From NCBI RefSeq assembly GCF_016907675.1, contig NZ_JAFBCJ010000001.1:4154001-4218000 (forward strand): a DNA stretch of 64,000 bases, written 5' to 3'. The notes under the pieces were generated by a model, which was not told the origin of the DNA, searched no databases, and was given only the letters and a program-made list of their open reading frames with translations. A program made the position numbers and the translations under genes. Positions 1 to 64,000 of this stretch are shown here, one piece after another; positions within the stretch are counted from its first letter, which is position 1, and every line of letters begins with the position of its first letter. The stretch is from Geodermatophilus bullaregiensis. Its GTDB lineage: Bacteria; Actinomycetota; Actinomycetes; Mycobacteriales; Geodermatophilaceae.

Positions 1-666
1 GCCGCCCGCCTGGCCGCTGCGCAGGTCGGCGAGCACGTGGTCACCGTCGTCGACTCCCGCTCCACGGCCATGGGCACCGGCTTCGCCGTGCTGGCGGCCG
101 CCCGCGCCGCGGCCGACGGAGCCGGTGCTGCCGAGGTGGCCGCGGTCGCGAACGACACCGCGGCCCGGACCCGCACCTTCTTCGTCGTCGACACCCTCGA
201 GCACCTCCGCCGGGGCGGGCGGATCGGCTCGGCCGCCTCCCTGCTGGGCACCGCGCTCGCGGTCAAGCCGGTGCTGCACGTGGCCGACGGCCGGGTCGTC
301 CCCCTCGAGCGGGTCCGCACGTCGGCGCGGGCGCTGTCCCGGCTGGTGCAGCGCGCGGTCGAGGCCGCCGGCGGTCCCGGCGCCTCCGTGGCGGTGCACC
401 ACCTCGCGGCCGCCCAGCGCGCGGAGCGCCTGGCCGCCGACCTGCAGCAGACCGTCCCCGGCATCCGCGAGCTCTACGTCAGCGAGCTCGGCGCGGTCAT
501 CGGTGCGCACGTGGGCCCCGGCGCCGTGGGCGTCGTCGTCGCCCCCGCGCCGGCACGGCCGCCCGCCGCGGGAGCCGGGCCGGACGAGGACGCGCAGCCG
601 GGCGGGGACGCGCAGCCGGGCGGGGACGCGCAGCCGGGCGGGGACGCGCAGCCGGGCGAGGACTGA
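1..666 (+). CDS. DegV family fatty-acid-binding protein, 5' end outside window
   Basis: The frame is open from base 1, so the N-terminal domain lies off the window. The visible 221 residues are the C-terminal half of a DegV/DAK2-like fold: the DSRSTAMGTGF segment, the RRGGRIGSAASLLG helix that lines the lipid pocket, and a 'LAVKPVLHVADGRVVPLERVRT' type strand pair (here split by position, about residues 85-105). DegV proteins bind a fatty acyl chain, and in Firmicutes (FakB) they present fatty acids to a kinase; whether this one does is unknown. The C-terminus ends in four near-identical DAQPGG units, an acidic disordered tail. It sits just upstream of comEA, as in other actinobacteria. Confidence 0.88.
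   Translation, partial: AARLAAAQVGEHVVTVVDSRSTAMGTGFAVLAAARAAADGAGAAEVAAVANDTAARTRTFFVVDTLEHLRRGGRIGSAASLLGTALAVKPVLHVADGRVVPLERVRTSARALSRLVQRAVEAAGGPGASVAVHHLAAAQRAERLAADLQQTVPGIRELYVSELGAVIGAHVGPGAVGVVVAPAPARPPAAGAGPDEDAQPGGDAQPGGDAQPGGDAQPGED
589..660 (+). repeat. four tandem 18-bp units in the degV 3' end
   Basis: Units at 589-606, 607-624, 625-642 and 643-660. The first three are identical and the fourth differs by one base. Each encodes DAQPGG (last copy DAQPGE). The period is a multiple of three, so copy-number change would not shift frame. Confidence 0.95.
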
Positions 667-791
667 CCGGAGGACGCAGGACACGCCAGGCACCCTGCGC
701 CCCGTGCTGTCCGAAACGGCCGCGACCGTCCACAGGGCCCGCCGCCGTCCACAGCTCCTCACGTGGCGGCTCCCGGCGGGCCGGGGCTGCC

Positions 792-797
792 TAGCGT
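792..797 (+). promoter_or_regulatory. probable -10 box of comEA, leaderless start
   Basis: TAGCGT lies exactly 7 bases before the GTG at 805, the spacing expected when transcription begins at or next to the start codon. No Shine-Dalgarno sequence is seen before 805. A -35 box is not obvious. Confidence 0.5.
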
Positions 798-804
798 CCG
801 CCAC

Positions 805-1767
805 GTGCGCCTGACCTCCCGCCGCGACGACGACGCCGACGTCATCCGGGCCCGCCTGCGGGTCCTGCTCGACGAGGGCCGCCGGTCCGCCGGCTGGCTG
901 CCCACCGACGACGAGCCCGAGGAGCTGCCCAGGACGGGCGTCGCGCTCCTCCGCCGCCCGGTCGCCGGGATCCCGGACCGGGTCGACGACCCGGGCGACG
1001 ACCGCCACGACCACGGCGACGTCGACGTCGACGAGCCGCGCGACGAGGACCCGCGCGACCGGCTCCCGCACGGCCTGGGTCGCCACCGGGCACCGGAGCG
1101 GACGGTGCGGGTCGACCCGGGGCGCCGGGGGAGCTGGGCGCTGTGGGCGGCCGGCCTGGTCACCGCGCTGGCCGTCGCCGGCTGGACCTGGCTCGACCGG
1201 CCGACCGTGCAGCCGGCGCCGCCGCCCGCGGACACCGCGGCCGAGGCCACGACCGGCGGCGCAGCCACGACGGACGGTGCGGTGCCCACGGACGGCGCAC
1301 CCGCGGCGTCCCCGGCGGTGGGTGAGGTGTCCGGGGCCCGGGCCGGCGTGGTGGTCTCGGTGGTCGGGCTGGTGGTGACCCCCGGCCTGGTGACCCTGCC
1401 CGAGGGCGCCCGCGTGGCCGACGCCGTGGCCGCGGCCGGCGGCCTGCTCCCGGAGGCCGACCCCGCGTCGGTCAACCTCGCCGCGGTCGTCACCGACGGA
1501 CAGCAGGTCGCCGTCGGGGTGCCGGGTGCGGTGGCCGCACCGGTGTCCGGGACGAGTGGAGGAGGCGCCCCGGGCGGGCCGGTCGACCTCAACGCGGCGA
1601 CCGTCGCCGACCTCGACGCCCTGCCCGGCATCGGCCCGGTGCTCGCCCAGCGGATCGTCGACCACCGCACGGAGCACGGCCGGTTCACCAGCGTCGAGCA
1701 GCTCGACGACGTCCCCGGCATCGGGCCGGCCATCTACGCCGAGCTCGCCGACCTGGTCCGGGTGTGA
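805..1767 (+). CDS. comEA: ComEA-like DNA-binding protein
   Basis: Competence-type protein that binds double-stranded DNA outside the membrane and passes it to the ComEC channel. In order: a charged cytoplasmic stretch (about 1-105), one membrane helix (about 109-130), an Ala/Thr/Pro-rich linker, an SLBB domain (about 178-240) and a C-terminal double helix-hairpin-helix (about 259-320) with two GIGP turns (PGIGPVLAQRI and PGIGPAIYAEL). An in-frame GTG also exists at 763, but the -10-like TAGCGT seven bases before GTG 805 favours a leaderless start there. The stop overlaps the comEC start by four bases (GTGA), so the pair is translationally coupled. Natural transformation is not shown for this organism. 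Confidence 0.88.
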   Translation: MRLTSRRDDDADVIRARLRVLLDEGRRSAGWLPTDDEPEELPRTGVALLRRPVAGIPDRVDDPGDDRHDHGDVDVDEPRDEDPRDRLPHGLGRHRAPERTVRVDPGRRGSWALWAAGLVTALAVAGWTWLDRPTVQPAPPPADTAAEATTGGAATTDGAVPTDGAPAASPAVGEVSGARAGVVVSVVGLVVTPGLVTLPEGARVADAVAAAGGLLPEADPASVNLAAVVTDGQQVAVGVPGAVAAPVSGTSGGGAPGGPVDLNAATVADLDALPGIGPVLAQRIVDHRTEHGRFTSVEQLDDVPGIGPAIYAELADLVRV

Positions 1768-4700
1768 GCGCTCCTCCGGAGGGCCGGTGGACGTGGCTGG
1801 ACCTGCGCCTGGTGCCGGTCGCCGCCACCGTCTGGCTGGTCACCTTGGCCGGCGGGGTGCTCCCGCCACCGGCGCTGGCCGGTCTCGCGGGCGCGGCCGT
1901 GCTGGTCGCCGTCCTCGCCGCCGCAGCGCAGCGGCGGCACCCGTACCGGCGCCGGCACCGGGGCGCGGCGCTCGTGCTGCTCGCGGTGCTGGCCGCGCTC
2001 GCCACCACCGCGACCGTGACCGCCGTCCGGGGCGCCGCCCGTGCGGTCTCCCCGCTGGCCGAGGTCGGGGCCGGCCGCACCGTCGAGGTCGTCCTGGAGG
2101 TCGACGGCGACCCGCGGCGCCTCCGCGGGACAGGACCACCGCGCGTCGTGCTGGACGCCACCGTCACCGGCTTCGTCGACGGGGCGCGCGCCGTCGACCT
2201 GACCGCCGGAGCGGTGGTCTTCGCGGCGGCCGAGGACTGGGACGCCGTCGTGCCCGGGCAGACGGTCCGGACGCGGGCCGCCGTCTCCGGGGTCCCGGCG
2301 AGCGAGGGCGTCGTCGCCCGCCTGTCGGCGCGCGGCCCGCCGGAGCTGCTCGGGTCACCGCCGTGGGCGCACCGCGCGGCCGACGGTCTGCGCGACGGTC
2401 TGGCCGACTCGGCCGCGCGCGTCGTCGGCGGCCCGCCCGGCGGGCTCCTGCCCGGGCTCGTGGTGGGGGACACCCGGGCCATGGACCCCGTCCTCGAGGA
2501 GGACTTCCGCCGCGCCGGCCTGGCGCACCTCACGGCCGTCTCGGGCGCCAACGTGGCGATCGTCCTCACCGGGGTGCTGGCCCCGCTGCGGCGCCGGGCG
2601 GTCGACCGCCGGGTGCAGGCCGTCGTCGCGGTGGCCGCGCTGGCCGGGTTCGTGGTGCTCGCCCGGCCGGAGCCGAGCGTGGTGCGGGCGGCGGCGATGG
2701 GGGCGGTGACGCTGCTGGCCCTGGCGTCGGGCCGCACACGCGCGGCGGTGCCGGCGCTGTGCGCGTCGGTGGTCGTCCTGCTGCTGCTGGACCCGGGCCT
2801 CGCCCGGGACGCCGGCTTCGCCCTGTCGGTCGTCGCGACGGCGGCCATCGTGCTGCTCGCGCCCGGCTGGTCGGCCCGCCTGCAGGCGCGGCGCTGGCCC
2901 CGCACACCCGCCGACGCGGTCGCCGTGGCGGCAGCCGCCGGCCTGGCCACCGCACCGCTGGTCGCCGGCCTCTCGGGTCTGGTCAGCCCGGTGTCGCTGC
3001 CGGCCAACCTGCTCGCCGCGCCGGCGGTCGCGCCCGCGACGGTGCTCGGGCTGCTCGGGACCCTCCTCGGTCCGCTCCTGCCGCCGGCCGGGGACGCCCT
3101 CGTGTGGCTGGCCGGGTGGCCGGTGCGGTGGCTGGTCGCGGTGGCCCGCTCGGCCGCCGCCCTGCCCGACGGTGCGACCGGCTGGCCCGCCGGCACCCGC
3201 GGCGCGCTGCTGCTCACCGCGCTCCTCCTCACCGTCGGGCTGCTGCTGTGGCGGCACCGGCGGCTGCGGGTCCTCGCGCTGGCCGCCCTCGTCGGTCTGC
3301 TGGTGATCGGCTGGCCGCTGCGCCAGGTGGCCGACGGGTGGCCACCGGCGCAGGCCGTCCTGGTCGCCTGCGACGTCGGGCAGGGCGACGCGCTGGTGGT
3401 GCCCACCGGCCCGGGGGAGGCGGTGCTGGTCGACGCCGGACCCGAGGTCGGCCCGGTCGACCGCTGCCTCGACCGGCTGGGCGTCGACCGGTTGCCGCTG
3501 GTGCTGCTGTCGCACCTGGACGCCGACCACGCCGGCGGGCTGGCCGGCGCGCTCGACGGCAGGGCGGTGGGCGTGGTCGCGACCGGAGCCCTGTCGCCGG
3601 CCGACGAGCGGGCACCCCGGCTGGCCGCGGCCGCCGACCGGGCCGGTGCCCGCCGCGAGGTGCTGCGGCCGGGGGACCGGCGGGTCGTCGGGACCGCGCA
3701 GCTGGAGGTGCTCGCACCGCCGCCCGAGATCGCCACCGCGGCCGCGGTGGCCAACGACCTGTCGCTGGTCGTGCGGGTGACCCAGCGCGGGGTGCGGGTG
3801 CTGCTCACCGGGGACCTGAGCGCGGCGGCCGAGGCGCGGGTCCTCGCCCGCGGCGTCGACCTGCGCGCCGACGTCCTCAAGGTCCCGCACCACGGCAGCG
3901 CCGACGCCGACCCCGCCTTCCTGGAGGCCTCCGGAGCCCGGGTGGCGCTGGTCTCGGTCGGCGCGGACAACACCTACGGGCACCCCGCGCCGCGACTGCT
4001 GTCGTGGCTGGCCCGGGCGGGCATGCGGGTGCACCGCACCGACCGGGAGGGCGACCTCGCGGTCGTGGGGTCGGCCGGGAACTGGGGCGTCGCCGTCCGC
4101 GGCGGTCCGGGCGGCACCGCGGCCGGACCACCGGCGGAGGGAGGTGCACCGCCCACCGGGGGGATCCCGGACGGCATCCGACGGAGCCCCGCCGCGCGCC
4201 GCCCGGGAGCGCGGCCGGCCCGTCACCCCGCCGTGACACCATCGGCCCGTGGCAGCGGCACCCCCGGCACCGACCTCCCGGCTGCGGGCCGTCGTGGGCG
4301 AGGAGGAGCTGCTGCGCTCCCGCGCGGTGGCCGCCGTGCGGACCGCGGTCCTCCAGCGCCACCCCGACGCCGAGCTGCACGAGCTGCCCGCCCTCGGCCT
4401 GCCGGTGGGGCAGCTCGCCGACGTCCTGGCGCCCTCGCTGTTCGGCGAGCACCGGCTCGTCGTCGTCACCGGCGTGCACGAGGCGGCCGGCGCGCTGGTC
4501 GACGCGCTGACCAGCTACGTGAAGGACCCCGACCCGGAGCTGACCCTGGTCGTCGTCCACCACGGCGGCAAGCGCAACGAGGCCCTGATCAAGACCCTCA
4601 CCGCCGCGGGTGCCGCCGTCGACGAGTGCGCCCGGATCTCCTCGCCGGGGGACCGGGCGGCCTTCGTCCGCAACGAGGTGCGCGGGGCCGGCGGGCGGAT

Positions 4701-5405
4701 CACCCCGGAGGCGGTCACCGCCCTCGTCGACGCCGTGGGTGCCGACCTGCGGGCCCTGTCGTCGGCGGCCATCCAGCTGGTCGCGGACTTCGGTGGCGCC
4801 ATCGACGACGAGGCCGTCGCGCGCTTCCACCGCGGCCAGGCGGACGTCACCGGCTTCACCGTCGCCGAACGGGTCCTCGTGGGCGACGGGAAGGGCTCAC
4901 TGGAGATGCTGCGCTGGGCGCTGGACCGCGGCGTCGCGCACGTGCTCATCGCCGACGCCATCGCCGACGGCATCCGCACCGCCGCGCGGGTCACCTCGCT
5001 CGACACGAACAACACCGGGGACCTGGCCCGCGCGCTGAAGCTGCCGCCGTGGAAGGTGAAGAAGGCCCAGGCGCAGGCCCGCGGCTGGAGCATCGACGGG
5101 CTGCAGCAGGCGATCGGTGTCGCCGCCGAGCTCAACGCCGACGTCAAGGGCGTGGCGGCCAGTGCCGACTACGCGCTGGAGCGGGCGGTGCGGCGCATCG
5201 TCGCCATCCGTGCGGTCACCGGCCGCGCCGCCCGCACCCGCGCCGGTCGCTGAGCCGCCCCGCCGGTCGCGGGACCGCCCCGGAACGCAGCGAGCCCCGT
5301 CCCTCGCGGGGACGGGGCTCGCCGGGTGCTGAGGTGCAGCTCAGAGGCTGGTCAGCTGCTTGGCCATGCCCGACTTGCGGTTGGCGGCCTGGTTCTTGTG
5401 GATGA
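1764..5405 (+). CDS. comEC: ComEC/Rec2 competence channel, lacking a stop codon at the expected place
   Basis: Membrane channel for single-stranded DNA uptake. GTG 1764 overlaps the comEA stop (GTGA). Hydrophobic helices and the N-terminal soluble domain come first (about 1-220), then the Competence domain (about 225-500, with [17 protein letters not shown]), then a C-terminal metallo-beta-lactamase-like domain (about 530-780) with [16 protein letters not shown] and [10 protein letters not shown]. Recognisable homology ends near base 4110 (about residue 782). No stop follows in this frame until 5405, so the frame runs through all of holA and into antisense rpsT. The last ~430 residues look like arginine-rich out-of-frame translation. 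Either the native stop was lost by a small indel near 4110-4240 (the +1 frame has TGA at 4234-4236, just before holA) or the protein has a long junk tail. Identity is secure; the true end is not. Confidence 0.72.
4249..5253 (+). CDS. holA: DNA polymerase III subunit delta
   Basis: Clamp-loader delta subunit, which opens the beta sliding clamp during replication. The 334 residues match the actinobacterial HolA length. The N-terminal AAA+-like domain begins with [16 protein letters not shown], followed by the [11 protein letters not shown] strand, the helical lid, and a C-terminal collar ([20 protein letters not shown]). It has degenerate ATPase motifs, as usual for delta. GTG start, preceded by an in-frame TGA at 4234. 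It lies entirely inside the read-through part of the comEC frame. The comEA-comEC-holA order and the convergent rpsT are conserved in actinobacteria. Confidence 0.93.
   Translation: MAAAPPAPTSRLRAVVGEEELLRSRAVAAVRTAVLQRHPDAELHELPALGLPVGQLADVLAPSLFGEHRLVVVTGVHEAAGALVDALTSYVKDPDPELTLVVVHHGGKRNEALIKTLTAAGAAVDECARISSPGDRAAFVRNEVRGAGGRITPEAVTALVDAVGADLRALSSAAIQLVADFGGAIDDEAVARFHRGQADVTGFTVAERVLVGDGKGSLEMLRWALDRGVAHVLIADAIADGIRTAARVTSLDTNNTGDLARALKLPPWKVKKAQAQARGWSIDGLQQAIGVAAELNADVKGVAASADYALERAVRRIVAIRAVTGRAARTRAGR
5291..5321. terminator. bidirectional terminator between holA and rpsT
   Basis: Perfect 13-bp inverted repeat: CGAGCCCCGTCCC at 5291-5303, a 5-base loop, and its complement at 5309-5321. 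It sits between two convergent genes. No U tract, as is common for actinobacterial terminators. Confidence 0.75.
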
Positions 5406-5601
5406 TGCCCTTGCTCGCGGCCTTGTCGAGCGCCTTGGTGGCGTGCGCCAGGGCCGTCGTCGCGGCCGCGGTGTCGCCGGAGGCGGCGGCCTCGCGGAAG
5501 CGGCGGACGGCCGTCTTCAGGGCGGACTTGACGGCGACGTTGCGCTGGCGCGCCTTCTCGTTCGTCTTGTTCCGCTTGATCTGGGACTTGATGTTCGCCA
5601 C
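5341..5601 (-). CDS. rpsT: 30S ribosomal protein S20
   Basis: Primary 16S rRNA-binding protein of the small subunit. The 86-residue product is typical in length: it starts [20 protein letters not shown], continues with basic helices, and contains the family signature around [15 protein letters not shown] at the C-terminus. GTG start at 5601 with GAGG upstream. It is convergent with holA and divergent from lepA, an arrangement shared with mycobacteria. Confidence 0.97.
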
Positions 5602-5680
5602 GCGTGAGCCTCGGTGTCTCGCAGGAGGGAAAGGGTCTGTCGGTGCGTCCGGACGGCGTGCGTCAGCGGACCGGCCTGCC

Positions 5681-5710
5681 AGGCTACCAGCGCCCGCGGC
5701 GGCACCCCAA
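5681..5710 (-). promoter_or_regulatory. candidate rpsT promoter
   Basis: On the minus strand, TTGGGG (5710-5705), 18 bases, then TAGCCT (5686-5681). Predicted start of transcription about 75 bases before the rpsT GTG. Weak -35 match; inferred from position and motif only. Confidence 0.35.
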
Positions 5711-5805
5711 GCCGGCAGTCGGCCGGCCGGGATCGCGAGGGAGCGGGACCGGCCCCCGGCACGGTCCTCTGCAGCCGCGTCGCGCCGTGGGACGATGGCG
5801 GCACT

Positions 5806-7650
5806 GTGACGACTCCTGCTGCCACCGATCCCGCCCGGATCCGGAACTTCTGCATCATCGCCCACATCGACCACGGCAAGTCGACGCTGGCCGACCGGAT
5901 GCTCGAGGTCACCGGGATCATCGAGGCGCGGCAGATGCGCGCGCAGTACCTCGACCGGATGGACATCGAGCGCGAGCGCGGCATCACGATCAAGGCGCAG
6001 AACGTCCGGCTGCCCTGGACCCCGCGGACGGGCGAGGCGGCCGGCGACGAGTACGTGCTCGACATGATCGACACCCCGGGACACGTCGACTTCACCTACG
6101 AGGTGTCCCGGTCGCTGGCCGCCTGCGAGGGCGCGGTCCTCCTGGTCGACGCCGCGCAGGGCATCGAGGCGCAGACCCTGGCCAACCTCTACCTGGCCCT
6201 GGAGAACGACCTCACGATCATCCCGGTCCTCAACAAGATCGACCTGCCGGCCGCCCAGCCGGAGAGGTACGCCGCCGAGATCGCGCACATCATCGGCTGC
6301 GACCCCGCCGACGTCCTGCGGGTCAGCGGCAAGACCGGCGAGGGCGTGCCGGAGCTGCTCGACCAGATCGTGGCGCAGATCCCCGCCCCGGTGGGCGAGG
6401 CCGAGGCCCCTGCCCGGGCGATGATCTTCGACTCGGTCTACGACATCTACCGCGGCGTCATCACCTACGTCCGCGTCGTCGACGGGCGGATCTCCAGCCG
6501 CGAGCGCATCAAGATGATGTCGACCGGCGCCGTCCACGAGCTGCTCGAGATCGGCGTCATCTCCCCGGAGCCCAAGCCCGTCGCCGGCCTCGGCGTCGGC
6601 GAGGTCGGCTACTTCATCACCGGCGTGAAGGACGTCCGACAGTCCCGGGTCGGGGACACGGTCACGCTGCAGCACAAGCCGGCCGCCGAGCCGATCGGCG
6701 GGTACAGCGACCCCAAGCCGATGGTCTACTCCGGCCTCTACCCGATCGACGGCAGCGAGTACCCGCTGCTGCGCGAGGCCCTGGACAAGCTGCTGCTCAA
6801 CGACGCGGCGCTGACCTACGAGCCGGAGACCTCCGCGGCGCTGGGCTTCGGCTTCCGCGTCGGCTTCCTCGGCCTGCTGCACCTGGAGATCGTCCGCGAG
6901 CGGCTCGAGCGCGAGGCCGGCATCAGCCTCATCTCCACCGCGCCGAACGTCGTCTACCGGGTGGTGATGGAGGACGGCTCCGAGATCACGGTGACCAACC
7001 CCAGCGACTGGCCGATGGGCAAGATCGACAAGGTCTTCGAGCCGGTCGTCAACGCCACGGTCATCGCCCCCACCGACTACACCGGCGCGATCATGGAGCT
7101 GTGCCAGAGCCGGCGCGGCCAGCTCGGCGGCATGGACTACCTGAGCGAGTCCCGCGTCGAGCTGCGCTACACGCTGCCGCTCGGCGAGATCATCTTCGAC
7201 TTCTTCGACGCCCTCAAGTCGCGCACCCGCGGCTACGCCAGCCTCGACTACTCCGAGGCCGGCGAGCAGGAGTCCGCGCTGGTCAAGGTGGACATCCTGC
7301 TGCAGGGCGAGGCCGTCGACGCGTTCAGCGCGATCGTGCACAAGGACAAGGCCTACAGCTACGGCGTGATGATGGCCGGCAAGCTGCGCGAGCTCATCCC
7401 GCGCCAGCAGTTCGAGGTGCCCATCCAGGCCGCCGTCGGCTCGCGGGTCATCGCCCGCGAGACCGTCCGCGCCATCCGCAAGGACGTGCTGGCCAAGTGC
7501 TACGGCGGTGACATCACCCGCAAGCGCAAGCTGCTGGAGAAGCAGAAGGAGGGCAAGAAGCGGATGAAGATGGTCGGCCGCGTCGAGGTCCCCCAGGAGG
7601 CCTTCGTCGCCGCGCTGTCCACCAACGAGTCGACCGCCAGCAAGAAGTGA
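5806..7650 (+). CDS. lepA: elongation factor 4 (LepA), ribosomal back-translocase
   Basis: Translation GTPase of about 614 residues, the usual LepA size. The GTPase domain carries [14 protein letters not shown] (G1), [15 protein letters not shown] (G3) and NKIDLP (G4). EF-G-like domains II, III and V follow, then the LepA-specific C-terminal domain ending [22 protein letters not shown] 5806 was chosen because homology begins within a few residues ([13 protein letters not shown]); an upstream in-frame start at 5614 would add a low-complexity extension running into the rpsT promoter region. Confidence 0.96.
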
Positions 7651-7723
7651 GCGAGCGCGCGGGCTCACCCATGGGCACAGCAGCGTCCGCGAACGCGCTC
7701 GGCGAGCGCCAGCGAGCCGGGAG

Positions 7724-8413
7724 GTGAGTGGCCGGCTGCTGGCCGTGTGCGTCTCCGGCTCCGGCCTCCTGCCGCTGCCCGGCCGCCGTCCCGACCGCAG
7801 CGGCATCGACAAGAAGCCGGTCCCCGGCCGGGTCGCCGTCGCCGAGCTGGGACTGGACGGCGACGTGCAGGTCAACCGCAAGCACCACGGCGGCGAGGGT
7901 CAGGCGGTCTACGCCTACGCCCAGGAGGACGCCGACTGGTGGCAGCGGGAGCTCGGCCGCGAGCTGCCGCCCGGCCGCTTCGGCGAGAACCTCCGGACGG
8001 CGGGGCTCGACCTCACCGGCGCCGTCCTCGGCGAGCGCTGGCGGGTCGGGACGGCGCTGTTCGAGGTGACCGCCTGCCGCATCCCGTGCGCCAACCTCGA
8101 GCGGTTCTGGGGCGTGCCGCAGCTGATGAAGCGGTTCACCGCGCACGGCGCCACCGGGGCCTACCTGCGCGTGCTCGAGACCGGCGACGTCGGCGCCGGT
8201 GACGCCGTCGAGGTGGTCGAGCGTCCCACCCACGGCGTCACCACCGGCCGGCTGTTCCGGGCCACCACGACCCAGCGGTACCGGATCGCCGAGATCGCCC
8301 CCGCGCTGGCGCACCTCCCGGTCAAGGACCGGCCGAAGATCGCCGAGCGCATCGCCCGCGCGACGGAACGGGGAGGGGCGCGCACCCGTCCGGGGGTCGC
8401 CACCCCGGCCTGA
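7724..8413 (+). CDS. MOSC domain protein (YiiM-like)
   Basis: Possible molybdenum-cofactor sulfur-carrier type protein. The 229 residues hold a MOSC beta-barrel (about 20-150) with [28 protein letters not shown] and RFGENLRT, plus the family cysteine in [16 protein letters not shown] short helical C-terminal segment (about 165-215) resembles the extension of YiiM proteins, which have been linked to detoxifying N-hydroxylated base analogues with molybdoenzymes. Start GTG 7724 has a purine-rich GGGAGG immediately before it. A 73-bp spacer separates it from lepA. Substrate unknown. Confidence 0.85.
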
Positions 8414-8475
8414 CCCTCCGGGCGCGCTACCGTCGCGCCGCGCCGGGTGCACCGGTGCGACGGGGAGGGGAGCCG

Positions 8476-9177
8476 ATGCTGCTGCGCCGTGCCGCCGGGT
8501 TCCTCGCCGCGGTCGCGACCGCCGTGCCGCTGCTGGCCGGCTGCGGCGGGGGCGAGCCGGAGGAGACCGCCGACCAGCTGCTGGCGCGGGCCAGGACGAC
8601 GCTCGACGAGGCCAGCAGCCTGCACTTCGTGCTCACCAGCCAGGGCGCGCCCACCACCGGCACCGAACTGGTCGGCGGCGAGGGCGACGTCGCCCGGCCC
8701 GCGTCGTTCCAGGGCACCCTGCAGGTGCTCGCCGCGGGCTCCGCACTCGATCTGGCCGTCGTCTCGGTCGACGGCACCGTCTACGCCCAGCTGCCGTTCA
8801 CCACCGGCTACAGCGTCGTCGACCCCGCCCAGTTCGGCTTCGGCGACCCCGGCACCCTGCTCGACCCCGGGACCGGCATCTCCCAGCTGCTCGCCGACGC
8901 CGACTCCGCCGAGCTGGGGGAGGAGCGCCGGGTCGACGGCGAGGTGGTGCGCGAGGTGACCGCCGAGCTGCCCGGCGAGCGGGTCGAGCAGGTGCTCACC
9001 AGCGAGGACCCGAGCCAGCCCGTGCAGGCCCGCTTCTCGGTGGCCACCGACAGCGGCGAGCTGCGCCGCGCGGAGCTGACCGGCCCCTTCCACACCGCGG
9101 GCCAGGACGCCACCTTCACCATCGAGCTCTCCGACTTCGGCGCCGATGTCGAGATCACCGCACCGCCTGTCGGCTGA
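8476..9177 (+). CDS. LppX/LprG-family lipoprotein
   Basis: Exported lipoprotein: LLRRAAGFLAAVATAVPLLAGC is a signal peptide with an LAGC lipobox, so lipidation is predicted at Cys23. The mature ~210 residues have the LppX_LprAFGN pattern: a helix with TADQLLARARTTLDEASSLHF, then repeating beta strands (GTLQVLAAGSALDLAVVSVDG, GTVYAQLPF, VVDPAQFGFGDPGTLLDP) forming a half-barrel with a lipid pocket. ATG 8476 follows GGGGAGGGG. Its last 32 bases overlap the next gene, an MFS transporter. In Mycobacterium tuberculosis lprG (Rv1411c) and Rv1410c (P55) have the same order and move triacylglycerides to the outer envelope. By analogy this pair handles a lipid; the substrate here is inferred. Confidence 0.86.
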   Translation: MLLRRAAGFLAAVATAVPLLAGCGGGEPEETADQLLARARTTLDEASSLHFVLTSQGAPTTGTELVGGEGDVARPASFQGTLQVLAAGSALDLAVVSVDGTVYAQLPFTTGYSVVDPAQFGFGDPGTLLDPGTGISQLLADADSAELGEERRVDGEVVREVTAELPGERVEQVLTSEDPSQPVQARFSVATDSGELRRAELTGPFHTAGQDATFTIELSDFGADVEITAPPVG

Positions 9178-10927
9178 GCCGGCCGCCGCCGGGGCTCCCG
9201 CGCCGCGCCCGGTCCCCGGGCTGCCGCTGGTCGTCCTCGCCACGCTGGCCGTCCTGGTCACCGCGGCCGACACCTACGTCGTCGTCCTCGCGCTGCCCGA
9301 CATCCTCACCGGGGTCGGCGTCGGCATCGACGAGCTGCAGCGGGCGACACCCATCATCGGCGGCTTCCTGCTCGGCTACACCGCCACGCTGCCGCTGCTG
9401 GGCCGGCTGGCCGACCTGCGCGGCCGGGTGCCGGTGCTGGCCGGCTGCCTGCTGCTGTTCGCCGTCGGCTCGCTGCTGACGGCGACGTCGACCGACCTCG
9501 GCCTCGCCGTCGCCGGCCGCGGCCTGCAGGGCGTCGGCGCCGGCGGGCTGGTGCCGGCCACGCTCGCGCTGGTCGCCGACCGGTGGCCGCCGGAGCGCCG
9601 CTCGGTGCCGCTCGGCGTCGTCGGCGCGGTGCAGGAGGCCGGCGCCGTGCTCGGCCCGCTCGCCGGGGCGGCGGTGCTCGCCGTCGCCGACTGGCGCGCG
9701 GTCTTCTGGCTCAACCTGCTGCTCGGCCTGGGCCTGGCCGCCGGTGTCGTGCTCACCGGCCGCGACCGGCGGCCCGACCTGCTCGGTCTGGTCCTGCTGC
9801 TGGCGACCGGCGCCGCGGCCGGGCTGCAGCTGGCCGAGCCCGCGGCGCTGGCCGAGGACGTCACCCTCGGCCTGGCGTGGGTCCCGCTGGCCGACGGCGT
9901 CCCGGCGACGACGCCGCTGGTGCTCGTCGCCGTCGCCGCCGGGATCGCGCTGGTCGTCCGCAGCCTCGTCGTCCCGGCCGGCGCGGTGCTGCCGCTGCGC
10001 GGGCTGCCGCGACTGGCCCGCGAGGTCGACGTGCTGGGCTCGCTGCTGGCCGTCGTCGCGCTCGGTGCCCTGGTCTGGGCCTTCGCCGCGGCCGACCCGG
10101 CCACCGAGGTGGTCGCGCACGGGCCGGTGCTGCTCCCGGTGGCCGCGCTGGCCGCCGTCGGCTTCTGGCTGCACGAGGGGCGCGCGCCCGACCCGGTGCT
10201 GCCGCTGCGCGCGCTGCGCCCGGCCGGCGCGTGGGGCGCGCTGCTGGTCAACCTGCTGGTCGGGGCGGCGCTGGTGGCCGCGCTCGTGGACGTCCCGCTG
10301 TTCGCCCGCGCGACGACGACGCCCGGCGACCAGCTCGGCGCGGCGCTGGTCCTGCTGCGGCTGCTCGTGGCGGTGCCGGTGGGCGCGGTGGCCGGCGGCT
10401 GGCTGTGCCGGGTCGTGCCGCCGCGGTGGGTCGCGGCCGGCGGGATGGCGCTGGCCGCCCTCGCGCTGTGGGCGATGACCGGGTGGGGCGAGCGGTCGCT
10501 GGACGGCGCCTGGTCGACCGTGGTGCTGCTCGCCGCGGGGCTGGGCTTCGGCCTGGCGATCGCCCCGGTCAACGCCGTCCTGCTGGGGGTCACCAGCCCC
10601 GCGGTGCACGGCAGCGCCGGCGCCCTGGCCGTCGTCGCCCGGACCGTCGGCATGCTGGTCGGGCTCTCGCTGCTGACCGCCGTCGCGCTGCGGCGCTTCA
10701 CCGCCGAGGTGGCGGCGATCGGCTCGCCGCTGACCGTCTGCCCGGCGTCGCCGGCCGACTGCCCGGCCCACTCGGCGGCCCTCGACCAGGCTCTGCTGAC
10801 GCAGCTGCACACCGTCTTCGCCGGCGCCGCCGTCGCGGCGGGGTCGGCCGCCGTGGCCGCGGTCCTGCTGCTGCGCGACGGCCGGGGCCGGGCGACGGCC
10901 GGTCCCCGCCGGCCCGCCGACGGCTGA
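9146..10927 (+). CDS. MFS transporter, P55-like
   Basis: Major facilitator of 593 residues with about 14 hydrophobic segments (DHA2-type length). The MFS motif A region is GRLADLRGRVPVLAG, and motif C-like glycines lie in VGAVQEAGAVLGPLAG. The C-terminal loop before the last helix contains three cysteines-to-be noted near CPASPADCPAHS. The start overlaps the preceding lipoprotein gene by 32 bases, which implies coupled expression. The order lipoprotein-MFS matches the mycobacterial LprG-Rv1410c lipid-export operon. Alternatives are a plain drug exporter with a fortuitous neighbour. Confidence 0.87.
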   Translation: MSRSPHRLSAEPAAAGAPAPRPVPGLPLVVLATLAVLVTAADTYVVVLALPDILTGVGVGIDELQRATPIIGGFLLGYTATLPLLGRLADLRGRVPVLAGCLLLFAVGSLLTATSTDLGLAVAGRGLQGVGAGGLVPATLALVADRWPPERRSVPLGVVGAVQEAGAVLGPLAGAAVLAVADWRAVFWLNLLLGLGLAAGVVLTGRDRRPDLLGLVLLLATGAAAGLQLAEPAALAEDVTLGLAWVPLADGVPATTPLVLVAVAAGIALVVRSLVVPAGAVLPLRGLPRLAREVDVLGSLLAVVALGALVWAFAAADPATEVVAHGPVLLPVAALAAVGFWLHEGRAPDPVLPLRALRPAGAWGALLVNLLVGAALVAALVDVPLFARATTTPGDQLGAALVLLRLLVAVPVGAVAGGWLCRVVPPRWVAAGGMALAALALWAMTGWGERSLDGAWSTVVLLAAGLGFGLAIAPVNAVLLGVTSPAVHGSAGALAVVARTVGMLVGLSLLTAVALRRFTAEVAAIGSPLTVCPASPADCPAHSAALDQALLTQLHTVFAGAAVAAGSAAVAAVLLLRDGRGRATAGPRRPADG

Positions 10928-10993
10928 CCGGGCCCGGGCGGACCCGCGATCCCGGTCGCCCGGTCCGGCCGCCGTCCGTCCCCGGGGTCGTCC

Positions 10994-11536
10994 TCAGGAC
11001 GCGAGGGCGGCCGTGAGGTCCCGGCGCAGCTCGACCAGGTCGACGCCGCGGTCGTGCAGGGCCTTCATCGCCAGCCCCTGGCCCTCGCGCAGCAGTCCCA
11101 GCGCGATGTGCCCGTCGCCGATGCTCCTCGACCTCAGCGCCAGGGCCTCCCGCAACGACAGCTCGAGGACCTTCTTCGCGCGCGGGCTGAACGGTATGTG
11201 CGCCGGGCTCTCGGGCCGGCGGCCCGGCTCGCCGTCCAGGGCGCCGGGCCCGAAGGTCGCCTCGACCCGGTCCCGGACCGCGTCCAGGTCGATGCCGAGC
11301 GTGGTGAGCGCGTCGGCGTCCAGGTCGTCGACGGGGCTGCGGTACCCCTGGAGCGTCTCGGCGACGGAGTCGTGCGTCAGTCCGTACCGGGACAGGACGG
11401 CGGTGCTCGGCGTGTCCTGGGTCAGCAGGGCGAGGAGCAGGTGCTCGGTGCCGACGCGCTGGTCGCGCAGCTGCCGTGCCTCGACCTGGGCGCCGATGAC
11501 CGTCTCGCGCGCCTCCGGGGTGAAGCGTTCGAACAC
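10994..11536 (-). CDS. Clp N-domain protein without ATPase
   Basis: 180 residues containing two Clp-N (ClpR) repeats: MFERFTPEARETVIGAQVEA...VGTEHLLLALL (about 1-70) and SPRAKKVLELSLREAL...IGDGHIALGLL (about 115-165). This is the N-terminal adaptor/substrate-binding domain of ClpC/ClpA, but nothing of the AAA+ modules follows. Such stand-alone Clp-N proteins are common in actinobacteria next to a small HTH protein, as here (3-base gap to the stop of the upstream gene). A role as adaptor or competitor for a Clp machine is an inference. Confidence 0.85.
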   Translation of the reverse strand: MFERFTPEARETVIGAQVEARQLRDQRVGTEHLLLALLTQDTPSTAVLSRYGLTHDSVAETLQGYRSPVDDLDADALTTLGIDLDAVRDRVEATFGPGALDGEPGRRPESPAHIPFSPRAKKVLELSLREALALRSRSIGDGHIALGLLREGQGLAMKALHDRGVDLVELRRDLTAALAS

Positions 11537-11539
11537 GAC

Positions 11540-11773
11540 TCAGTCCTTCCGCCGGAGCGGCCCGCGACCGCTCGCGTACTTCTTGTGCACCGCCTGCCGG
11601 GTCACGCCCAGGAGCTGGGCGATCTGCTCCCACGTCCAGCCCTGGTCGCGCGCGTTGCCCACCTGGAGCGCCTCCAGCCGCTCGACGAGGACCCGGAGGG
11701 AACGCACGGCCGCCAGGCCGATCGCGGGATCCCGGCTGCCGGCGGCCGTCGCCGTCTGCGCTGTGTCCGCCAC
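11540..11773 (-). CDS. small HTH DNA-binding regulator
   Basis: 77-residue protein whose second half is a sigma-4/ParB-like helix-turn-helix: QGWTWEQIAQLLGVTRQAVH followed by KKYASGRG. No other domain. GTG 11773 was chosen because a good promoter (TTGACA-N17-TAGGTT) places the transcription start at or next to this codon; an upstream in-frame start at 11824 would lie inside that promoter. It is co-transcribed with the Clp-N protein gene. The two palindromes covering its promoter suggest that it regulates itself. Likely a repressor of a small proteostasis or stress operon; not characterised to my knowledge. Confidence 0.8.
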   Translation of the reverse strand: MADTAQTATAAGSRDPAIGLAAVRSLRVLVERLEALQVGNARDQGWTWEQIAQLLGVTRQAVHKKYASGRGPLRRKD

Positions 11774-11777
11774 GCCC

Positions 11778-11820
11778 GTCAACCTAGGTTGCTCTACCGG
11801 CGGTGTCAACCCAGATTGAC
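11778..11820 (-). promoter_or_regulatory. promoter with two palindromic operator copies
   Basis: Minus-strand -35 TTGACA (11809-11804), 17 bases, -10 TAGGTT (11786-11781). Two copies of a GTCAAYCYAGRTTGAC-like element cover it: GTCAACCTAGGTTGC (11778-11792, perfect 12-bp core palindrome CAACCTAGGTTG) over the -10, and GTCAACCCAGATTGAC (11805-11820) over the -35. Centres are 27 bp apart. Binding at either would block RNA polymerase. The likely binder is the HTH protein encoded just downstream. Confidence 0.68.
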
Positions 11821-11857
11821 GCACCGGAGGGTGCGTCGCCGGGCGGGTGGGCGCGCC

Positions 11858-12166
11858 TCAGCCCTGGCCGTGCACCTCGTAGTGGCTCACGGTGACCTCG
11901 CGGTCGACCAGGTACCGGTCGTCCTCGGGGTAGAAGACCGCGCGGGAGACGTCCTCGCCGGCGAACCCGGAGACCGCGTCGCGCGACTCCCAGAAGCTGA
12001 GCGTCACGATCTCGGTGCGGCCGTCGCCGAGATCGCGGGTCAGCATGTGCGCGCCCCGGTTGCCGGGCGTCCGCCGGTACTCCGCCATGCCGGTGGCCTC
12101 GATGTACTCGGCGTAGGCGTCGCGGTCCTCGGTGCGGACCCAGCCGCGCCACATCCGTGCGATCAC
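11858..12166 (-). CDS. ABM-domain protein
   Basis: 102 residues of the antibiotic-biosynthesis-monooxygenase-like ferredoxin fold: an N-terminal strand VIARMWRGWV, a helix with DAYAEYIEATGMAEYRRTPGN, then RTEIVTLSFWESRDAVSGFAG. Small ABM proteins act as cofactor-free oxygenases or simply as dimeric binding folds; no specific function can be read. GTG 12166 is preferred over GTG 12175 because GGAGG lies 8 bases before it. It follows the MDR gene by 18 bp, so they are probably co-transcribed. Confidence 0.7.
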   Translation of the reverse strand: MIARMWRGWVRTEDRDAYAEYIEATGMAEYRRTPGNRGAHMLTRDLGDGRTEIVTLSFWESRDAVSGFAGEDVSRAVFYPEDDRYLVDREVTVSHYEVHGQG

Positions 12167-12184
12167 GGCGCTCACCTCCGCGGG

Positions 12185-13150
12185 TCAGAGGGTGAAGACG
12201 ATCTTCCCGGCGGTGCGGCCCTCGAGCATCCGCGCGAAGCCGTCGCGCGCCTGCTCCAGGGGCAGCTCGACGTCGACGACCGGGCGGACGCCGGTGGCCG
12301 CGCACATCCGCATGAGCGCCTCGAGCTCGTCGCGGGTGCCCATCGTCGAGCCGATGACCGACAGCTGGGTGAAGAAGACCCGGTTCAGCTCGGCGCCGGG
12401 GTTGAAGCCGGTGGTCGCGCCGGAGGTGACGATGACACCCCCGGGCTTGAGCGACTTGACGCTGTGGCTCCAGGTCGCCTCGCCGACGGTCTCCATGACG
12501 CCGTCGACCCGCTCGGGCAGCCGGGCGCCGGTCTCGAACGCCTGCTCGGCGCCGAGGTCGAGCGCCGCCCGGCGCTTCTCCTCGCTGCGGCCGGTGACCC
12601 ACACGCGGAAGCCGGCCGCCTTGCCCAGCACGGTCAGCGCGGTGGCGACGCCGCCGCTGGCGCCCTGCACCAGCACGGTGTGGCCGGGCCGCAACCCGGA
12701 CTTCACGAACAGCATCCGGTAGGCGGTCAGCCACGCGGTCGGCAGGCACGCGGCCTCGGCGAGGGACAGCTCGGCCGGCTTGGGCAGCACGTTGCGCCGG
12801 GGGACGGCGACCCGCTCGGCCATCGTGCCCTGGTGCAGCTCGGAGAAGAGCGTGCGCCTGGGATCGAGCGTCTCGTCGCCGGTCCACTCGGGGGTCGCGA
12901 CGACGCCGTGCACGACCACCTCGTTGCCGTGCTCGTCGAGCCCGGCCGCGTCGGTGCCCAGGATCATCGGCATGCGCTCCTGCGGCAGGCCGATGCCGCG
13001 CAGGCTGAACAGGTCGTGGTGGTTGAGCGAGACGGCCTTGACCTGCACCGTCGTCCAGCCGTCGGGCACCTCCGGCTCGGGGCGGTCCCCGACCTCCAGG
13101 ACGGAGAGCGGGTCGTCGGGCGAGGGCGAGGACACGAAGACGGCGCGCAT
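12185..13150 (-). CDS. MDR-family zinc-independent NAD(P)H oxidoreductase
   Basis: 321 residues with the quinone-oxidoreductase type medium-chain reductase architecture: an N-terminal GroES-like domain (SLNHHDLFSLRG, LGTDAAGLD) and a Rossmann domain with VLVQGASGGVATALTVLGKA (about 150-170). The structural-zinc cysteine cluster and catalytic zinc ligands are absent, as in QOR-like enzymes. A leaderless promoter is predicted: TAACGT lies 7 bases before the ATG. Substrate unknown; probably reduces quinones or activated alkenes. Confidence 0.86.
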   Translation of the reverse strand: MRAVFVSSPSPDDPLSVLEVGDRPEPEVPDGWTTVQVKAVSLNHHDLFSLRGIGLPQERMPMILGTDAAGLDEHGNEVVVHGVVATPEWTGDETLDPRRTLFSELHQGTMAERVAVPRRNVLPKPAELSLAEAACLPTAWLTAYRMLFVKSGLRPGHTVLVQGASGGVATALTVLGKAAGFRVWVTGRSEEKRRAALDLGAEQAFETGARLPERVDGVMETVGEATWSHSVKSLKPGGVIVTSGATTGFNPGAELNRVFFTQLSVIGSTMGTRDELEALMRMCAATGVRPVVDVELPLEQARDGFARMLEGRTAGKIVFTL

Positions 13151-13157
13151 GCGCCGG

Positions 13158-13163
13158 ACGTTA
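13158..13163 (-). promoter_or_regulatory. -10 box of the MDR gene, leaderless
   Basis: TAACGT on the minus strand, 7 bases before the ATG at 13150, and no Shine-Dalgarno sequence in between. Confidence 0.45.
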
Positions 13164-13170
13164 GGACACC

Positions 13171-13206
13171 GCCGTCCGGCGGGCGACAGCGCGCCCGCCG
13201 GACGGC
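13171..13206. terminator. hairpin after the secreted-protein gene
   Basis: Perfect 15-bp inverted repeat, 13171-13185 with 13192-13206, 6-base loop. It begins 5 bases past the stop of the minus-strand gene ending at 13212. Confidence 0.72.
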
Positions 13207-13211
13207 CGGCT

Positions 13212-13805
13212 TCAGGCCCCTGCGTCCTGCACCCAGCCCGGCGGGCAGACGTTGTGGTCGTGGGACAGGCCGCCCCCGTTGAGCAGGTCGAGGTCGGACT
13301 GGGGGCCGTCGGACAGCGAGACGCCGCCGGAGACGGTCGCCTGCCGGGTGAGGTAGCGGCCGACGGTGCAGTCGTAGAGGGGCTCCCGCTGCGACCTGCC
13401 CACCCCGGTCCAGGTCACGTCGACCGTCGCCGTCCCGCTCTCGACGCGCGGTGCCAGGCCCTGCGGGGCGTCCCGTTCGGTGCAGGTGTAGTCGTACGAC
13501 GCGACCACGCGCGCCGACTCCAGCTGCTCGACCTCCGCCACGGTCGCGTCCTCGCCGTCCACCGTGCAGGACCAGGCCGGGCCGAACAGTCCGAGCCGGA
13601 GGGACGTCCCCGAGCCCCTGACCTCCTCGACGGTCACCTCGGCGAACAGCTCCTCGCCGGTGTCGCTGAACACCGCCCACGCCCGGGAGGCCGTGTAGGG
13701 CCCGACTCCCTCGGGTGGTGCCGCGGCCGCGGCGCCCGCCGTCGCGCCCAGGGCCGCCGTGGCCAGCAGCACGGTCAGTGCCCGCCCGGCCGTCCTCGTC
13801 CTCAT
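13212..13805 (-). CDS. secreted protein of unknown function
   Basis: 197 residues with a clear Sec signal peptide: a twin-Arg-containing basic start, a hydrophobic Ala/Leu core, and an AAAAAPP cleavage region near residue 29. The mature protein holds five cysteines (WSCTV, DYTCTE, YDCTV, HNVCPPG region), which suggests disulfides outside the cell, and the C-terminus has GGGLSHDHNVCPPGWV. No family recognised. ATG 13805 was chosen because GAGGAGG precedes it; the frame is open upstream but lacks signal-like sequence there. Confidence 0.72.
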   Translation of the reverse strand: MRTRTAGRALTVLLATAALGATAGAAAAAPPEGVGPYTASRAWAVFSDTGEELFAEVTVEEVRGSGTSLRLGLFGPAWSCTVDGEDATVAEVEQLESARVVASYDYTCTERDAPQGLAPRVESGTATVDVTWTGVGRSQREPLYDCTVGRYLTRQATVSGGVSLSDGPQSDLDLLNGGGLSHDHNVCPPGWVQDAGA

Positions 13806-13947
13806 GCCGTCCTCCTCACGAGCCGGTGCCCGGGACGTCCGGGTCCGGTGAGCGGGAGGGTGACAGCCGCCGGCGCGGCGCCGGAAGCGGTTCTCACGCA
13901 CCCCCGGCCGGGGAGGACGGCGCGTCGGCCGCGACGCGCCGGGACGG

Positions 13948-14955
13948 TCAGCGGACGACGACGACGGCGTCCCGGCGCGGCACGAACTCGCCGATCACGG
14001 GCGTGCCGGGGACCTCACCGGCCAGCAGCAGCCCACCCGACGTCTGGGCGTCGGCCAGCAGCAGCGCCTCGTCCTCCGACACCGCCGACAGGTCGGTGTG
14101 CGGGCGCACCCAGTCGAGGTTGCGGCGTGTGCCGCCGGAGACGAACCCGTCGGCCAGCGCCTGCCGCGCCCCGGTCAGGTAGGGGACGGCGGCGGCGTCG
14201 ACCACCGCGGTGACCCCGCTGGCCCGCGCCATCTTGTAGAGGTGGCCGAGCAGCCCGAAGCCGGTGACGTCGGTGCCGGCGCGGATGCCCGCGGCGACCG
14301 CGGCCCGGCCGGCGTCCCGGTTGAGCGCGGTCATCGAGGCCACCGCCTCCTCGCTGACCTCGCCGGTCGCCTTCATGCGGCTGTTGAGGACCCCGACGCC
14401 GAGCGGCTTGGTCAGCGACAGCGGCGTCCCGGCGGCGGCGGCGTCGTTGCGGATGACCCGGTCGACGTCCACCAGGCCGGTCACCGCCATGCCGTACTTG
14501 GGCTCGGGGTCGTCGATCGAGTGCCCGCCGCCGACGTGGCAGCCGGCCTCCTGCGCCACCTCGAGCCCGCCGCGCAGCACCTCGGCGGCGAGCTCGGCGG
14601 GCAGCACGTCCCGCGGCCAGCCGAGCAGGTTGACCGCGACCACCGGGGTGCCGCCCATGGCGTAGACGTCGGACAGCGCGTTGGCCGCGGCGATCCGGCC
14701 GAAGGTGTACGCGTCGTCGACGACCGGGGTGAAGAAGTCGGTGGTCAGCACCAGGCCCTGCCCGCCGGGGATGCGGACGACGGCCGCGTCGTCGCCGTCG
14801 TCGAGCCCGACGACCAGCTCGGCGGCGGGGTCGGCCGGGCCGGTGCGGGTGAGCCCGGCGACGACGGCCTCGAGCTCGCCGGGCGGGATCTTGCAGGCGC
14901 AGCCGCCGCCGTGCGCGTACTGGGTGAGCCGGATCGTCGCGGGCGCGCTGGTCAC
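13948..14955 (-). CDS. selD: selenide, water dikinase (selenophosphate synthase)
   Basis: Makes selenophosphate, the selenium donor for Sec-tRNA synthesis, from selenide and ATP. 335 residues; an AIRS-like kinase fold with the glycine-rich N-terminal loop HGGGCACKIPPGEL carrying the active-site Cys and Lys, and Asp-rich metal sites (VGLDDGDDAAV, TTDFFTPVVDD). The position that is selenocysteine in some SelDs is an ordinary Cys here (TGC), so SelD does not depend on its own product. A leaderless promoter is predicted (TACGGT, 6 bases before GTG 14955). It is divergent from selC-selA-selB. Confidence 0.96.
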   Translation of the reverse strand: MTSAPATIRLTQYAHGGGCACKIPPGELEAVVAGLTRTGPADPAAELVVGLDDGDDAAVVRIPGGQGLVLTTDFFTPVVDDAYTFGRIAAANALSDVYAMGGTPVVAVNLLGWPRDVLPAELAAEVLRGGLEVAQEAGCHVGGGHSIDDPEPKYGMAVTGLVDVDRVIRNDAAAAGTPLSLTKPLGVGVLNSRMKATGEVSEEAVASMTALNRDAGRAAVAAGIRAGTDVTGFGLLGHLYKMARASGVTAVVDAAAVPYLTGARQALADGFVSGGTRRNLDWVRPHTDLSAVSEDEALLLADAQTSGGLLLAGEVPGTPVIGEFVPRRDAVVVVR

Positions 14956-14961
14956 CGCTCC

Positions 14962-14989
14962 ACCGTAGGCTGGCCGGCGGAGGCGTCAG
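14962..14989 (-). promoter_or_regulatory. selD promoter overlapping the 5' end of selC
   Basis: Minus strand: -35-like CTGACG (14989-14984), 16 bases, -10 TACGGT (14967-14962), then 6 bases to the GTG. The -35 box lies inside the selC gene on the other strand, so polymerases on selD and selC could interfere. Confidence 0.5.
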
Positions 14990-15074
14990 GGTGCCTGGTG
15001 GCCCCCGCGGCCTCTAAAGCCGACGTGGCCGAGCAGCTCGGTCAGGCGGGTTCGATTCCCGTCCGCCTCCGCCA
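14979..15074 (+). tRNA. selC: tRNA-Sec with CUA anticodon
   Basis: A 96-base tRNA with encoded CCA. Acceptor GGAGGCG (14979-14985) pairs with CGCCTCC (15064-15070); discriminator G; CCA 15072-15074. T arm GCGGG-TTCGATT-CCCGT (15046-15062), extendable by one pair, giving a 13-bp acceptor/T helix typical of bacterial tRNA-Sec. Long variable arm GGCCGAG-CAG-CTCGGTC. The anticodon loop CTCTAAA (15012-15018) is closed by CGGC/GCCG (15008-15011, 15019-15022), putting CTA at 15014-15016 where the standard gene has TCA. The tRNA should therefore read UAG. It lies between selD and selA. UAG-reading tRNA-Sec has been reported from Geodermatophilus and Blastococcus. The D stem has one apparent mismatch. 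Confidence 0.95.
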
Positions 15075-15097
15075 GCCTCCCCGCGGGCCGGCGCGCA

Positions 15098-15103
15098 TAC
15101 GCT
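15098..15103 (+). promoter_or_regulatory. -10 box of selA, leaderless
   Basis: TACGCT ends 8 bases before the selA ATG at 15112. It lies just after the selC 3' end, so selA-selB can be transcribed separately from the tRNA. Confidence 0.42.
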
Positions 15104-15111
15104 CCGCAGCG

Positions 15112-16422
15112 ATGAGCGCCGACCTGCGGCGGGCAGTGCCCCGTACCGACACGCTGCTGGCCGACCCCGCGCTGGCCGCGGCCTCCGCCCGGCTGGGGCG
15201 CGAGCTGGTCAAGGACGTCGTCCGCGGCGTCCAGCAGCGGGTGCGCGACGGCTCGCTCGGCCCGGACGACGCCGTCGCCGCCGTCCTCGCCGGCCTCCCG
15301 GGTACCGCGGGCAGCCTGCGGCCGGTGCTCAACGCCACCGGGGTCCTGGTGCACACCAACCTAGGGCGGGCGCCGCTGTCGGCGGCCGCGGTCGAGGCCG
15401 TGGTCGCCGCCAGCGGCACCACCGACGTCGAGCTCGACCTGGGCAGCGGCCGGCGCGGGCCCCGGGGGGAGGCGGCCCTGGCGGCCCTGCTCGCGGCCGT
15501 CCCGGCGGCCGGGGCCGCGATCGTGGTGAACAACTGCGCCGCGGCCCTCGCGCTGGTGGCGACGGCGCTCGGCGGGGAGCTGGTCATCGCCCGCGGCGAG
15601 CTGGTCGAGATCGGCGACGGCTTCCGCATCCCCGAGCTGCTGGAGTCCACCGGCGCCCGGCTGCGCGAGGTCGGCACCACCAACCGCGTGGCGCTCGAGG
15701 ACTACACGCGCGCGCTCGGCCCGGGCACCGGCGCGGTGCTCAAGGTGCACCCGTCGAACTTCGTCGTGCGCGGCTTCACCCGGTCGGTACCGGTCGCCGA
15801 CCTGGCCGCGGGGCTGGCCGGCACCGGCGTCCCGCTGGTCGCCGACGTCGGCTCGGGCCTGCTGCGCCCGCACCCCGTCCTGCCCGGGGAGCCCGACCTG
15901 CAGACCACGCTGGCCGACGGCGCCGACCTGGTGCTGGCCAGCGGCGACAAGCTGCTCGGCGGCCCGCAGGCCGGGCTGGTGCTGGGGCGGGCCGAGCTGG
16001 TGCAGCGGCTGCGCCGGCACCCGCTGTACCGGGCGCTACGGGTGGACAAGACGACGCTGGCCGCGCTGGAGGCCACGCTGCGCGGCCCGCTGCCGCCGGT
16101 GCAGGAGATGCTCGCCGCCGGCGTCGCCGGGCTGCGCCGCCGCGCCGAGGCGCTGGCCGCCCGGCTGGCGTCGGCCGGCGTCGACGCCCGGGCCGTGGAC
16201 TCGGCCGCCCGCGTGGGCGGGGGAGGGGCGCCCGAGCACCCGCTGCCCAGCGCCGCGGTGTCGCTGCCGGGCTCCTTCGCGGAGCCGCTGCGCCGGGGGG
16301 CCTGCCCGGTGGTCGGGCACGTCGAGGACGACCGGACGCTGCTCGACCTGCGCAGCGTGCCGCCGTCGGCCGACGGCGACCTGGCCGCCGCGGTGCTGGC
16401 CGTCGCCGGGCGGGGAGCCTGA
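15112..16422 (+). CDS. selA: L-seryl-tRNA(Sec) selenium transferase
   Basis: PLP enzyme that converts Ser-tRNA(Sec) to Sec-tRNA(Sec) with selenophosphate. 436 residues, slightly shorter than Escherichia coli SelA. Features: N-terminal tRNA-binding helices, LNATGVLVHTNLGRAPLSAA, IVVNNCAAALAL, and the PLP lysine in SGDKLLGGPQAGL (about Lys280). ATG 15112 fits the family N-terminus; the frame is open far upstream through selC and antisense selD, but that part is not coding. It ends 5 bases before selB, forming an operon. Confidence 0.97.
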   Translation: MSADLRRAVPRTDTLLADPALAAASARLGRELVKDVVRGVQQRVRDGSLGPDDAVAAVLAGLPGTAGSLRPVLNATGVLVHTNLGRAPLSAAAVEAVVAASGTTDVELDLGSGRRGPRGEAALAALLAAVPAAGAAIVVNNCAAALALVATALGGELVIARGELVEIGDGFRIPELLESTGARLREVGTTNRVALEDYTRALGPGTGAVLKVHPSNFVVRGFTRSVPVADLAAGLAGTGVPLVADVGSGLLRPHPVLPGEPDLQTTLADGADLVLASGDKLLGGPQAGLVLGRAELVQRLRRHPLYRALRVDKTTLAALEATLRGPLPPVQEMLAAGVAGLRRRAEALAARLASAGVDARAVDSAARVGGGGAPEHPLPSAAVSLPGSFAEPLRRGACPVVGHVEDDRTLLDLRSVPPSADGDLAAAVLAVAGRGA

Positions 16423-16427
16423 CCGGC

Positions 16428-18173
16428 ATGGACGTCCTCGCCACGGCCGGGCACGTCGACCACGGCAAGTCCACCCTCGTGCGGGCGCTCACCGGCATGG
16501 AGCCCGACCGGTGGGAGGAGGAGCGCCGCCGCGGCCTGACCATCGACCTCGGCTTCGCCTGGACGACGCTGCCCTCGGGCCGGGTGCTGGCCGTCGTCGA
16601 CGTCCCCGGGCACGAGCGGTTCGTCGGCAACATGCTCGCCGGGGTGGGGTCGGTGCCGGCCGCGCTGCTGGTGGTCGCGGCCGACGACGGCTGGTCGGCG
16701 CAGACCGCCGAGCACGTCGCCGTCCTGGACGCGCTCGGCGTGCGGCACGCGCTGCTCGCCGTCACCAAGGCCGACCTCGCCGACCCCGCGCCCGTCCTCG
16801 CCGACGCGACCGAGCGGCTGGCCGCGACGTCGATGGGCGCGGTGCCGGGGGTGGCGGTCGGCGCGCCGACCGGACGGGGCGTGCCCGAGCTGACCGCCGC
16901 GCTGGAGACGCTGCTCGCCGGGCTGCCGGCGCCCGACCCCGCCGCCCCGGTGCGGCTGTGGATCGACCGCGCGTTCCCCGTCCGTGGCGCCGGCACGGTC
17001 GTCACCGGCACGCTGGCCGCGGGGGCGGTGGCCGCCGGGGACCGGCTGCAGCTCGGCGGCCGCGAGGTGGGCGTGCGCGGCGTGCAGTCACTGGGCCGGC
17101 CGGTGGAGCGGGCGAGCGCGACCGCCCGGGTGGCGCTCAACCTGCGCGGCGTCGCCGTCGAGGACCTCTCCCGCGGCGACGCCCTGCTCACCCCGGGCGC
17201 CTTCCGCTCCACCGCCGAGGTCGACGTCGTCCTCGCCACCGAGCCGGAGGACCGGCTGCCGGCCGAGGCGGTGCTGCACCTCGGGTCGGCGGCGGTGCCG
17301 GTGCGGGTGCGGACGCTGGAGGGCGCGGCGGTGCGGCTGCGGCTGGCCACCCCGCTGCCGCTGCGGGTCGGCGACCGGGTGCTGCTGCGCGACCCCGGAG
17401 CCCGGCGGGTGCTCGGCGCCGACGTCCGCGACGTCGCCCCACCCGAGCTGCGCCGGCGCGGCGCGGCGCGGCAGCGGGCGGCCGAGCTGGACGGTCAGGA
17501 CGCCGGGCCGGCGGGTGCGGCGGCCGACCTCGCGCGCCGCCGGGTGGTGCGCGCCGCCGACTTCACCGCGATGGGCTGGCCGGTGCCCGACGACGCCGTC
17601 CGCGCCGGGCCGTGGCTGCTCGCGCCGGGGCTGGTCGGCGAGCTCGCCCGCCGGGTGCCCGGGCTGGTCGCGGCGCACCGGCAGGTCCACCCGCTCGAGC
17701 CGGGGCCGCCGGTCGCCGTCGTCCGGCGGGAGCTCGACCTGCCCGACGACGACCTGGTGCGACTGGTCGTCCGGCCGCCGCTGGCGCTGCGCGAGGGCCG
17801 GGTCGTGGTGGCCGCCGCCGGGCTGCCGCCGGCCGTGCAGCGGGCGGTCGACGCGATCCGCGCCCGGCTGGCCGGCGACCCCTTCGCCGCGCCGGACGCC
17901 GACGAGCTGCGCGCCGCCCGGCTCGGCCCGCGGGAGCTGGCCGCCGCCGTGCGCGACGGGCAGCTGGTGCGGATCGCCGAGGGCGTGTACCTGGCGCCGG
18001 GCGTGGAGGGGGTGGCGCGGGCGCGGCTGGCCGCCGTGCCGCAGCCGTTCACCCTCAGCCAGGCCCGCTCGGCGTGGGGGACGACGCGGCGGGTGGCGGT
18101 GCCGCTGATGGAGTGGCTCGACGTGCGCGGGGTGACCGAGCGGCTCCCCGACGCCAGCCGCCGGCTGCGCTGA
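16428..18173 (+). CDS. selB: selenocysteine-specific elongation factor
   Basis: EF-Tu-like factor that delivers Sec-tRNA to the ribosome at a Sec codon marked by a SECIS hairpin. 581 residues. The GTPase domain has GHVDHGKSTL, DVPGHERFVGNM and TKAD; beta-barrel domains II-III follow (about 175-340); four winged-helix domains make up the C-terminal half (about 350-581) and should bind SECIS RNA. Recognition of UAG rather than UGA would come from the tRNA, while SelB reads the hairpin. Start 5 bases after selA. Confidence 0.96.
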   Translation: MDVLATAGHVDHGKSTLVRALTGMEPDRWEEERRRGLTIDLGFAWTTLPSGRVLAVVDVPGHERFVGNMLAGVGSVPAALLVVAADDGWSAQTAEHVAVLDALGVRHALLAVTKADLADPAPVLADATERLAATSMGAVPGVAVGAPTGRGVPELTAALETLLAGLPAPDPAAPVRLWIDRAFPVRGAGTVVTGTLAAGAVAAGDRLQLGGREVGVRGVQSLGRPVERASATARVALNLRGVAVEDLSRGDALLTPGAFRSTAEVDVVLATEPEDRLPAEAVLHLGSAAVPVRVRTLEGAAVRLRLATPLPLRVGDRVLLRDPGARRVLGADVRDVAPPELRRRGAARQRAAELDGQDAGPAGAAADLARRRVVRAADFTAMGWPVPDDAVRAGPWLLAPGLVGELARRVPGLVAAHRQVHPLEPGPPVAVVRRELDLPDDDLVRLVVRPPLALREGRVVVAAAGLPPAVQRAVDAIRARLAGDPFAAPDADELRAARLGPRELAAAVRDGQLVRIAEGVYLAPGVEGVARARLAAVPQPFTLSQARSAWGTTRRVAVPLMEWLDVRGVTERLPDASRRLR

Positions 18174-18188
18174 CCGATCCGCCTGGGA

Positions 18189-18219
18189 GCCCGCGGCGAC
18201 GTTTCGCGACGTCGCGGGC
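18189..18219 (+). terminator. hairpin after selB
   Basis: GCGACGT (18196-18202), 6-base loop, ACGTCGC (18209-18215), extended by GCCC/GGGC with a 3-base bulge. It begins 16 bases after the selB stop and may end the selA-selB transcript. Confidence 0.5.
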
Positions 18220-18251
18220 GCGTCGCCCCGCTGCTCATCCCGGGTGAGCAG

Positions 18252-18527
18252 GTGCACTTCGCCTTCAGGACCGTCCGCGACTTCGTCGTCCTCAGGAGCG
18301 AGCGGCTCATCGCGGTCGACGTGCAGGGCTTCTCCGGCAAGAAGCGGGACGTCACCTCACTGCCCTACGGCAAGGTCCAGGCCTTCTCCGTGGAGACCGC
18401 CGGCACCTTCGACCTCGACGCCGGGCTCGACCTGTGGTCCAGCGGCTCGGGCGAGGTCCGGCTGGAGTCCACGGGCAACTCCGACATCCGCCAGCTCGGG
18501 CAGCTGATCGCCACCCACGTGCTCTGA
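18252..18527 (+). CDS. bacterial PH-domain protein, probably 5'-truncated
   Basis: 91 residues matching the central and C-terminal part of the YdjA/bPH_1 family: HFAFRTVRDFVVLRSERLIA, QGFSGKKRDVTSLPYGKV, ETAGTFDLDAGLDLW. Family members carry another ~30 N-terminal residues ending in a 'LAPLLVPGE' segment. The same frame upstream encodes APLLIPGEQ (18225-18251) but has no ATG, GTG or TTG between the selB stop and GTG 18252. The gene may have lost its original start, or may use CTG 18183, or the short form may be functional. Role unknown. Confidence 0.62.
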   Translation: MHFAFRTVRDFVVLRSERLIAVDVQGFSGKKRDVTSLPYGKVQAFSVETAGTFDLDAGLDLWSSGSGEVRLESTGNSDIRQLGQLIATHVL

Positions 18528-18534
18528 GCGTCCT

Positions 18535-18566
18535 CGTGCTCTGCCCACACCCATGGGTAGAGCACG
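18535..18566. terminator. terminator after the PH-domain gene
   Basis: CGTGCTCT (18535-18542) pairs with AGAGCACG (18559-18566), with an inner CCCA/TGGG continuation. Placed 8 bases after the stop, between convergent genes. Confidence 0.65.
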
Positions 18567-18595
18567 ACGGTCGGCGGGAGGGGTCCGCTCCCGGC

Positions 18596-18754
18596 TCAGG
18601 CGCCGCCGGCCTCGCGCAGCATCCGGTCGCGCTCGTCGCTCTCGGTGACGATCGGCCGCACCGCGCCGGCGTCCACCGTCTCGACGGTCTCGTCGGGGTC
18701 GACGGGCTGCGGCAGGGTGCGGAAGCGCTCGCGCGGGTCCTCCGGGTCGGTCAT
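18596..18754 (-). CDS. 52-residue acidic protein of unknown function
   Basis: Begins MTDPEDPRERFRTLPQPVDP and ends ERDRMLREAGGA; rich in Asp, Glu, Arg and Pro, with no membrane segment or cysteine. Codon third positions are strongly G/C, consistent with real coding. ATG 18754. It lies alone between two hairpins. I do not recognise a family; a small disordered or adaptor protein is possible. Confidence 0.55.
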   Translation of the reverse strand: MTDPEDPRERFRTLPQPVDPDETVETVDAGAVRPIVTESDERDRMLREAGGA

Positions 18755-18814
18755 GTCCGCAGGGTCCCGGCGCGGCGAGCTCCGGGCAACCGGCAGGGAC
18801 CCGGTGGAGGCGCG

Positions 18815-18857
18815 GACCTCGTGCTCCGGGTCGCCTGCCGACTCAGAGCACGAGGTC
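18815..18857. terminator. hairpin after the enoyl-CoA hydratase gene
   Basis: Perfect 12-bp inverted repeat GACCTCGTGCTC (18815-18826) with 18846-18857, loop 19 bases. It begins 9 bases past the TAG stop of the minus-strand gene ending at 18867. Confidence 0.6.
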
Positions 18858-18866
18858 GCCGGGGAC

Positions 18867-19637
18867 CTACTCCGCCGCGGGCACCCAGCGGGCCGGCCGC
18901 TTCTCCCGGAACGCGGCGATGCCCTCCTGGCCCTCCTCGCCGGCGAAGGCCCGGGCCGAGAGGTCGAGCAGGTCGTCGAAGGAGCCCCGCAGGCCGCCGG
19001 CGCGCAGCAGCCGCTTGGTCTCGGCCAGCGCCCACGGCGAGCCCGCCGCCAGCGCCCGCACCTGGCCCTCGACGGCGGCGTCGACCTCCTCGTCGGGCGC
19101 GGTCAGGTCCACCAGCCCCCCGGCGGCCGCCGCGGCGGCGTCGAACACCTCGCCGGTGAGCATCAGCCGGTGCGCCACGTGCGGCAGCACCCGCGGCAGC
19201 ACGACGGCGGAGATGACCGCCGGCACGATGCCCAGCCGCACCTCGGAGAAGGCGAACGTCGCCGACGCCCCGGCCACCACGACGTCGCACGCGGCCAGCA
19301 GCCCGACCCCACCGGCGCGGGCGGGACCGCGGACGGTGGCCACCACCGGCTTGGGTGCGGTCCAGATGCGCTCGAGCAGCTCGGGCAGCTCGCGCACGCC
19401 CTGGTCGCCCGCGCCGGCACCCACGGCCTCGGACAGGTCCATCCCCGAGCAGAAGACCCGGCCGGTGTGGTCGAGCACCACCACCCGCACGGCGTCGTCG
19501 GCCAGCGCGGCGTCCAGCGCCTCCCGCAGCCGGGCGCGCACCGCGCGGGACAGCGCGTTGCGGTTGGCGGGGGAGTCGAGCGTGAGGGTCGCGACCCCGC
19601 GCTCGACCGAGACCTGCAGCACCTCGTCGTCGGCCAC
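18867..19637 (-). CDS. enoyl-CoA hydratase/isomerase family protein
   Basis: Crotonase-fold enzyme acting on acyl-CoA thioesters. 256 residues from GTG 19637, which has AGGA nine bases upstream; GTG 19664 would add nine residues not typical of the family. Contains NRNALSRAVR, the oxyanion-hole loop HTGRVFCSGMDL, RGPARAGGVGLLAACDVVVA and the FSEVRLGIVPAVISAVVLPR segment. The second catalytic Glu position looks occupied by Val/Ile, so isomerase or hydratase activity cannot be assigned. It ends with TAG, of interest because the window encodes a UAG-reading tRNA-Sec. Divergent from hemW. Confidence 0.85.
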   Translation of the reverse strand: MADDEVLQVSVERGVATLTLDSPANRNALSRAVRARLREALDAALADDAVRVVVLDHTGRVFCSGMDLSEAVGAGAGDQGVRELPELLERIWTAPKPVVATVRGPARAGGVGLLAACDVVVAGASATFAFSEVRLGIVPAVISAVVLPRVLPHVAHRLMLTGEVFDAAAAAAGGLVDLTAPDEEVDAAVEGQVRALAAGSPWALAETKRLLRAGGLRGSFDDLLDLSARAFAGEEGQEGIAAFREKRPARWVPAAE

Positions 19638-19675
19638 GACCGGACATCCTGCCGCGCGCGGCACACTGGGGTCAG

Positions 19676-20896
19676 ATGAACACCGTCCTGCCGCTGCTCG
19701 ACGCCCCGCCGGCGACCCTGCAGCTCCCCGAGAGCGCCCGCGAGGGGCTGGCCCGGACGCCCTTCGGGCTGTACGTGCACGTGCCCTTCTGCGCGACCCG
19801 CTGCGGCTACTGCGACTTCAACACCTACACCTCCGACGAGCTCGGCCCCGGCGCCAACCGCGCCGAGTACGCCGGGACGGCGATCGCCGAGCTCCGGCAG
19901 GCCGCCGACACCCTCGGCCCCGACCTGCCCACGGTCTCCACGGTCTTCGTCGGGGGCGGCACCCCGACGCTGCTGCCCGCCGAGGACCTCGCCGCCGTCC
20001 TCGCCGCGGTCCGCGAGCTGTTCCCCGTCGCGCCCGACGTCGAGGTGACCACCGAGGCCAACCCCGAGTCGGTGACGCCGGCCAGCCTGGCCACCCTGCG
20101 CGCGGCCGGCTTCACCCGGCTCAGCCTGGGCATGCAGTCGGCCGCCGAGCACGTGCTCGCCGTCCTCGACCGCCGGCACACCCCCGGTCGCGCCGCCGAG
20201 GCCGCGCGCGAGGCCCGCGCCGCCGGGTTCGAGCACGTGAACCTCGACCTGATCTACGGTACGCCGGGGGAGACCGACGCCGACTGGGCCGCCTCGCTCG
20301 ACGCCGTCCTGGCCGCGCCGGTCGACCACGTCAGCGCCTACGCGCTCATCGTCGAGGACGGCACCCGGCTGGCCCGGCGCATCGCCCGCGGCGAGCTGCC
20401 GGTGCCCGACGACGACGTCCTCGCCGACCGCTACGTGCAGGCCGACACCACGCTGCGCGGCGCCGGCTTCGACTGGTACGAGGTGAGCAACTGGTCGCGC
20501 GGCGACGCCGCCCGCTGCCGGCACAACGAGCTGTACTGGGCCAACGCGAACTGGTGGGGCGTCGGGCCCGGCGCGCACAGCCACGTCGGCGGCGTGCGCT
20601 GGTGGAACGTCAAGCACCCCGCCGCGTACGCCGGGCGGCTGGCCGCGGGGGAGGGCCCGGTGGCCGACCGCGAGGTGCTCGAGCCCGCCGACCGCGCGCT
20701 GGAGACGGTGATGCTCGGCCTGCGGCTGCGCGACGGCCTGCCGCTGACCGCGCTGTCCGGCGCCGGCCGGCTGCGTGCCGCCGACGCCGTCGCGCGCGGC
20801 CTGCTCGACCCGGACGCGCACGCGGGGGGCCGGGCGGTGCTCACCGACCGCGGCCGCCTGCTCGCCGACGCCGTCGTCCGCGACCTGACCGACTAG
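19676..20896 (+). CDS. hemW: HemW-like radical SAM protein (heme chaperone)
   Basis: 406 residues, formerly annotated as oxygen-independent coproporphyrinogen oxidase. The radical-SAM cluster motif is CATRCGYC (about residues 40-47), followed by GGGTPTLL and the HemW C-terminal domain with NWSRGDAARCRHNELYW and GPGAHSHV. HemW proteins have CxxxCxYC without the extra HemN N-terminal residues and bind heme for transfer to respiratory enzymes. It ends with TAG. Its neighbour upstream is the divergent enoyl-CoA hydratase, 38 bp away. Confidence 0.9.
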   Translation: MNTVLPLLDAPPATLQLPESAREGLARTPFGLYVHVPFCATRCGYCDFNTYTSDELGPGANRAEYAGTAIAELRQAADTLGPDLPTVSTVFVGGGTPTLLPAEDLAAVLAAVRELFPVAPDVEVTTEANPESVTPASLATLRAAGFTRLSLGMQSAAEHVLAVLDRRHTPGRAAEAAREARAAGFEHVNLDLIYGTPGETDADWAASLDAVLAAPVDHVSAYALIVEDGTRLARRIARGELPVPDDDVLADRYVQADTTLRGAGFDWYEVSNWSRGDAARCRHNELYWANANWWGVGPGAHSHVGGVRWWNVKHPAAYAGRLAAGEGPVADREVLEPADRALETVMLGLRLRDGLPLTALSGAGRLRAADAVARGLLDPDAHAGGRAVLTDRGRLLADAVVRDLTD

Positions 20897-20978
20897 AGGA
20901 CCACCCGGCTCCCACCTCTGGTGAGCTCGGGGCGGGCCCGTGCAGGGCGGCCGCTCCGCCACGTGTGAGCATCTGCTG

Positions 20979-21179
20979 ATGGAGCTGCTCTCGGTCGGCG
21001 AGGTGGCCGCCCGGCCCGGCGTCTCGTCCTCCGCGCTGCGGATGTGGGGGAGCCGGTACGGGCTGGTCGCCTCCGTCCGCTCGGCGGGCGGCCACCGCCG
21101 GTACACGCCAGAGGACGTCGCCCTGCTCCAGGCGGTGCACGAGGCCGCCACCCCCGGCCGCGACACCGTCGCGGTCTGA
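20979..21179 (+). CDS. truncated LitR/CarH-like MerR DNA-binding domain
   Basis: 66 residues containing only the winged-helix of a light-responsive MerR regulator: VGEVAARPGVSSSALRMWGS, RYGLV and RSAGGHRRYTPEDVALL. LitR/CarH proteins normally continue with a cobalamin-binding light sensor of ~200 residues; here the frame stops right after the HTH. It precedes a carotene-cleaving Brp/Blh gene by 17 bp. LitR-type regulators control carotenoid genes in actinobacteria, so a link to retinal production is plausible. A longer form from GTG 20940 is possible. Confidence 0.66.
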   Translation: MELLSVGEVAARPGVSSSALRMWGSRYGLVASVRSAGGHRRYTPEDVALLQAVHEAATPGRDTVAV

Positions 21180-21196
21180 CCGAGGCGGTGGTCGGC

Positions 21197-22195
21197 GTGA
21201 CCGTGGCCCCGCGGACCACCGCCCCCGGCCGGGCGGCGACCCTCCCGGCCGGGGCTCCCGCCGCGCCCGCTCCACGGGCCCTGCGGGAGCTGCCGGTGCT
21301 GACCCGGCTGCCGGTGGCCGTCCTGACGGCGGTGCTCGCCCTGAGCCTGCTCGCACCAGGAGCGGTCGCCGCGGCCGCGGTGCCCGTGGCCGTCGCGGGC
21401 GCCGTCCTCGGCGTACCGCACGGTGCTGCGGACCACCTCGTCCCCTGGTGGTGGTCGGGCCGCCGGCGGGCCTCCCGCCGGCTCCTCGTGCTGGTCGTCG
21501 TCGCCTACGCGGCGGCGGCCGCGGTCGCCGCCGCGGCCCTGCTCCTCGCGTCGACCCCGGCACTCGCGGCGGCGCTGGTGCTCTCCGCGGTGCACTTCGG
21601 CCGCGGTGAGGTCGTCGCCTGGGCCGAGCGCGCCGGCCGCCCCGTCCCGGGTCCGGCGGCCGACCTGCTGCCGTGCGCAGCGCACGGGCTGGCCGTCGTC
21701 GGCCTGCTGCTGTGGCGGGACCCGGCCACCACCGATCCGTGGGTGCGGCCGCTGTCGGCCGGCATCGCCGACGCGGTGCTCGTCTCCCGCACCGCGGGGC
21801 TCGTCCTCGTCGCGGGATCGGTCGCCGCGGCGACGGCGTGGCTGCTCGCCCGGCACCGGGTGCACGACGCCGCGGAGCTCCTGCTGGTCGCCGCGGTCTT
21901 CGCCCTCGCACCGCCGCTGGCCGCGTTCGGCGCCTACTTCGGGCTCTGGCACGCCGTCCGGCACACGGGCCGGTTGCTCGACCTCGCCCGCGCGGCCGAG
22001 GGCGGACGGCGGTGGGGCCCGGCGGCGCGCCGGCTGGGCCGGGCCGCGGTCGTGCCGAGCGCCGTCGCGCTGGCGGCCGTCGCGGTGCTGTGGCGGCTGG
22101 GCGACGTGGCCGGCCTGCAGGCCCAGGTCAGCGTCCTGCTCGCGCTGACGTTCCCGCACGCCGCCGTGGTCTGGGCCCTCGACCGCCGGGGGTGA
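21197..22195 (+). CDS. Brp/Blh family beta-carotene 15,15'-oxygenase
   Basis: Integral membrane enzyme that cleaves beta-carotene to two retinals, the rhodopsin chromophore. About 332 residues with eight or so hydrophobic segments and the family histidines: GVPHGAADHLV, LSAVHFGRGE and FGLWHAVRHTGR. Several GTG starts are close together (21188, 21197, 21203); 21197 has GAGG about ten bases upstream. No rhodopsin gene is in the window; the partner must be elsewhere or the retinal serves another use. Confidence 0.85.
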   Translation: MTVAPRTTAPGRAATLPAGAPAAPAPRALRELPVLTRLPVAVLTAVLALSLLAPGAVAAAAVPVAVAGAVLGVPHGAADHLVPWWWSGRRRASRRLLVLVVVAYAAAAAVAAAALLLASTPALAAALVLSAVHFGRGEVVAWAERAGRPVPGPAADLLPCAAHGLAVVGLLLWRDPATTDPWVRPLSAGIADAVLVSRTAGLVLVAGSVAAATAWLLARHRVHDAAELLLVAAVFALAPPLAAFGAYFGLWHAVRHTGRLLDLARAAEGGRRWGPAARRLGRAAVVPSAVALAAVAVLWRLGDVAGLQAQVSVLLALTFPHAAVVWALDRRG

Positions 22196-22196
22196 C

Positions 22197-22222
22197 CCCG
22201 ACCTGACGGATGTCAGGTCGGG
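22197..22222. promoter_or_regulatory. perfect palindrome between brp and the ABC operon
   Basis: CCCGACCTGAC (22197-22207), GGAT loop, exact complement 22212-22222. It lies 1 base after the brp stop and 54 before the ABC ATPase start. Could be a terminator of brp, or an operator for the response regulator encoded three genes downstream (TGAC-N4-GTCA core). The sequence does not decide. Confidence 0.55.
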
Positions 22223-22275
22223 AAGGCGACGTCCCGCACTACTGCGCGGAGCCTCACGCAGGCCAGGCTCGTGCC

Positions 22276-23160
22276 GTGCCTCCCGACGCGCTCGACGTCT
22301 CCGGCCTGACCGTCCGCCACGGCGAGGTCCTCGCCGTCGACGGCCTCGACCTGCGCATCGGCCGGGGCGAGACCGTCGCGCTGCTCGGCCCGAACGGGGC
22401 CGGCAAGTCCACCACCGTCAGCGCCGCCCTCGGGCTGCTCCGCCCCGCGGCCGGCACCGTGCGCGTGCTGGGTCGTGCCCCGGCCGACGCCGTCCGCGCC
22501 GGCGGGGTCGGCGCGATGCTGCAGCACGGCGGACTGCCCGGCGAGGCGCGCGTCGGCGAGGTGCTGCACCTGGTGCGGCGCAGCTACGCCGACCCGTGGC
22601 CGCTCGACGACCTGGTCGCCACCACCGGCACCGGTGGGCTGCTGGGCCGCGACGTCGAGGCGCTCTCGGGCGGCCAGCGGCAGCGGGTGCTGCTCGCGCT
22701 GGCGCTGGCCGGTCAGCCGCCGCTGCTGCTGCTGGACGAGCCCACCTCGGCCATGGACGTCGAGGGCCGCCGGGCCTTCTGGACGACCATGCGCGACCTG
22801 GCCGCCCGCGGCACCACCGTCGTCTTCGCCACCCACCACCTCGAGGAGGCCGACGCGGTCGCCGACCGGGTGGTGGTCATGGCCGGTGGCCGCCTGGTCG
22901 CCGACGGCCCCTCGGCCGGCATCCGGTCGGCCGTCGCCGGGCGCACCGTGCGCTTCTGCGCCCCCGACGGCGCGGCCTTCGACCGCGTGCCCGGCGTCAG
23001 CGGCGTCGACCGGACGGGCGGCACGGTCGCGCTGACCACCACCGACGTCGAGGCGACGCTGCGCGCGCTGCTCGCCGAGGGCGTCCCGCTGGCCGACCTC
23101 GAGGTCCGCGGCGCCAGCCTCGAGGACGCCGTCCTGTCCCTGGTGGGAGGCGCGCGGTGA
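22276..23160 (+). CDS. ABC transporter ATP-binding protein
   Basis: DrrA/CcmA-type exporter ATPase, 294 residues. Walker A LLGPNGAGKST, signature LSGGQRQR, Walker B LLLLDEPTSAMD and switch His in FATHHLEEAD are all present. GTG 22276 gives the usual N-terminus (ALDVSGLTVRHGEVLAVDGL); the frame extends upstream without conserved sequence. First gene of a four-gene operon with its permease, a DesK-like kinase and a NarL-type regulator, each joined by start/stop overlaps. Confidence 0.9.
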   Translation: MPPDALDVSGLTVRHGEVLAVDGLDLRIGRGETVALLGPNGAGKSTTVSAALGLLRPAAGTVRVLGRAPADAVRAGGVGAMLQHGGLPGEARVGEVLHLVRRSYADPWPLDDLVATTGTGGLLGRDVEALSGGQRQRVLLALALAGQPPLLLLDEPTSAMDVEGRRAFWTTMRDLAARGTTVVFATHHLEEADAVADRVVVMAGGRLVADGPSAGIRSAVAGRTVRFCAPDGAAFDRVPGVSGVDRTGGTVALTTTDVEATLRALLAEGVPLADLEVRGASLEDAVLSLVGGAR

Positions 23161-23897
23161 GCCCGTTGTTCGTCTTCCAGCTGCGCCGGGTCGGCCGCAA
23201 CCGGCAGTTCCTGTTCTTCACCGTGCTGCTGCCGGCGCTGTTCACGGTCTTCTTCACGAAGGTCTTCGCGGGCACGCCCGGCGGCGGCAGCCCGGAGCTG
23301 GCGGCGGCCACGATGGTCTCGATGATGGCCTACGGCGCCATCGGGGCGGCCCTGGGTGCCACCGTCCGGCTGTCCTTCGACCGGGCATCGGGCTGGCTGC
23401 GCCAGCTGCGGGTCACGCCCGTGCCGCAGACGTCGGTGGTCGCCGTCGACGTCGCGGTCGGGATGCTGCTGACCCTGCCGCCGCTGGTCGTCGTCGCGCT
23501 CACCGGCCGGTTCGTCAACGGCGTGCACCTGGCGGCCGGCGAGTGGGCCGCGCTGGTCGGCGTCCTGTGGCTCGGGTCGGCGGTCTTCGTCGCCCTCGGG
23601 CTGCTGCTGGGCTGGGCGCTGGAGACCAAGGCCGCCGGCGGCGCGATCGGCATCGTCGGCACCGTGCTGGCCGCCCTGGGTGGGCTGTGGGTGCCGGTCG
23701 AGCTGTTCCCCTCCGGCCTGCGGGCGGTCGCGCACGGCCTGCCGTCGTACTGGTACGCCGAGGCCGGCCGCGCCGCCGCGGGGGGACAGCCGCCGTCGGT
23801 GGCCGCCGTCGGGGCGCTGGTCGCCTTCGCCGCGGTGTTCGCCGCCCTGGCGGTCCTGGTGGCGCGGCGTCGTCCGCTGACCGCCGTCGCGGGCTGA
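23157..23897 (+). CDS. ABC-2 type exporter permease
   Basis: 246 residues with six predicted membrane segments and the ABC-2 layout: a short N-terminal cytoplasmic part (LFVFQLRRVGRNRQFLFF), the re-entrant/loop region before GWLRQLRVTPVP, and a C-terminal LGGLWVPVELFPSGLRAVAHGLPSYW stretch (split here: WVPVELFPSGL is the recognisable part). The start overlaps the ATPase stop (GTGA) and its stop overlaps the kinase start (TGATG). Substrate unknown; such modules linked to a sensor often export antimicrobials or lipids. Confidence 0.88.
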   Translation: MSPLFVFQLRRVGRNRQFLFFTVLLPALFTVFFTKVFAGTPGGGSPELAAATMVSMMAYGAIGAALGATVRLSFDRASGWLRQLRVTPVPQTSVVAVDVAVGMLLTLPPLVVVALTGRFVNGVHLAAGEWAALVGVLWLGSAVFVALGLLLGWALETKAAGGAIGIVGTVLAALGGLWVPVELFPSGLRAVAHGLPSYWYAEAGRAAAGGQPPSVAAVGALVAFAAVFAALAVLVARRRPLTAVAG

Positions 23898-25033
23898 TGC
23901 AGCTACGGTCGGTCGCCGTGGGACCCCGCACCCGGTGGCAGCGCATCGGCTGGGCGCTGCCCTGGCTCCTGTTCCAGTTCTTCCCGGTCGCCGACCTGAT
24001 CACCACCGACCGGCCGCTCGCCGTCCGGGTGGTGGCCGGCGCCGGCCTGCTCGTGTTCACCGTCGTCTACCTCGACGTGTTCCGCCGGGCCTTCGGCAGC
24101 GGCTGCTGGGGTCCCCCGGCGCTGTCCCGGCTGGCGCTCGTCGCGGTCCTCGCCGTCGTGCTCGCCGTCTGGCTGGGGCCGTCCTGGGCCGGGCTGATGA
24201 TCTACGTGTCGGCGGCCTCGGCGGCGGCGCTCCCGCAGCGCTGGGTGTGGCCGGCGGTGGTCACGGCCGCCGCGGTGTGCGCCGCCGTGGTCGCGGCCGA
24301 CGACGTGCTCGGCGACCTCTTCATCCTCCCGGTGATGTGCCTGCTCACCGCGTTCGGGCTGCGCGGCACCCGCCACCTCGTCGAGGTCAACAACGAGCTC
24401 GCCGAGGCGCGCGAGGAGCTGGCCCGCAACGCCGTCGCCGAGGAGCGGCTGCGCTTCGCCCGCGACCTGCACGACCTGCTCGGCCACAGCCTGTCGCTCA
24501 TCGCGCTCAAGAGCGAGCTGGCCGGGCGGCTGGCCGAGGCCGACCCCGCCCGGGCGCGCACCGAGATGGCCGACGTGGAGGCCGTCGCCCGCCGCGCGCT
24601 GGCCGAGGTGCGGGACGCCGTCAGCGGCTACCGCCAGGTCAGCTGCGCCCAGGCGCTGGCCGAGGCCCGCTCGGCGCTGTCCGGCGCCGGCATCGCCGTC
24701 CGCCTGCCCGCCCGGGTGCCGGTGCTGCCCGGCCCGGTGGACGCCGCGCTGGGCTGGGTGGTCCGCGAGGCGACGACGAACGTGCTGCGGCACAGCGGCG
24801 CGCGCACGGTGACCGTCTCGCTCAGCGACGACGGCGCCGAGGCGGTGCTCACCGTGTCCGACGACGGCCGCGGCCCGGCCGGCGACACCGAGCCCGGCTC
24901 CGGTCTCACCGGCCTGGCCGAGCGGGTCGGTGCGCTGGGCGGCGCGCTCACCGGCGGCGCCGGCCGGGACGGCGGCTACGAGCTGCGCGCCGTCCTGCCC
25001 CTGGCGCCGGTGCCCGCAGGGGCCGCCCGGTGA
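23897..25033 (+). CDS. sensor histidine kinase, DesK/NarX (HisKA_3) type
   Basis: 378 residues: an N-terminal sensor region of five to six membrane helices (about 15-145), then a dimerisation/phosphoacceptor helix with FARDLHDLLGHSLSLIALK (His about 195), and a C-terminal HATPase with REATTNVLRHSGA, VSDDGRGP and GSGLTGLAERVGALGG. The N-terminal membrane sensor without a large loop resembles DesK-type sensors of membrane state. ATG 23897 overlaps the permease stop. It pairs with the regulator whose start overlaps its stop. Confidence 0.92.
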   Translation: MQLRSVAVGPRTRWQRIGWALPWLLFQFFPVADLITTDRPLAVRVVAGAGLLVFTVVYLDVFRRAFGSGCWGPPALSRLALVAVLAVVLAVWLGPSWAGLMIYVSAASAAALPQRWVWPAVVTAAAVCAAVVAADDVLGDLFILPVMCLLTAFGLRGTRHLVEVNNELAEAREELARNAVAEERLRFARDLHDLLGHSLSLIALKSELAGRLAEADPARARTEMADVEAVARRALAEVRDAVSGYRQVSCAQALAEARSALSGAGIAVRLPARVPVLPGPVDAALGWVVREATTNVLRHSGARTVTVSLSDDGAEAVLTVSDDGRGPAGDTEPGSGLTGLAERVGALGGALTGGAGRDGGYELRAVLPLAPVPAGAAR

Positions 25034-25635
25034 TCCGCGTGCTCGTGGCCGAGGACCAGTCGATGGTCCGCGGGGCGCTGCGGGCACTGCTGGAGCTGGA
25101 GGAGGACATCACCGTCGTCGCCGAGGTCGGCCGCGGCGACGAGGTGCTCGCCGCCGCCCGGGAGCACTCGCCCGACGTCGCGCTGCTCGACATCGAGATG
25201 CCGGGCGCGGACGGGCTCGAGGCCGCCCGCGAGCTGGCCGCCGAGCTGCCCGCCGTCCGCGCCGTCGTGCTCACCACGTTCGGCCGGCCGGGCTTCCTGC
25301 GCCGGGCCATGGAGGTCGGCGCGGCCGGCTTCCTGGTCAAGGACGCACCCGTCGCCGACCTCGCCCGGTCCATCCGCGCCGTCGTCGCCGGCGAGCGGGT
25401 CATCGACCGGGAGCTCGCCGCCGCGGCGCTGGCCATCGGGGCGACGCCGCTGTCGGCCCGCGAGGCCGACGTGCTGCGCGAGGCCGCCGACGGCGCGACC
25501 GTCGCCGACATCGCCCGCCGGCTGTTCCTCTCCGAGGGGACGGTGCGCAACTACCTGTCCTCGGCGATCGGCAAGACCGGCGCCCGCACCCGCGTCGAGG
25601 CCGCCCGCGTCGCCGCCGACAAGGGCTGGCTCTGA
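25030..25635 (+). CDS. NarL/DesR family response regulator
   Basis: 201 residues. Receiver domain with VAEDQSMVRGAL (acid pocket), phospho-Asp in DVALLDIEMPG (about Asp54), Thr in VVLTTFGRPG and Lys in FLVKDAP; a LuxR-type HTH at the C-terminus (TPLSAREADVLREAADG...RLFLSEGTVRNYLSSAI). GTG 25030 overlaps the kinase stop (GTGA). It probably controls its own operon; the palindrome at 22197-22222 is a candidate site. Confidence 0.92.
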   Translation: MIRVLVAEDQSMVRGALRALLELEEDITVVAEVGRGDEVLAAAREHSPDVALLDIEMPGADGLEAARELAAELPAVRAVVLTTFGRPGFLRRAMEVGAAGFLVKDAPVADLARSIRAVVAGERVIDRELAAAALAIGATPLSAREADVLREAADGATVADIARRLFLSEGTVRNYLSSAIGKTGARTRVEAARVAADKGWL

Positions 25636-25647
25636 CGAGGGACCCCG

Positions 25648-25697
25648 CTGCCCCCCACCCCTCGCTCCCCTGGGGGCGGGCCCCTGCAGCGCGGCCG
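25648..25697 (-). repeat. copy of a dispersed GC-rich intergenic repeat
   Basis: Reverse strand reads GCAGGGGCCCGC, then GGAGCGAGGGGTGGGGGGC, which matches the pair of repeats at 33180-33300 except for a short internal replacement. Lies between convergent genes. Confidence 0.55.
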
Positions 25698-25699
25698 AC

Positions 25700-26182
25700 C
25701 TAGACCTCGAGCTTCATGCCCTCGTGCGAGGCGGTGAAGCCCAGCCGCTCGTAGAAGCGGTGCGCGTCGGGACGGCGCTTGTCGGTGGTCAGCTGGACCA
25801 GTGCGGCGCCGCGGCGGCGGGCCTCCTCGACCGTCCACCGCAGCAGCGCCGCGCCCAGGCCCCGCCCGCGGGCCGCGGCGGCCACCCGCACGCCCTCGAC
25901 CTGGGCCCGCAGCGCGCCACGGCGGGACAGGCCCGGCACGAAGGACAGCTGCAGCGTGCCGACCACCGTGCCGCCGTCGTCGGCGACCACGAGCACGTGC
26001 GCCGGGTCGGCGTCGACGGCGGCGAAGGCGGCCTCGTAGGGCGCGAGGTCCGCGGCCTCGCGGGTCGCGCCCAGCGGGTCGTCGGCCAGCAGTGCCACGA
26101 TCGTCGGCAGGTCCGCGGCGGTGGCCCGGCGGAGGACGACGCCGTCGGCCGGCCCGGTGAGCCGGGCCAGGGGTGCGGTCAC
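25700..26182 (-). CDS. GNAT family N-acetyltransferase
   Basis: 160 residues with the GNAT order: strand VVLRRATAADLPTIVALL, strand-turn GGTVVGTLQLSFVPGLS, the acetyl-CoA loop VAAAARGRGLGAALLRWTVE (R/QxxGxG/A form RGRGLG), and the C-terminal DAHRFYERLGFTASHEGM. Acceptor unknown. GTG start overlaps the stop of the upstream gene (GTGA), so both are translated from one message. It ends with TAG. Confidence 0.88.
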   Translation of the reverse strand: MTAPLARLTGPADGVVLRRATAADLPTIVALLADDPLGATREAADLAPYEAAFAAVDADPAHVLVVADDGGTVVGTLQLSFVPGLSRRGALRAQVEGVRVAAAARGRGLGAALLRWTVEEARRRGAALVQLTTDKRRPDAHRFYERLGFTASHEGMKLEV

Positions 26183-26547
26183 GCGAGGCGGCCCGGGTCG
26201 GCCGGCATCAGCGCGTCGAGGTCCAGCACGCGGACGTGGATCACCGTGCGCTGCTGCAGGGCCGCCCGCAGCGCCCGGTGCAGGCCGTCCTCGAGGTACA
26301 TCTCGCCGTGCCACTGGACGGCGTGCGGGAAGAGGTCGCCGTAGAAGGTCGAGTCCTCGGCCAGCAGGGTGTCCAGCGCGAGCTCGCGCTTGGTGGTGAC
26401 CAGCGTGTCGAGGCGGATCTGGCGCGGGGGGATCATCGCCCAGTCCTTGGTGGACAGGCCGTGCTCGGGATAGGGCCGGCCGTCGTGGACCGCTTTGAAG
26501 ACCAGGGACCCGACCTCCGTTCCGTTCCGACCGCCCCGTTCCGGCAC
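26179..26547 (-). CDS. conserved actinobacterial protein with ParB/Srx-like fold
   Basis: 122 residues. The middle reads [20 protein letters not shown] and ends with [17 protein letters not shown], the 'DGxHRxxAA' arrangement of ParB N-terminal/sulfiredoxin-type nuclease folds. In Mycobacterium tuberculosis a small conserved protein (Rv2375) sits in the same place, divergent from hrcA; I take this as its counterpart from position, not from alignment. GTG 26547 is the only normal start; GGAGG lies inside the coding region shortly after it. Function unknown. Confidence 0.7.
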
Positions 26548-26643
26548 CGCCGCGGGTCACCCTATCGGCCGTCCCGCCGGCTCGGCGTCGCCCCCCGCGG
26601 GGGAGGACGGTGCGCGCTCCGAGACGCGAGCGCCCGCCGGTCG

Positions 26644-26679
26644 TATGCTGGGCTGGCACTCGATCCGTGCGAGTGCCAG
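26644..26679 (+). promoter_or_regulatory. hrcA promoter with CIRCE operator
   Basis: CIRCE inverted repeat CTGGCACTC-N9-GAGTGCCAG at 26653-26679, extendable to 12-bp arms (26650-26682). A -10-like TATGCT lies just upstream at 26644-26649, so transcription starts inside the operator. HrcA binds CIRCE and represses; the gene downstream is hrcA itself, giving negative feedback. Confidence 0.93.
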
Positions 26680-26764
26680 CCCGCCGGCGAGCCCGGTGCG
26701 CGCGGGCAGCGCCCGCTCGGGGCCGCCCGCACGGGCACGTCGACCGGTACGGGGAGGTGTCACC

Positions 26765-27787
26765 GTGGCGCACGACGAGCGCCGTCTGCAGGTCCTGCGG
26801 GCGATCGTGCAGGACTACGTCTCCACCAACGACCCGGTGGGCAGCAAGGCCCTCGCCGAGCGGCACGACCTCGGCGTCTCGCCGGCCACCATCCGCAACG
26901 ACATGGCCGTCCTCGAGGAGCAGGGCTACATCACCCAGCCGCACACCAGCGCCGGCCGGGTGCCCACCGACAAGGGCTACCGCCTGTTCGTCGACCGGCT
27001 CTCGGCGGTCAAGCCGCTGTCGGCCGCCGAGCGCAAGGCGGTCGAGCGCTTCCTCGACGGCGCCGTCGACCTGCACGACGTCCTGGGCCGCACGGTGCGC
27101 CTGCTGGCCCAGCTCACCCACCAGGTCGCCGTCGTCCAGTACCCGACGCTCGCGCGCAGCGCCGTCCGCCACCTCGAGGTCGTCCAGCTGACCGCCTCCC
27201 GGCTGCTGCTGGTGCTCATCACCGACACCGGCCGGGTGGAGCAGCGGGTCGTCGAGTGCCCCGTCGACGTCGCCCGCGACGACGTCGCCGACCTGCGCGC
27301 CCTGCTCAACTCCGCCTTCGGCGGCGCGCGGCTGGGCGACGCCGGCGGCAAGGTGCCCGACCTGGTCGACACCGCGCCGCCGCACCTGCGCGGGCTGGTC
27401 GCCGCGATGAGCGCCGCGCTGGTCGAGACGCTGGTCGAGCCGGGCGAGGACCGCCTGGTCGTCGGCGGGACGGCGAACCTGGCCCGCACCGCCGTCGACT
27501 TCCCGGGCAGCCTCCGCCCGCTGCTCGAGGCGCTCGAGGAGCAGGTCGTCGTCCTCAAGCTGATCAGCGAGGTCGACGCCGGCGGGACGGTGCTCGTGCG
27601 CATCGGCGAGGAGAACGCCCACGAGGCACTGGCCGGTGCATCGGTCGTGTCCGTGGGGTACGGAACCGGAGACCGGGCACTGGGGGGACTGGGCATCGTC
27701 GGCCCGACCCGCATGGACTACCCGGGGAACATGGCCGCGGTCCGCGCCGTGGCCCGCTACGTCGGCCAGCTGCTGGCCGAGAGCTGA
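26765..27787 (+). CDS. hrcA: heat-inducible transcription repressor HrcA
   Basis: 340 residues. N-terminal winged helix ([40 protein letters not shown]), the conserved [14 protein letters not shown] junction, and the GAF-like dimer domain with the C-terminal [18 protein letters not shown]. It represses chaperone genes through CIRCE and is stabilised by GroEL. GTG 26765 with GGGGAGG upstream matches the family N-terminus. A CIRCE element lies ~85 bp upstream. Operon with dnaJ and rsmE. Confidence 0.97.
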
Positions 27788-27800
27788 GGTCTGCGACTCC

Positions 27801-28946
27801 ATGGCAACCGACTACTACGGCGTCCTCGGGCTGTCCCGGGGCGCGTCCGACGCCGACATCAAGAAGGCCTACCGGCGGCTGGCGCGCGACCTGCACCCCG
27901 ACGTCAACCCCGACCCCGAGGCCAAGGAGCGCTTCCAGGAGGTCAGCCGCGCGTACCAGGCGCTGACCGACCCGGACAAGCGCCGCATCGTCGACCTCGG
28001 CGGCGACCCGTTCGACACCGGCCCCGGCGCCGGTGGCGGCTCGCCGTTCGGTCAGGCCGGCTTCGGCGGGCTCGGCGACATCATGGACGCCTTCTTCGGC
28101 GGCGCCGGCGGGATGGGCGGCCGCGGGCCCCGCAGCCGGGTGCGGGAGGGGGACGACGCCCTCATCCGCATCGAGCTCGACCTCGAGCAGACGGTGTTCG
28201 GGACGACGGAGGAGATCACCGTCGACACCGCCGTCCTGTGCGGCACGTGCAGCGGCGCCGGCACCGCGCCGGGCACCTATCCGGTCACCTGCACCACCTG
28301 CTCCGGGCGGGGCGAGGTGCAGAGCGTGCAGCGGTCCTTCCTCGGCCAGGTCGTGTCGACCCGGCCCTGTCCCAGCTGCGCGGGCACCGGCCAGGTCATC
28401 CCCGACCCGTGCCCCGAGTGCGGCAGCGAGGGCCGCGTGCGCGCCCGCCGGACCATCCCGGTGAAGGTGCCCGCGGGCGTCGAGGACGGCATGCGCATCC
28501 GGCTCACCGGCCGCGGCGAGGTGGGCCCCGGCGGCGGGCCGGCCGGCGACCTCTACGTGGAGATCCGCGAGCGCCCGCACGACGTGTTCACCCGCGACGG
28601 CGAGGACCTGCACTGCCGGGTCACCCTGCCGATGACCGCCGCCGCGCTCGGCACCACGCTGCCGCTGACGCTCCTCGACGGCGAGGACACCGACGTCGAC
28701 GTCCGCCCGGGCACCCAGCCGGGCACCGTGCTCACGCTGCGCGGGAAGGGCGCGCCCCGGCTGCGCGCCACCGGCCGGGGCAACCTGCTGGTGCACGTCG
28801 ACGTGCAGACGCCGACCCGGCTCGACGCCGAGCAGGAGAAGCTGCTGCGCGAGCTGGCGGTGCTGCGCGGCGAGGACCGTCCCGCGTCGGCGGCCGGGGA
28901 GACCCCCGGCGGGCTGTTCGCGCGGGTCCGGAACCCGTTCAAGTGA
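27801..28946 (+). CDS. dnaJ: chaperone DnaJ (DnaJ2 type)
   Basis: Hsp40 cochaperone that stimulates DnaK. 381 residues: J domain with LHPDVNPDP (HPD), a Gly/Phe region (about 75-110), four CxxCxGxG-type zinc repeats ([32 protein letters not shown]; the last is degenerate) and the C-terminal substrate domains. It follows hrcA by 13 bp, as dnaJ2 does in mycobacteria, while the other dnaJ usually lies beside dnaK. Confidence 0.95.
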
Positions 28947-29710
28947 GCGTCCCGGCCTCCGACGACGCCCGCCCCGCCCTCGACGGCGCCCCGCTCTTCC
29001 TGCTCGACGAGCTGCCGGAGGCACCCGAGGTCCTGGTCGACGGCGCCGAGGGCCGGCACGCCGTCGACGTCCTGCGGCTGACCGCCGGTGAGCCGGTGCG
29101 CGTCGGCGACGGCCGCGGCACCGTGGCCGAGGGCACGGTGCTCGACGCCGGCCCCGCCGGCCTGCGGGTCCAGGTGGCGGCCCGCTACGACGTGCCGCCG
29201 GCCGAGCCGGAGCTGTGGCTGGTGCAGGCGCTGCCCAAGGGCGACCGCGGGCCGCTCGCCGTCGAGCTGGCCACCGAGCTCGGCGTCGACCGGATCGTCC
29301 CGTGGGCGGCCTCGCGCTGCGTCACCCGCTGGCGCGAGGACCGCGTCGAGAAGGGCCTGGCGAGGTGGCGGGCGGCGGCACGGGCGGCGAGCAAGCAGTC
29401 GCGCCGGCCGCGGGTGCCCGAGGTCGCCGAGCTGATGACCACCCGCCAGGTGTGCGGCGAGCTCGGCGACGTCGACCTGGCCCTGGTGCTGCACGAGCAG
29501 GCCCGCCGTCCGCTGACCGGCGTCGAGGTGCCGTCGAGCGGGACGGTCGCCGTCGTCGTCGGCCCCGAGGGCGGGCTCACCGACGGCGAGGTGGTCGCGC
29601 TGCGCGCCGCGGGCGCCCAGGTCGTGCGGCTCGGCCCGGAGGTGCTGCGGACCTCCACCGCGGGCGCCGCCGCCCTGGCCGCGCTGTCGGTCCCCACCCG
29701 CTGGCGGTAG
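28943..29710 (+). CDS. rsmE: 16S rRNA (uracil1498-N3)-methyltransferase
   Basis: 255 residues. N-terminal PUA-like domain (about 10-85), then a SPOUT methyltransferase domain with [41 protein letters not shown] and [17 protein letters not shown], the knot residues that bind SAM. GTG start overlaps the dnaJ stop (GTGA). It ends with TAG. Homologues follow dnaJ2 across actinobacteria. Confidence 0.94.
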
Positions 29711-29815
29711 CGGTCCCGGCGCGGTGATCAGGTGACCTGGTCGTCGCGCGTCCTCCCTGACGGTGGGCGGTGGGGGAGGAGGCCCTGCGGTGCGGGAGGA
29801 CGTGTCCGGACCGGC

Positions 29816-31432
29816 TCACCGCAGGGTGCGGCGGGCGCGGTCGCCGACCAGGTCGACGGCGAGGGTCAGCACCACCGTGGCGACGAGCACCGTGGCCACC
29901 GCGGGCCAGTCGAAGGCCGCCAGCTCCGAGGCCAACAGCGCCCCGAGCCCGCCGGCGCCGAGCAGGCCGACCAGCAGCGTGTCGCGGACGGCGACCTCCC
30001 ACCGGTACAGCGCGAAGGCCAGCACCGCCCCGGCCGCCGCAGGCGCCACCCCGTAGAGCCACCCGCTCGCCGGGCGGGCGCCGAGCGCGGTCAGCGCCGC
30101 CCGCGGCCGCGGGTCGGCCTCCTCGACCGCCTCGGCGGCCAGCCGTCCCAGCACCCCGAGCGTGTAGACACCGAGCGCCAGCGCACCGGGCAGCACGCCG
30201 GGCAGCAGCACGAACAGCAGGACCAGCGCCCACACCGGCGGCGGCACCGCACGCAGCAGCAGCAGCGCGGCCCGCACGACCAGCCCGGCCGCCCGTCGCC
30301 CGGGGCCGACCCGCCCCGGCGGGTGGGCGGCGATCCCGGCGAGCAGCACCGCGCCGACCGTGGCGACCGCGACGGCCAGCACCGACATCCGCACCGTGAC
30401 CACCGCCTGGCGCCCGACCTCGGCCAGCAGGTCGCCGTCGGTCGCGGGCGGCCAGGCGGCGCCGAGCACGTAGCCCACCTGCCCCCGCGTCCGCCCGGAC
30501 AGCAGCGACGCCGGCGCGAGGGCCAGGTACCACCACGACCAGGCGACGGCGGCGACCGTGCCCAGCACCGCCGCGGTCAGCAACCGGTCGCGGGAGAGCG
30601 CCCCGGCCCGCCGCCGCGGCGCGGCCACCCGGTGGCGCACCGCCCGGCCGGCGACGTCGGCGGCCAGGCACAGCAGCGCCAGCGCGTACACCGCGCTCCA
30701 CACCTGCGGCCAGCGCAGCGACGTGAACGACAGCGCCAGCTGGTAGCCCAGCCCGCCCGCGCCGACCATCCCCAGCACCACGGCCGACCGGACGGCGCAC
30801 TCCAGCCGGTAGAACGCGTAGGACAGCAGCCCGCCGGACGCCTGCGGCAGCAGCCCGTACAGCGCGGCGGCCACCCGGCCCGACCCGGCGGCCAGCAGCG
30901 CCGCGTACGGCCCGCGCGGCACCTCGTCGAGCAGGTCGGCGAACACCTTCGCCGTCACCGCGCCGTAGGGCAGGCCGATCGCCAGGACGCCCACCCAGGG
31001 GTCCAGTCCCAGCACGTTGACCAGCAGCAGGCCCCACACCGCCTCGTGCAGCCCGCGGGGGACGGCGAGCACGCCGCGGGCCGCCGTCCAGCCCAGCCGG
31101 CGCCGTCCCCAGGTGGTGCGCGCGACGAGCACCGCGCCCAACGCCCCGAGCAGCAGGGCCAGCGCGGCGCCGAGGACGGCGTAGGCGACGGTGACCAGCG
31201 CCGCGGTGGCGAGCACGCCGAGGAAGGCGCCGTCGACCGCGGGGGAGAGGGCGGCCGCGGCGAACCGGCCGAACTGTCCGACGCCGGCCGGGTTGAGCAC
31301 GTCCCCGTCGACGGCGCCGGCCAGCGACCACCCGACGGCGACCAGCGCGGCCAGCCCCCACGCCCATCGCCGACGGTCCCGCCGCAGCCGGGGGACCGCC
31401 GGCGCCGGGGCCCGGTCGAGGACCGCCGTCAC
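29816..31432 (-). CDS. phnE: PhnE-type phosphonate ABC permease, two domains fused
   Basis: 538 residues, twice the size of a single PhnE. Two binding-protein-dependent permease units in tandem (about 50-275 and 300-538), each with the EAA-type loop and a GAGGLG motif (VLGMVGAGGLGYQLALS and LVGLLGAGGLGALLASEL). A PhnE homodimer is thereby made from one chain. GTG 31432 overlaps the ATPase stop (GTGA). Last gene of a three-gene uptake operon; no C-P lyase genes nearby, so the substrate could be phosphonate, phosphite or a related oxyanion. Confidence 0.88.
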   Translation of the reverse strand: MTAVLDRAPAPAVPRLRRDRRRWAWGLAALVAVGWSLAGAVDGDVLNPAGVGQFGRFAAAALSPAVDGAFLGVLATAALVTVAYAVLGAALALLLGALGAVLVARTTWGRRRLGWTAARGVLAVPRGLHEAVWGLLLVNVLGLDPWVGVLAIGLPYGAVTAKVFADLLDEVPRGPYAALLAAGSGRVAAALYGLLPQASGGLLSYAFYRLECAVRSAVVLGMVGAGGLGYQLALSFTSLRWPQVWSAVYALALLCLAADVAGRAVRHRVAAPRRRAGALSRDRLLTAAVLGTVAAVAWSWWYLALAPASLLSGRTRGQVGYVLGAAWPPATDGDLLAEVGRQAVVTVRMSVLAVAVATVGAVLLAGIAAHPPGRVGPGRRAAGLVVRAALLLLRAVPPPVWALVLLFVLLPGVLPGALALGVYTLGVLGRLAAEAVEEADPRPRAALTALGARPASGWLYGVAPAAAGAVLAFALYRWEVAVRDTLLVGLLGAGGLGALLASELAAFDWPAVATVLVATVVLTLAVDLVGDRARRTLR

Positions 31433-32172
31433 GCCGCGGTCCCGTAGAAGGCGGCGAGGTCGGCGGCCGACAGCGAAGCGGCCGGGGCGTCGAGTGCCAC
31501 CCGGCCGGCGGCCAGCCCCACCACCCGGTCGCAGTGCCGCAGCGCCAGCGCCGGGTCGTGCAGCGCGGCGACCAGGGCGCCACCCCGGCCCGCCGGCCCG
31601 GTCAGCAGCTCGAGCACCCGGTCGGTGAGCACCGGGTCGAGCGCGGACGCCGGCTCGTCGGCCAGCACGAGGTCGGGCCGCTGCACCAGCAGCCGGGCCA
31701 CGGCCACCCGCTGGCGCTGCCCGCCCGACAGCGCGTCGGTGCGGTCGAACACCCGGTCGGCCAGCTCCACCCGCTCCAGCGCGGCCACCACCTCGGGCAC
31801 GCCCTGCGGCCGCAGCAGCGACCACGCCGCCCGCGCCGCCGGCCACGTGCCGAGCCGCCCGGCGTTGACCTCGTGCACCACCCGCAGCGGGCCGGCCAGC
31901 TCCAGGTGCTGGTGCACCGTGCCCACCCGCGCGCGCAGCCGGCGCAGCGCGGCCCCGCGCAGCGCGGCCGGGTCCTGCCCCAGCACCTGCACCGACCCGG
32001 CCGACGGCGGCACCGCGCCGTTGGCCACCCCCAGCAGCGTCGACTTCCCGGCGCCCGACGCCCCGACGACGGCCACCCGCTCGCCGGGACCGACGGTCAG
32101 GTCCACGGAGTCGAGCGCGGTCGCCGTCCCGAAGCGGACGGTGACGCCGGTCAGCCGCAGGACGGCGCTCAG
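31429..32172 (-). CDS. phnC: PhnC-type phosphonate ABC transporter ATPase
   Basis: 247 residues with Walker A VVGASGAGKSTLL, signature LSGGQRQRVA, Walker B LVLADEPASALD and switch His in AALHDPALAL. No ATG, GTG or TTG fits the N-terminus (LRLTGVTVRFGTATALDSVD). CTG at 32172 overlaps the PhnD stop as CTGA, exactly where GTGA/ATGA junctions occur elsewhere in this window, so a CTG start is likely. Otherwise initiation would have to fall at a GTG after the first strands. Confidence 0.85.
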   Translation of the reverse strand: MSAVLRLTGVTVRFGTATALDSVDLTVGPGERVAVVGASGAGKSTLLGVANGAVPPSAGSVQVLGQDPAALRGAALRRLRARVGTVHQHLELAGPLRVVHEVNAGRLGTWPAARAAWSLLRPQGVPEVVAALERVELADRVFDRTDALSGGQRQRVAVARLLVQRPDLVLADEPASALDPVLTDRVLELLTGPAGRGGALVAALHDPALALRHCDRVVGLAAGRVALDAPAASLSAADLAAFYGTAA

Positions 32173-33095
32173 GTGACCAGTCCCAGGCTGCGGCCGATCT
32201 CCTCGATCCGGTCGTAGTCGGCGGCCGCGGCCGGCACGAAGGAGCCGGCGCCGAACAGGTCGAGCACCGCCGCGTCGCCGGGGTCGTCGGCGCGCAGCCC
32301 GGTGAAGTACGCGCGCAACGGGTCGGCGAGGTCGGCGGCCTGCGGGCCGAGCAGCCAGTGGTAGTCGGGGTAGCCCGGCGTCCGGGCGTAGCGGACGACG
32401 GCGGGGTCGACGGCGCCCTCCTGCGACCGGGAGCTCCACACCTGCTCGTTGAGCACGCCGGCCTGGTAGCTGCCCGAGGCGACCAGCTGCAGTGTGGCGT
32501 CGTGCGAGCCGGAGAAGCCGGGGCCGCCGGGGAAGCCCTGCGGGTCGACGCCGGCCTGCTGGAGGAACCACGCGGGCATCAGCCGGCCCGACGTGGAGGT
32601 CTCGCTGCCGTAGGTGAACCGCAGCGGTGCCAGCGGGCGCAGGTCGTCCGACGGCGCGAGCCCGGTGGAGGCGTGGACGACGAACACCGAGTGGAAGTCC
32701 GCGTCGATGTCGCGCTGCGCGATCGGCTGCGCGCCCGGCGTCTGCAGCCGGGCCTGTACGCCGGTGAGCCCGCCGAACCAGACGAGGTCGAGGTCGCCGG
32801 TGCGGAAGAGGGAGACGGCGGCGCCGTAGTCGGTGACCGGCGTGTAGACGACGTCGAGGTCGAGCGCCGCGGACACGGCGTCGGCGACGGTGCCGTGGAG
32901 GCGCTGCAGGACCTCCGGGTCCTGGTCGGGGATGGCCCCGATGGTCAGCGTCCGGGCGGGCGTGGCGGAGGTGACGGGGGACGAGCGGCCGCAGGCCGCC
33001 GTGGCGAGGGCGAGCGCGGTGCCGGCGAGGAACGCGCGGCGGGAGGGGGACGGGATCTCGGGGCTCCCCGACCGGAGAGCGCGACGGGAGCCCAC
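32169..33095 (-). CDS. phnD: PhnD-like phosphonate/phosphite-binding protein
   Basis: About 308 residues. An RR-containing lipoprotein signal (SRRAFLAGTALALATAAC) gives a predicted lipid anchor on Cys. The mature protein has the PhnD fold: TLTIGAIPDQDPE at the start, YTPVTDYGAAVSLFRTGDLD, VWFGGLTGVQA and FTYGSETSTSGRLMP, the last containing the oxyanion-binding Ser/Thr cluster. GTG 33095 was chosen for AGGA just upstream and because it leaves a short n-region; GTG/ATG further out (33158) is possible. First gene of the uptake operon. Confidence 0.85.
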   Translation of the reverse strand: MGSRRALRSGSPEIPSPSRRAFLAGTALALATAACGRSSPVTSATPARTLTIGAIPDQDPEVLQRLHGTVADAVSAALDLDVVYTPVTDYGAAVSLFRTGDLDLVWFGGLTGVQARLQTPGAQPIAQRDIDADFHSVFVVHASTGLAPSDDLRPLAPLRFTYGSETSTSGRLMPAWFLQQAGVDPQGFPGGPGFSGSHDATLQLVASGSYQAGVLNEQVWSSRSQEGAVDPAVVRYARTPGYPDYHWLLGPQAADLADPLRAYFTGLRADDPGDAAVLDLFGAGSFVPAAAADYDRIEEIGRSLGLVT

Positions 33096-33179
33096 TACGT
33101 CCTGCAGCGGGGGACGGGCACGGGACACCTCCAGGGCGACGGGTCGGGTGCCGCCCATCCTGGCGCGGGTGGCCCCATG

Positions 33180-33300
33180 GTGCTGGAGCGGCCCCGCGCA
33201 GGGGCCCGCGCCGAGCGGAGCGAGGTGTAGGGGGCCGGTGCCGTGCTGGGGCGGCCCCCGCGCAGGGGCCCGCGCCGAGCGGAGCGAGGTGTGGGGGGCG
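33180..33300. repeat. tandem pair of a ~57-bp GC-rich repeat
   Basis: Copy 1 33180-33236, copy 2 33243-33300, nearly identical (GCGCAGGGGCCCGCGCCGAG then CGGAGCGAGGTGT in both). Related single copies lie reversed at 25648-25697 and, more diverged, 38190-38260. All are between genes. Nature unknown; could be a family of intergenic elements or terminator-like structures. Confidence 0.75.
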
Positions 33301-33324
33301 AGGGGGTCCTTCTAGGGTCGGCCC

Positions 33325-33684
33325 GTGAGCGACTGCCTGTTCTGCCGCATGGTGGCCGGTGAGATCCCGGCCGACGTGGTGCACGAGACCGACCGGACGC
33401 TGGCCTTCCGCGACATCAACCCCCAGGCCCCGACGCACGTCCTGGTGATCCCCAAGGACCACCACCCGACCGTGGCCGCCGTGGCGCAGGCCGACCCCGA
33501 CCTGCTGGGCGCCGTGGTCCGGGCCGCCGCGGCGGTGGCCGTGCAGGAGGGGCTGGCCACCGAGGACGGTGTCGAGCCCGGCTACCGGGTGGTCACGAAC
33601 ACCGGACCAGCGGCGGGGCAGACGGTGCACCACCTGCACCTGCACGTCCTGGGTGGCCGCCCCATGACCTGGCCGCCGGGCTGA
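33325..33684 (+). CDS. HIT-family nucleotide hydrolase/transferase
   Basis: 119 residues, Hint-type. N-terminal CLFCRMVAGEIPADVVHE with the zinc-type CxxC, DINPQAPTHVLVIPK, and the catalytic histidine triad QTVHHLHLHVLGGR. Hydrolyses purine nucleoside phosphoramidates in characterised relatives. A leaderless start is probable: TAGGGT (33313-33318) lies 6 bases before the GTG. Its place upstream of phoH is conserved in actinobacteria. Confidence 0.93.
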   Translation: MSDCLFCRMVAGEIPADVVHETDRTLAFRDINPQAPTHVLVIPKDHHPTVAAVAQADPDLLGAVVRAAAAVAVQEGLATEDGVEPGYRVVTNTGPAAGQTVHHLHLHVLGGRPMTWPPG

Positions 33685-33752
33685 CCTCGGGCAGCGTCAC
33701 CGCCGCCGGCGGGCCGGCCGTCACACCAGGGGGACCAGCGGCGCGCCGATCG

Positions 33753-34136
33753 TCACGGTGAACCCGGGGACGGGGTCGCCCCCTGAGACCAGGGCCGCGG
33801 GGTGTCCACGACGAGGACCGTCCCGGCCACCACGCCGGCGAAGGGGCGCCCCTCGCCGTGCGACCGCGCCAGCACGGCACGGACGGCCGGCTCGACCTCG
33901 GGGGTCGGGAACGGCAGGTGCTCGGTGGCCCAGCGGCCGGCCGCGGGGTCCTCCGGGAGGTCGAACGTGACCTCGGCGATCCGGTCGCCCGCCGTCCGGA
34001 GGTGCAGGGTCTGGTCGTCGGACGGGCGGTGGCAGCTGTCGCCGCACCGGAAGCCGAGCTCGGCGAGGGCGGGGACGGCGTCGGCCGGCAGCAGCGCCAC
34101 CGCGGCGCGCAGGTGGGACGCCCCGGGCAGCCTCAT
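33753..34136 (-). CDS. small hypothetical protein, probably frameshifted near its 3' end
   Basis: 127 residues as sequenced (ATG 34136). Begins MRLPGASHLRAAVALLPADA and has a GFRCGDSCHRPSDD segment with two close cysteines. Near 33785-33800 the high-G+C third-position pattern leaves this frame and moves into another, which continues as GGDPVPGFTVTIGAPLVPLV and stops at 33721. The natural protein may therefore be ~10 residues longer, with a one-base loss here (real or a sequencing error, near a run of five G/C). Function unknown. Confidence 0.55.
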   Translation of the reverse strand: MRLPGASHLRAAVALLPADAVPALAELGFRCGDSCHRPSDDQTLHLRTAGDRIAEVTFDLPEDPAAGRWATEHLPFPTPEVEPAVRAVLARSHGEGRPFAGVVAGTVLVVDTPRPWSQGATPSPGSP

Positions 34137-34228
34137 CGCCGGGGATCGCGACGTACCGGTACCACCGGGGCGGGGAGATCCGGTCCGACCCCTCGCGGTC
34201 GTGTCGCCCGGGCTGCCAGGCTGCGGGC

Positions 34229-35053
34229 ATGACCGACGGCAGCGCTGCCCCCGTCCGGATCGAGCGGGACGGCGACGTCGCCGTCGTCGTCCTCGAGGCC
34301 CCGCCGCTGAACCTGTTCGACGAGCCGGTGTTCGCCGGCTTCGAGCAGGCGGCCGCCGAGCTTGTTGCGCTCACCGCGCCCGGCCGGCCCGACCGGGCCC
34401 GCGCGGTGCTGGTCGAGGCCCGCGGCAGGGTGGTGTCCGGCGGCGTGGACGTCACCGCCTTCCGGGAGATCGCCGAGGGCCCGGACCCGGGGCAGCGGGG
34501 CGCGGCGCTGTGGGCCCGGCTGCTGCGGATCGCGCAGACGATCGAGGACCTGCCGGTCCCCACCGTCTTCGCCGCGCACGGCCTCACGCTGACCGCCGCC
34601 TTCGAGATCTCGCTGGCCTGCGACGTCCTGCTCGCCGCCGAGCGCGCCTCGTTCGGGCTGGTGGAGATCGTCGTCGGGCTCACCCCGTCGATGGGCGGGC
34701 CGCAGCGGCTGGTCGAGCGCGCCGGCCCGGCCCGCGCCAAGGAGCTGATCTTCACCGGCGAGCGCTACCCGGCCGCGGTCCTGGAGCGGTGGGACGTCGT
34801 CAACCGGGTGCTGCCCGACGAGGGCTTCGCCGAGGCCGCCCGCGACTACGCCCGCCGGGTCGCGGCCGGGCCGACGCTGGCGCACGCGGCCACCAAGCGG
34901 CTGGTCACCACCGCCGTCCGGCACGGGGTGCGGGCCGCCGACGAGATCACCCCGCAGGTCTCCGGCCCGCTGTTCGCCACCGCCGACCTGCGCGGCGCGG
35001 TGGCCTCCTTCCTGGACGACGGGCCGGGCAAGGCCACCTACAGCGGGAGGTGA
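34229..35053 (+). CDS. enoyl-CoA hydratase/isomerase family protein
   Basis: 274 residues, crotonase fold. PPLNLFDEPVFAGFEQA at the start, VEARGRVVSGGVDVTAFREI (oxyanion loop), AAHGLTLTAAFEISLACDVL, and SFGLVEIVVGLTPSMGGPQR with a Glu at the usual catalytic site. Substrate not assignable. ATG 34229. It lies between the HIT gene and phoH and is probably transcribed on its own. Confidence 0.87.
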   Translation: MTDGSAAPVRIERDGDVAVVVLEAPPLNLFDEPVFAGFEQAAAELVALTAPGRPDRARAVLVEARGRVVSGGVDVTAFREIAEGPDPGQRGAALWARLLRIAQTIEDLPVPTVFAAHGLTLTAAFEISLACDVLLAAERASFGLVEIVVGLTPSMGGPQRLVERAGPARAKELIFTGERYPAAVLERWDVVNRVLPDEGFAEAARDYARRVAAGPTLAHAATKRLVTTAVRHGVRAADEITPQVSGPLFATADLRGAVASFLDDGPGKATYSGR

Positions 35054-35092
35054 GGACCCCCGTGAGGGCGGGTCCTGCCCCGCGGGCCCGGG

Positions 35093-35098
35093 TAGACT
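35093..35098 (+). promoter_or_regulatory. candidate -10 box of the phoH operon
   Basis: TAGACT, about 45 bases before the chosen phoH start. No convincing -35 box. Confidence 0.35.
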
Positions 35099-35143
35099 CG
35101 ACGGGTCAGTACCCCCGTGCCAGGAAGGCAGGGTCGAGGGCAC

Positions 35144-36268
<1,125 letters not shown>

Positions 36269-36273
36269 GCGGC

Positions 36274-36777
36274 GTGCCCGTCGAGGTGGCCAACGAGTCC
36301 GAGATCGCCGTCGACGAGGCGGAGCTGACCGGCGTCTGCCGCTACGTGCTCACCGAGCTGGGCGTCAACCCGATGGCCGAGCTGTCGGTGCTGTGCGTCG
36401 ACCCCGACTACATGGGCGTGCTGCACGAGCGCTGGATGGGGGAGAAGGGCCCGACCGACGTCCTGGCCTTCCCCATGGACGAGCTCGACACCGCCCGGCC
36501 CGACGACCCCGATCCCGGTCCCGCGCTGCTCGGCGACGTCGTGCTGTGCCCGTCGGTGGCCGTCCGGCAGGCCCGCGCGGCCGGCCACTCGATGGACGAC
36601 GAGCTGCTGCTGCTGGCCACCCACGGCGTGCTGCACCTGCTCGGCTACGACCACATGGAGCCGGAGGAGGAGCGGGAGATGTTCGGCCTGCAGACCCGCC
36701 TGCTCGAGGGCTGGCGCGCGGCGCCGCGGGAGCCGGTCACCGGGGAGCCGGCCGAACGGGGCAGCGGCCCGACGTGA
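36274..36777 (+). CDS. ybeY: endoribonuclease YbeY
   Basis: Zinc-dependent RNase needed for 16S rRNA 3'-end maturation and ribosome quality control. 167 residues with the metal-binding signature [11 protein letters not shown] (about 115-125) and [10 protein letters not shown]. The C-terminal ~20 residues ([13 protein letters not shown]) are a disordered extension. GTG start just after phoH; followed by the CorC-like gene after 10 bases. Confidence 0.95.
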
Positions 36778-36787
36778 GCGGGTCGCG

Positions 36788-38125
36788 ATGAACACCGCCG
36801 CGGTCACGCTGCTGGTCGTCGCGATCGCCCTGGTGCCGCTGGCCGGCCTGTTCGGCGCCATGGACGCCGCCCTCCAGCGGGTGTCCAGGGCCCGGGTCGA
36901 GGAGCTGCGCCGCGCGGGCGTGCGGCGGGCGGCCACCCTCGAGCAGGTCGTCGACGAGCGCGCCCGGCACGTGGCGCTGCTGCTGCTCCTGCGCATCGGT
37001 TGCGAGATGGTCGCGGCGGTCCTGCTCGCCGTCGTCCTCGCCGGGCTGTGGGGCGTCGGCTGGCAGACCGCGCTCACCGCCGCCGCCGTGATGACCGTCG
37101 TCAGCTACGTGCTGGTCGGCGTCGGCCCGCGGACGCTGGGCCGCCAGCACGCCTACCCGACCGCGCTGGCCACCGCCGGGCTGGTGCGGCTGCTCGGCCG
37201 GGTGCTCGGCCCGGTGGCCACGCTGCTCATCCTGGTCGGCAACGCGATCACCCCCGGCCGCGGCTTCCGCGACGGCCCGTTCGCCACCGAGGTCGAGCTG
37301 CGCGAGCTCGTCGACCTCGCCGAGGAGCGCGGCGTCGTCGAGTCCGGTGAGCGGCAGATGATCCACTCGGTGTTCGAGCTGGGCGACACCATCGCCCGCG
37401 AGGTCATGGTGCCGCGCACCGACGTCGTCTGGATCGAGCGCACCAAGACCCTCCGGCAGGCCCTGGCGCTGGCCCTGCGCAGCGGGTTCAGCCGCATCCC
37501 GGTGATCGGCGAGAACGTCGACGACGTCGTGGGCGTCGTCTACCTCAAGGACCTCGTCCGCCGGTCGCAGAACCTCGGCGAGAGCCGCGGCCCGCGGGTC
37601 GAGGAGCTCATGCGCCCGCCGGCGTTCGTGCCGGAGTCCAAGCCGGTCGACGAGCTGCTGCGCGACATGCAGGCCCGCCGCACCCACATCGCGATCGTGG
37701 TCGACGAGTACGGCGGCTTCGCCGGGCTGGTCACCATCGAGGACATCCTCGAGGAGATCGTCGGCGAGATCGCCGACGAGCACGACGCCGTGCAGCGCCC
37801 GCCGGTCGAGCACCTCGACGACGGGTCGGTGCGGATCACCGCCCGGCTGCCGGTCGAGGACCTCGCCGAGCTCTTCGACGTCGAGCTGCCCCGCGACGAC
37901 GACGTCGAGACCGTCGGCGGGCTGCTCGCCCGCGAGCTGGGCCTGGTGCCGATCGAGGGCTCGCAGGCCGAGGTCGCGGGGCTGCGGCTGGTGGCCGAGA
38001 GCACCGGCGGACGGCGCAACCGCATCGACACCATCCTGGTCTGCCGGGTGCCGGTGCCCTCCGACGACGCCGAGCACCAGTCGGGGGCCACCCGCGCGGA
38101 CGTCACCGCCGGCGTCGAGGGCTGA
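36788..38125 (+). CDS. CNNM/CorC-type transporter-associated protein (hemolysin family)
   Basis: 445 residues: an N-terminal DUF21/CNNM membrane domain with about four helices (about 5-155), a CBS-domain pair (about 195-320; MVPRTDVVWIERTKTLRQAL, VDEYGGFAGLVTIEDILEEI), and a C-terminal CorC/HlyC domain (about 335-430). Relatives take part in magnesium or cobalt efflux. Next to ybeY and era in most actinobacteria. ATG 36788. Confidence 0.9.
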   Translation: MNTAAVTLLVVAIALVPLAGLFGAMDAALQRVSRARVEELRRAGVRRAATLEQVVDERARHVALLLLLRIGCEMVAAVLLAVVLAGLWGVGWQTALTAAAVMTVVSYVLVGVGPRTLGRQHAYPTALATAGLVRLLGRVLGPVATLLILVGNAITPGRGFRDGPFATEVELRELVDLAEERGVVESGERQMIHSVFELGDTIAREVMVPRTDVVWIERTKTLRQALALALRSGFSRIPVIGENVDDVVGVVYLKDLVRRSQNLGESRGPRVEELMRPPAFVPESKPVDELLRDMQARRTHIAIVVDEYGGFAGLVTIEDILEEIVGEIADEHDAVQRPPVEHLDDGSVRITARLPVEDLAELFDVELPRDDDVETVGGLLARELGLVPIEGSQAEVAGLRLVAESTGGRRNRIDTILVCRVPVPSDDAEHQSGATRADVTAGVEG

Positions 38126-38158
38126 CGGTGCGGACCGACGTGGACGGCTGAGGAGGGA

Positions 38159-38184
38159 CCCTTCCGCCCCCCACCGCGGAAGGG
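38159..38184 (+). terminator. hairpin after the CorC-like gene
   Basis: CCCTTCCGC (38159-38167), 8-base loop, GCGGAAGGG (38176-38184). About 34 bases after the stop. Confidence 0.5.
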
Positions 38185-38189
38185 CCCCA

Positions 38190-38260
38190 TCCCCCTCACC
38201 CCTCGCACGCTCGGGACGAGCCTCCGGACGGGGCCGGCGCCGGGCCCCTGCGGGAGGGCC
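38190..38260 (-). repeat. diverged copy of the dispersed GC-rich repeat
   Basis: Reverse strand contains CGCAGGGGCCCGGCGCCG and later GAGCGTGCGAGGGGTGAGGG, similar in order to the repeats at 33180-33300 but with ~20 extra bases between the blocks. Confidence 0.35.
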
Positions 38261-38286
38261 GGAACCACCGGTAGGACACTCGTCCC

Positions 38287-38619
38287 GTGCCCGACCTGCA
38301 GCCCGAGGACGCCAAGCTCGTCACCCTCGCCCGCTCCGCGCGCGGCCGCACCGGCGCGCCGGAGGGCGCCGCCGTGCGGGACACCGACGGGCGCACCTAC
38401 GTCGCCGCGAGCGTCGCGCTGCCCTCGCTGACGCTGTCGGCGCTGCAGGCCGCGGTGGCCGCCGCCGTGTCGAGCGGGGTGGAGGGCCTGGAGGCCGCCG
38501 CGGTCGTGTCCGACGCCGACGCCGTGGAGGAGGCCGGGCTGGCCGCCGTCCACGACCTGACGCCGTCCGCGCCCGTCCACCTCGCCGGCCCCGACGGCGC
38601 GGTCCGCACCACCGCCTGA
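38287..38619 (+). CDS. cytidine-deaminase-like protein without zinc ligands
   Basis: 110 residues. APEGAAVRDTDGRTYVAASV matches the N-terminal strands of the cytidine deaminase fold, but the zinc and proton-shuttle motif (C/HAE) is replaced by LSALQ and the PCxxC motif by AGLAAVHD. The fold is kept, the chemistry is not. The same position upstream of era holds a deaminase-like protein in mycobacteria (Rv2365c). Probably a pseudoenzyme with a binding role. GTG 38287. Confidence 0.75.
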   Translation: MPDLQPEDAKLVTLARSARGRTGAPEGAAVRDTDGRTYVAASVALPSLTLSALQAAVAAAVSSGVEGLEAAAVVSDADAVEEAGLAAVHDLTPSAPVHLAGPDGAVRTTA

Positions 38620-38682
38620 AGCCCCCACCTGATCATCGCCGCCCTCCGCGGGGATGTCTCCGGTGAGTGGGAGACTGGGCCG

Positions 38683-39597
38683 GTGAGCACGCCGGAGCAG
38701 CCGTACCGCAGCGGCTTCGCCTGCCTGGTGGGCCGCCCCAACGCCGGCAAGACGACGCTGACCAACGCCCTCGTCGGCGAGAAGGTCGGCATCGTCAGCA
38801 ACCGGCCGCAGACCACGCGGCACGCCATCCGCGGCGTCGTGCACCGCCCGAGCGGCCAGCTGGTCCTCGTCGACACCCCCGGCCTGCACAAGCCGAAGAG
38901 CCTGCTCGGCCGGCGCCTCAACGACGTCGTCCGCGACACCCTCTCCGAGGTCGACGTCGTCGTCCTGTGCATCCCGGCCGACCAGCCGGTCGGCACCGGC
39001 GACCGGTACATCGCCCGCCAGCTGCAGGGCCTGACGACGCCGGTGGTCGTGGTCGTGACCAAGACCGACGCCGCGAGCAGGACGCAGGTCGCCGAGCAGC
39101 TGGTGGCCGCCAGCCAGCTCGTCGAGGCCGCCGAGGTCGTGCCGGTGAGCGCGGTGCGGGGCGATCAGGTCGAGCTGCTGGAGGACCTGCTGGTCGGCCT
39201 GCTCCCCGAGGGCCCGCCGCTCTACCCGGAGGAGCAGACCACCGACGAGGACGTCGAGCGGCAGATCGCCGAGCTGGTCCGCGAGGCCGCCCTGGAGAAG
39301 GTCTTCCAGGAGGTGCCGCACTCCCTCGCCGTCACGATCGAGGAGATGAACCGCCGCACCGACCCCAAGCGGGACGGCGGCGAGCTGGTCGAGGTGCACG
39401 CCCTGCTGCACTGCGAGCGCCCCAGCCAGAAGCCGATGCTGCTCGGCCGGGGCGGGTCGGTCATCAAGGCGATCGGCAGCGAGGCCCGGCCCGGCATCGA
39501 GACGCTGCTCGGCGCCCGGGTGCACCTGGACCTGCACGTCACGGTGCTCGGCGAGTGGCAGGACGACCCCAAGAAGCTGAACAGGCTCGGGTACTGA
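38683..39597 (+). CDS. era: GTPase Era
   Basis: Ribosome-assembly GTPase that binds the 3' end of 16S rRNA. 304 residues. GTPase motifs GRPNAGKTTLTNALVG, DTPGLHKPK and TKTD; a C-terminal KH domain with the LVEVHALLHCERPSQKPMLLG stretch (recognisable core LLGRGGSVIKAIG). GTG 38683. recO starts immediately after its stop. Confidence 0.96.
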   Translation: MSTPEQPYRSGFACLVGRPNAGKTTLTNALVGEKVGIVSNRPQTTRHAIRGVVHRPSGQLVLVDTPGLHKPKSLLGRRLNDVVRDTLSEVDVVVLCIPADQPVGTGDRYIARQLQGLTTPVVVVVTKTDAASRTQVAEQLVAASQLVEAAEVVPVSAVRGDQVELLEDLLVGLLPEGPPLYPEEQTTDEDVERQIAELVREAALEKVFQEVPHSLAVTIEEMNRRTDPKRDGGELVEVHALLHCERPSQKPMLLGRGGSVIKAIGSEARPGIETLLGARVHLDLHVTVLGEWQDDPKKLNRLGY

Positions 39598-40389
39598 GTG
39601 AGCACCACACCGAAGTCGCTGTACCGCGACGAGGGCGTCGTCCTGCGCACCCAGAAGCTGGGGGAGGCCGACCGGATCATCACGGTCCTCACCCGCCGCC
39701 ACGGCAAGGTCCGCGCGGTGGCCAAGGGCGTGCGCCGCACCAAGAGCAAGTTCGGCGCGCGGCTCGAGCCGTTCAGCCACGTCGACCTGCAGCTCTACAC
39801 CGGGCGGAACCTCGACATCGTCAGCCAGGCGGAGTCCCTGCGCTCCTACGGCTCGGTCATCGCCGGCGACTACCCGGCCTACACCGCCGGGACCGCGGTG
39901 CTCGAGACCGCCGACCGGCTGATGGCGGAGGAGGAGAAGGAGCCCAACCTGCGGCTGTTCCTCCTCGTCATCGGCGCGCTGCGGGCGCTGTCCGACCGCA
40001 CCCACCCGGCGGGGCTGGTGCTCGACGCGTTCCTGCTGCGCGCCATGTCGGTGGCCGGGTGGGAGCCGGCGCTGGGCGACTGCGCCCGCTGCGGCGTCGA
40101 GGGCCCGCACCGGCACTTCTCCGTCCCGGCCGGCGGCTCGGTCTGCCCCGCCTGCCGTCCGACCGGCTCGGCGATGCCCAACCCGGTGACCATCGGGCAC
40201 CTGGAGGCGCTGCTGTCCGGCGACTGGGACACCGCCGAGGCCAGCGAGAACCCCCAGCGGCGCGAGGGCAGCGGGCTGGTCGCCGCGCTGCTGCAGTGGC
40301 ACCTCGAGCGCGGCCTGCGCTCGCTGCCCCTGGTCGACCGCTCCGACGTCGCCCCGCGCCGGGAGGCGGGCCTCGTGCACGATGCGTGA
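39598..40389 (+). CDS. recO: DNA repair protein RecO
   Basis: RecFOR-pathway protein that loads RecA on SSB-coated DNA. 263 residues: an N-terminal OB fold ([25 protein letters not shown]-type turn [15 protein letters not shown]), a helical domain, and a four-Cys zinc site (CARCG...CPACR, about 161-184). GTG directly follows the era stop; its last 8 bases overlap uppS. Confidence 0.95.
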
Positions 40390-41143
40390 GGTGAAGGCCC
40401 CGAACCCGCACCCGTCGGGCGCGCGGCCACCGTCGATCCCCGCCGACAGGGTGCCGGGGCACGTCGCGATCGTGATGGACGGCAACGGCCGCTGGGCCAA
40501 GCAGCGGGGCCTGCCCCGGACGGCGGGCCACGAGGCGGGGGAGTCCTCGCTGTTCGACTGCGTCGAGGGCGCCATCGAGCTCGGCGTCCGGGCGATCAGC
40601 GCCTACGCCTTCTCCACCGAGAACTGGCGGCGCAGCCCCGACGAGGTCCGCTTCCTCATGGGCTTCAACCGCGACGTCATCCGCCGCCGCCGCGACGAGA
40701 TGCACGAGCTCGGCGTCCGCGTCCGGTGGGCCGGGCGCCGTCCGCGGCTGTGGCGCAGCGTGGTCAAGGAGCTCGAGGTCGCCGAGGAGCTCACGAAGGA
40801 CAACGACGTCCTCACGCTGACCATGTGCGTCAACTACGGCGGCCGCGCCGAGATCGCCGACGCCGCCGCCGCGATCGCCCGGGAGGCCGCGGCCGGCCGG
40901 CTCGACCCGGCCAAGGTCGACGAGCGCACCGTCGCCCGCTTCCTCGACGAGCCCGACATGCCCGACGTCGACTTGTTCGTCCGCAGCTCCGGCGAGAACC
41001 GGACCAGCAACTTCCTGCTCTGGCAGTCGGCCTACGCCGAGCTCGTCTTCCTCGACACGCTCTGGCCCGACTTCGACCGCCGGCACCTGTGGGCCGCGTG
41101 CGAGGAGTACGCCTCGCGGCAGCGCCGCTTCGGCAGCGCCTGA
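40382..41143 (+). CDS. uppS: polyprenyl diphosphate synthase (UppS family)
   Basis: Cis-prenyltransferase making the lipid carrier for cell-wall precursors. 253 residues with [19 protein letters not shown] (catalytic Asp, P-loop-like), [17 protein letters not shown], and the substrate Arg/Ser cluster [18 protein letters not shown]. In mycobacteria the corresponding gene (Rv2361c) makes decaprenyl diphosphate; chain length here is not readable. Overlaps recO by 8 bases. Confidence 0.95.
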
Positions 41144-41146
41144 ACG

Positions 41147-41176
41147 CCTCCGCGGAGGTCCCCGGACGCCGTCCGG
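41147..41176 (+). terminator. hairpins after uppS
   Basis: Two adjacent inverted repeats just after the stop: CCTCCGCGGAGG (41147-41158) and CCGGAC-GCC-GTCCGG (41162-41176). No U tract. Plausible end of the era-recO-uppS message. Confidence 0.4.
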
Positions 41177-41217
41177 TGGGCTCCTCTGGAGGTCCGCAGC
41201 AGCCGCGCGGGAATCCG

Positions 41218-41247
41218 TTGACACGGCCACCGCACCCGCCTGACAGT
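41218..41247 (+). promoter_or_regulatory. promoter of the two-Rossmann/FHA operon
   Basis: Perfect -35 TTGACA (41218-41223), 18 bases, -10-like GACAGT (41242-41247). Predicted transcript start ~25 bases before the GTG at 41279, with AGAGGACGG as ribosome-binding site. TTGACA is conspicuous in such GC-rich DNA. Confidence 0.55.
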
Positions 41248-41278
41248 GGCGCCTCCCCACAGAGGACGGACCCCCACC

Positions 41279-42826
41279 GTGAGCGAGAGCACGATCGCGC
41301 CCCAGCACGCCCGGCCCGCGGCGCAGCCCGGTGACCTCACCGAGCAGCTGATCGCCAGCGACTTCTGGACCGACCAGATGCTGGCCGAGGCGGGCATCCC
41401 GATCATCGACGTCCCGTTTGTCACCTTCGGCGGCGGCATCGGGTCGTTCGTGACCGTCGACTACCTGCGCATCTGCGGCGTCCCGACGAGCGCCATGCGG
41501 GTGCTCACCCCGCTGAAGACGCCCTGGGAGAGCTACGAGTACCTGACGACGGTCTCGCAGATCCCCCGCACCGAGCGGCTGCGGTCGGACTCCTCGTCCT
41601 GCCCCGACAACATCTGGGGCTTCCCGAGCTACGCCATCCGCGAGGCCCTGCAGGGCAACCTCAAGCAGGCCTGGAACGTGCTGGTCGAGCCCATCTTCGC
41701 GAACTACTACACGCCCAAGGCGGGTCACGCGTTCACGTCGATGGAGAAGGAGATGCACCGCATCCGGTACCCCGAGATGGTCGTCCACGGCCAGGTCCGG
41801 ATGGTCCGCCGTCGGGTCGGCGGCGGGTACTTCACGATCCTCACCCCGCCCGAGGGCGCGACGCCGACCAAGCGGATCGCCTACCGCAGCCAGTTCGTGC
41901 ACGTGGCCGTCGGCTACCCCGGCCTGAAGTTCCTGCCCGACCTGCAGCGCTACCGCAACGAGCACAACGACTACAGCCGCGTGGTCAACGCCTACGAGCG
42001 GCACGAGCACGTCTACGAGCGGCTGCACCAGCGCCCGGGCACCGTGCTCATCCGCGGCGGCGGCATCGTGGCCTCGCGCGTGCTGCAGCGGCTCATCGAC
42101 GACCGCGACCAGCGCGGCCTGCAGACCCAGATCGTGCACCTGTTCCGCACCTACGTGGACAAGCCGCACGGCACCGGGATCCTCAAGCGCCGCAAGGGCG
42201 CCGACGGCTGGGCCTACCAGGGCTTCAACTACCCGAAGTCGGTGTGGGGCGGGCAGCTCAAGCAGCAGGTCCGCCACAGCGAGGGTGCCGAGCGCAAGCG
42301 GCTCTACGAGGAGATGGGCGGCACCAACACCCCCATCCGCCGCGACTGGCAGGAGCAGCTCAAGCGCGGCCGCGCCCAGGGCTGGTACCGGGTGGTGATC
42401 GGCTCGATCGAGGACATGCGGCCGGCCGGCGACCTGGTCCAGGTCACCGTCTCCACGCCCGACCAGGGCCCCCAGGTCGGCACCTTCGACGCCGTCATCG
42501 ACTGCACCGGGCTCGAGGCCGACATCCGCGAGCACCGCGTGCTGGCCGACCTCCTCGACCACACCGGCGCCGGGCGCAACCCGGTCGGCCGGCTGGACGT
42601 CCAGCGCACCTTCGAGGTCACCGGCACGCAGAACGGCGGCAAGATCTACGCCTCCGGCAGCGCGACGCTCGGCGGTCCCTTCCCCGGCGTCGACACGTTC
42701 TTCGGCCTGCAGATCGCCGCGCAGGAGATCGCCGACGACCTCATCGCGCAGGGCTTCGCCAAGAAGCTCGGGCCGGGACGGTCGACCAGCCAGTGGTGGA
42801 AGTGGGTCCGGAACAAGCAGATCTGA
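41279..42826 (+). CDS. uncharacterised flavoprotein-like protein with two dinucleotide folds
   Basis: 515 residues. Two Rossmann-type glycine loops: FVTFGGGIGSFVTVDYL (about 46-62) and VLIRGGGIVASRVLQRL (about 254-270), spaced as in FAD/NAD(P) oxidoreductases. Between and after them are conserved-looking aromatic and basic segments (FPSYAIREALQG, RRDWQEQLKRGRAQGWYRVV, and VIDCTGLEADIREH, a typical FAD-enzyme 'CTG' turn). No signal peptide or membrane helix. GTG 41279 with AGAGGA upstream. First gene of an operon with a small membrane protein and a zinc-ribbon/FHA protein. Family and substrate not recognised. Confidence 0.7.
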   Translation: MSESTIAPQHARPAAQPGDLTEQLIASDFWTDQMLAEAGIPIIDVPFVTFGGGIGSFVTVDYLRICGVPTSAMRVLTPLKTPWESYEYLTTVSQIPRTERLRSDSSSCPDNIWGFPSYAIREALQGNLKQAWNVLVEPIFANYYTPKAGHAFTSMEKEMHRIRYPEMVVHGQVRMVRRRVGGGYFTILTPPEGATPTKRIAYRSQFVHVAVGYPGLKFLPDLQRYRNEHNDYSRVVNAYERHEHVYERLHQRPGTVLIRGGGIVASRVLQRLIDDRDQRGLQTQIVHLFRTYVDKPHGTGILKRRKGADGWAYQGFNYPKSVWGGQLKQQVRHSEGAERKRLYEEMGGTNTPIRRDWQEQLKRGRAQGWYRVVIGSIEDMRPAGDLVQVTVSTPDQGPQVGTFDAVIDCTGLEADIREHRVLADLLDHTGAGRNPVGRLDVQRTFEVTGTQNGGKIYASGSATLGGPFPGVDTFFGLQIAAQEIADDLIAQGFAKKLGPGRSTSQWWKWVRNKQI

Positions 42827-42875
42827 CCGACCGGGCGACCCCGACGACGACCCCGACGACCGAGAGAGACATCCC

Positions 42876-43310
42876 GTGCTGCCCACCCTCAACGGCCGCA
42901 TCCAGACCAGGGTCTTCCTGCTGGCCGTGGTCGGATCGATCTGGACCCTGATCATCACCCCCGTCCTGCCCACCGGGGCGTCCCTGGGCGCGTCGTACCG
43001 GGCGACCTTCTCCGTGCTGCTGGTCATCACCGTGCTGGGGGTGCTGTGGGAGTTCGTCTACCACGGCATCCAGCAGTTCCGGTGGGAGAAGGACTGGCCC
43101 ACGCTGTTCGGCCTGCTCACCGGCATCCCGGAGGGGCTGCTGGTGTGGTTCCTCTTCGCCGGCGGCGCGATCCCGTGGGTCGACTCGCTGCCCGGCCCGG
43201 CCTTCGCCATCCACTTCGCCAGCACCTGGCTGATCGTGTGGCTGGTCGCCAACGGCCCGATGCGCGTGCCGTTCATCCACTGGCGGATCAACGGCGGGAG
43301 GCTCATCTGA
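42876..43310 (+). CDS. small integral membrane protein of unknown function
   Basis: 144 residues with four hydrophobic segments (about 12-32, 42-62, 80-102, 110-130). Between the second and third is the loop YHGIQQFRWEKDWPTLFG, rich in aromatic and charged residues. The C-terminus PFIHWRINGGRLI is cytoplasmic or interfacial. GTG 42876; the stop overlaps the next ATG by one base (TGATG), so it is coupled to the FHA gene. Not recognised; context suggests a membrane partner of the flanking proteins. Confidence 0.68.
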   Translation: MLPTLNGRIQTRVFLLAVVGSIWTLIITPVLPTGASLGASYRATFSVLLVITVLGVLWEFVYHGIQQFRWEKDWPTLFGLLTGIPEGLLVWFLFAGGAIPWVDSLPGPAFAIHFASTWLIVWLVANGPMRVPFIHWRINGGRLI

Positions 43311-44854
43311 TGTCGGTCGCCACACCGCCGGTGCCCCTGACCGGAGCCACCGGCGGGCCGGCCACGGTGCCGCCGTTCGACCAGGTCGCCGTCCGGGTCG
43401 CCCCGGGCCAGGACCTCGTCGTCCGGCTGCCCGGGGTGCTCCTCGTCGTCGGCGTGACCACCCGGCCACCCGGCCCGAGCACGCCGCCGGCCAGGCCGGC
43501 GCTCGTCGGCTGGGGGCCGGCGCCGGTCCCCGTCGTCCCGGTCGCGACGCCGGCCGGGGACGCGCACGTCGGCGAGCTGGTCACGCTGTGCCGGCGGGTG
43601 TCGGCCGCCGGCAGCCGGGCACCGGGACGGCGGCTGCACGAGGAGCTGCGCAGCTGGCTGGGCACGCTCACCGACCCGCCGTCGTTCGCGGTCGCCGCGG
43701 CGACCGAGGACGGGCTGGCACTGGTCCTCGCCGGCGGCGGCAGCGCCGAGGTGCCCGACCTGGGCCTGCGGCTGACGCCCGCGGAGGGGGAGGAGCTCGA
43801 CAACGGGACGCTGGTCCTCGACCGGTTCGTCACCTGGCCGCCGGCCGCGCTGCACCTGTCGGCCGGCTCGACCGCCCGGACCGCGCCGCACCCGCTGGCC
43901 GACCTGGAGGGCGGTGCCGTCCCCGGGGCGGCCGCCGTGCTCTCCCCGGCCCCGGCGCCGTCGGTGAGCGGTGCGGTGCCGACGGGGACGACGCAGCTGC
44001 GGCTGCCCGCCCCGCACGCGCTGACGCCGCCGCCCCCGCCGCCCCCGCCACCGCCGCGGCCCGCGCGGCCGGCCGCGGGGACGGCGGTGACCGCGGGCCC
44101 GGCGCCGGCCGAGCCCGCGCACCCCGGTCCCGGGGACCACGCTCACGGGGACCACGGTCCCGGGGACCACGCCGGGCACGGCCACGACGACCACGACGGT
44201 CACCAGCACCCGGTCGCGGCCGAACCGGTTCCTCCCCCGCCGGCCGAGCTGCCGCCGCCGGAGAAGTCGACGCTGCTGTTCGGCGAGGTCGTCGAGCCGA
44301 TGCCGCCCCGGGAGCCACTGCCGACCGTGGGCGGCGAGGAGTCGGCGGCGGCCCCGGCCGCGGAACCCGGGGACGACCGCGCCTCGGTCAAGGGCATCCT
44401 CTGCAAGAACGGGCACCTCAACGACCCGCGAGCCGGCTTCTGCGCACTGTGCGGCATCCGCACCACGCAGCAGACCGCGGTGCTCGTGGAGGGACCGCGC
44501 CCACCGCTGGGGCTGCTGGTCTTCGACGACGGCGCCACGGTCAGCCTCGACATGGACTACCTGCTGGGCCGCGAGCCGGAGACCGACGAACGGGTCGCCT
44601 CCGGTCAGCTCCGGCCGCTGCTGGTGCTCGACCAGACCGGTGGCGTCAGCCGGCACCACGCCGAGATCCGCCTCGAGGGGTGGGACGTGCTGCTGGTCGA
44701 CACCGGCTCGGCCAACGGGACACTGGTCGCTCCGCGCGGGGCGCCCGGCTGGTCCTCGCTGGTGCCCGACCAGCCGGTCCGGCTGACCCCGGGCACCGCC
44801 GTCCGCATGGGCGGGCGGCAGTTCGCCTTCGAGTCGCCGCACGGCGGTTTCTGA
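43310..44854 (+). CDS. zinc-ribbon and FHA-domain protein
   Basis: 514 residues. An unassigned N-terminal domain (about 1-195), a long Pro-rich linker with a ten-proline run, a His/Asp-rich stretch (about 276-302), a zinc ribbon with CKNGHLNDPRAGFCALCG (about 364-381), and a C-terminal FHA domain (about 400-505) with LLGREPE, SRHHAEI and SANGTL, the phosphothreonine-binding residues. FHA domains read Thr phosphorylation, and two Ser/Thr kinases lie within 6 kb. The His-rich stretch may bind metal. Last gene of the three-gene operon. Confidence 0.82.
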   Translation: MSVATPPVPLTGATGGPATVPPFDQVAVRVAPGQDLVVRLPGVLLVVGVTTRPPGPSTPPARPALVGWGPAPVPVVPVATPAGDAHVGELVTLCRRVSAAGSRAPGRRLHEELRSWLGTLTDPPSFAVAAATEDGLALVLAGGGSAEVPDLGLRLTPAEGEELDNGTLVLDRFVTWPPAALHLSAGSTARTAPHPLADLEGGAVPGAAAVLSPAPAPSVSGAVPTGTTQLRLPAPHALTPPPPPPPPPPRPARPAAGTAVTAGPAPAEPAHPGPGDHAHGDHGPGDHAGHGHDDHDGHQHPVAAEPVPPPPAELPPPEKSTLLFGEVVEPMPPREPLPTVGGEESAAAPAAEPGDDRASVKGILCKNGHLNDPRAGFCALCGIRTTQQTAVLVEGPRPPLGLLVFDDGATVSLDMDYLLGREPETDERVASGQLRPLLVLDQTGGVSRHHAEIRLEGWDVLLVDTGSANGTLVAPRGAPGWSSLVPDQPVRLTPGTAVRMGGRQFAFESPHGGF

Positions 44855-44872
44855 GGCCCCACCGCACCACCC

Positions 44873-44906
44873 GGCGCCCGCCTCCCCGATCCGGGAGGCG
44901 GGCGCC
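44873..44906 (+). terminator. terminator of the FHA operon
   Basis: Perfect 14-bp stem GGCGCCCGCCTCCC (44873-44886) with 44893-44906, 6-base loop, 19 bases after the stop. Confidence 0.75.
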
Positions 44907-45042
44907 GCCGGTGTGTCCGGGCCCGGCCCGGCGGGGGAGCAGTCCTCCCGGACGGCGGGCCCGGACGGCCGGCCCTCGACGACGGAGCGCCGCACGCTGG
45001 AGCCCGCGGTCCCACGGACGGGGACGCGGGCTCCGGCGCCGG

Positions 45043-45089
45043 GGAGGGGAGGTCAGACCGCCCCGTGGAGGGGAGGTCAGACCGCCCCG
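45043..45089. repeat. two tandem 23-bp copies at the antiporter stop codon
   Basis: GGAGGGGAGGTCAGACCGCC (first 20 bases of each) at 45043 and again at 45067, period 24. Copy 2 contains the TGA of the minus-strand antiporter gene; copy 1 lies just past it. Confidence 0.8.
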
Positions 45090-47203
45090 GGGCGTGCCGC
45101 GGTGAGACCGGCCAGCGTCTCGTCCATGTCGCGGTCGCTGTCGGCCGTGCCGGCGTGCACCAGCAGGATCGGCGTCAGGTCGTCCGCGGCGGGGACGGCG
45201 CCGGCGCCGGCGGGGGCCACCAGCAGGGCCGGCAACGTCTCGGTCTCCGCGGCCACCTGGACGCCGGCCTTGCGCAGGGAGTCGGCGACCGTGCCCAGGC
45301 GGCGCCCGGCCCGCCGTCCCTCGCCGGCGCGCAACTGCAGCGGCACGGCGCGGCCGAGGGCGGCGTGGGCGGCCAGTCGCAGCGCGGCGCGGCCGTCGGC
45401 GTCGCCGTCCTGCACCACCGCGACCGGGCCGGCCGGGCGCAGACCGACCTCGCCCAGCTCGCCCGAGACGACCACCACCGAGCCCTGCAGCGACGACGGC
45501 CACGGGGTGCCCGGGCCGTCGTCCGCGGCGGCGTGCGCGCCTTCGGCGATGCCCCAGCCGCTGCGCACGAGCACCACGTCGGCCTGGCTGCTGCCGGCGA
45601 GGTCGGTGACCTCGGCCCAGGGGTCCTCGCTGAACCGGGAGGCCACCGACGCCTTGAGGCCGCGGGCCTCCACCTGCCGGGCCAGGGTGCGCAGCTGCCC
45701 GGCCGCGGTCGCCATGAGCTCCAGGTCGGCGCCGAGACCGCTGGCCACCTCGGGCTTCGGCCGCGACCGGCGCACCACCCGCGTGAGCAGGACCTGTGCC
45801 GGCTCCTCACGGCCGACGAGGTCGCAGGCCAGGTCGACCAGGCCGGCGTCCCGCTCGGGGTCGTCGACGACGACCACGACGGTGTACGCGTCGGTCAGAC
45901 CCATCGCGGCCCGCTCGGCGGCGGCGATGTCCCGCTGCAGGATGCGCGTCGGGTAGACGAGGTGCAGCAGGGGTGAGGTCATGACCGTGGTGACCACCGC
46001 CATGATCACCATGAGCGTGAACACCGTGTCGTCCAGCACGCCGTTCTCGCGGCCGAGGTTGAGGATCACCAGCTCGGTCAGCCCGCGTGTGTTCATCAGG
46101 GTCGCGAGTGCGGTGGCCTGTCGCCGGGGCACCCGCTGCGCCCGTGCGGCGGCGAACGCGCCGATGAACTTGCCCGAGATCGCGACCAGCAGGATCAGTC
46201 CCAGCTCGCCCAGGCCGGTCAGGTCGATCGCGCCGATGTCGACGTTGAGGCCCGTGACCACGAAGAAGACCGGCAGCAGCAGCAGGACGCTGACCTGTTC
46301 GAGCCGGTCGATGATCTCGTGGTTGAGCGCGCCGGCGCCCTGCCGCGGCATGACGACCCCGAAGACGAACGCCCCGAAGATGAAGTGGATGCCGATCTGC
46401 TCGGTCACCCACGAGCTGCCGAGGATGCCGATGAGGACCAGCGCGAGCATCTCCGGGGTCAGCTGGCCGAAGCGCTCGTAGCGGGCGACGAGCAGCTTCA
46501 ACAGCGGCCGTACGACCAGGAACATCACCAGGGCGAAGACCACCGACCACAGGAGGATCTGGAAGACGCCGCCGACCGAGCCGGCCGTCACCACGGCGAC
46601 GACGACGGCGAGCAGCGCCCAGGCGAGGACGTCGTCGACCGCCGCGCACGCCAGCGCCAGGACACCTGTCGGGATCCGGTGCATCTGCCGCTCGGCGAGG
46701 ATGCGCGCCAGCACCGGGAACGCGGTGATCGACATCGCCACGCCCATGAACAGCGCGAAGCCGGCGAAGGAGATCGGCTTCGTGGTGCCGTCCTCGTTGG
46801 TGAAGACGTCGTGCGCCGTGTGCAGGTAGGTGGCCAGGAGCACCCCGAGCGCGAAGGGCAGCACGATCGAGGCGACCGACACCGAGACGGCGATCCGCTC
46901 CCGGCCGCGGATGAACGACAGGTCCACCTCGAGCCCGACCAGGAACATGAACAGCACCAGGCCGAGCTGGGCGAGCACGTTGAGGAACGGGCGGACGTCT
47001 GGGGGGAACAGCGCCGTGTCGAGGTCGCCGGGCAGGGCGCCCAGCAGCGTGGGACCGAGCAGGATCCCGGCGATGATCTCGCCCATGACGGCGGGCTGGC
47101 CGACCTTCACGGCCAGTCTGCCCATGAGGCGGGCGATGACCATGATGACCGCCAGGTCGAGGAACACGTAGGCGGTGATCTCGGGGATCGAGTGGGGTTC
47201 CAC
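45077..47203 (-). CDS. CPA2-type cation:proton antiporter with stress-protein-like C-terminus
   Basis: 708 residues. About 12-13 membrane segments (about 10-410) with the Na+/H+ exchanger pattern: GQPAVMGEIIAGILLGPTLLG, FLVGLEVDL, CAAVDDVLAWALLA (the paired Asp-Asp ion site) and LMNTRGLTELVILNLG. The C-terminal ~280 residues are cytoplasmic, with two universal-stress-protein-like halves (VVVVVDDPERDAGLVDLA, ADVVLVRSGWG). KefB/NapA-like; likely pH or potassium homeostasis. ATG 47203. The terminal TGA lies in a duplicated 23-bp repeat. Confidence 0.88.
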   Translation of the reverse strand: MEPHSIPEITAYVFLDLAVIMVIARLMGRLAVKVGQPAVMGEIIAGILLGPTLLGALPGDLDTALFPPDVRPFLNVLAQLGLVLFMFLVGLEVDLSFIRGRERIAVSVSVASIVLPFALGVLLATYLHTAHDVFTNEDGTTKPISFAGFALFMGVAMSITAFPVLARILAERQMHRIPTGVLALACAAVDDVLAWALLAVVVAVVTAGSVGGVFQILLWSVVFALVMFLVVRPLLKLLVARYERFGQLTPEMLALVLIGILGSSWVTEQIGIHFIFGAFVFGVVMPRQGAGALNHEIIDRLEQVSVLLLLPVFFVVTGLNVDIGAIDLTGLGELGLILLVAISGKFIGAFAAARAQRVPRRQATALATLMNTRGLTELVILNLGRENGVLDDTVFTLMVIMAVVTTVMTSPLLHLVYPTRILQRDIAAAERAAMGLTDAYTVVVVVDDPERDAGLVDLACDLVGREEPAQVLLTRVVRRSRPKPEVASGLGADLELMATAAGQLRTLARQVEARGLKASVASRFSEDPWAEVTDLAGSSQADVVLVRSGWGIAEGAHAAADDGPGTPWPSSLQGSVVVVSGELGEVGLRPAGPVAVVQDGDADGRAALRLAAHAALGRAVPLQLRAGEGRRAGRRLGTVADSLRKAGVQVAAETETLPALLVAPAGAGAVPAADDLTPILLVHAGTADSDRDMDETLAGLTAARPGAV

Positions 47204-47436
47204 GACGGCTCCGGGAGGCGCGGCCGGGTCCGTGCTGCGGAGCCCGGGTGGGGATGGAGGGCGCGAGGCCGGGCGCGGATGCTAGCGGCGCCGGACGCCA
47301 CGCAGGGCCCTTCCGAGCGCGGGACGACGGCAGGCGCGAACGGGTTCCCGGAGGGCCGCCGTCCCGGCACACTGACGCGCTGCCGCACCGCGGCGTCCCG
47401 GCCGGTCCGGGGTGGGAACAGCTCAGGAGGACGTGG

Positions 47437-48282
47437 ATGGATGCCGTCGGCCTGGTGGGCGCGGCGCCCGCCAACATCGCGGACTACCAGGTGGTCCGGG
47501 TGCTGGGTGAGGGCAACAACGGCCGCTTCTACCTGGCCCGCCCCCCGGCTCGCCTCGGCCTGCCCGACGAGTACGTCGCGGTCAAGGTCTTCACCGGCAG
47601 CCACAGCGAGCAGGCCTACGAGCGGGGGGTGCGGGAGCTGCGCGCCTTCGCCCAGGTGGCCTCGCCCTACCTGGTGCGGGTCTACGACGCCGTGCTGCAG
47701 GACAGCTTCCTGTACGCCATGGAGTACTGCCCGCTCGGCTCGCTGGCCGCCCCGGCCCGGCCGCTGAGCCGCGGCGAGGTGCTGCGCGCGGTCGCCCACG
47801 CCGCCCACGCCGCGCACGCGCTGCACGAGGCCGGTCTCACCCACGGGGACGTCAAGCCGGCCAACATCCTGCTCACCGAGGAGGGCGGCAAGCTCTCCGA
47901 CCTCGGCCTGGCCCGCTACCTCGCCCCGGGCGTCACGCTGACCGGGATGGCCAGCGCCGCCTCGGTCGAGTACCTCGACCCGGCGCTGCTGCGCGGTGAG
48001 CGGCCCTCGCGGGCCACCGAGGTCTTCGCGCTCGGTGCCACCCTCAACCGGGCGCTCACCGGCACCGGGCTCTACGGCGAGCTGCCCGACGGCGAGCCGC
48101 TGCTGGCCATCCGCCGGGTCATGAGCGCCGAGCCGGCGATCAGCCCGGGGCTCACCGACGAGGAGGCGGCGCTGGTCTCCGCGTGCCTGGCCCCGGTCGG
48201 GCAGCGGCCGACCACGGCCGAGCAGGTGGCCACCCGGCTCGACCGGATGGCCGCCGCGGCCCTGGGCGCCGCCCGGGTCTGA
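47437..48282 (+). CDS. soluble serine/threonine protein kinase
   Basis: 281 residues, kinase domain only. Gly-rich loop VLGEGNNGRFYLA, Lys in YVAVKVF, Glu in RGVRELRAF, catalytic loop HGDVKPANILL (Gly in place of Arg, so a non-RD kinase) and SDLGLA in place of DFG. The catalytic Asp and Asn are kept, so it is probably active. No membrane helix or sensor domain. ATG 47437 has AGGAGG upstream. It lies 233 bp from the divergent antiporter gene; the FHA protein nearby is a possible partner. Confidence 0.85.
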   Translation: MDAVGLVGAAPANIADYQVVRVLGEGNNGRFYLARPPARLGLPDEYVAVKVFTGSHSEQAYERGVRELRAFAQVASPYLVRVYDAVLQDSFLYAMEYCPLGSLAAPARPLSRGEVLRAVAHAAHAAHALHEAGLTHGDVKPANILLTEEGGKLSDLGLARYLAPGVTLTGMASAASVEYLDPALLRGERPSRATEVFALGATLNRALTGTGLYGELPDGEPLLAIRRVMSAEPAISPGLTDEEAALVSACLAPVGQRPTTAEQVATRLDRMAAAALGAARV

Positions 48283-48297
48283 CCGGCGCACGGACGA

Positions 48298-48341
48298 CGA
48301 CGGGCCCCGCTCCTCCCGGCCGGGAGGAGCGGGGCCCGTCG
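48298..48341. terminator. strong bidirectional terminator between two kinase genes
   Basis: 44-bp perfect palindrome, arms 48298-48319 and 48320-48341 (CGACGGGCCCCGCTCCTCCC begins the left arm). One of the longest perfect inverted repeats in the window. Confidence 0.88.
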
Positions 48342-48348
48342 CGTGTGC

Positions 48349-50208
<1,860 letters not shown>

Positions 50209-50441
50209 CGGTGTTCCTCCGTGTGCCGCGGCCCCGGGCGCTCGTCGGGGCCGGCGCCGGGTGCGGGTCGTCGGCGGAGTCTAGGGACGGCGACCGACCC
50301 CGGCCAGCGCCTCAGGCGCGGCGCGTGCACCTGCCCGCCGGGCAGCCGGCGACGGCGGCGCGCAGAGTGGACGGCTGTGCGGAGACGACGACCCGACGGC
50401 CCCCCGCCCCGGCGCGGCCCGGCGCACCCCGGCGAGGTGCG

Positions 50442-50717
50442 GTGTTCGCGGTGACCCGGCTGCGCGTGTCCCCGGACGACGCCGCGGAGCTGCGAACCGC
50501 CGTCGACGGGCTGCTGGCCGTCCTCGCCACCCGGCCCGGCTGGCGCGGCGGCGAGGTGGGGCAGGCCGCCGACGACCCGTCCCTGTGGGCGCTGGTCACC
50601 CGCTGGGACGGGGTCGGTGCCTATCGCCGCGCGCTGTCGGCCGCCGAGGTGAAGATCGCCGGGGCGCCGGTGTGGGTGCACGCGCTCGACGAGCCCGGGG
50701 CCTACCTCCCGGGATGA
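50442..50717 (+). CDS. ABM-like small protein
   Basis: 91 residues: [54 protein letters not shown], then a C-terminal [14 protein letters not shown]. The strand-helix-strand pattern and conserved Trp fit the dimeric alpha/beta ABM fold. GTG 50442 with GAGG just upstream; the frame is open further upstream but with non-coding composition. Found upstream of glyS in related genomes from memory; function unknown. Confidence 0.7.
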
Positions 50718-50825
50718 GGCCCTGCGCCCGGGGTGAGGCCCTGCGCGGTCTCGGGGCTGGGGGCGGGCCCGACGGGTGCGTAGCCTGCGTCGGACAGGGA
50801 TCCGGCAGCCGGGAGGACGGGCGCG

Positions 50826-51881
50826 ATGAGCCAGCCGCCGCAGGACGACGGGACGCCGGTCGACCGCACCCGCGAGCTGCACCTGCCCCCGGTGCCCGGC
50901 CGGCCGGTGCCGCCGTCCCCGTCGCAGCTGCCGCCCGACCAGCCGACCGACCGGATGCCCGGGCCGCCCGACCAGCGCACGCCGACCCTGCGGGTGGACG
51001 CGGTCGGCGGCCAGCCCGGAGTCCCCGGCGGCCGGCCCGGCGGGGCGGGCACCGGCTCGTTCCCCGGCCAGCCCGGCCCGTACGGCCCCGGCTCCGGACA
51101 GCCCGGCCCGTACGGCCCCGGCGGGCAGCCTGGCTGGGGCGGGCCCGGCCCTGGCTACGGCCCGCCGGGGACCGGCTACGGCGGCCCCGCGTACGGGCAG
51201 CCCGGCTCCGGACCGCCCGGCTCCGGACCGCCCGGCTTCGGCCCCCCGGGGCAGCCGCCCTACGGCGCGCCCGGGTACGGCGCCCCGCCGCCGCGGAAGA
51301 AGCGCCGCGGCCTGCTGGTCGGGCTCCTCGTCGCCCTGGTCCTCCTGCTGGTCGGCGGCGGCGTGCTGGCCGCCGTGCTGCTCGGTCGCGACGACTCCGG
51401 CGCCGACGTCGCCGCGCCGTCGTCGGCGACCGCGACCGCGACCGCCCCGCCGTCCTCGTCCGGCTCGGCGAGTTCGTCGTCCACCTCCTCCTCGCCCGGG
51501 TCGTCCGGCGGGGGCTTCGGCGGCGGCGCGGCCACGCCGAGCGGCGGCGACAGCGGCGGGCCGCTGAACGTGCCCGACAGCCCGGAGGTCGCCGCCGGCT
51601 GGGTGCAGTCGCTGGTCGACGGCGAGGCCGACGCCGCCTACGCCGACCTGTGCACCGGCGGGCAGGCCCAGATCCCGGACCCCGCCGCGCTGCAGGCGGA
51701 CTTCGAGACCTTCCTCGGCGGGCGCATCGCCGAGGGCCGGGCCATCGACGCGGCTCCCGTCGGGGACGTCGACGAGGTCGTCTTCGCGGTGACGCTCGAG
51801 AACGGCGCGGCGCGCGAGTTCGTCGTCACGGTGGTCGCCGAGGGGGGCCGGCCCGCCGTCTGCGGCTACACCTCGGCCTGA
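50826..51881 (+). CDS. Pro/Gly-rich membrane-anchored protein
   Basis: 351 residues. About 160 N-terminal residues are Pro/Gly/Tyr-rich with short repeats (PYGPG, GSGPPG), followed by PPPRKKRRG and one membrane helix (about 160-182), a Ser/Thr-rich linker and a ~110-residue extracellular DUF4878-like domain ([32 protein letters not shown]) with two cysteines that may pair. Resembles actinobacterial proteins with cytoplasmic disordered tails and an extracytoplasmic lumazine/NTF2-like domain. Function unknown. GTG/ATG 50826. Confidence 0.72.
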
Positions 51882-51979
51882 GCGGACCGGCCCGAGCGGA
51901 CCGGTCGGGGGGCGCCGGCAGGCCGACTACCGTGGGCAGGTCAACTCGCCGACCGCCAGCCGGATGGAGCCCCCAGCCC

Positions 51980-53398
<1,419 letters not shown>

Positions 53399-53405
53399 CC
53401 GGGCA

Positions 53406-53440
53406 GTTCCGCGGAGGTGCCCCGTGCACCTCCGCGGAAC
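53406..53440. terminator. hairpin after glyS, inside the 3' end of the GT9 gene
   Basis: Perfect 15-bp inverted repeat 53406-53420 with 53426-53440, loop CCCGT. Eight bases after the glyS stop. It is translated as part of the antisense GT9 C-terminus. Confidence 0.75.
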
Positions 53441-54669
53441 CGCACCGCGGCGTGCACCGCGGGGCCGGGGTGCTGCAGCAGGTCCAGGGCGGCGGCCAGC
53501 ACGGTCGCGACCGGGATCCCGGCGACCAGTGACCGGTCGTGCCCGCAGCGCCCCCAGCGCTGGTCGGCGCCGCAGGCGGGGCAGTCGGTGGCGGCCGAGA
53601 CGGCGACGCGGTGCCGCCGGCGGGTCAGCGGCCCGGCGTTGAGCAGGTTGCGCTCCAGGAAGACGCCGACCGTCGCCGTCCCGACCGCCTCGGCGAGGTG
53701 CCGCGGCCCGGAGTCGTTGGCGACCACCAGCCGGCAGCGGGCGAGGACGCCGGCCAGCGCGCCCAGCGGCAGCCGGCCGACGAGGTCGAGCAGGGGAGCC
53801 GCCGCCGCCGCGCGGATGGCGTCGGCCGTGCGCCGGTCGGCGTCGCCCGCGCCGACGAGCACCACCCGAGTCCCCTCGCCGGCCAGGGCATCGGCGAGCG
53901 CGGCGAAGTGCTCGGCCGGCCACCGGCGCCGCGGGTCCTGGGCGCCGGGGTGCAGCGCCACCAGCGGCTCGGGCCCGGGCGGCAGGACGCCGTCGGCCGC
54001 CGCGGCATCCTCCGGGGTGACCGCCAGGCGCGGCTCGAGCGTCGTCGGCACCGCGCCGACCAGGCCGGCGACCTCCAGGCAGCGCAGCACCTCGTGCTGG
54101 TCGGAGCAGTAGGGGAGCCAGCGGTCCAGCGGCGGGGCGCCGACGTCGCGGGCGCCGGCGGTCACCCGGGCCCCGAGGGCGGCGACGAACGGGTTGGAGT
54201 TGCCGCCCCCGCCGTGCAGCTGCAGCGCCAGGTCGTAGCCCTCGTCGCGCTGGCCGGAGAGGAACTCGTGCACCTCGGCGCCGTCGCGGGAGGCTCCCGG
54301 GGCGTCCCGTACGCCGGGCCACGGCGGGACGACGACCACCCGGTCCCACGGGCCCGGGCGCCCGGCGAGCAGCTCCGGGTGCCAAGGCGCGCCCAGGTAG
54401 GTGATCTCGGCGTCGGGGTAGGCCGCCCGGAGCGCGGCCAGCGCCGGCAGCGTCAGCACCAGGTCCCCGAGCCAGTTGGCCCGCAGGACGGCGATCCGCT
54501 CGACGCCGGGGACGAGCGCGCCCGCGGGCGACAGCGGAGCGGACCTCGGCACGCGTGCTCCTGGGCTCGGGGGCGGGAGCACCCCCTGCCCAGCGCGGAC
54601 GCCGTCCATGCGGCGGGCCCTCCCGCGGGTGACCACGGACACCGGTTGCGGCCACCTACCCTGGACGGC

Positions 54670-55824
54670 GTGACGAGCACCCTGGCGCCGGCGGTCGCCC
54701 CGCTGCGGCTCGGGCCGCTCACCGTGGACCCCGCGGTCGTGCTCGCGCCGATGGCCGGCATCACCAACCCGGCGTTCCGCACGCTGTGCCGGGAGTTCGG
54801 GGCGGGCCTCTACGTCTGCGAGATGATCACCACGCGGGCGCTGGTCGAGCGCAACGAGAAGACGCTGCGGATGATCCGGGCGACGCCCGAGGAGGCGGCG
54901 GCCGGCTTCTCGGTGCAGCTCTACGGCGTCGACCCGGCCACCGTCGGGCGGGCGGTGGAGATGCTCGTCGACGAGGAGGTCGCCGGCACCCGCCCGGCGC
55001 ACGTCGACCTGAACTTCGGGTGCCCGGTGCCCAAGGTGACCCGCAGGGGCGGCGGCTCGGCGCTGCCCTGGCGGCGGGTGCTCCTGCGCGACATCGTCCG
55101 CGCCGCCGTGCGGGCGGCCGGCGACGTGCCGGTGACCGTCAAGACCCGCATCGGCATCGACGCCGACCACGTCACCTACCTCGACGCCGGGCGGATCGCC
55201 CAGGACGAGGGCGCCGCCGCGATCACCCTGCACGGCCGCACCGCCGACCAGCTCTACAGCGGCACCGCCGACTGGGCGCCGATCGCCCGGCTGGTCGAGG
55301 CCGTCGACATCCCGGTGCTCGGCAACGGCGACGTCTGGGAGGCCGACGACGCCCTGCGGCTCGTCGCACGGACCGGGTGTGCCGGCGTCGTCATCGGGCG
55401 GGGGTGCCTGGGCCGCCCGTGGCTGTTCGGCGACCTGGCCGCCGCCTTCGCCGGGGAGTCGCGCCGCGCGCTGCCCACCCTGCGCGAGGTGGCCGCGGTC
55501 ATGTACCGGCACGCCGCGCTGCTGAGCGAGGGGCAGGGTGAGCTGCACGGCTGCACCGACTTCCGCAAGCACGTGGCCTGGTACCTCAAGGGGTTCTCGG
55601 TCGGCTCCGAGGTCCGCCGGGCGCTGGCCATGGTCAGCTCCCTCGACGAGCTGGCCGGACTGCTCGACCGGATCGAGGACCAGCCCTACCCGGCGGCGGT
55701 CCTCGGCGGGCCCCGCGGCCGCACCAGCAGCCCGCGCCCGGTGGCCCTCCCCGAGGGCTGGCTGGCCGACCGCGACGACCCCCGCCCGCCGGCTGGCGCG
55801 GAGCTGGGGACGAGCGGCGGATGA
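54670..55824 (+). CDS. dusB: tRNA-dihydrouridine synthase, DusB-like
   Basis: FMN enzyme reducing uridine in tRNA D loops. 384 residues: VVLAPMAGITNPAFRTLCRE, VDLNFGCPVPKVTRRGGGSA (active-site Cys), VTVKTRIGID, ITLHGRTADQLYSG and NGDVWEADDA...VVIGRGCLGRPWLF. GTG 54670 with a TACCCT box 7 bases upstream suggests leaderless transcription. Divergent from the glycosyltransferase gene (60 bp). Confidence 0.93.
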   Translation: MTSTLAPAVAPLRLGPLTVDPAVVLAPMAGITNPAFRTLCREFGAGLYVCEMITTRALVERNEKTLRMIRATPEEAAAGFSVQLYGVDPATVGRAVEMLVDEEVAGTRPAHVDLNFGCPVPKVTRRGGGSALPWRRVLLRDIVRAAVRAAGDVPVTVKTRIGIDADHVTYLDAGRIAQDEGAAAITLHGRTADQLYSGTADWAPIARLVEAVDIPVLGNGDVWEADDALRLVARTGCAGVVIGRGCLGRPWLFGDLAAAFAGESRRALPTLREVAAVMYRHAALLSEGQGELHGCTDFRKHVAWYLKGFSVGSEVRRALAMVSSLDELAGLLDRIEDQPYPAAVLGGPRGRTSSPRPVALPEGWLADRDDPRPPAGAELGTSGG

Positions 55825-56276
55825 GCGGCGCGTACCTCTACGACGAGGACCCGGAGGCGCTGCACACCGGTACACCGCGGCGCCGTCGGGGTCTGCTGCT
55901 GGGCGTCTTCGGCGGCACGGTGGTGGTCGGCGTGGCCGCGGTGGTCGCCCTCCCGCTGGTCAAGGGCAGCGGGGAGGAGCAGGCCCGGGAGGTGGTCGGC
56001 GTCTTCCTCGCCGCTCTCGAGGCGGGGGACACCGAGACCGCCGGCGGGCTGCTGTGCCAGTCCGAGCGCGAGCGCGGCGCGGCCGAGGAGACCGCCGCCG
56101 GGTACGCGCAGCCCGGGACCGCGCGGATCGAGGAGGTCACCGCCGGCGAGGTCGACGGCACGGCCGCCCAGCAGGTCCTCGTCCGGTGGGACGACGGCGG
56201 CACGAGCACCGAGACGACGGTGAGCGTGGTGCTCGAGGACGGCCCGAGGGTCTGCGGCTCCACCCCCGCCGGCTGA
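55821..56276 (+). CDS. small membrane-anchored protein of unknown function
   Basis: 151 residues: a short cytoplasmic part with PRRRRG, one membrane helix (about 25-47), and a ~100-residue extracytoplasmic NTF2/DUF4878-like domain (GEEQAREVVGVFLAALEAGD, LLCQSE, VLEDGPRVCGS) with two cysteines. Similar in plan to the larger protein at 50826-51881. ATG overlaps the dusB stop (ATGA). Confidence 0.72.
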   Translation: MSGAYLYDEDPEALHTGTPRRRRGLLLGVFGGTVVVGVAAVVALPLVKGSGEEQAREVVGVFLAALEAGDTETAGGLLCQSERERGAAEETAAGYAQPGTARIEEVTAGEVDGTAAQQVLVRWDDGGTSTETTVSVVLEDGPRVCGSTPAG

Positions 56277-56403
56277 CCGCGGGGCCCGCGGTCCCGGCGC
56301 CAGCGAGCCGCGCCGGGATCCCTTCTCGCCCCGGTCGGCGGCTGCCACGATGTGCGCCGCCCCCGACCGGAGGTCCAGCGGGGCCTGCTCGAGAGGAACC
56401 ACG

Positions 56404-56700
56404 TTGTCGCAGCCGCCGTACCAGCCCGCACCACACGTCCCCGCCGGCACCGCCGTCCAGCAGCCCGCCGCGCCCACCCAGATCGTCTTCCCCGGCCAGG
56501 TGCAGCTGCCGCCCCAGCCGCAGTTCGCGCCCTCGCCCCAGCAGTCCGCGCGGCTGCCCCAGGGGACGCTGGCCACCGGCTTCCCGAACTACGTCCCCCC
56601 GCCGCCGTCGCCGGTCAACCGGACCAGCCTCTACGTCGGGATCCTGGTCTGCCTGCTGACCGTCGCCTTCGCCGTCCTCGGCTTCCTGGTCGTCGGCTGA
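56404..56700 (+). CDS. Pro/Gln-rich single-pass membrane protein
   Basis: 98 residues from TTG 56404, chosen because GAGAGGA lies 7 bases upstream. The first ~70 residues are Pro/Gln-rich (SQPPYQPAPHVP, QLPPQPQFAPSPQQ) and one membrane helix ends the protein (YVGILVCLLTVAFAVLGFLV). Not recognised. The Gln-rich composition stands out from its neighbours. Confidence 0.6.
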   Translation: MSQPPYQPAPHVPAGTAVQQPAAPTQIVFPGQVQLPPQPQFAPSPQQSARLPQGTLATGFPNYVPPPPSPVNRTSLYVGILVCLLTVAFAVLGFLVVG

Positions 56701-56801
56701 CCTCACCGGCCGGCCGGCCCTCCTCCGCCCGGGTGGTCCGCCCGGGTTGCGCGCCCGCCGGGTCTGGCGCGTCCCCGGCCGGTGGGCCACGATCGCTGTC
56801 T

Positions 56802-56850
56802 GGCTCCGAGCGGACGTATGAGACGTCTACCTGACGCGGCACTCGGAGCC
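56802..56850 (+). promoter_or_regulatory. inverted repeat upstream of ppdK
   Basis: GGCTCCGAG (56802-56810) and CTCGGAGCC (56842-56850) flank a 31-base segment holding GACGTATGAGACGTC, a smaller inverted repeat. ppdK begins 89 bases downstream. Could be a leader hairpin, an operator or a terminator of the gene ending at 56700. Confidence 0.35.
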
Positions 56851-56938
56851 GTGCTCGCCGGGGCGGCGGACGGGGGACCCCGGGGCGCCGTCCCCGGCAG
56901 GCGAGGGGTCAGCCGGCGGACGAGCACGGAGGTGCACG

Positions 56939-59650
56939 GTGGGCAGCGGTACCGGGACGGCCACCTGGGTCTACGACTTCAGCGAGGGCAGCAAGGAGCA
57001 GAAGGACCTCCTCGGCGGCAAGGGGGCCAACCTCGCGGAGATGACCAACCTGGGCCTGCCGGTGCCGCCCGGGTTCACCATCACCACCGACGCCTGCCGC
57101 TACTACCTCGAGCACGGCAGCACCCCGCCCGACCTCGGCGGCCAGGTGACCGAGCACCTGACCGCGCTGGAGAAGTCGATGGGCAAGACCCTCGGCGACC
57201 CCGACGACCCGCTGCTGGTGTCGGTGCGGTCGGGCGCCGCGGCGTCCATGCCCGGGATGATGGAGACCGTCCTCAACGTCGGACTCAACGACGAGTCGGT
57301 CCGCGGGCTGGCCGCCCAGTCCGGGAGCGAGCGCTTCGCGTGGGACTCCTACCGCCGGTTGATCCAGATGTTCGGCAAGACCGTCCTCGACATCGACGGC
57401 GACCTGTTCGAGCACGCCCTCGACGAGGTCAAGCACGAGCAGGGCACCGACCTCGACCTCGACCTCGATGCCGGGCACCTCGAGGACGTCGTCGGCCGGT
57501 TCAGGGCCATCGTCCGCGAGCAGTGCGGTCGCGACTTCCCGCAGGACCCGCGCGAGCAGCTGGACCTGGCGATCAACGCCGTCTTCGACTCGTGGAACTC
57601 CGAGCGGGCGATCCTCTACCGCCGCCGCGAGCGCATCCCCAGCGACGCCGGCACCGCGGTCAACGTCGTCGCCATGGTCTTCGGCAACCTCGGCATGGAC
57701 TCCGGCACCGGCGTCGCCTTCACCCGCGACCCGGGCAGCGGCGAGCAGGGCGTGTACGGCGACTACCTGCAGAACGCGCAGGGGGAGGACGTCGTCGCCG
57801 GCATCCGCAACACCGTGCCGCTGCCCGACCTCAAGCGGATCGACGAGGGCGCCTACCGCGAGCTGCGGTCGATCATGAGCACGCTGGAGTCGCACTACCG
57901 CGACCTGTGCGACATCGAGTTCACCGTCGAGCGCAACAAGCTGTGGATGCTGCAGACCCGCGTCGGCAAGCGGACGGCGGCGGCGGCGTTCCGCATCGCC
58001 ACCCAGCTGGTCGACGAGGGCCTCATCGACATGGACGAGGCGGTCCGGCGGGTCACCGGCGAGCAGCTGGGCCAGCTGATGTTCCCGCGGTTCGTCTCCG
58101 GCGGGGACGCCACCCAGCTCACCCAGGGGATGAACGCCTCGCCCGGCGCCGCCGTGGGCCGGGCGGTGTTCTCCTCCGAGGTCGCCGTCCAGTGGGCCGA
58201 CCGGGGGGAGAGGGTGGTCCTCGTCCGGCGGGAGACCAACCCCGACGACCTGTCCGGGATGATCGCCGCCGAGGGCGTCCTGACCAGCCGCGGCGGCAAG
58301 ACCTCGCACGCCGCCGTCGTCGCCCGGGGCATGGGCAAGACCTGCGTCTGCGGCGCCGAGGAGCTGCAGGTCGACACGAAGAACCGCCGCTTCACCGCAC
58401 CCGGCGGCGTCACCGTCGAGGAGGGCGACGTCATCTCGATCGACGGGTCCACCGGGCGGGTGTGGCTCGGCGAGGTACCGGTCGAGGCCTCCGCCGTCGT
58501 CCGCTACTTCGAGGGCGAGATCGACCCGGGGTCCGCCGACGCCGACGACCTGGTGCGCAGCGTGCACCGGATCCTCGCCCACGCCGACGGGGCGCGGCGG
58601 CTGGAGGTGCGCACCAACGCCGACACCCCCGAGGACTCCGCCCGCGCCCGGCGGTTCGGTGCCCGGGGGATCGGCCTGTGCCGGACCGAGCACATGTTCC
58701 TCGGCGACCGGCGCCAGCTGGTGGAGAAGCTGATCCTGGCCGAGGACGACGAGGGCAAGCAGGCCGCGCTCGACGCGCTGGCGCCGCTGCAGAAGCAGGA
58801 CTTCCTGGAGATCTTCGAGGTGATGGACGGGCTGCCGGTGACGGTGCGGCTGCTCGACCCGCCGCTGCACGAGTTCCTGCCCGACCTCACCGACCTGTCG
58901 GTGCGGGTGGCGGTCGCCGAGGCGCAGGGGCACCCCGACGAGGGCAACCTGCGGCTGCTGGCCGCCGTCCGCCGGCTGCACGAGCAGAACCCGATGCTCG
59001 GGCTGCGCGGCGTCCGGCTCGGGCTGGTGGTCAAGGGCCTGTTCGCGATGCAGGTGCGGGCCATCGCCGAGGCGGCCTGCGAGCGCAAGGCGGCCGGGGG
59101 CGACCCCCGGCCGGAGATCATGATCCCGCTGGTCGGGGCGGTGCAGGAGCTGGAGGCCATCCGCGAGGAGTCCGAGCAGGTGCTGGCCGCGGTGTTCGAG
59201 GAGTGCGGCGCCGAGCTCGACGTCCTCATCGGCACGATGATCGAGGTGCCGCGCGCCGCGCTGACCGCCGCGGAGCTCGCCTCGTCGGCGGAGTTCTTCT
59301 CCTTCGGCACCAACGACCTGACCCAGATGACCTGGGGCTTCTCCCGGGACGACGTGGAGGCCGCGTTCTTCCACGCCTACCTGGACAAGGGCATCTTCGG
59401 CGTCTCGCCGTTCGAGTCGCTGGACCTGCCCGGCGTCGGGCGGCTCGTGGAGGTCGGCGTCGCGGAGGGCCGGGCGGCGCGGCCGGACCTCAAGCTCGGC
59501 GTCTGCGGCGAGCACGGCGGCGACCCGGACTCGGTGCACTTCTTCCACGAGGTGGGCCTGGACTACGTCTCCTGCTCGCCGTTCCGGGTGCCGGTGGCGC
59601 GGTTGGAGGCCGGCCGGGCGGCGCTCGGCGGCGGTCGCGCCGGGTCCTGA
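56939..59650 (+). CDS. ppdK: pyruvate, phosphate dikinase
   Basis: Interconverts pyruvate + ATP + Pi with PEP + AMP + PPi. 903 residues. N-terminal nucleotide domain (LLGGKGANLAEMTNLGLPVP, SVRSGAAASMPGMMETVLN), swivelling phosphohistidine domain with GGKTSHAAVVARGMGKTC (catalytic His about 458), and the C-terminal PEP/pyruvate barrel with GTNDLTQMTWGFSRDD and the catalytic Cys in GVCGEHGG. GTG 56939 with GGAGG upstream. Regulation by a PPDK kinase/phosphatase (PRP) cannot be judged; none is adjacent. Confidence 0.95.
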   Translation: MGSGTGTATWVYDFSEGSKEQKDLLGGKGANLAEMTNLGLPVPPGFTITTDACRYYLEHGSTPPDLGGQVTEHLTALEKSMGKTLGDPDDPLLVSVRSGAAASMPGMMETVLNVGLNDESVRGLAAQSGSERFAWDSYRRLIQMFGKTVLDIDGDLFEHALDEVKHEQGTDLDLDLDAGHLEDVVGRFRAIVREQCGRDFPQDPREQLDLAINAVFDSWNSERAILYRRRERIPSDAGTAVNVVAMVFGNLGMDSGTGVAFTRDPGSGEQGVYGDYLQNAQGEDVVAGIRNTVPLPDLKRIDEGAYRELRSIMSTLESHYRDLCDIEFTVERNKLWMLQTRVGKRTAAAAFRIATQLVDEGLIDMDEAVRRVTGEQLGQLMFPRFVSGGDATQLTQGMNASPGAAVGRAVFSSEVAVQWADRGERVVLVRRETNPDDLSGMIAAEGVLTSRGGKTSHAAVVARGMGKTCVCGAEELQVDTKNRRFTAPGGVTVEEGDVISIDGSTGRVWLGEVPVEASAVVRYFEGEIDPGSADADDLVRSVHRILAHADGARRLEVRTNADTPEDSARARRFGARGIGLCRTEHMFLGDRRQLVEKLILAEDDEGKQAALDALAPLQKQDFLEIFEVMDGLPVTVRLLDPPLHEFLPDLTDLSVRVAVAEAQGHPDEGNLRLLAAVRRLHEQNPMLGLRGVRLGLVVKGLFAMQVRAIAEAACERKAAGGDPRPEIMIPLVGAVQELEAIREESEQVLAAVFEECGAELDVLIGTMIEVPRAALTAAELASSAEFFSFGTNDLTQMTWGFSRDDVEAAFFHAYLDKGIFGVSPFESLDLPGVGRLVEVGVAEGRAARPDLKLGVCGEHGGDPDSVHFFHEVGLDYVSCSPFRVPVARLEAGRAALGGGRAGS

Positions 59651-59717
59651 GACGGCACACGCGCCACACCGGTCCCCGTGGCCACGCCGCGCGCCCGCTC
59701 CGTGATACCCATGGGGG

Positions 59718-60341
59718 ATGCGGGTGGGGGCGCTGCTGTCGCGGATGGTCGGCGCCGTCGTGCTCGCCGCGCTGCTGCTCGTCGCGTCCACCGCGGCCGC
59801 CATCTGGTACACCGCGCGGGGGGACGCCCGGCCGTCGTCCGACGCGATCGTGGTGCTGGGGTCGGCGCAGTACAACGGCGTCCCGTCGTCGATCTTCGAG
59901 GCCCGGCTGGAGCACGCGCTGTCGCTGTGGGAGGACGGCGTCGCGCCGGTCGTCGTCACGGTCGGCGGCAAGGCGGCCGGTGACGCGTTCACCGAGGCCG
60001 AGGCCGGCCGCGACTACCTCGTCGACGCCGGCGTGCCGGCCGACTCGCTGCTCGCGGTCCCCGAGGGCGTGGACACGCTGGAGAGCATGCGGGCGGTGGG
60101 GACGGCCTACGCCGAGCGCGGCTGGTCGACGGCCGTCCTGGTCACCGACCCGTGGCACGCGATGCGCGCCGAGCGGATGGCCGAGGACGCCGGGATGGAG
60201 GTGGAGAGCTCCCCGACCCGGCAGGGCCCGGCGGTGCAGACGCGCACCACGCAGTTCCGCTACATCCTGAGGGAGACGGCGGCCTACCTGCTCTACCGGG
60301 CGACCGGCGAGAGCGTGGCGGGGGCGCCGGGCATCGGCTGA
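59718..60341 (+). CDS. YdcF/SanA-type DUF218 membrane protein
   Basis: 207 residues: one N-terminal membrane helix (about 10-33) and a DUF218 domain with SDAIVVLGSAQYNGVPSSI, ARLEHALSLWEDG, VVVTVGGKAAGDAFTEAEAG, and VTDPWHAMRAERMAEDAG. SanA-like proteins affect envelope integrity in enterobacteria; enzymatic role unproven. ATG 59718; followed after 13 bases by the next gene. Confidence 0.85.
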   Translation: MRVGALLSRMVGAVVLAALLLVASTAAAIWYTARGDARPSSDAIVVLGSAQYNGVPSSIFEARLEHALSLWEDGVAPVVVTVGGKAAGDAFTEAEAGRDYLVDAGVPADSLLAVPEGVDTLESMRAVGTAYAERGWSTAVLVTDPWHAMRAERMAEDAGMEVESSPTRQGPAVQTRTTQFRYILRETAAYLLYRATGESVAGAPGIG

Positions 60342-60354
60342 GTGAGGAGGGACC

Positions 60355-60867
60355 GTGCTCGAACTGGGCAAGGCCGGTCGGGGCGGCACGGGGAAGGGCG
60401 TCCTGCCCGTGCTGTGCGACGGCCTCGTCGTCGCCACGCTGCGGGCGTCGAGGTGGAAGGAGGCGGCCACGGCCGTCGTCGGCGACCGCGAGTGGGTGCT
60501 CGCGAAGAGCAGGGGGACGCTCACCGCCCGTCGGGCGGGCGAGCCGGAGGACGCCGCCCGCCTGCGCGCCCGGCAGACGTCGTTCTGGAAGGGCACCTGG
60601 GAGGCCGACCTGGAGGGGACGACGCTGCGGTCGGAGGTCGTGTCCCGCTGGAAGGGCGGTCACCGGTACCTCGACGGCGACCGCGTGGTCGCCGAGACCG
60701 GGACGACGGGCGGCTGGTCACCGCGCCCGACACTGACCGCCGACGAGTCGCTGCCGCTGGACCACCAGGTCTTCCTGCTGTGGCTCGGGCTCGTGATGAG
60801 CCGCCGCGACGAGGCCGCGACGACGGCCGCGGTCGCGGGCGGCGCCGCCGCGGCAGGGGGCAGCTGA
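60355..60867 (+). CDS. conserved hypothetical protein
   Basis: 170 residues, soluble. A beta-rich pattern (LCDGLVVATLRASRWKEAAT, VGDREWVLAKSRGTL, TSFWKGTWEADLEG, YLDGDRVVAETGTTGGWSPR) with regularly placed aromatic residues, then one hydrophobic helix near the C-terminus (HQVFLLWLGLVMSRR). LURP-one-like or DUF-type scramblase fold is possible from the strand periodicity but not established. GTG 60355 with GAGGAGGG upstream. Confidence 0.65.
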   Translation: MLELGKAGRGGTGKGVLPVLCDGLVVATLRASRWKEAATAVVGDREWVLAKSRGTLTARRAGEPEDAARLRARQTSFWKGTWEADLEGTTLRSEVVSRWKGGHRYLDGDRVVAETGTTGGWSPRPTLTADESLPLDHQVFLLWLGLVMSRRDEAATTAAVAGGAAAAGGS

Positions 60868-61030
60868 GCCCGCGGCCGGGGACGATCGCTGGGGAGCGAT
60901 CGGGCCGCAGCCGGTCGATCGACCAGCGCGCAGCGGCCTGGGGACGGTGGCCGCTCCCGCCGTCCCGACGGGGGATGATCGGTGCGGGGCGCGCGCGGGC
61001 GTCCCGGCAGCAGCACGACGGAGGGGGCAC

Positions 61031-62914
61031 ATGGCCGGCCGGGGACGCATCCGGGCAGCGGACATCGCGCTGGTGCGCGAGCGCAGCCGGATCGACGAGG
61101 TGGTCGGCGAGCACCTGCAGCTCAAGCGCGCCGGGGGCGGCAGCCTCAAGGGGCTGTGCCCGTTCCACGACGAGAAGTCGCCGTCGTTCCACGTCACGCC
61201 CGCACGCAACCTCTTCCACTGCTTCGGGTGCGGCGCCGGTGGCGACGTCATCAGCTTCGTCCAGCAGATCGACCACCTCTCGTTCACCGAGGCCGTCGAG
61301 CGCCTGGCGGGGCGGGCCGACATCGACCTGAGGTACGAGGACGACGGCGGCCGGCCCACCGGGGCGCCCGACCGCGCGCAGGCCGGGCAGCGGGCGCGGC
61401 TGGTCGCGGCCAACACCGCGGCCGCCGAGTTCTACGCCGAGCAGCTGCGCAGCCCCGAGGCGGCGCCGGCCCGGCAGTTCCTCGCCGACCGGGGGTTCGA
61501 CCGGCAGGTCGCCGTCGACTTCGGCTGCGGGTTCGCCCCCGGCGGGTGGGACGGGCTGACCCGCCACCTGCGCGCGAAGGGCTACACCCAGCAGGAGCTG
61601 GTGCTGGGCGGGCTGGCCAAGGAGTCCTCGCGGGGCACGCTCATCGACCGGTTCCACCGCCGGTTGGTGTGGCCGATCCGGGACATCACCGGCGACGTCA
61701 TCGGCTTCGGCGCCCGCAAGCTCGCGCCCGACGACCCCGGCCCGAAGTACCTCAACACCCCCGACACGCCGCTGTACAAGAAGAGCACCGTCCTCTACGG
61801 CATCGAGCGGGCCAAGCGCGACATCGCCAAGCGCCACCAGGCCGTCGTCGTCGAGGGCTACACCGACGTCATGGCCTGCCACCTGGCCGGGGTGACCACC
61901 GCGGTCGCGTCCTGCGGGACCGCGTTCGGCGCGGAGCACATCGGCGTGCTGCGCCGGCTGCTCATGGACCAGGACGAGTTCCGCGGGGAGGTCGTCTACA
62001 CCTTCGACGGCGACGCCGCGGGGCAGGCCGCCGCGATGAAGACGTTCAAGGAGGACCAGCGCTTCGTCGCGCAGACCTTCGTCGCCGTGGAGCCCGACGG
62101 CCGCGACCCCTGCGAGCTGCGCCAGGAGCACGGCGACGCCGCCGTCCGCGACCTGGTGGCCCGCCGGACGCCGTTGATCGACTTCGTCCTGCGCACCACG
62201 CTGGCCGACTACGACCTCGACACCGTCGAGGGCCGGGTCGCCGCGCTCGACAGGACCGCGCCGCTGCTGGCCCAGGTCAAGGACCACGCGCTGCGCCCGG
62301 CCTACGCCCGCCGGCTGGCCGGGCTGATCGGCGACACCGACGAGGCCGAGGTGCTCGAGCGGGTGCGCCGCATCACCGGCGAGGGGAGCGCCCCGTCGCG
62401 CTCCCGGCCGCGGGTGCCCAAGCGGACGCCGGACGACGCCGCCGTCGCCGTCGAGCGCGAGGCGGTGAAGGCGGCGCTGCAGGTGCCCGAGATCGCGGGG
62501 CCCTCGTTCGACGCGGTGCCGGCCGAGGCCTACACCGACCCCGACCACGCCGCCGTCGCCGCGGCGGTGGCCGGAGCCGGGGGAGCGGCGGCCGCGCAGG
62601 TGACCGGGCCGGCGTGGCTCGACGAGGTGGCCGCGCACTGCGACCGGGAGACCGCCCGGGCGATGCTCACCGCGCTCGCCGTCGAGCCGCTGCGCTCGGT
62701 GGGGGAGGCCGACGCCGGCTACGTGTCGGCGGTGCTGGCCCGGCTGGAGGAGATGCACACCAACCGGCAGGTGGCGGCCATCAAGGGGCAGCTGCAGCGG
62801 ATGAACCCCGTCGAGCAGGGCGACGCGTACATGCGCCTGTTCACCCAGCTGATGGCGCTCGAGCAGAAGGCCATCTCGCTGCGCAAGCGGGCGATCGGCG
62901 GGCTGGGCGAGTGA
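61031..62914 (+). CDS. dnaG: DNA primase
   Basis: Makes RNA primers for replication. 627 residues: zinc-binding domain with LCPFHDEKSPSFHV and LFHCFGCGAGGDVISF, catalytic core with the TOPRIM motifs VVVEGYTDVMA and FDGDAAG, and a C-terminal DnaB-binding domain (about 450-627). ATG 61031 with GGAGGGGG upstream. In mycobacteria dnaG lies in the same gene order near glyS. Confidence 0.97.
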   Translation: MAGRGRIRAADIALVRERSRIDEVVGEHLQLKRAGGGSLKGLCPFHDEKSPSFHVTPARNLFHCFGCGAGGDVISFVQQIDHLSFTEAVERLAGRADIDLRYEDDGGRPTGAPDRAQAGQRARLVAANTAAAEFYAEQLRSPEAAPARQFLADRGFDRQVAVDFGCGFAPGGWDGLTRHLRAKGYTQQELVLGGLAKESSRGTLIDRFHRRLVWPIRDITGDVIGFGARKLAPDDPGPKYLNTPDTPLYKKSTVLYGIERAKRDIAKRHQAVVVEGYTDVMACHLAGVTTAVASCGTAFGAEHIGVLRRLLMDQDEFRGEVVYTFDGDAAGQAAAMKTFKEDQRFVAQTFVAVEPDGRDPCELRQEHGDAAVRDLVARRTPLIDFVLRTTLADYDLDTVEGRVAALDRTAPLLAQVKDHALRPAYARRLAGLIGDTDEAEVLERVRRITGEGSAPSRSRPRVPKRTPDDAAVAVEREAVKAALQVPEIAGPSFDAVPAEAYTDPDHAAVAAAVAGAGGAAAAQVTGPAWLDEVAAHCDRETARAMLTALAVEPLRSVGEADAGYVSAVLARLEEMHTNRQVAAIKGQLQRMNPVEQGDAYMRLFTQLMALEQKAISLRKRAIGGLGE

Positions 62915-63492
62915 GGCTCGCCGATCTGCTGCGCCGCCGCCTCGCCCGCCCGCCGGAGCCGGTGCGCGCCGTCGTCCAGGCATCGGCCGACCACGACGAG
63001 CGGGTGCTGGCGTGGGGCGAGCTGGTGCGCGGGCAGGGCTGGCTGGTGGCCACCAGCCGCGGCCTGCGGGTGGTGCCGGCCGGTCTGGCGCTCGACGAGG
63101 CGGGCGCCGTGGACGTGCTGCGCTGGCACGAGGTCGGCGCGGCCCGGTGGACGGCGACCAACGACGGCGGCGGCAGCTTCGCGGTGGTCGCGCTGACCGA
63201 GGTGGAGCCCGGCGTACAGGCGCGGGAGCAGGAGCAGCGGCACGCACTCAGCGACGCCGGCGACCTGCCGGCCGTGGTGCGCCGGCGGGTCGACGAGACC
63301 GTGGTGGCCAGCCGACGCACGCCGCTGCCGAACGGCGGCGGGGTGGTGCTCGTGGCGCGGCGGGTGCCCGGTCAGGCCGCGCGCGAGTGGACGGTCGTCT
63401 TCGACGACGACGCCGACCGCGGTGACCCGGAGGCGCGCGAGGTCGCCCGCCGCAAGCTGGAGGAGGCCGTCGCGGGGGACCGGCCGGACTGA
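62911..63492 (+). CDS. conserved hypothetical protein downstream of dnaG
   Basis: 193 residues, soluble, probably PH-like in the first half (ERVLAWGELVRGQGWLVATS, RGLRVVPAGL, LRWHEVGAARW) followed by a charged helical tail (EAREVARRKLEEAV). A 'GELVRGQGWLVATSRGL' style strand pair is typical of small actinobacterial proteins after dnaG. GTG overlaps the dnaG stop (GTGA). Function unknown. Confidence 0.75.
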   Translation: MRLADLLRRRLARPPEPVRAVVQASADHDERVLAWGELVRGQGWLVATSRGLRVVPAGLALDEAGAVDVLRWHEVGAARWTATNDGGGSFAVVALTEVEPGVQAREQEQRHALSDAGDLPAVVRRRVDETVVASRRTPLPNGGGVVLVARRVPGQAAREWTVVFDDDADRGDPEAREVARRKLEEAVAGDRPD

Positions 63493-63510
63493 CGTCGTCC
63501 GGCCGGCCCC
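63475..63510. terminator. terminator between convergent genes
   Basis: CCGGCCGGAC (63480-63489), 7-base loop, GTCCGGCCGG (63497-63506), extended by GGGG/CCCC across a single bulged A. Begins within the 3' end of the plus-strand gene. Confidence 0.6.
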
Positions 63511-63517
63511 GGCGTGG

Positions 63518-63835
63518 TCAGGCGATCGGCGGCGGGTCGACCGGCAGGGCGGTGACGTCGGGCGAGCTGGTGGCCGTGGCCGGCGGCGTCGTCGTGGTGC
63601 CGGTGCTGCGCGCCGACGTGCTCGACTCGGGCGTCGTGTCGCGGCCCATCTTGGACTTCACCGAGCTGACCGCGTCGTCGGCGCGGGCCTGTGCCATGCC
63701 GGCCAGGCCCTGCAGCTGCGGGTTGTCCTTGGCGTCGGACCACATCCGCAAGATCTGCTCGTAGCGCTCGCGGCCGGCCCTGGCGCCGAGCACGTAGCCG
63801 GCACCGAAGCCGACGAGGAAGGAGAACTTGGCCAC
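63518..63835 (-). CDS. YtxH-like small protein
   Basis: 105 residues. VAKFSFLVGFGAGYVLGARA is a Gly-rich membrane-inserting helix as in YtxH-type proteins, followed by GRERYEQILRMWSDAKDNPQ, an amphipathic helix, and a Ser/Thr/Pro-rich tail. GTG 63835 has GGAGG upstream. Probably membrane-associated; role unknown. Confidence 0.75.
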   Translation of the reverse strand: MAKFSFLVGFGAGYVLGARAGRERYEQILRMWSDAKDNPQLQGLAGMAQARADDAVSSVKSKMGRDTTPESSTSARSTGTTTTPPATATSSPDVTALPVDPPPIA

Positions 63836-63941
63836 GGGGGGACCTCCGGGTTGGTGAGCGGACACCGAGCGGGTGATCACGCTACGGCCGCACGCGGCGC
63901 CCCGCGACGGGAGCCTGCGCGGGACGTCCGGACCCGTGCGG

Positions 63942-63947
63942 TACTCT
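63942..63947 (+). promoter_or_regulatory. candidate -10 box for the tRNA gene
   Basis: TACTCT, 28 bases before the presumed 5' end of the tRNA. The -35 region is unconvincing. Confidence 0.35.
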
Positions 63948-63975
63948 CGACGGGCGCGCGGGTCGTACCCGCCCG

Positions 63976-64000
63976 TCCCCCGTAGCTCAATTGGCAGAGC
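63976..64000 (+). tRNA. tRNA gene, 5' part only (perhaps tRNA-Asn)
   Basis: TCCCCCG acceptor strand (63976-63982), TA, then D arm GCTC-AATTGGCA-GAGC ending at the window edge. The 5' sequence resembles actinobacterial tRNA-Asn, but the anticodon is outside the window, so the identity is a guess. Confidence 0.8.

Follow-up and report, generated by a model that had tools for sequence, protein, structure and literature searches.

The locus analysed here raises the question of which codon directs the insertion of selenocysteine (Sec) in its host, a soil actinobacterium: the initial annotation had proposed UAG in place of UGA, on account of a tRNA-Sec gene (selC) with a CUA anticodon. The window, that is the whole 64-kb stretch of DNA analysed, almost certainly contains the selD-selC-selA-selB cassette of a Geodermatophilus-like actinobacterium whose tRNA-Sec reads UAG, inserting Sec at hairpin-marked UAG codons in at least a formate dehydrogenase (FDH) and a UGSC-family protein. 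A UAG-Sec system is already in print for the Geodermatophilaceae, and the observation is confirmed here with a well-supported interpretation; the additions are a bounded switch, a second target gene in this genome, UAG still stopping nearby genes, and repeated conversion of FDH. The wider interest lies in a codon of the 21st amino acid that has changed naturally in a family where both states occur, which allows the sequence of changes in tRNA, target genes and hairpin to be reconstructed.

Mukai and colleagues reportedly described UAG-directed Sec in Geodermatophilus and Blastococcus in 2016, and the genome studied here is said not to be among those they named. This precedent, named in the initial annotation, is borne out by the SecMarker paper, which describes three Geodermatophilaceae genomes with a CUA tRNA-Sec, cites Mukai 2016 for the FDH and UGSC selenoproteins, and adds an AhpC with TAG in B. 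saxobsidens DD2 (PMC5330540); a further source likewise states that some bacteria use UAG for Sec (PMC8124441). The present system shares with that of Mukai 2016 the family, the genus as judged by the nearest named loci (sel region 89–90% identical), the CUA tRNA-Sec and the TAG in FDH and UGSC. With the cases in the SecMarker paper it shares the CUA anticodon and the FDH and UGSC selenoproteins, but those cases include AhpC with TAG, whereas all six AhpC-TSA rows of this genome are free of stops. No published title on the limits of the CUA clade or on repeated FDH conversion was found in a search that left most subscription papers outside its scope. Nor did we see in print the contrast between a CUA-linked SelA with one origin and an FDH codon with four, which is weak evidence of novelty.

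The features of the locus are collected in Table 1. The tRNA-Sec covariance model RF01852 aligns to selC over its full length (1–91 of 91) with 66.6 bits, well above its gathering score of 47, and an E of 2.3e-11 in the 64-kb window, and gives the sole Rfam match in the window. ARAGORN reported the identical span with anticodon cta at tRNA position 36, and mislabels the gene as tRNA-Pyl. Alignment to the RF01852 structure shows a long variable arm and a 6-bp D-stem in which one of the six pairs is non-standard, and a G directly precedes the CCA when the sequence is read. A published account gives the traits of tRNA-Sec as a long variable arm, a 6-bp D-stem with a 4-base loop and a G discriminator (PMC7609411). 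The gene has the long variable arm, the D-stem with its 4-base loop and the G discriminator of a bacterial tRNA-Sec, with CUA in place of the usual UCA anticodon, so the description of a true tRNA-Sec with a long variable arm, an encoded CCA and a CUA anticodon stands. The genome is one contig of 5,200,084 bases, in which the tRNA-Sec model picks up seven rows at E 0.001. Of these the selC locus alone lies above the cut-off; the six weaker rows are tRNA-Ser (three), Gly, Leu and Met. A second selC with TCA, named in the initial annotation as a finding that would speak against UAG, was not found in the whole genome by this search at E 0.001.

Table 1. Features of the sel locus and of two nearby genes ending in TAG; positions are those of the window.
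Feature	Position	Strand	Basis or remark
selD, selenophosphate synthetase	13948..14955	-	AIRS domains (Pfam); TIGR00476 390.9 bits
selC, tRNA-Sec, anticodon CUA, CCA encoded	14979..15074	+	RF01852, ARAGORN, direct reading
Anticodon loop CTCTAAA	15012..15018	+	Anticodon CTA = 15014–15016
selA, selenocysteine synthase	15112..16422	+	PF03841 320.3 bits; TIGR00474 406.2 bits
selB, Sec-specific elongation factor, C-terminal winged helix	16428..18173	+	GTP_EFTU, SelB-wing_3; TIGR00475 281.1 bits
Enoyl-CoA hydratase gene ending in TAG	18867..19664	-	PF00378 up to residue 260/265
Radical SAM gene with HemN_C, ending in TAG	19676..20896	+	PF04055, PF06969 (latter up to residue 396/406)

The flanking genes are those expected from the initial annotation: Pfam and NCBIfam matches place selD upstream on the opposite strand and selA-selB downstream. 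SelD itself is no selenoprotein, since its translation carries Cys in GGGCACK near the N-terminus. In best single alignments at the nucleotide level the sel region is 89.2% identical to that of Geodermatophilus telluris over 3,955 bases, 90.0% to that of G. dictyosporus over 3,329 bases and 89.7% to that of G. saharensis over 3,211 bases; by this identity, the nearest named relatives include these three species.

tRNA-Pyl is compact, with a short variable loop, and selC aligned to the tRNA-Sec model has a long variable arm instead. Both systems have a CUA anticodon reading UAG, but they differ in tRNA fold, and the present one is expected to depend on a hairpin and on SelB; no pyl genes occur among the window frames scanned with Pfam. 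That selC is in truth a tRNA-Pyl inserting pyrrolysine at UAG, as its anticodon and the ARAGORN label might suggest, is extremely improbable for a 96-nt gene with a long variable arm and a full-length tRNA-Sec model match, adjoined by selD, selA and selB, in a genome with TAG at the Sec sites of the known selenoprotein families FDH and UGSC.

The pathway established for bacteria begins with SerRS, which loads Ser onto tRNA-Sec; SelA then converts this Ser to Sec using the selenophosphate of SelD. The CUA tRNA-Sec would be charged and converted in the same way, and SelB would carry the Sec-tRNA to ribosomes at a UAG that has a hairpin 18 nt on, its loop being GGUCU in FDH and AGUGU in UGSC on a 7-bp stem. 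Sec would then be inserted at least in the FDH-N-type formate dehydrogenase and the UGSC-family protein of this genome, and a UAG without such a hairpin should still stop translation. For this strain we infer charging, delivery and the actual Sec residue. Compared with the standard UGA/UCA system, selA, selB, selD and the tRNA-Sec fold are the same, as is the position of the stop codon 18 nt before an RGU loop in the relatives read; the differences are the UAG/CUA pair and the closing pair of the anticodon loop, which is C-G in selC and T-A in those UCA genera of the Geodermatophilaceae that were read.

The initial annotation called for in-frame TAG codons at selenoprotein Sec sites followed by SECIS-like hairpins, and two such sites were found in the same genome. 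The first belongs to an FDH-N-type formate dehydrogenase outside the window, with its TAG at C1:2962527. The frame is open through one TAG, ...IENQARI[TAG]HSATVPGLGASFGRGG..., a context which we take to be the Sec site of FDH; the peptide around it is IENQARI-X-HSATVPGLGASFGR, X being the UAG position, and the match to the formate dehydrogenase family NF041513 of NCBIfam reaches 1923.7 bits. Five rows in the genome match PF00384, one with a stop (TAG) and four without any, and one of these four is another part of the same FDH frame. A molybdopterin oxidoreductase with TGA is absent among the five rows, so that selenoprotein genes with TGA at the Sec site, also listed beforehand as contrary evidence, did not appear there. 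The second site is that of a UGSC-family gene with TAG at C1:5112411 in the context IEALAD[TAG]GSCTSC (NF041046, 133.8 bits with one TAG). Both proteins will be truncated by any gene finder for which UAG is nothing but a stop codon.

The SECIS-like hairpin is recognised by covariation in FDH and by fold only in UGSC. In FDH the TAG is followed by 18 nt and the loop GGTCT on a 7-bp stem. In an alignment of 49 distinct TAG sequences, 99.1% of the stem cells are paired (0/500 shuffles as high), the covariation score is 0.287 against 0.118 in shuffled alignments (reached by 0/500 shuffles), and three pairs have changed on both sides (4/500 shuffles). Evidence for the same stem in the TGA relatives (n = 26) is mixed: 91.8% of cells are paired (15/500 shuffles as high) with the outermost pair open in 15 of the 26, and the covariation is reached by 1/500 shuffles, while 464/500 shuffles match the single pair with changes on both sides and 500/500 match the number of further pair types. 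The UGSC gene of this genome has, after its TAG, 18 nt and the loop AGTGT on a 7-bp stem.

Pattern scans for further Sec sites gave few candidates. The strict pattern TAG-N18-GGTCT has 10 matches in the genome (18 for the backwards control), of which only FDH is a Sec site; the others, all rejected, are three copies each of two sequences that we recognise as rRNA, one sequence that is presumably a tRNA, and two unsupported frames. This pattern missed UGSC because of its AGTGT loop, and the gene was found by the NF041046 family search and by the relaxed pattern TAG-N17-CRGTNTG, whose four matches (backwards control, seven) are FDH, UGSC and two places without a supported frame. The relaxed pattern misses 4 of the 14 TAG UGSC sites of the relatives and this genome (L350, L351, L352 and L354, with loops closed by G-C) and is therefore incomplete, so that two is a lower bound for the selenoproteins of the genome and more could have been missed. 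Its TGA version matches 36 times in four genomes, 10 of them in the genome of the window; 30 of the 36 loci (9 of the 10) were examined and none has five or more stem pairs, hence there is no UGA-type Sec site of such form among these 30. A search for AhpC-TSA in six genomes yielded a TAG row only in one of them (G009).

UAG is still an ordinary stop for two genes near selB (Table 1), where the next in-frame stop lies 7 codons past the terminal TAG in the enoyl-CoA hydratase gene and 23 codons past it in the radical SAM gene. Among 44 likely genes in the window, 42 end in TGA, two in TAG and none in TAA, as counted with a crude codon-position filter that missed real genes, selA among them. Taken with the known SelB mechanism, these TAG-ended genes suggest that recoding is local and hairpin-dependent, UAG probably meaning Sec only where a hairpin comes after. 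One further frame with a single TAG in the window, 12132–14213 (+), was considered as an FDH and rejected, since Pfam gives no match for it and it runs antisense to selD and to a gene resembling alcohol dehydrogenase.

Across relatives, CUA is co-distributed with TAG and UCA with TGA. A tRNA-Sec was detected at E 1e-9 in 108 of 112 family genomes (110 rows), and the anticodons read in 71 of these 110 rows are 63 cta and 8 tca. Three further genera of the Geodermatophilaceae keep UCA, in draft genomes 74–98% complete, and the TCA copies come from seven genomes in genera g5, g6 and g7 and from G058, where the TCA gene is a second copy. All 29 tRNA-Sec loci read from the order are tca. In the anticodon arm, selC differs from the g7 tRNAs chiefly in having CTA for TCA and a loop-closing C-G for T-A. 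FDH rows in the family number 119 in 100 of the 112 genomes at E 1e-60, and 116 hold one TAG, the other three not reaching the Sec site. Outside the family, one TGA each is present in 65/65 FDH rows among the matches listed in the order search; one of them, in G209, has an extra TAG away from the Sec site. In the UCA family genomes G070, G072 and G074 the FDH is of a different type; it has TGA, and its loop and spacing are the same. The nearest comparison is therefore not orthologous to the TAG FDH, and TGA orthologues of the latter belong to other families of the order. That selC is decayed or mutated and the TAGs are nonsense mutations in dying genes, for which the ordinary use of TAG as a stop in this genome might be cited, is exceedingly unlikely: FDH rows with one TAG are present in all nine genera read with CUA, mostly as open frames of more than 1,000 codons, the pairing of the FDH hairpin is kept through double changes, and the TAG stands exactly at the Sec position in 59/59 TAG loci read.

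The limits of the CUA state were examined in a genome collection. A scan for CUA tRNA-Sec that required a non-G base after the loop returned no matches, and an open scan returned 91 stretches, with some genomes contributing two; the pattern of the latter fixes the D-loop and T-loop letters, and other CUA tRNA-Sec genes could be missed by it. ARAGORN called cta in 90 of the 91, and L194, at a contig end, was uncalled. L177, from an Erysipelotrichaceae MAG, was rejected as an ordinary tRNA, as were L114 and L115 from two viral contigs; L127 (named Bacillus) and L162 (a Frankiales MAG) were taken as the family genomes G030 and G060, not as out-of-family cases. L136, a 4.8-kb piece of a Jatrophihabitans MAG, encodes a SelD 89% identical to that of the window; it may be mis-binned and is doubtful as an out-of-family case. 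The remaining records presumably bear Geodermatophilaceae genus names, some being labelled so in the SelA tree. Among the 91 stretches, with L177 set aside and L136 doubtful, no CUA tRNA-Sec lies clearly outside the Geodermatophilaceae. The ordinary-type CTA tRNAs at L177:2779–2868, L114:6364–6457 and L115:1928–2017 are suppressor-like.

In two of the genomes an additional tRNA-Sec was noted. The second, intact tRNA-Sec of G058, a UCA gene scoring 81.8 bits, lies beside a transposase in L014 (G058:C17:1–2763) at 1169–1263 (-), in a transposase-rich stretch. The leading 20 kb of its 69-kb contig, which contain the gene, have 69.7% GC, and the remainder has 75–77%. SelA, SelB, SelD and FDH have no match on this contig, and its two TGA-pattern matches have three and one stem pairs; misassembly or contamination is possible. 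On one contig of Blastococcus endophyticus CPCC 205247, about 59 kb separate two sel loci with a CUA tRNA-Sec (L193 and L206). Both include selD, selA and selB, although the selB of L193 runs off the stretch examined.

Phylogenetic analysis of SelA (at least 200 residues; 12 of 13 CUA loci, 4 of 7 family UCA loci and 26 of 29 order loci) separates the 12 CUA rows from the rest by a branch with support 100/100 and the four UCA family rows by another with support 100/99; the tree does not settle whether the two groups are sisters. As the CUA-linked SelA proteins form one clade, the cassette probably switched from UCA/UGA to CUA/UAG once, within the family as drawn here.

The FDH genes tell a different story from that of the one SelA clade. 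The Sec site was obtained from 85 of 89 loci (L332 and L333 being of the other FDH type, L334 not being an FDH contig and L311 being read later), namely 59 with TAG and 26 with TGA, and all but L317, which is too short, entered an 84-row tree. This tree has four TGA/TAG changes, all forced by well-supported branches, and divides the 59 TAG rows into a main lineage of 51 and others of 5, 2 and 1 that branch within FDHs from other families. A careful 40-row tree, for which the Sec residue was masked (22 of the 26 TGA loci, without L308, L313, L317 and L331, and 18 of the 59 TAG loci) also has four changes; the 5–95% range over 200 bootstrap trees is four, none of the 200 trees has a single change, and a topology with all TAG rows as one clade is rejected (log-likelihood 552.5 lower, p-AU 4.99e-9). 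TGA to TAG is the likely direction, given that the order loci read have UCA and TGA. FDH genes thus appear to have changed from TGA to TAG at least four separate times, and with a single clade of CUA-cassette SelA this suggests that the extra FDH copies were converted separately.

The codon before the Sec site also distinguishes the two groups of FDH. It is ATA in 59/59 TAG loci read (e.g. L084:1693–1695), against ATT in 22 and ATA in 4 of the 26 TGA relatives. Ile codons elsewhere in the TAG FDH frames are ATA in 33 of 1,818 and ATT in four, the rest being ATC; in the TGA frames ATT accounts for 32 and ATA for 7 of 828, the rest again being ATC. A general need for ATA ahead of UAG was considered and rejected, since the codon before TAG is GAC or GAT in 14/14 UGSC genes and ATA is thus not required for UAG decoding as such; folding showed no role for the codon before TAG in FDH.

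A more novel reading, to which we give somewhat less than an even chance, is that recoding in the family was a recurrent capture of genes and not a single ancient event: one cassette switch would have been followed by the rewriting, each time with ATA, of at least three further FDH lineages of UGA ancestry, with G058-like genomes as bilingual intermediates. If this is true, a newly arrived UGA gene could function in bilingual genomes such as G058 for as long as its codon stayed unchanged. An alternative, which we consider rather unlikely, is that the four TAG lineages are products of short-tract gene conversion, a resident TAG FDH having overwritten ATTTGA with ATATAG in other copies. The uniform ATA before TAG fits such an event, as does L319, in which, by eye, ATATAG stands where its relative L306 has ATTTGA and the surrounding CGT and AGT codons are those of the relatives, and one recombination step would spare a two-step path via another codon; however, the tract at L319 would have to be short, and ATA could also have become fixed through selection on the FDH context. 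It is similarly doubtful that the extra FDH lineages were resident as TGA genes at the tRNA switch and were all converted then, instead of arriving later. The FDH trees do not date the conversions, and G230 and G173, from other parts of the order, each show two TGA FDH rows among the matches listed; against this stand the nesting of the minor TAG lineages (among the rows chosen for the tree) and their sporadic spread, which fits later transfer. Between copies acquired separately and then rewritten and several resident copies rewritten at the switch, this sporadic spread favours the former. The repeated rewriting of FDH copies from TGA to TAG makes codon reassignment testable with existing genomes and a reporter assay.

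Two minor observations concern the target genes of other family members. In G079, the FDH copies L207 and L208 have the segment with the Sec codon and hairpin absent, with a frame change at the joint and the same sequence to its right, which may reflect either an assembly drop-out or a true loss. In G087, the UGSC-family genes L338 and L349 have Cys (TGC) at the Sec site, and the same genome has a TAG copy, L353.
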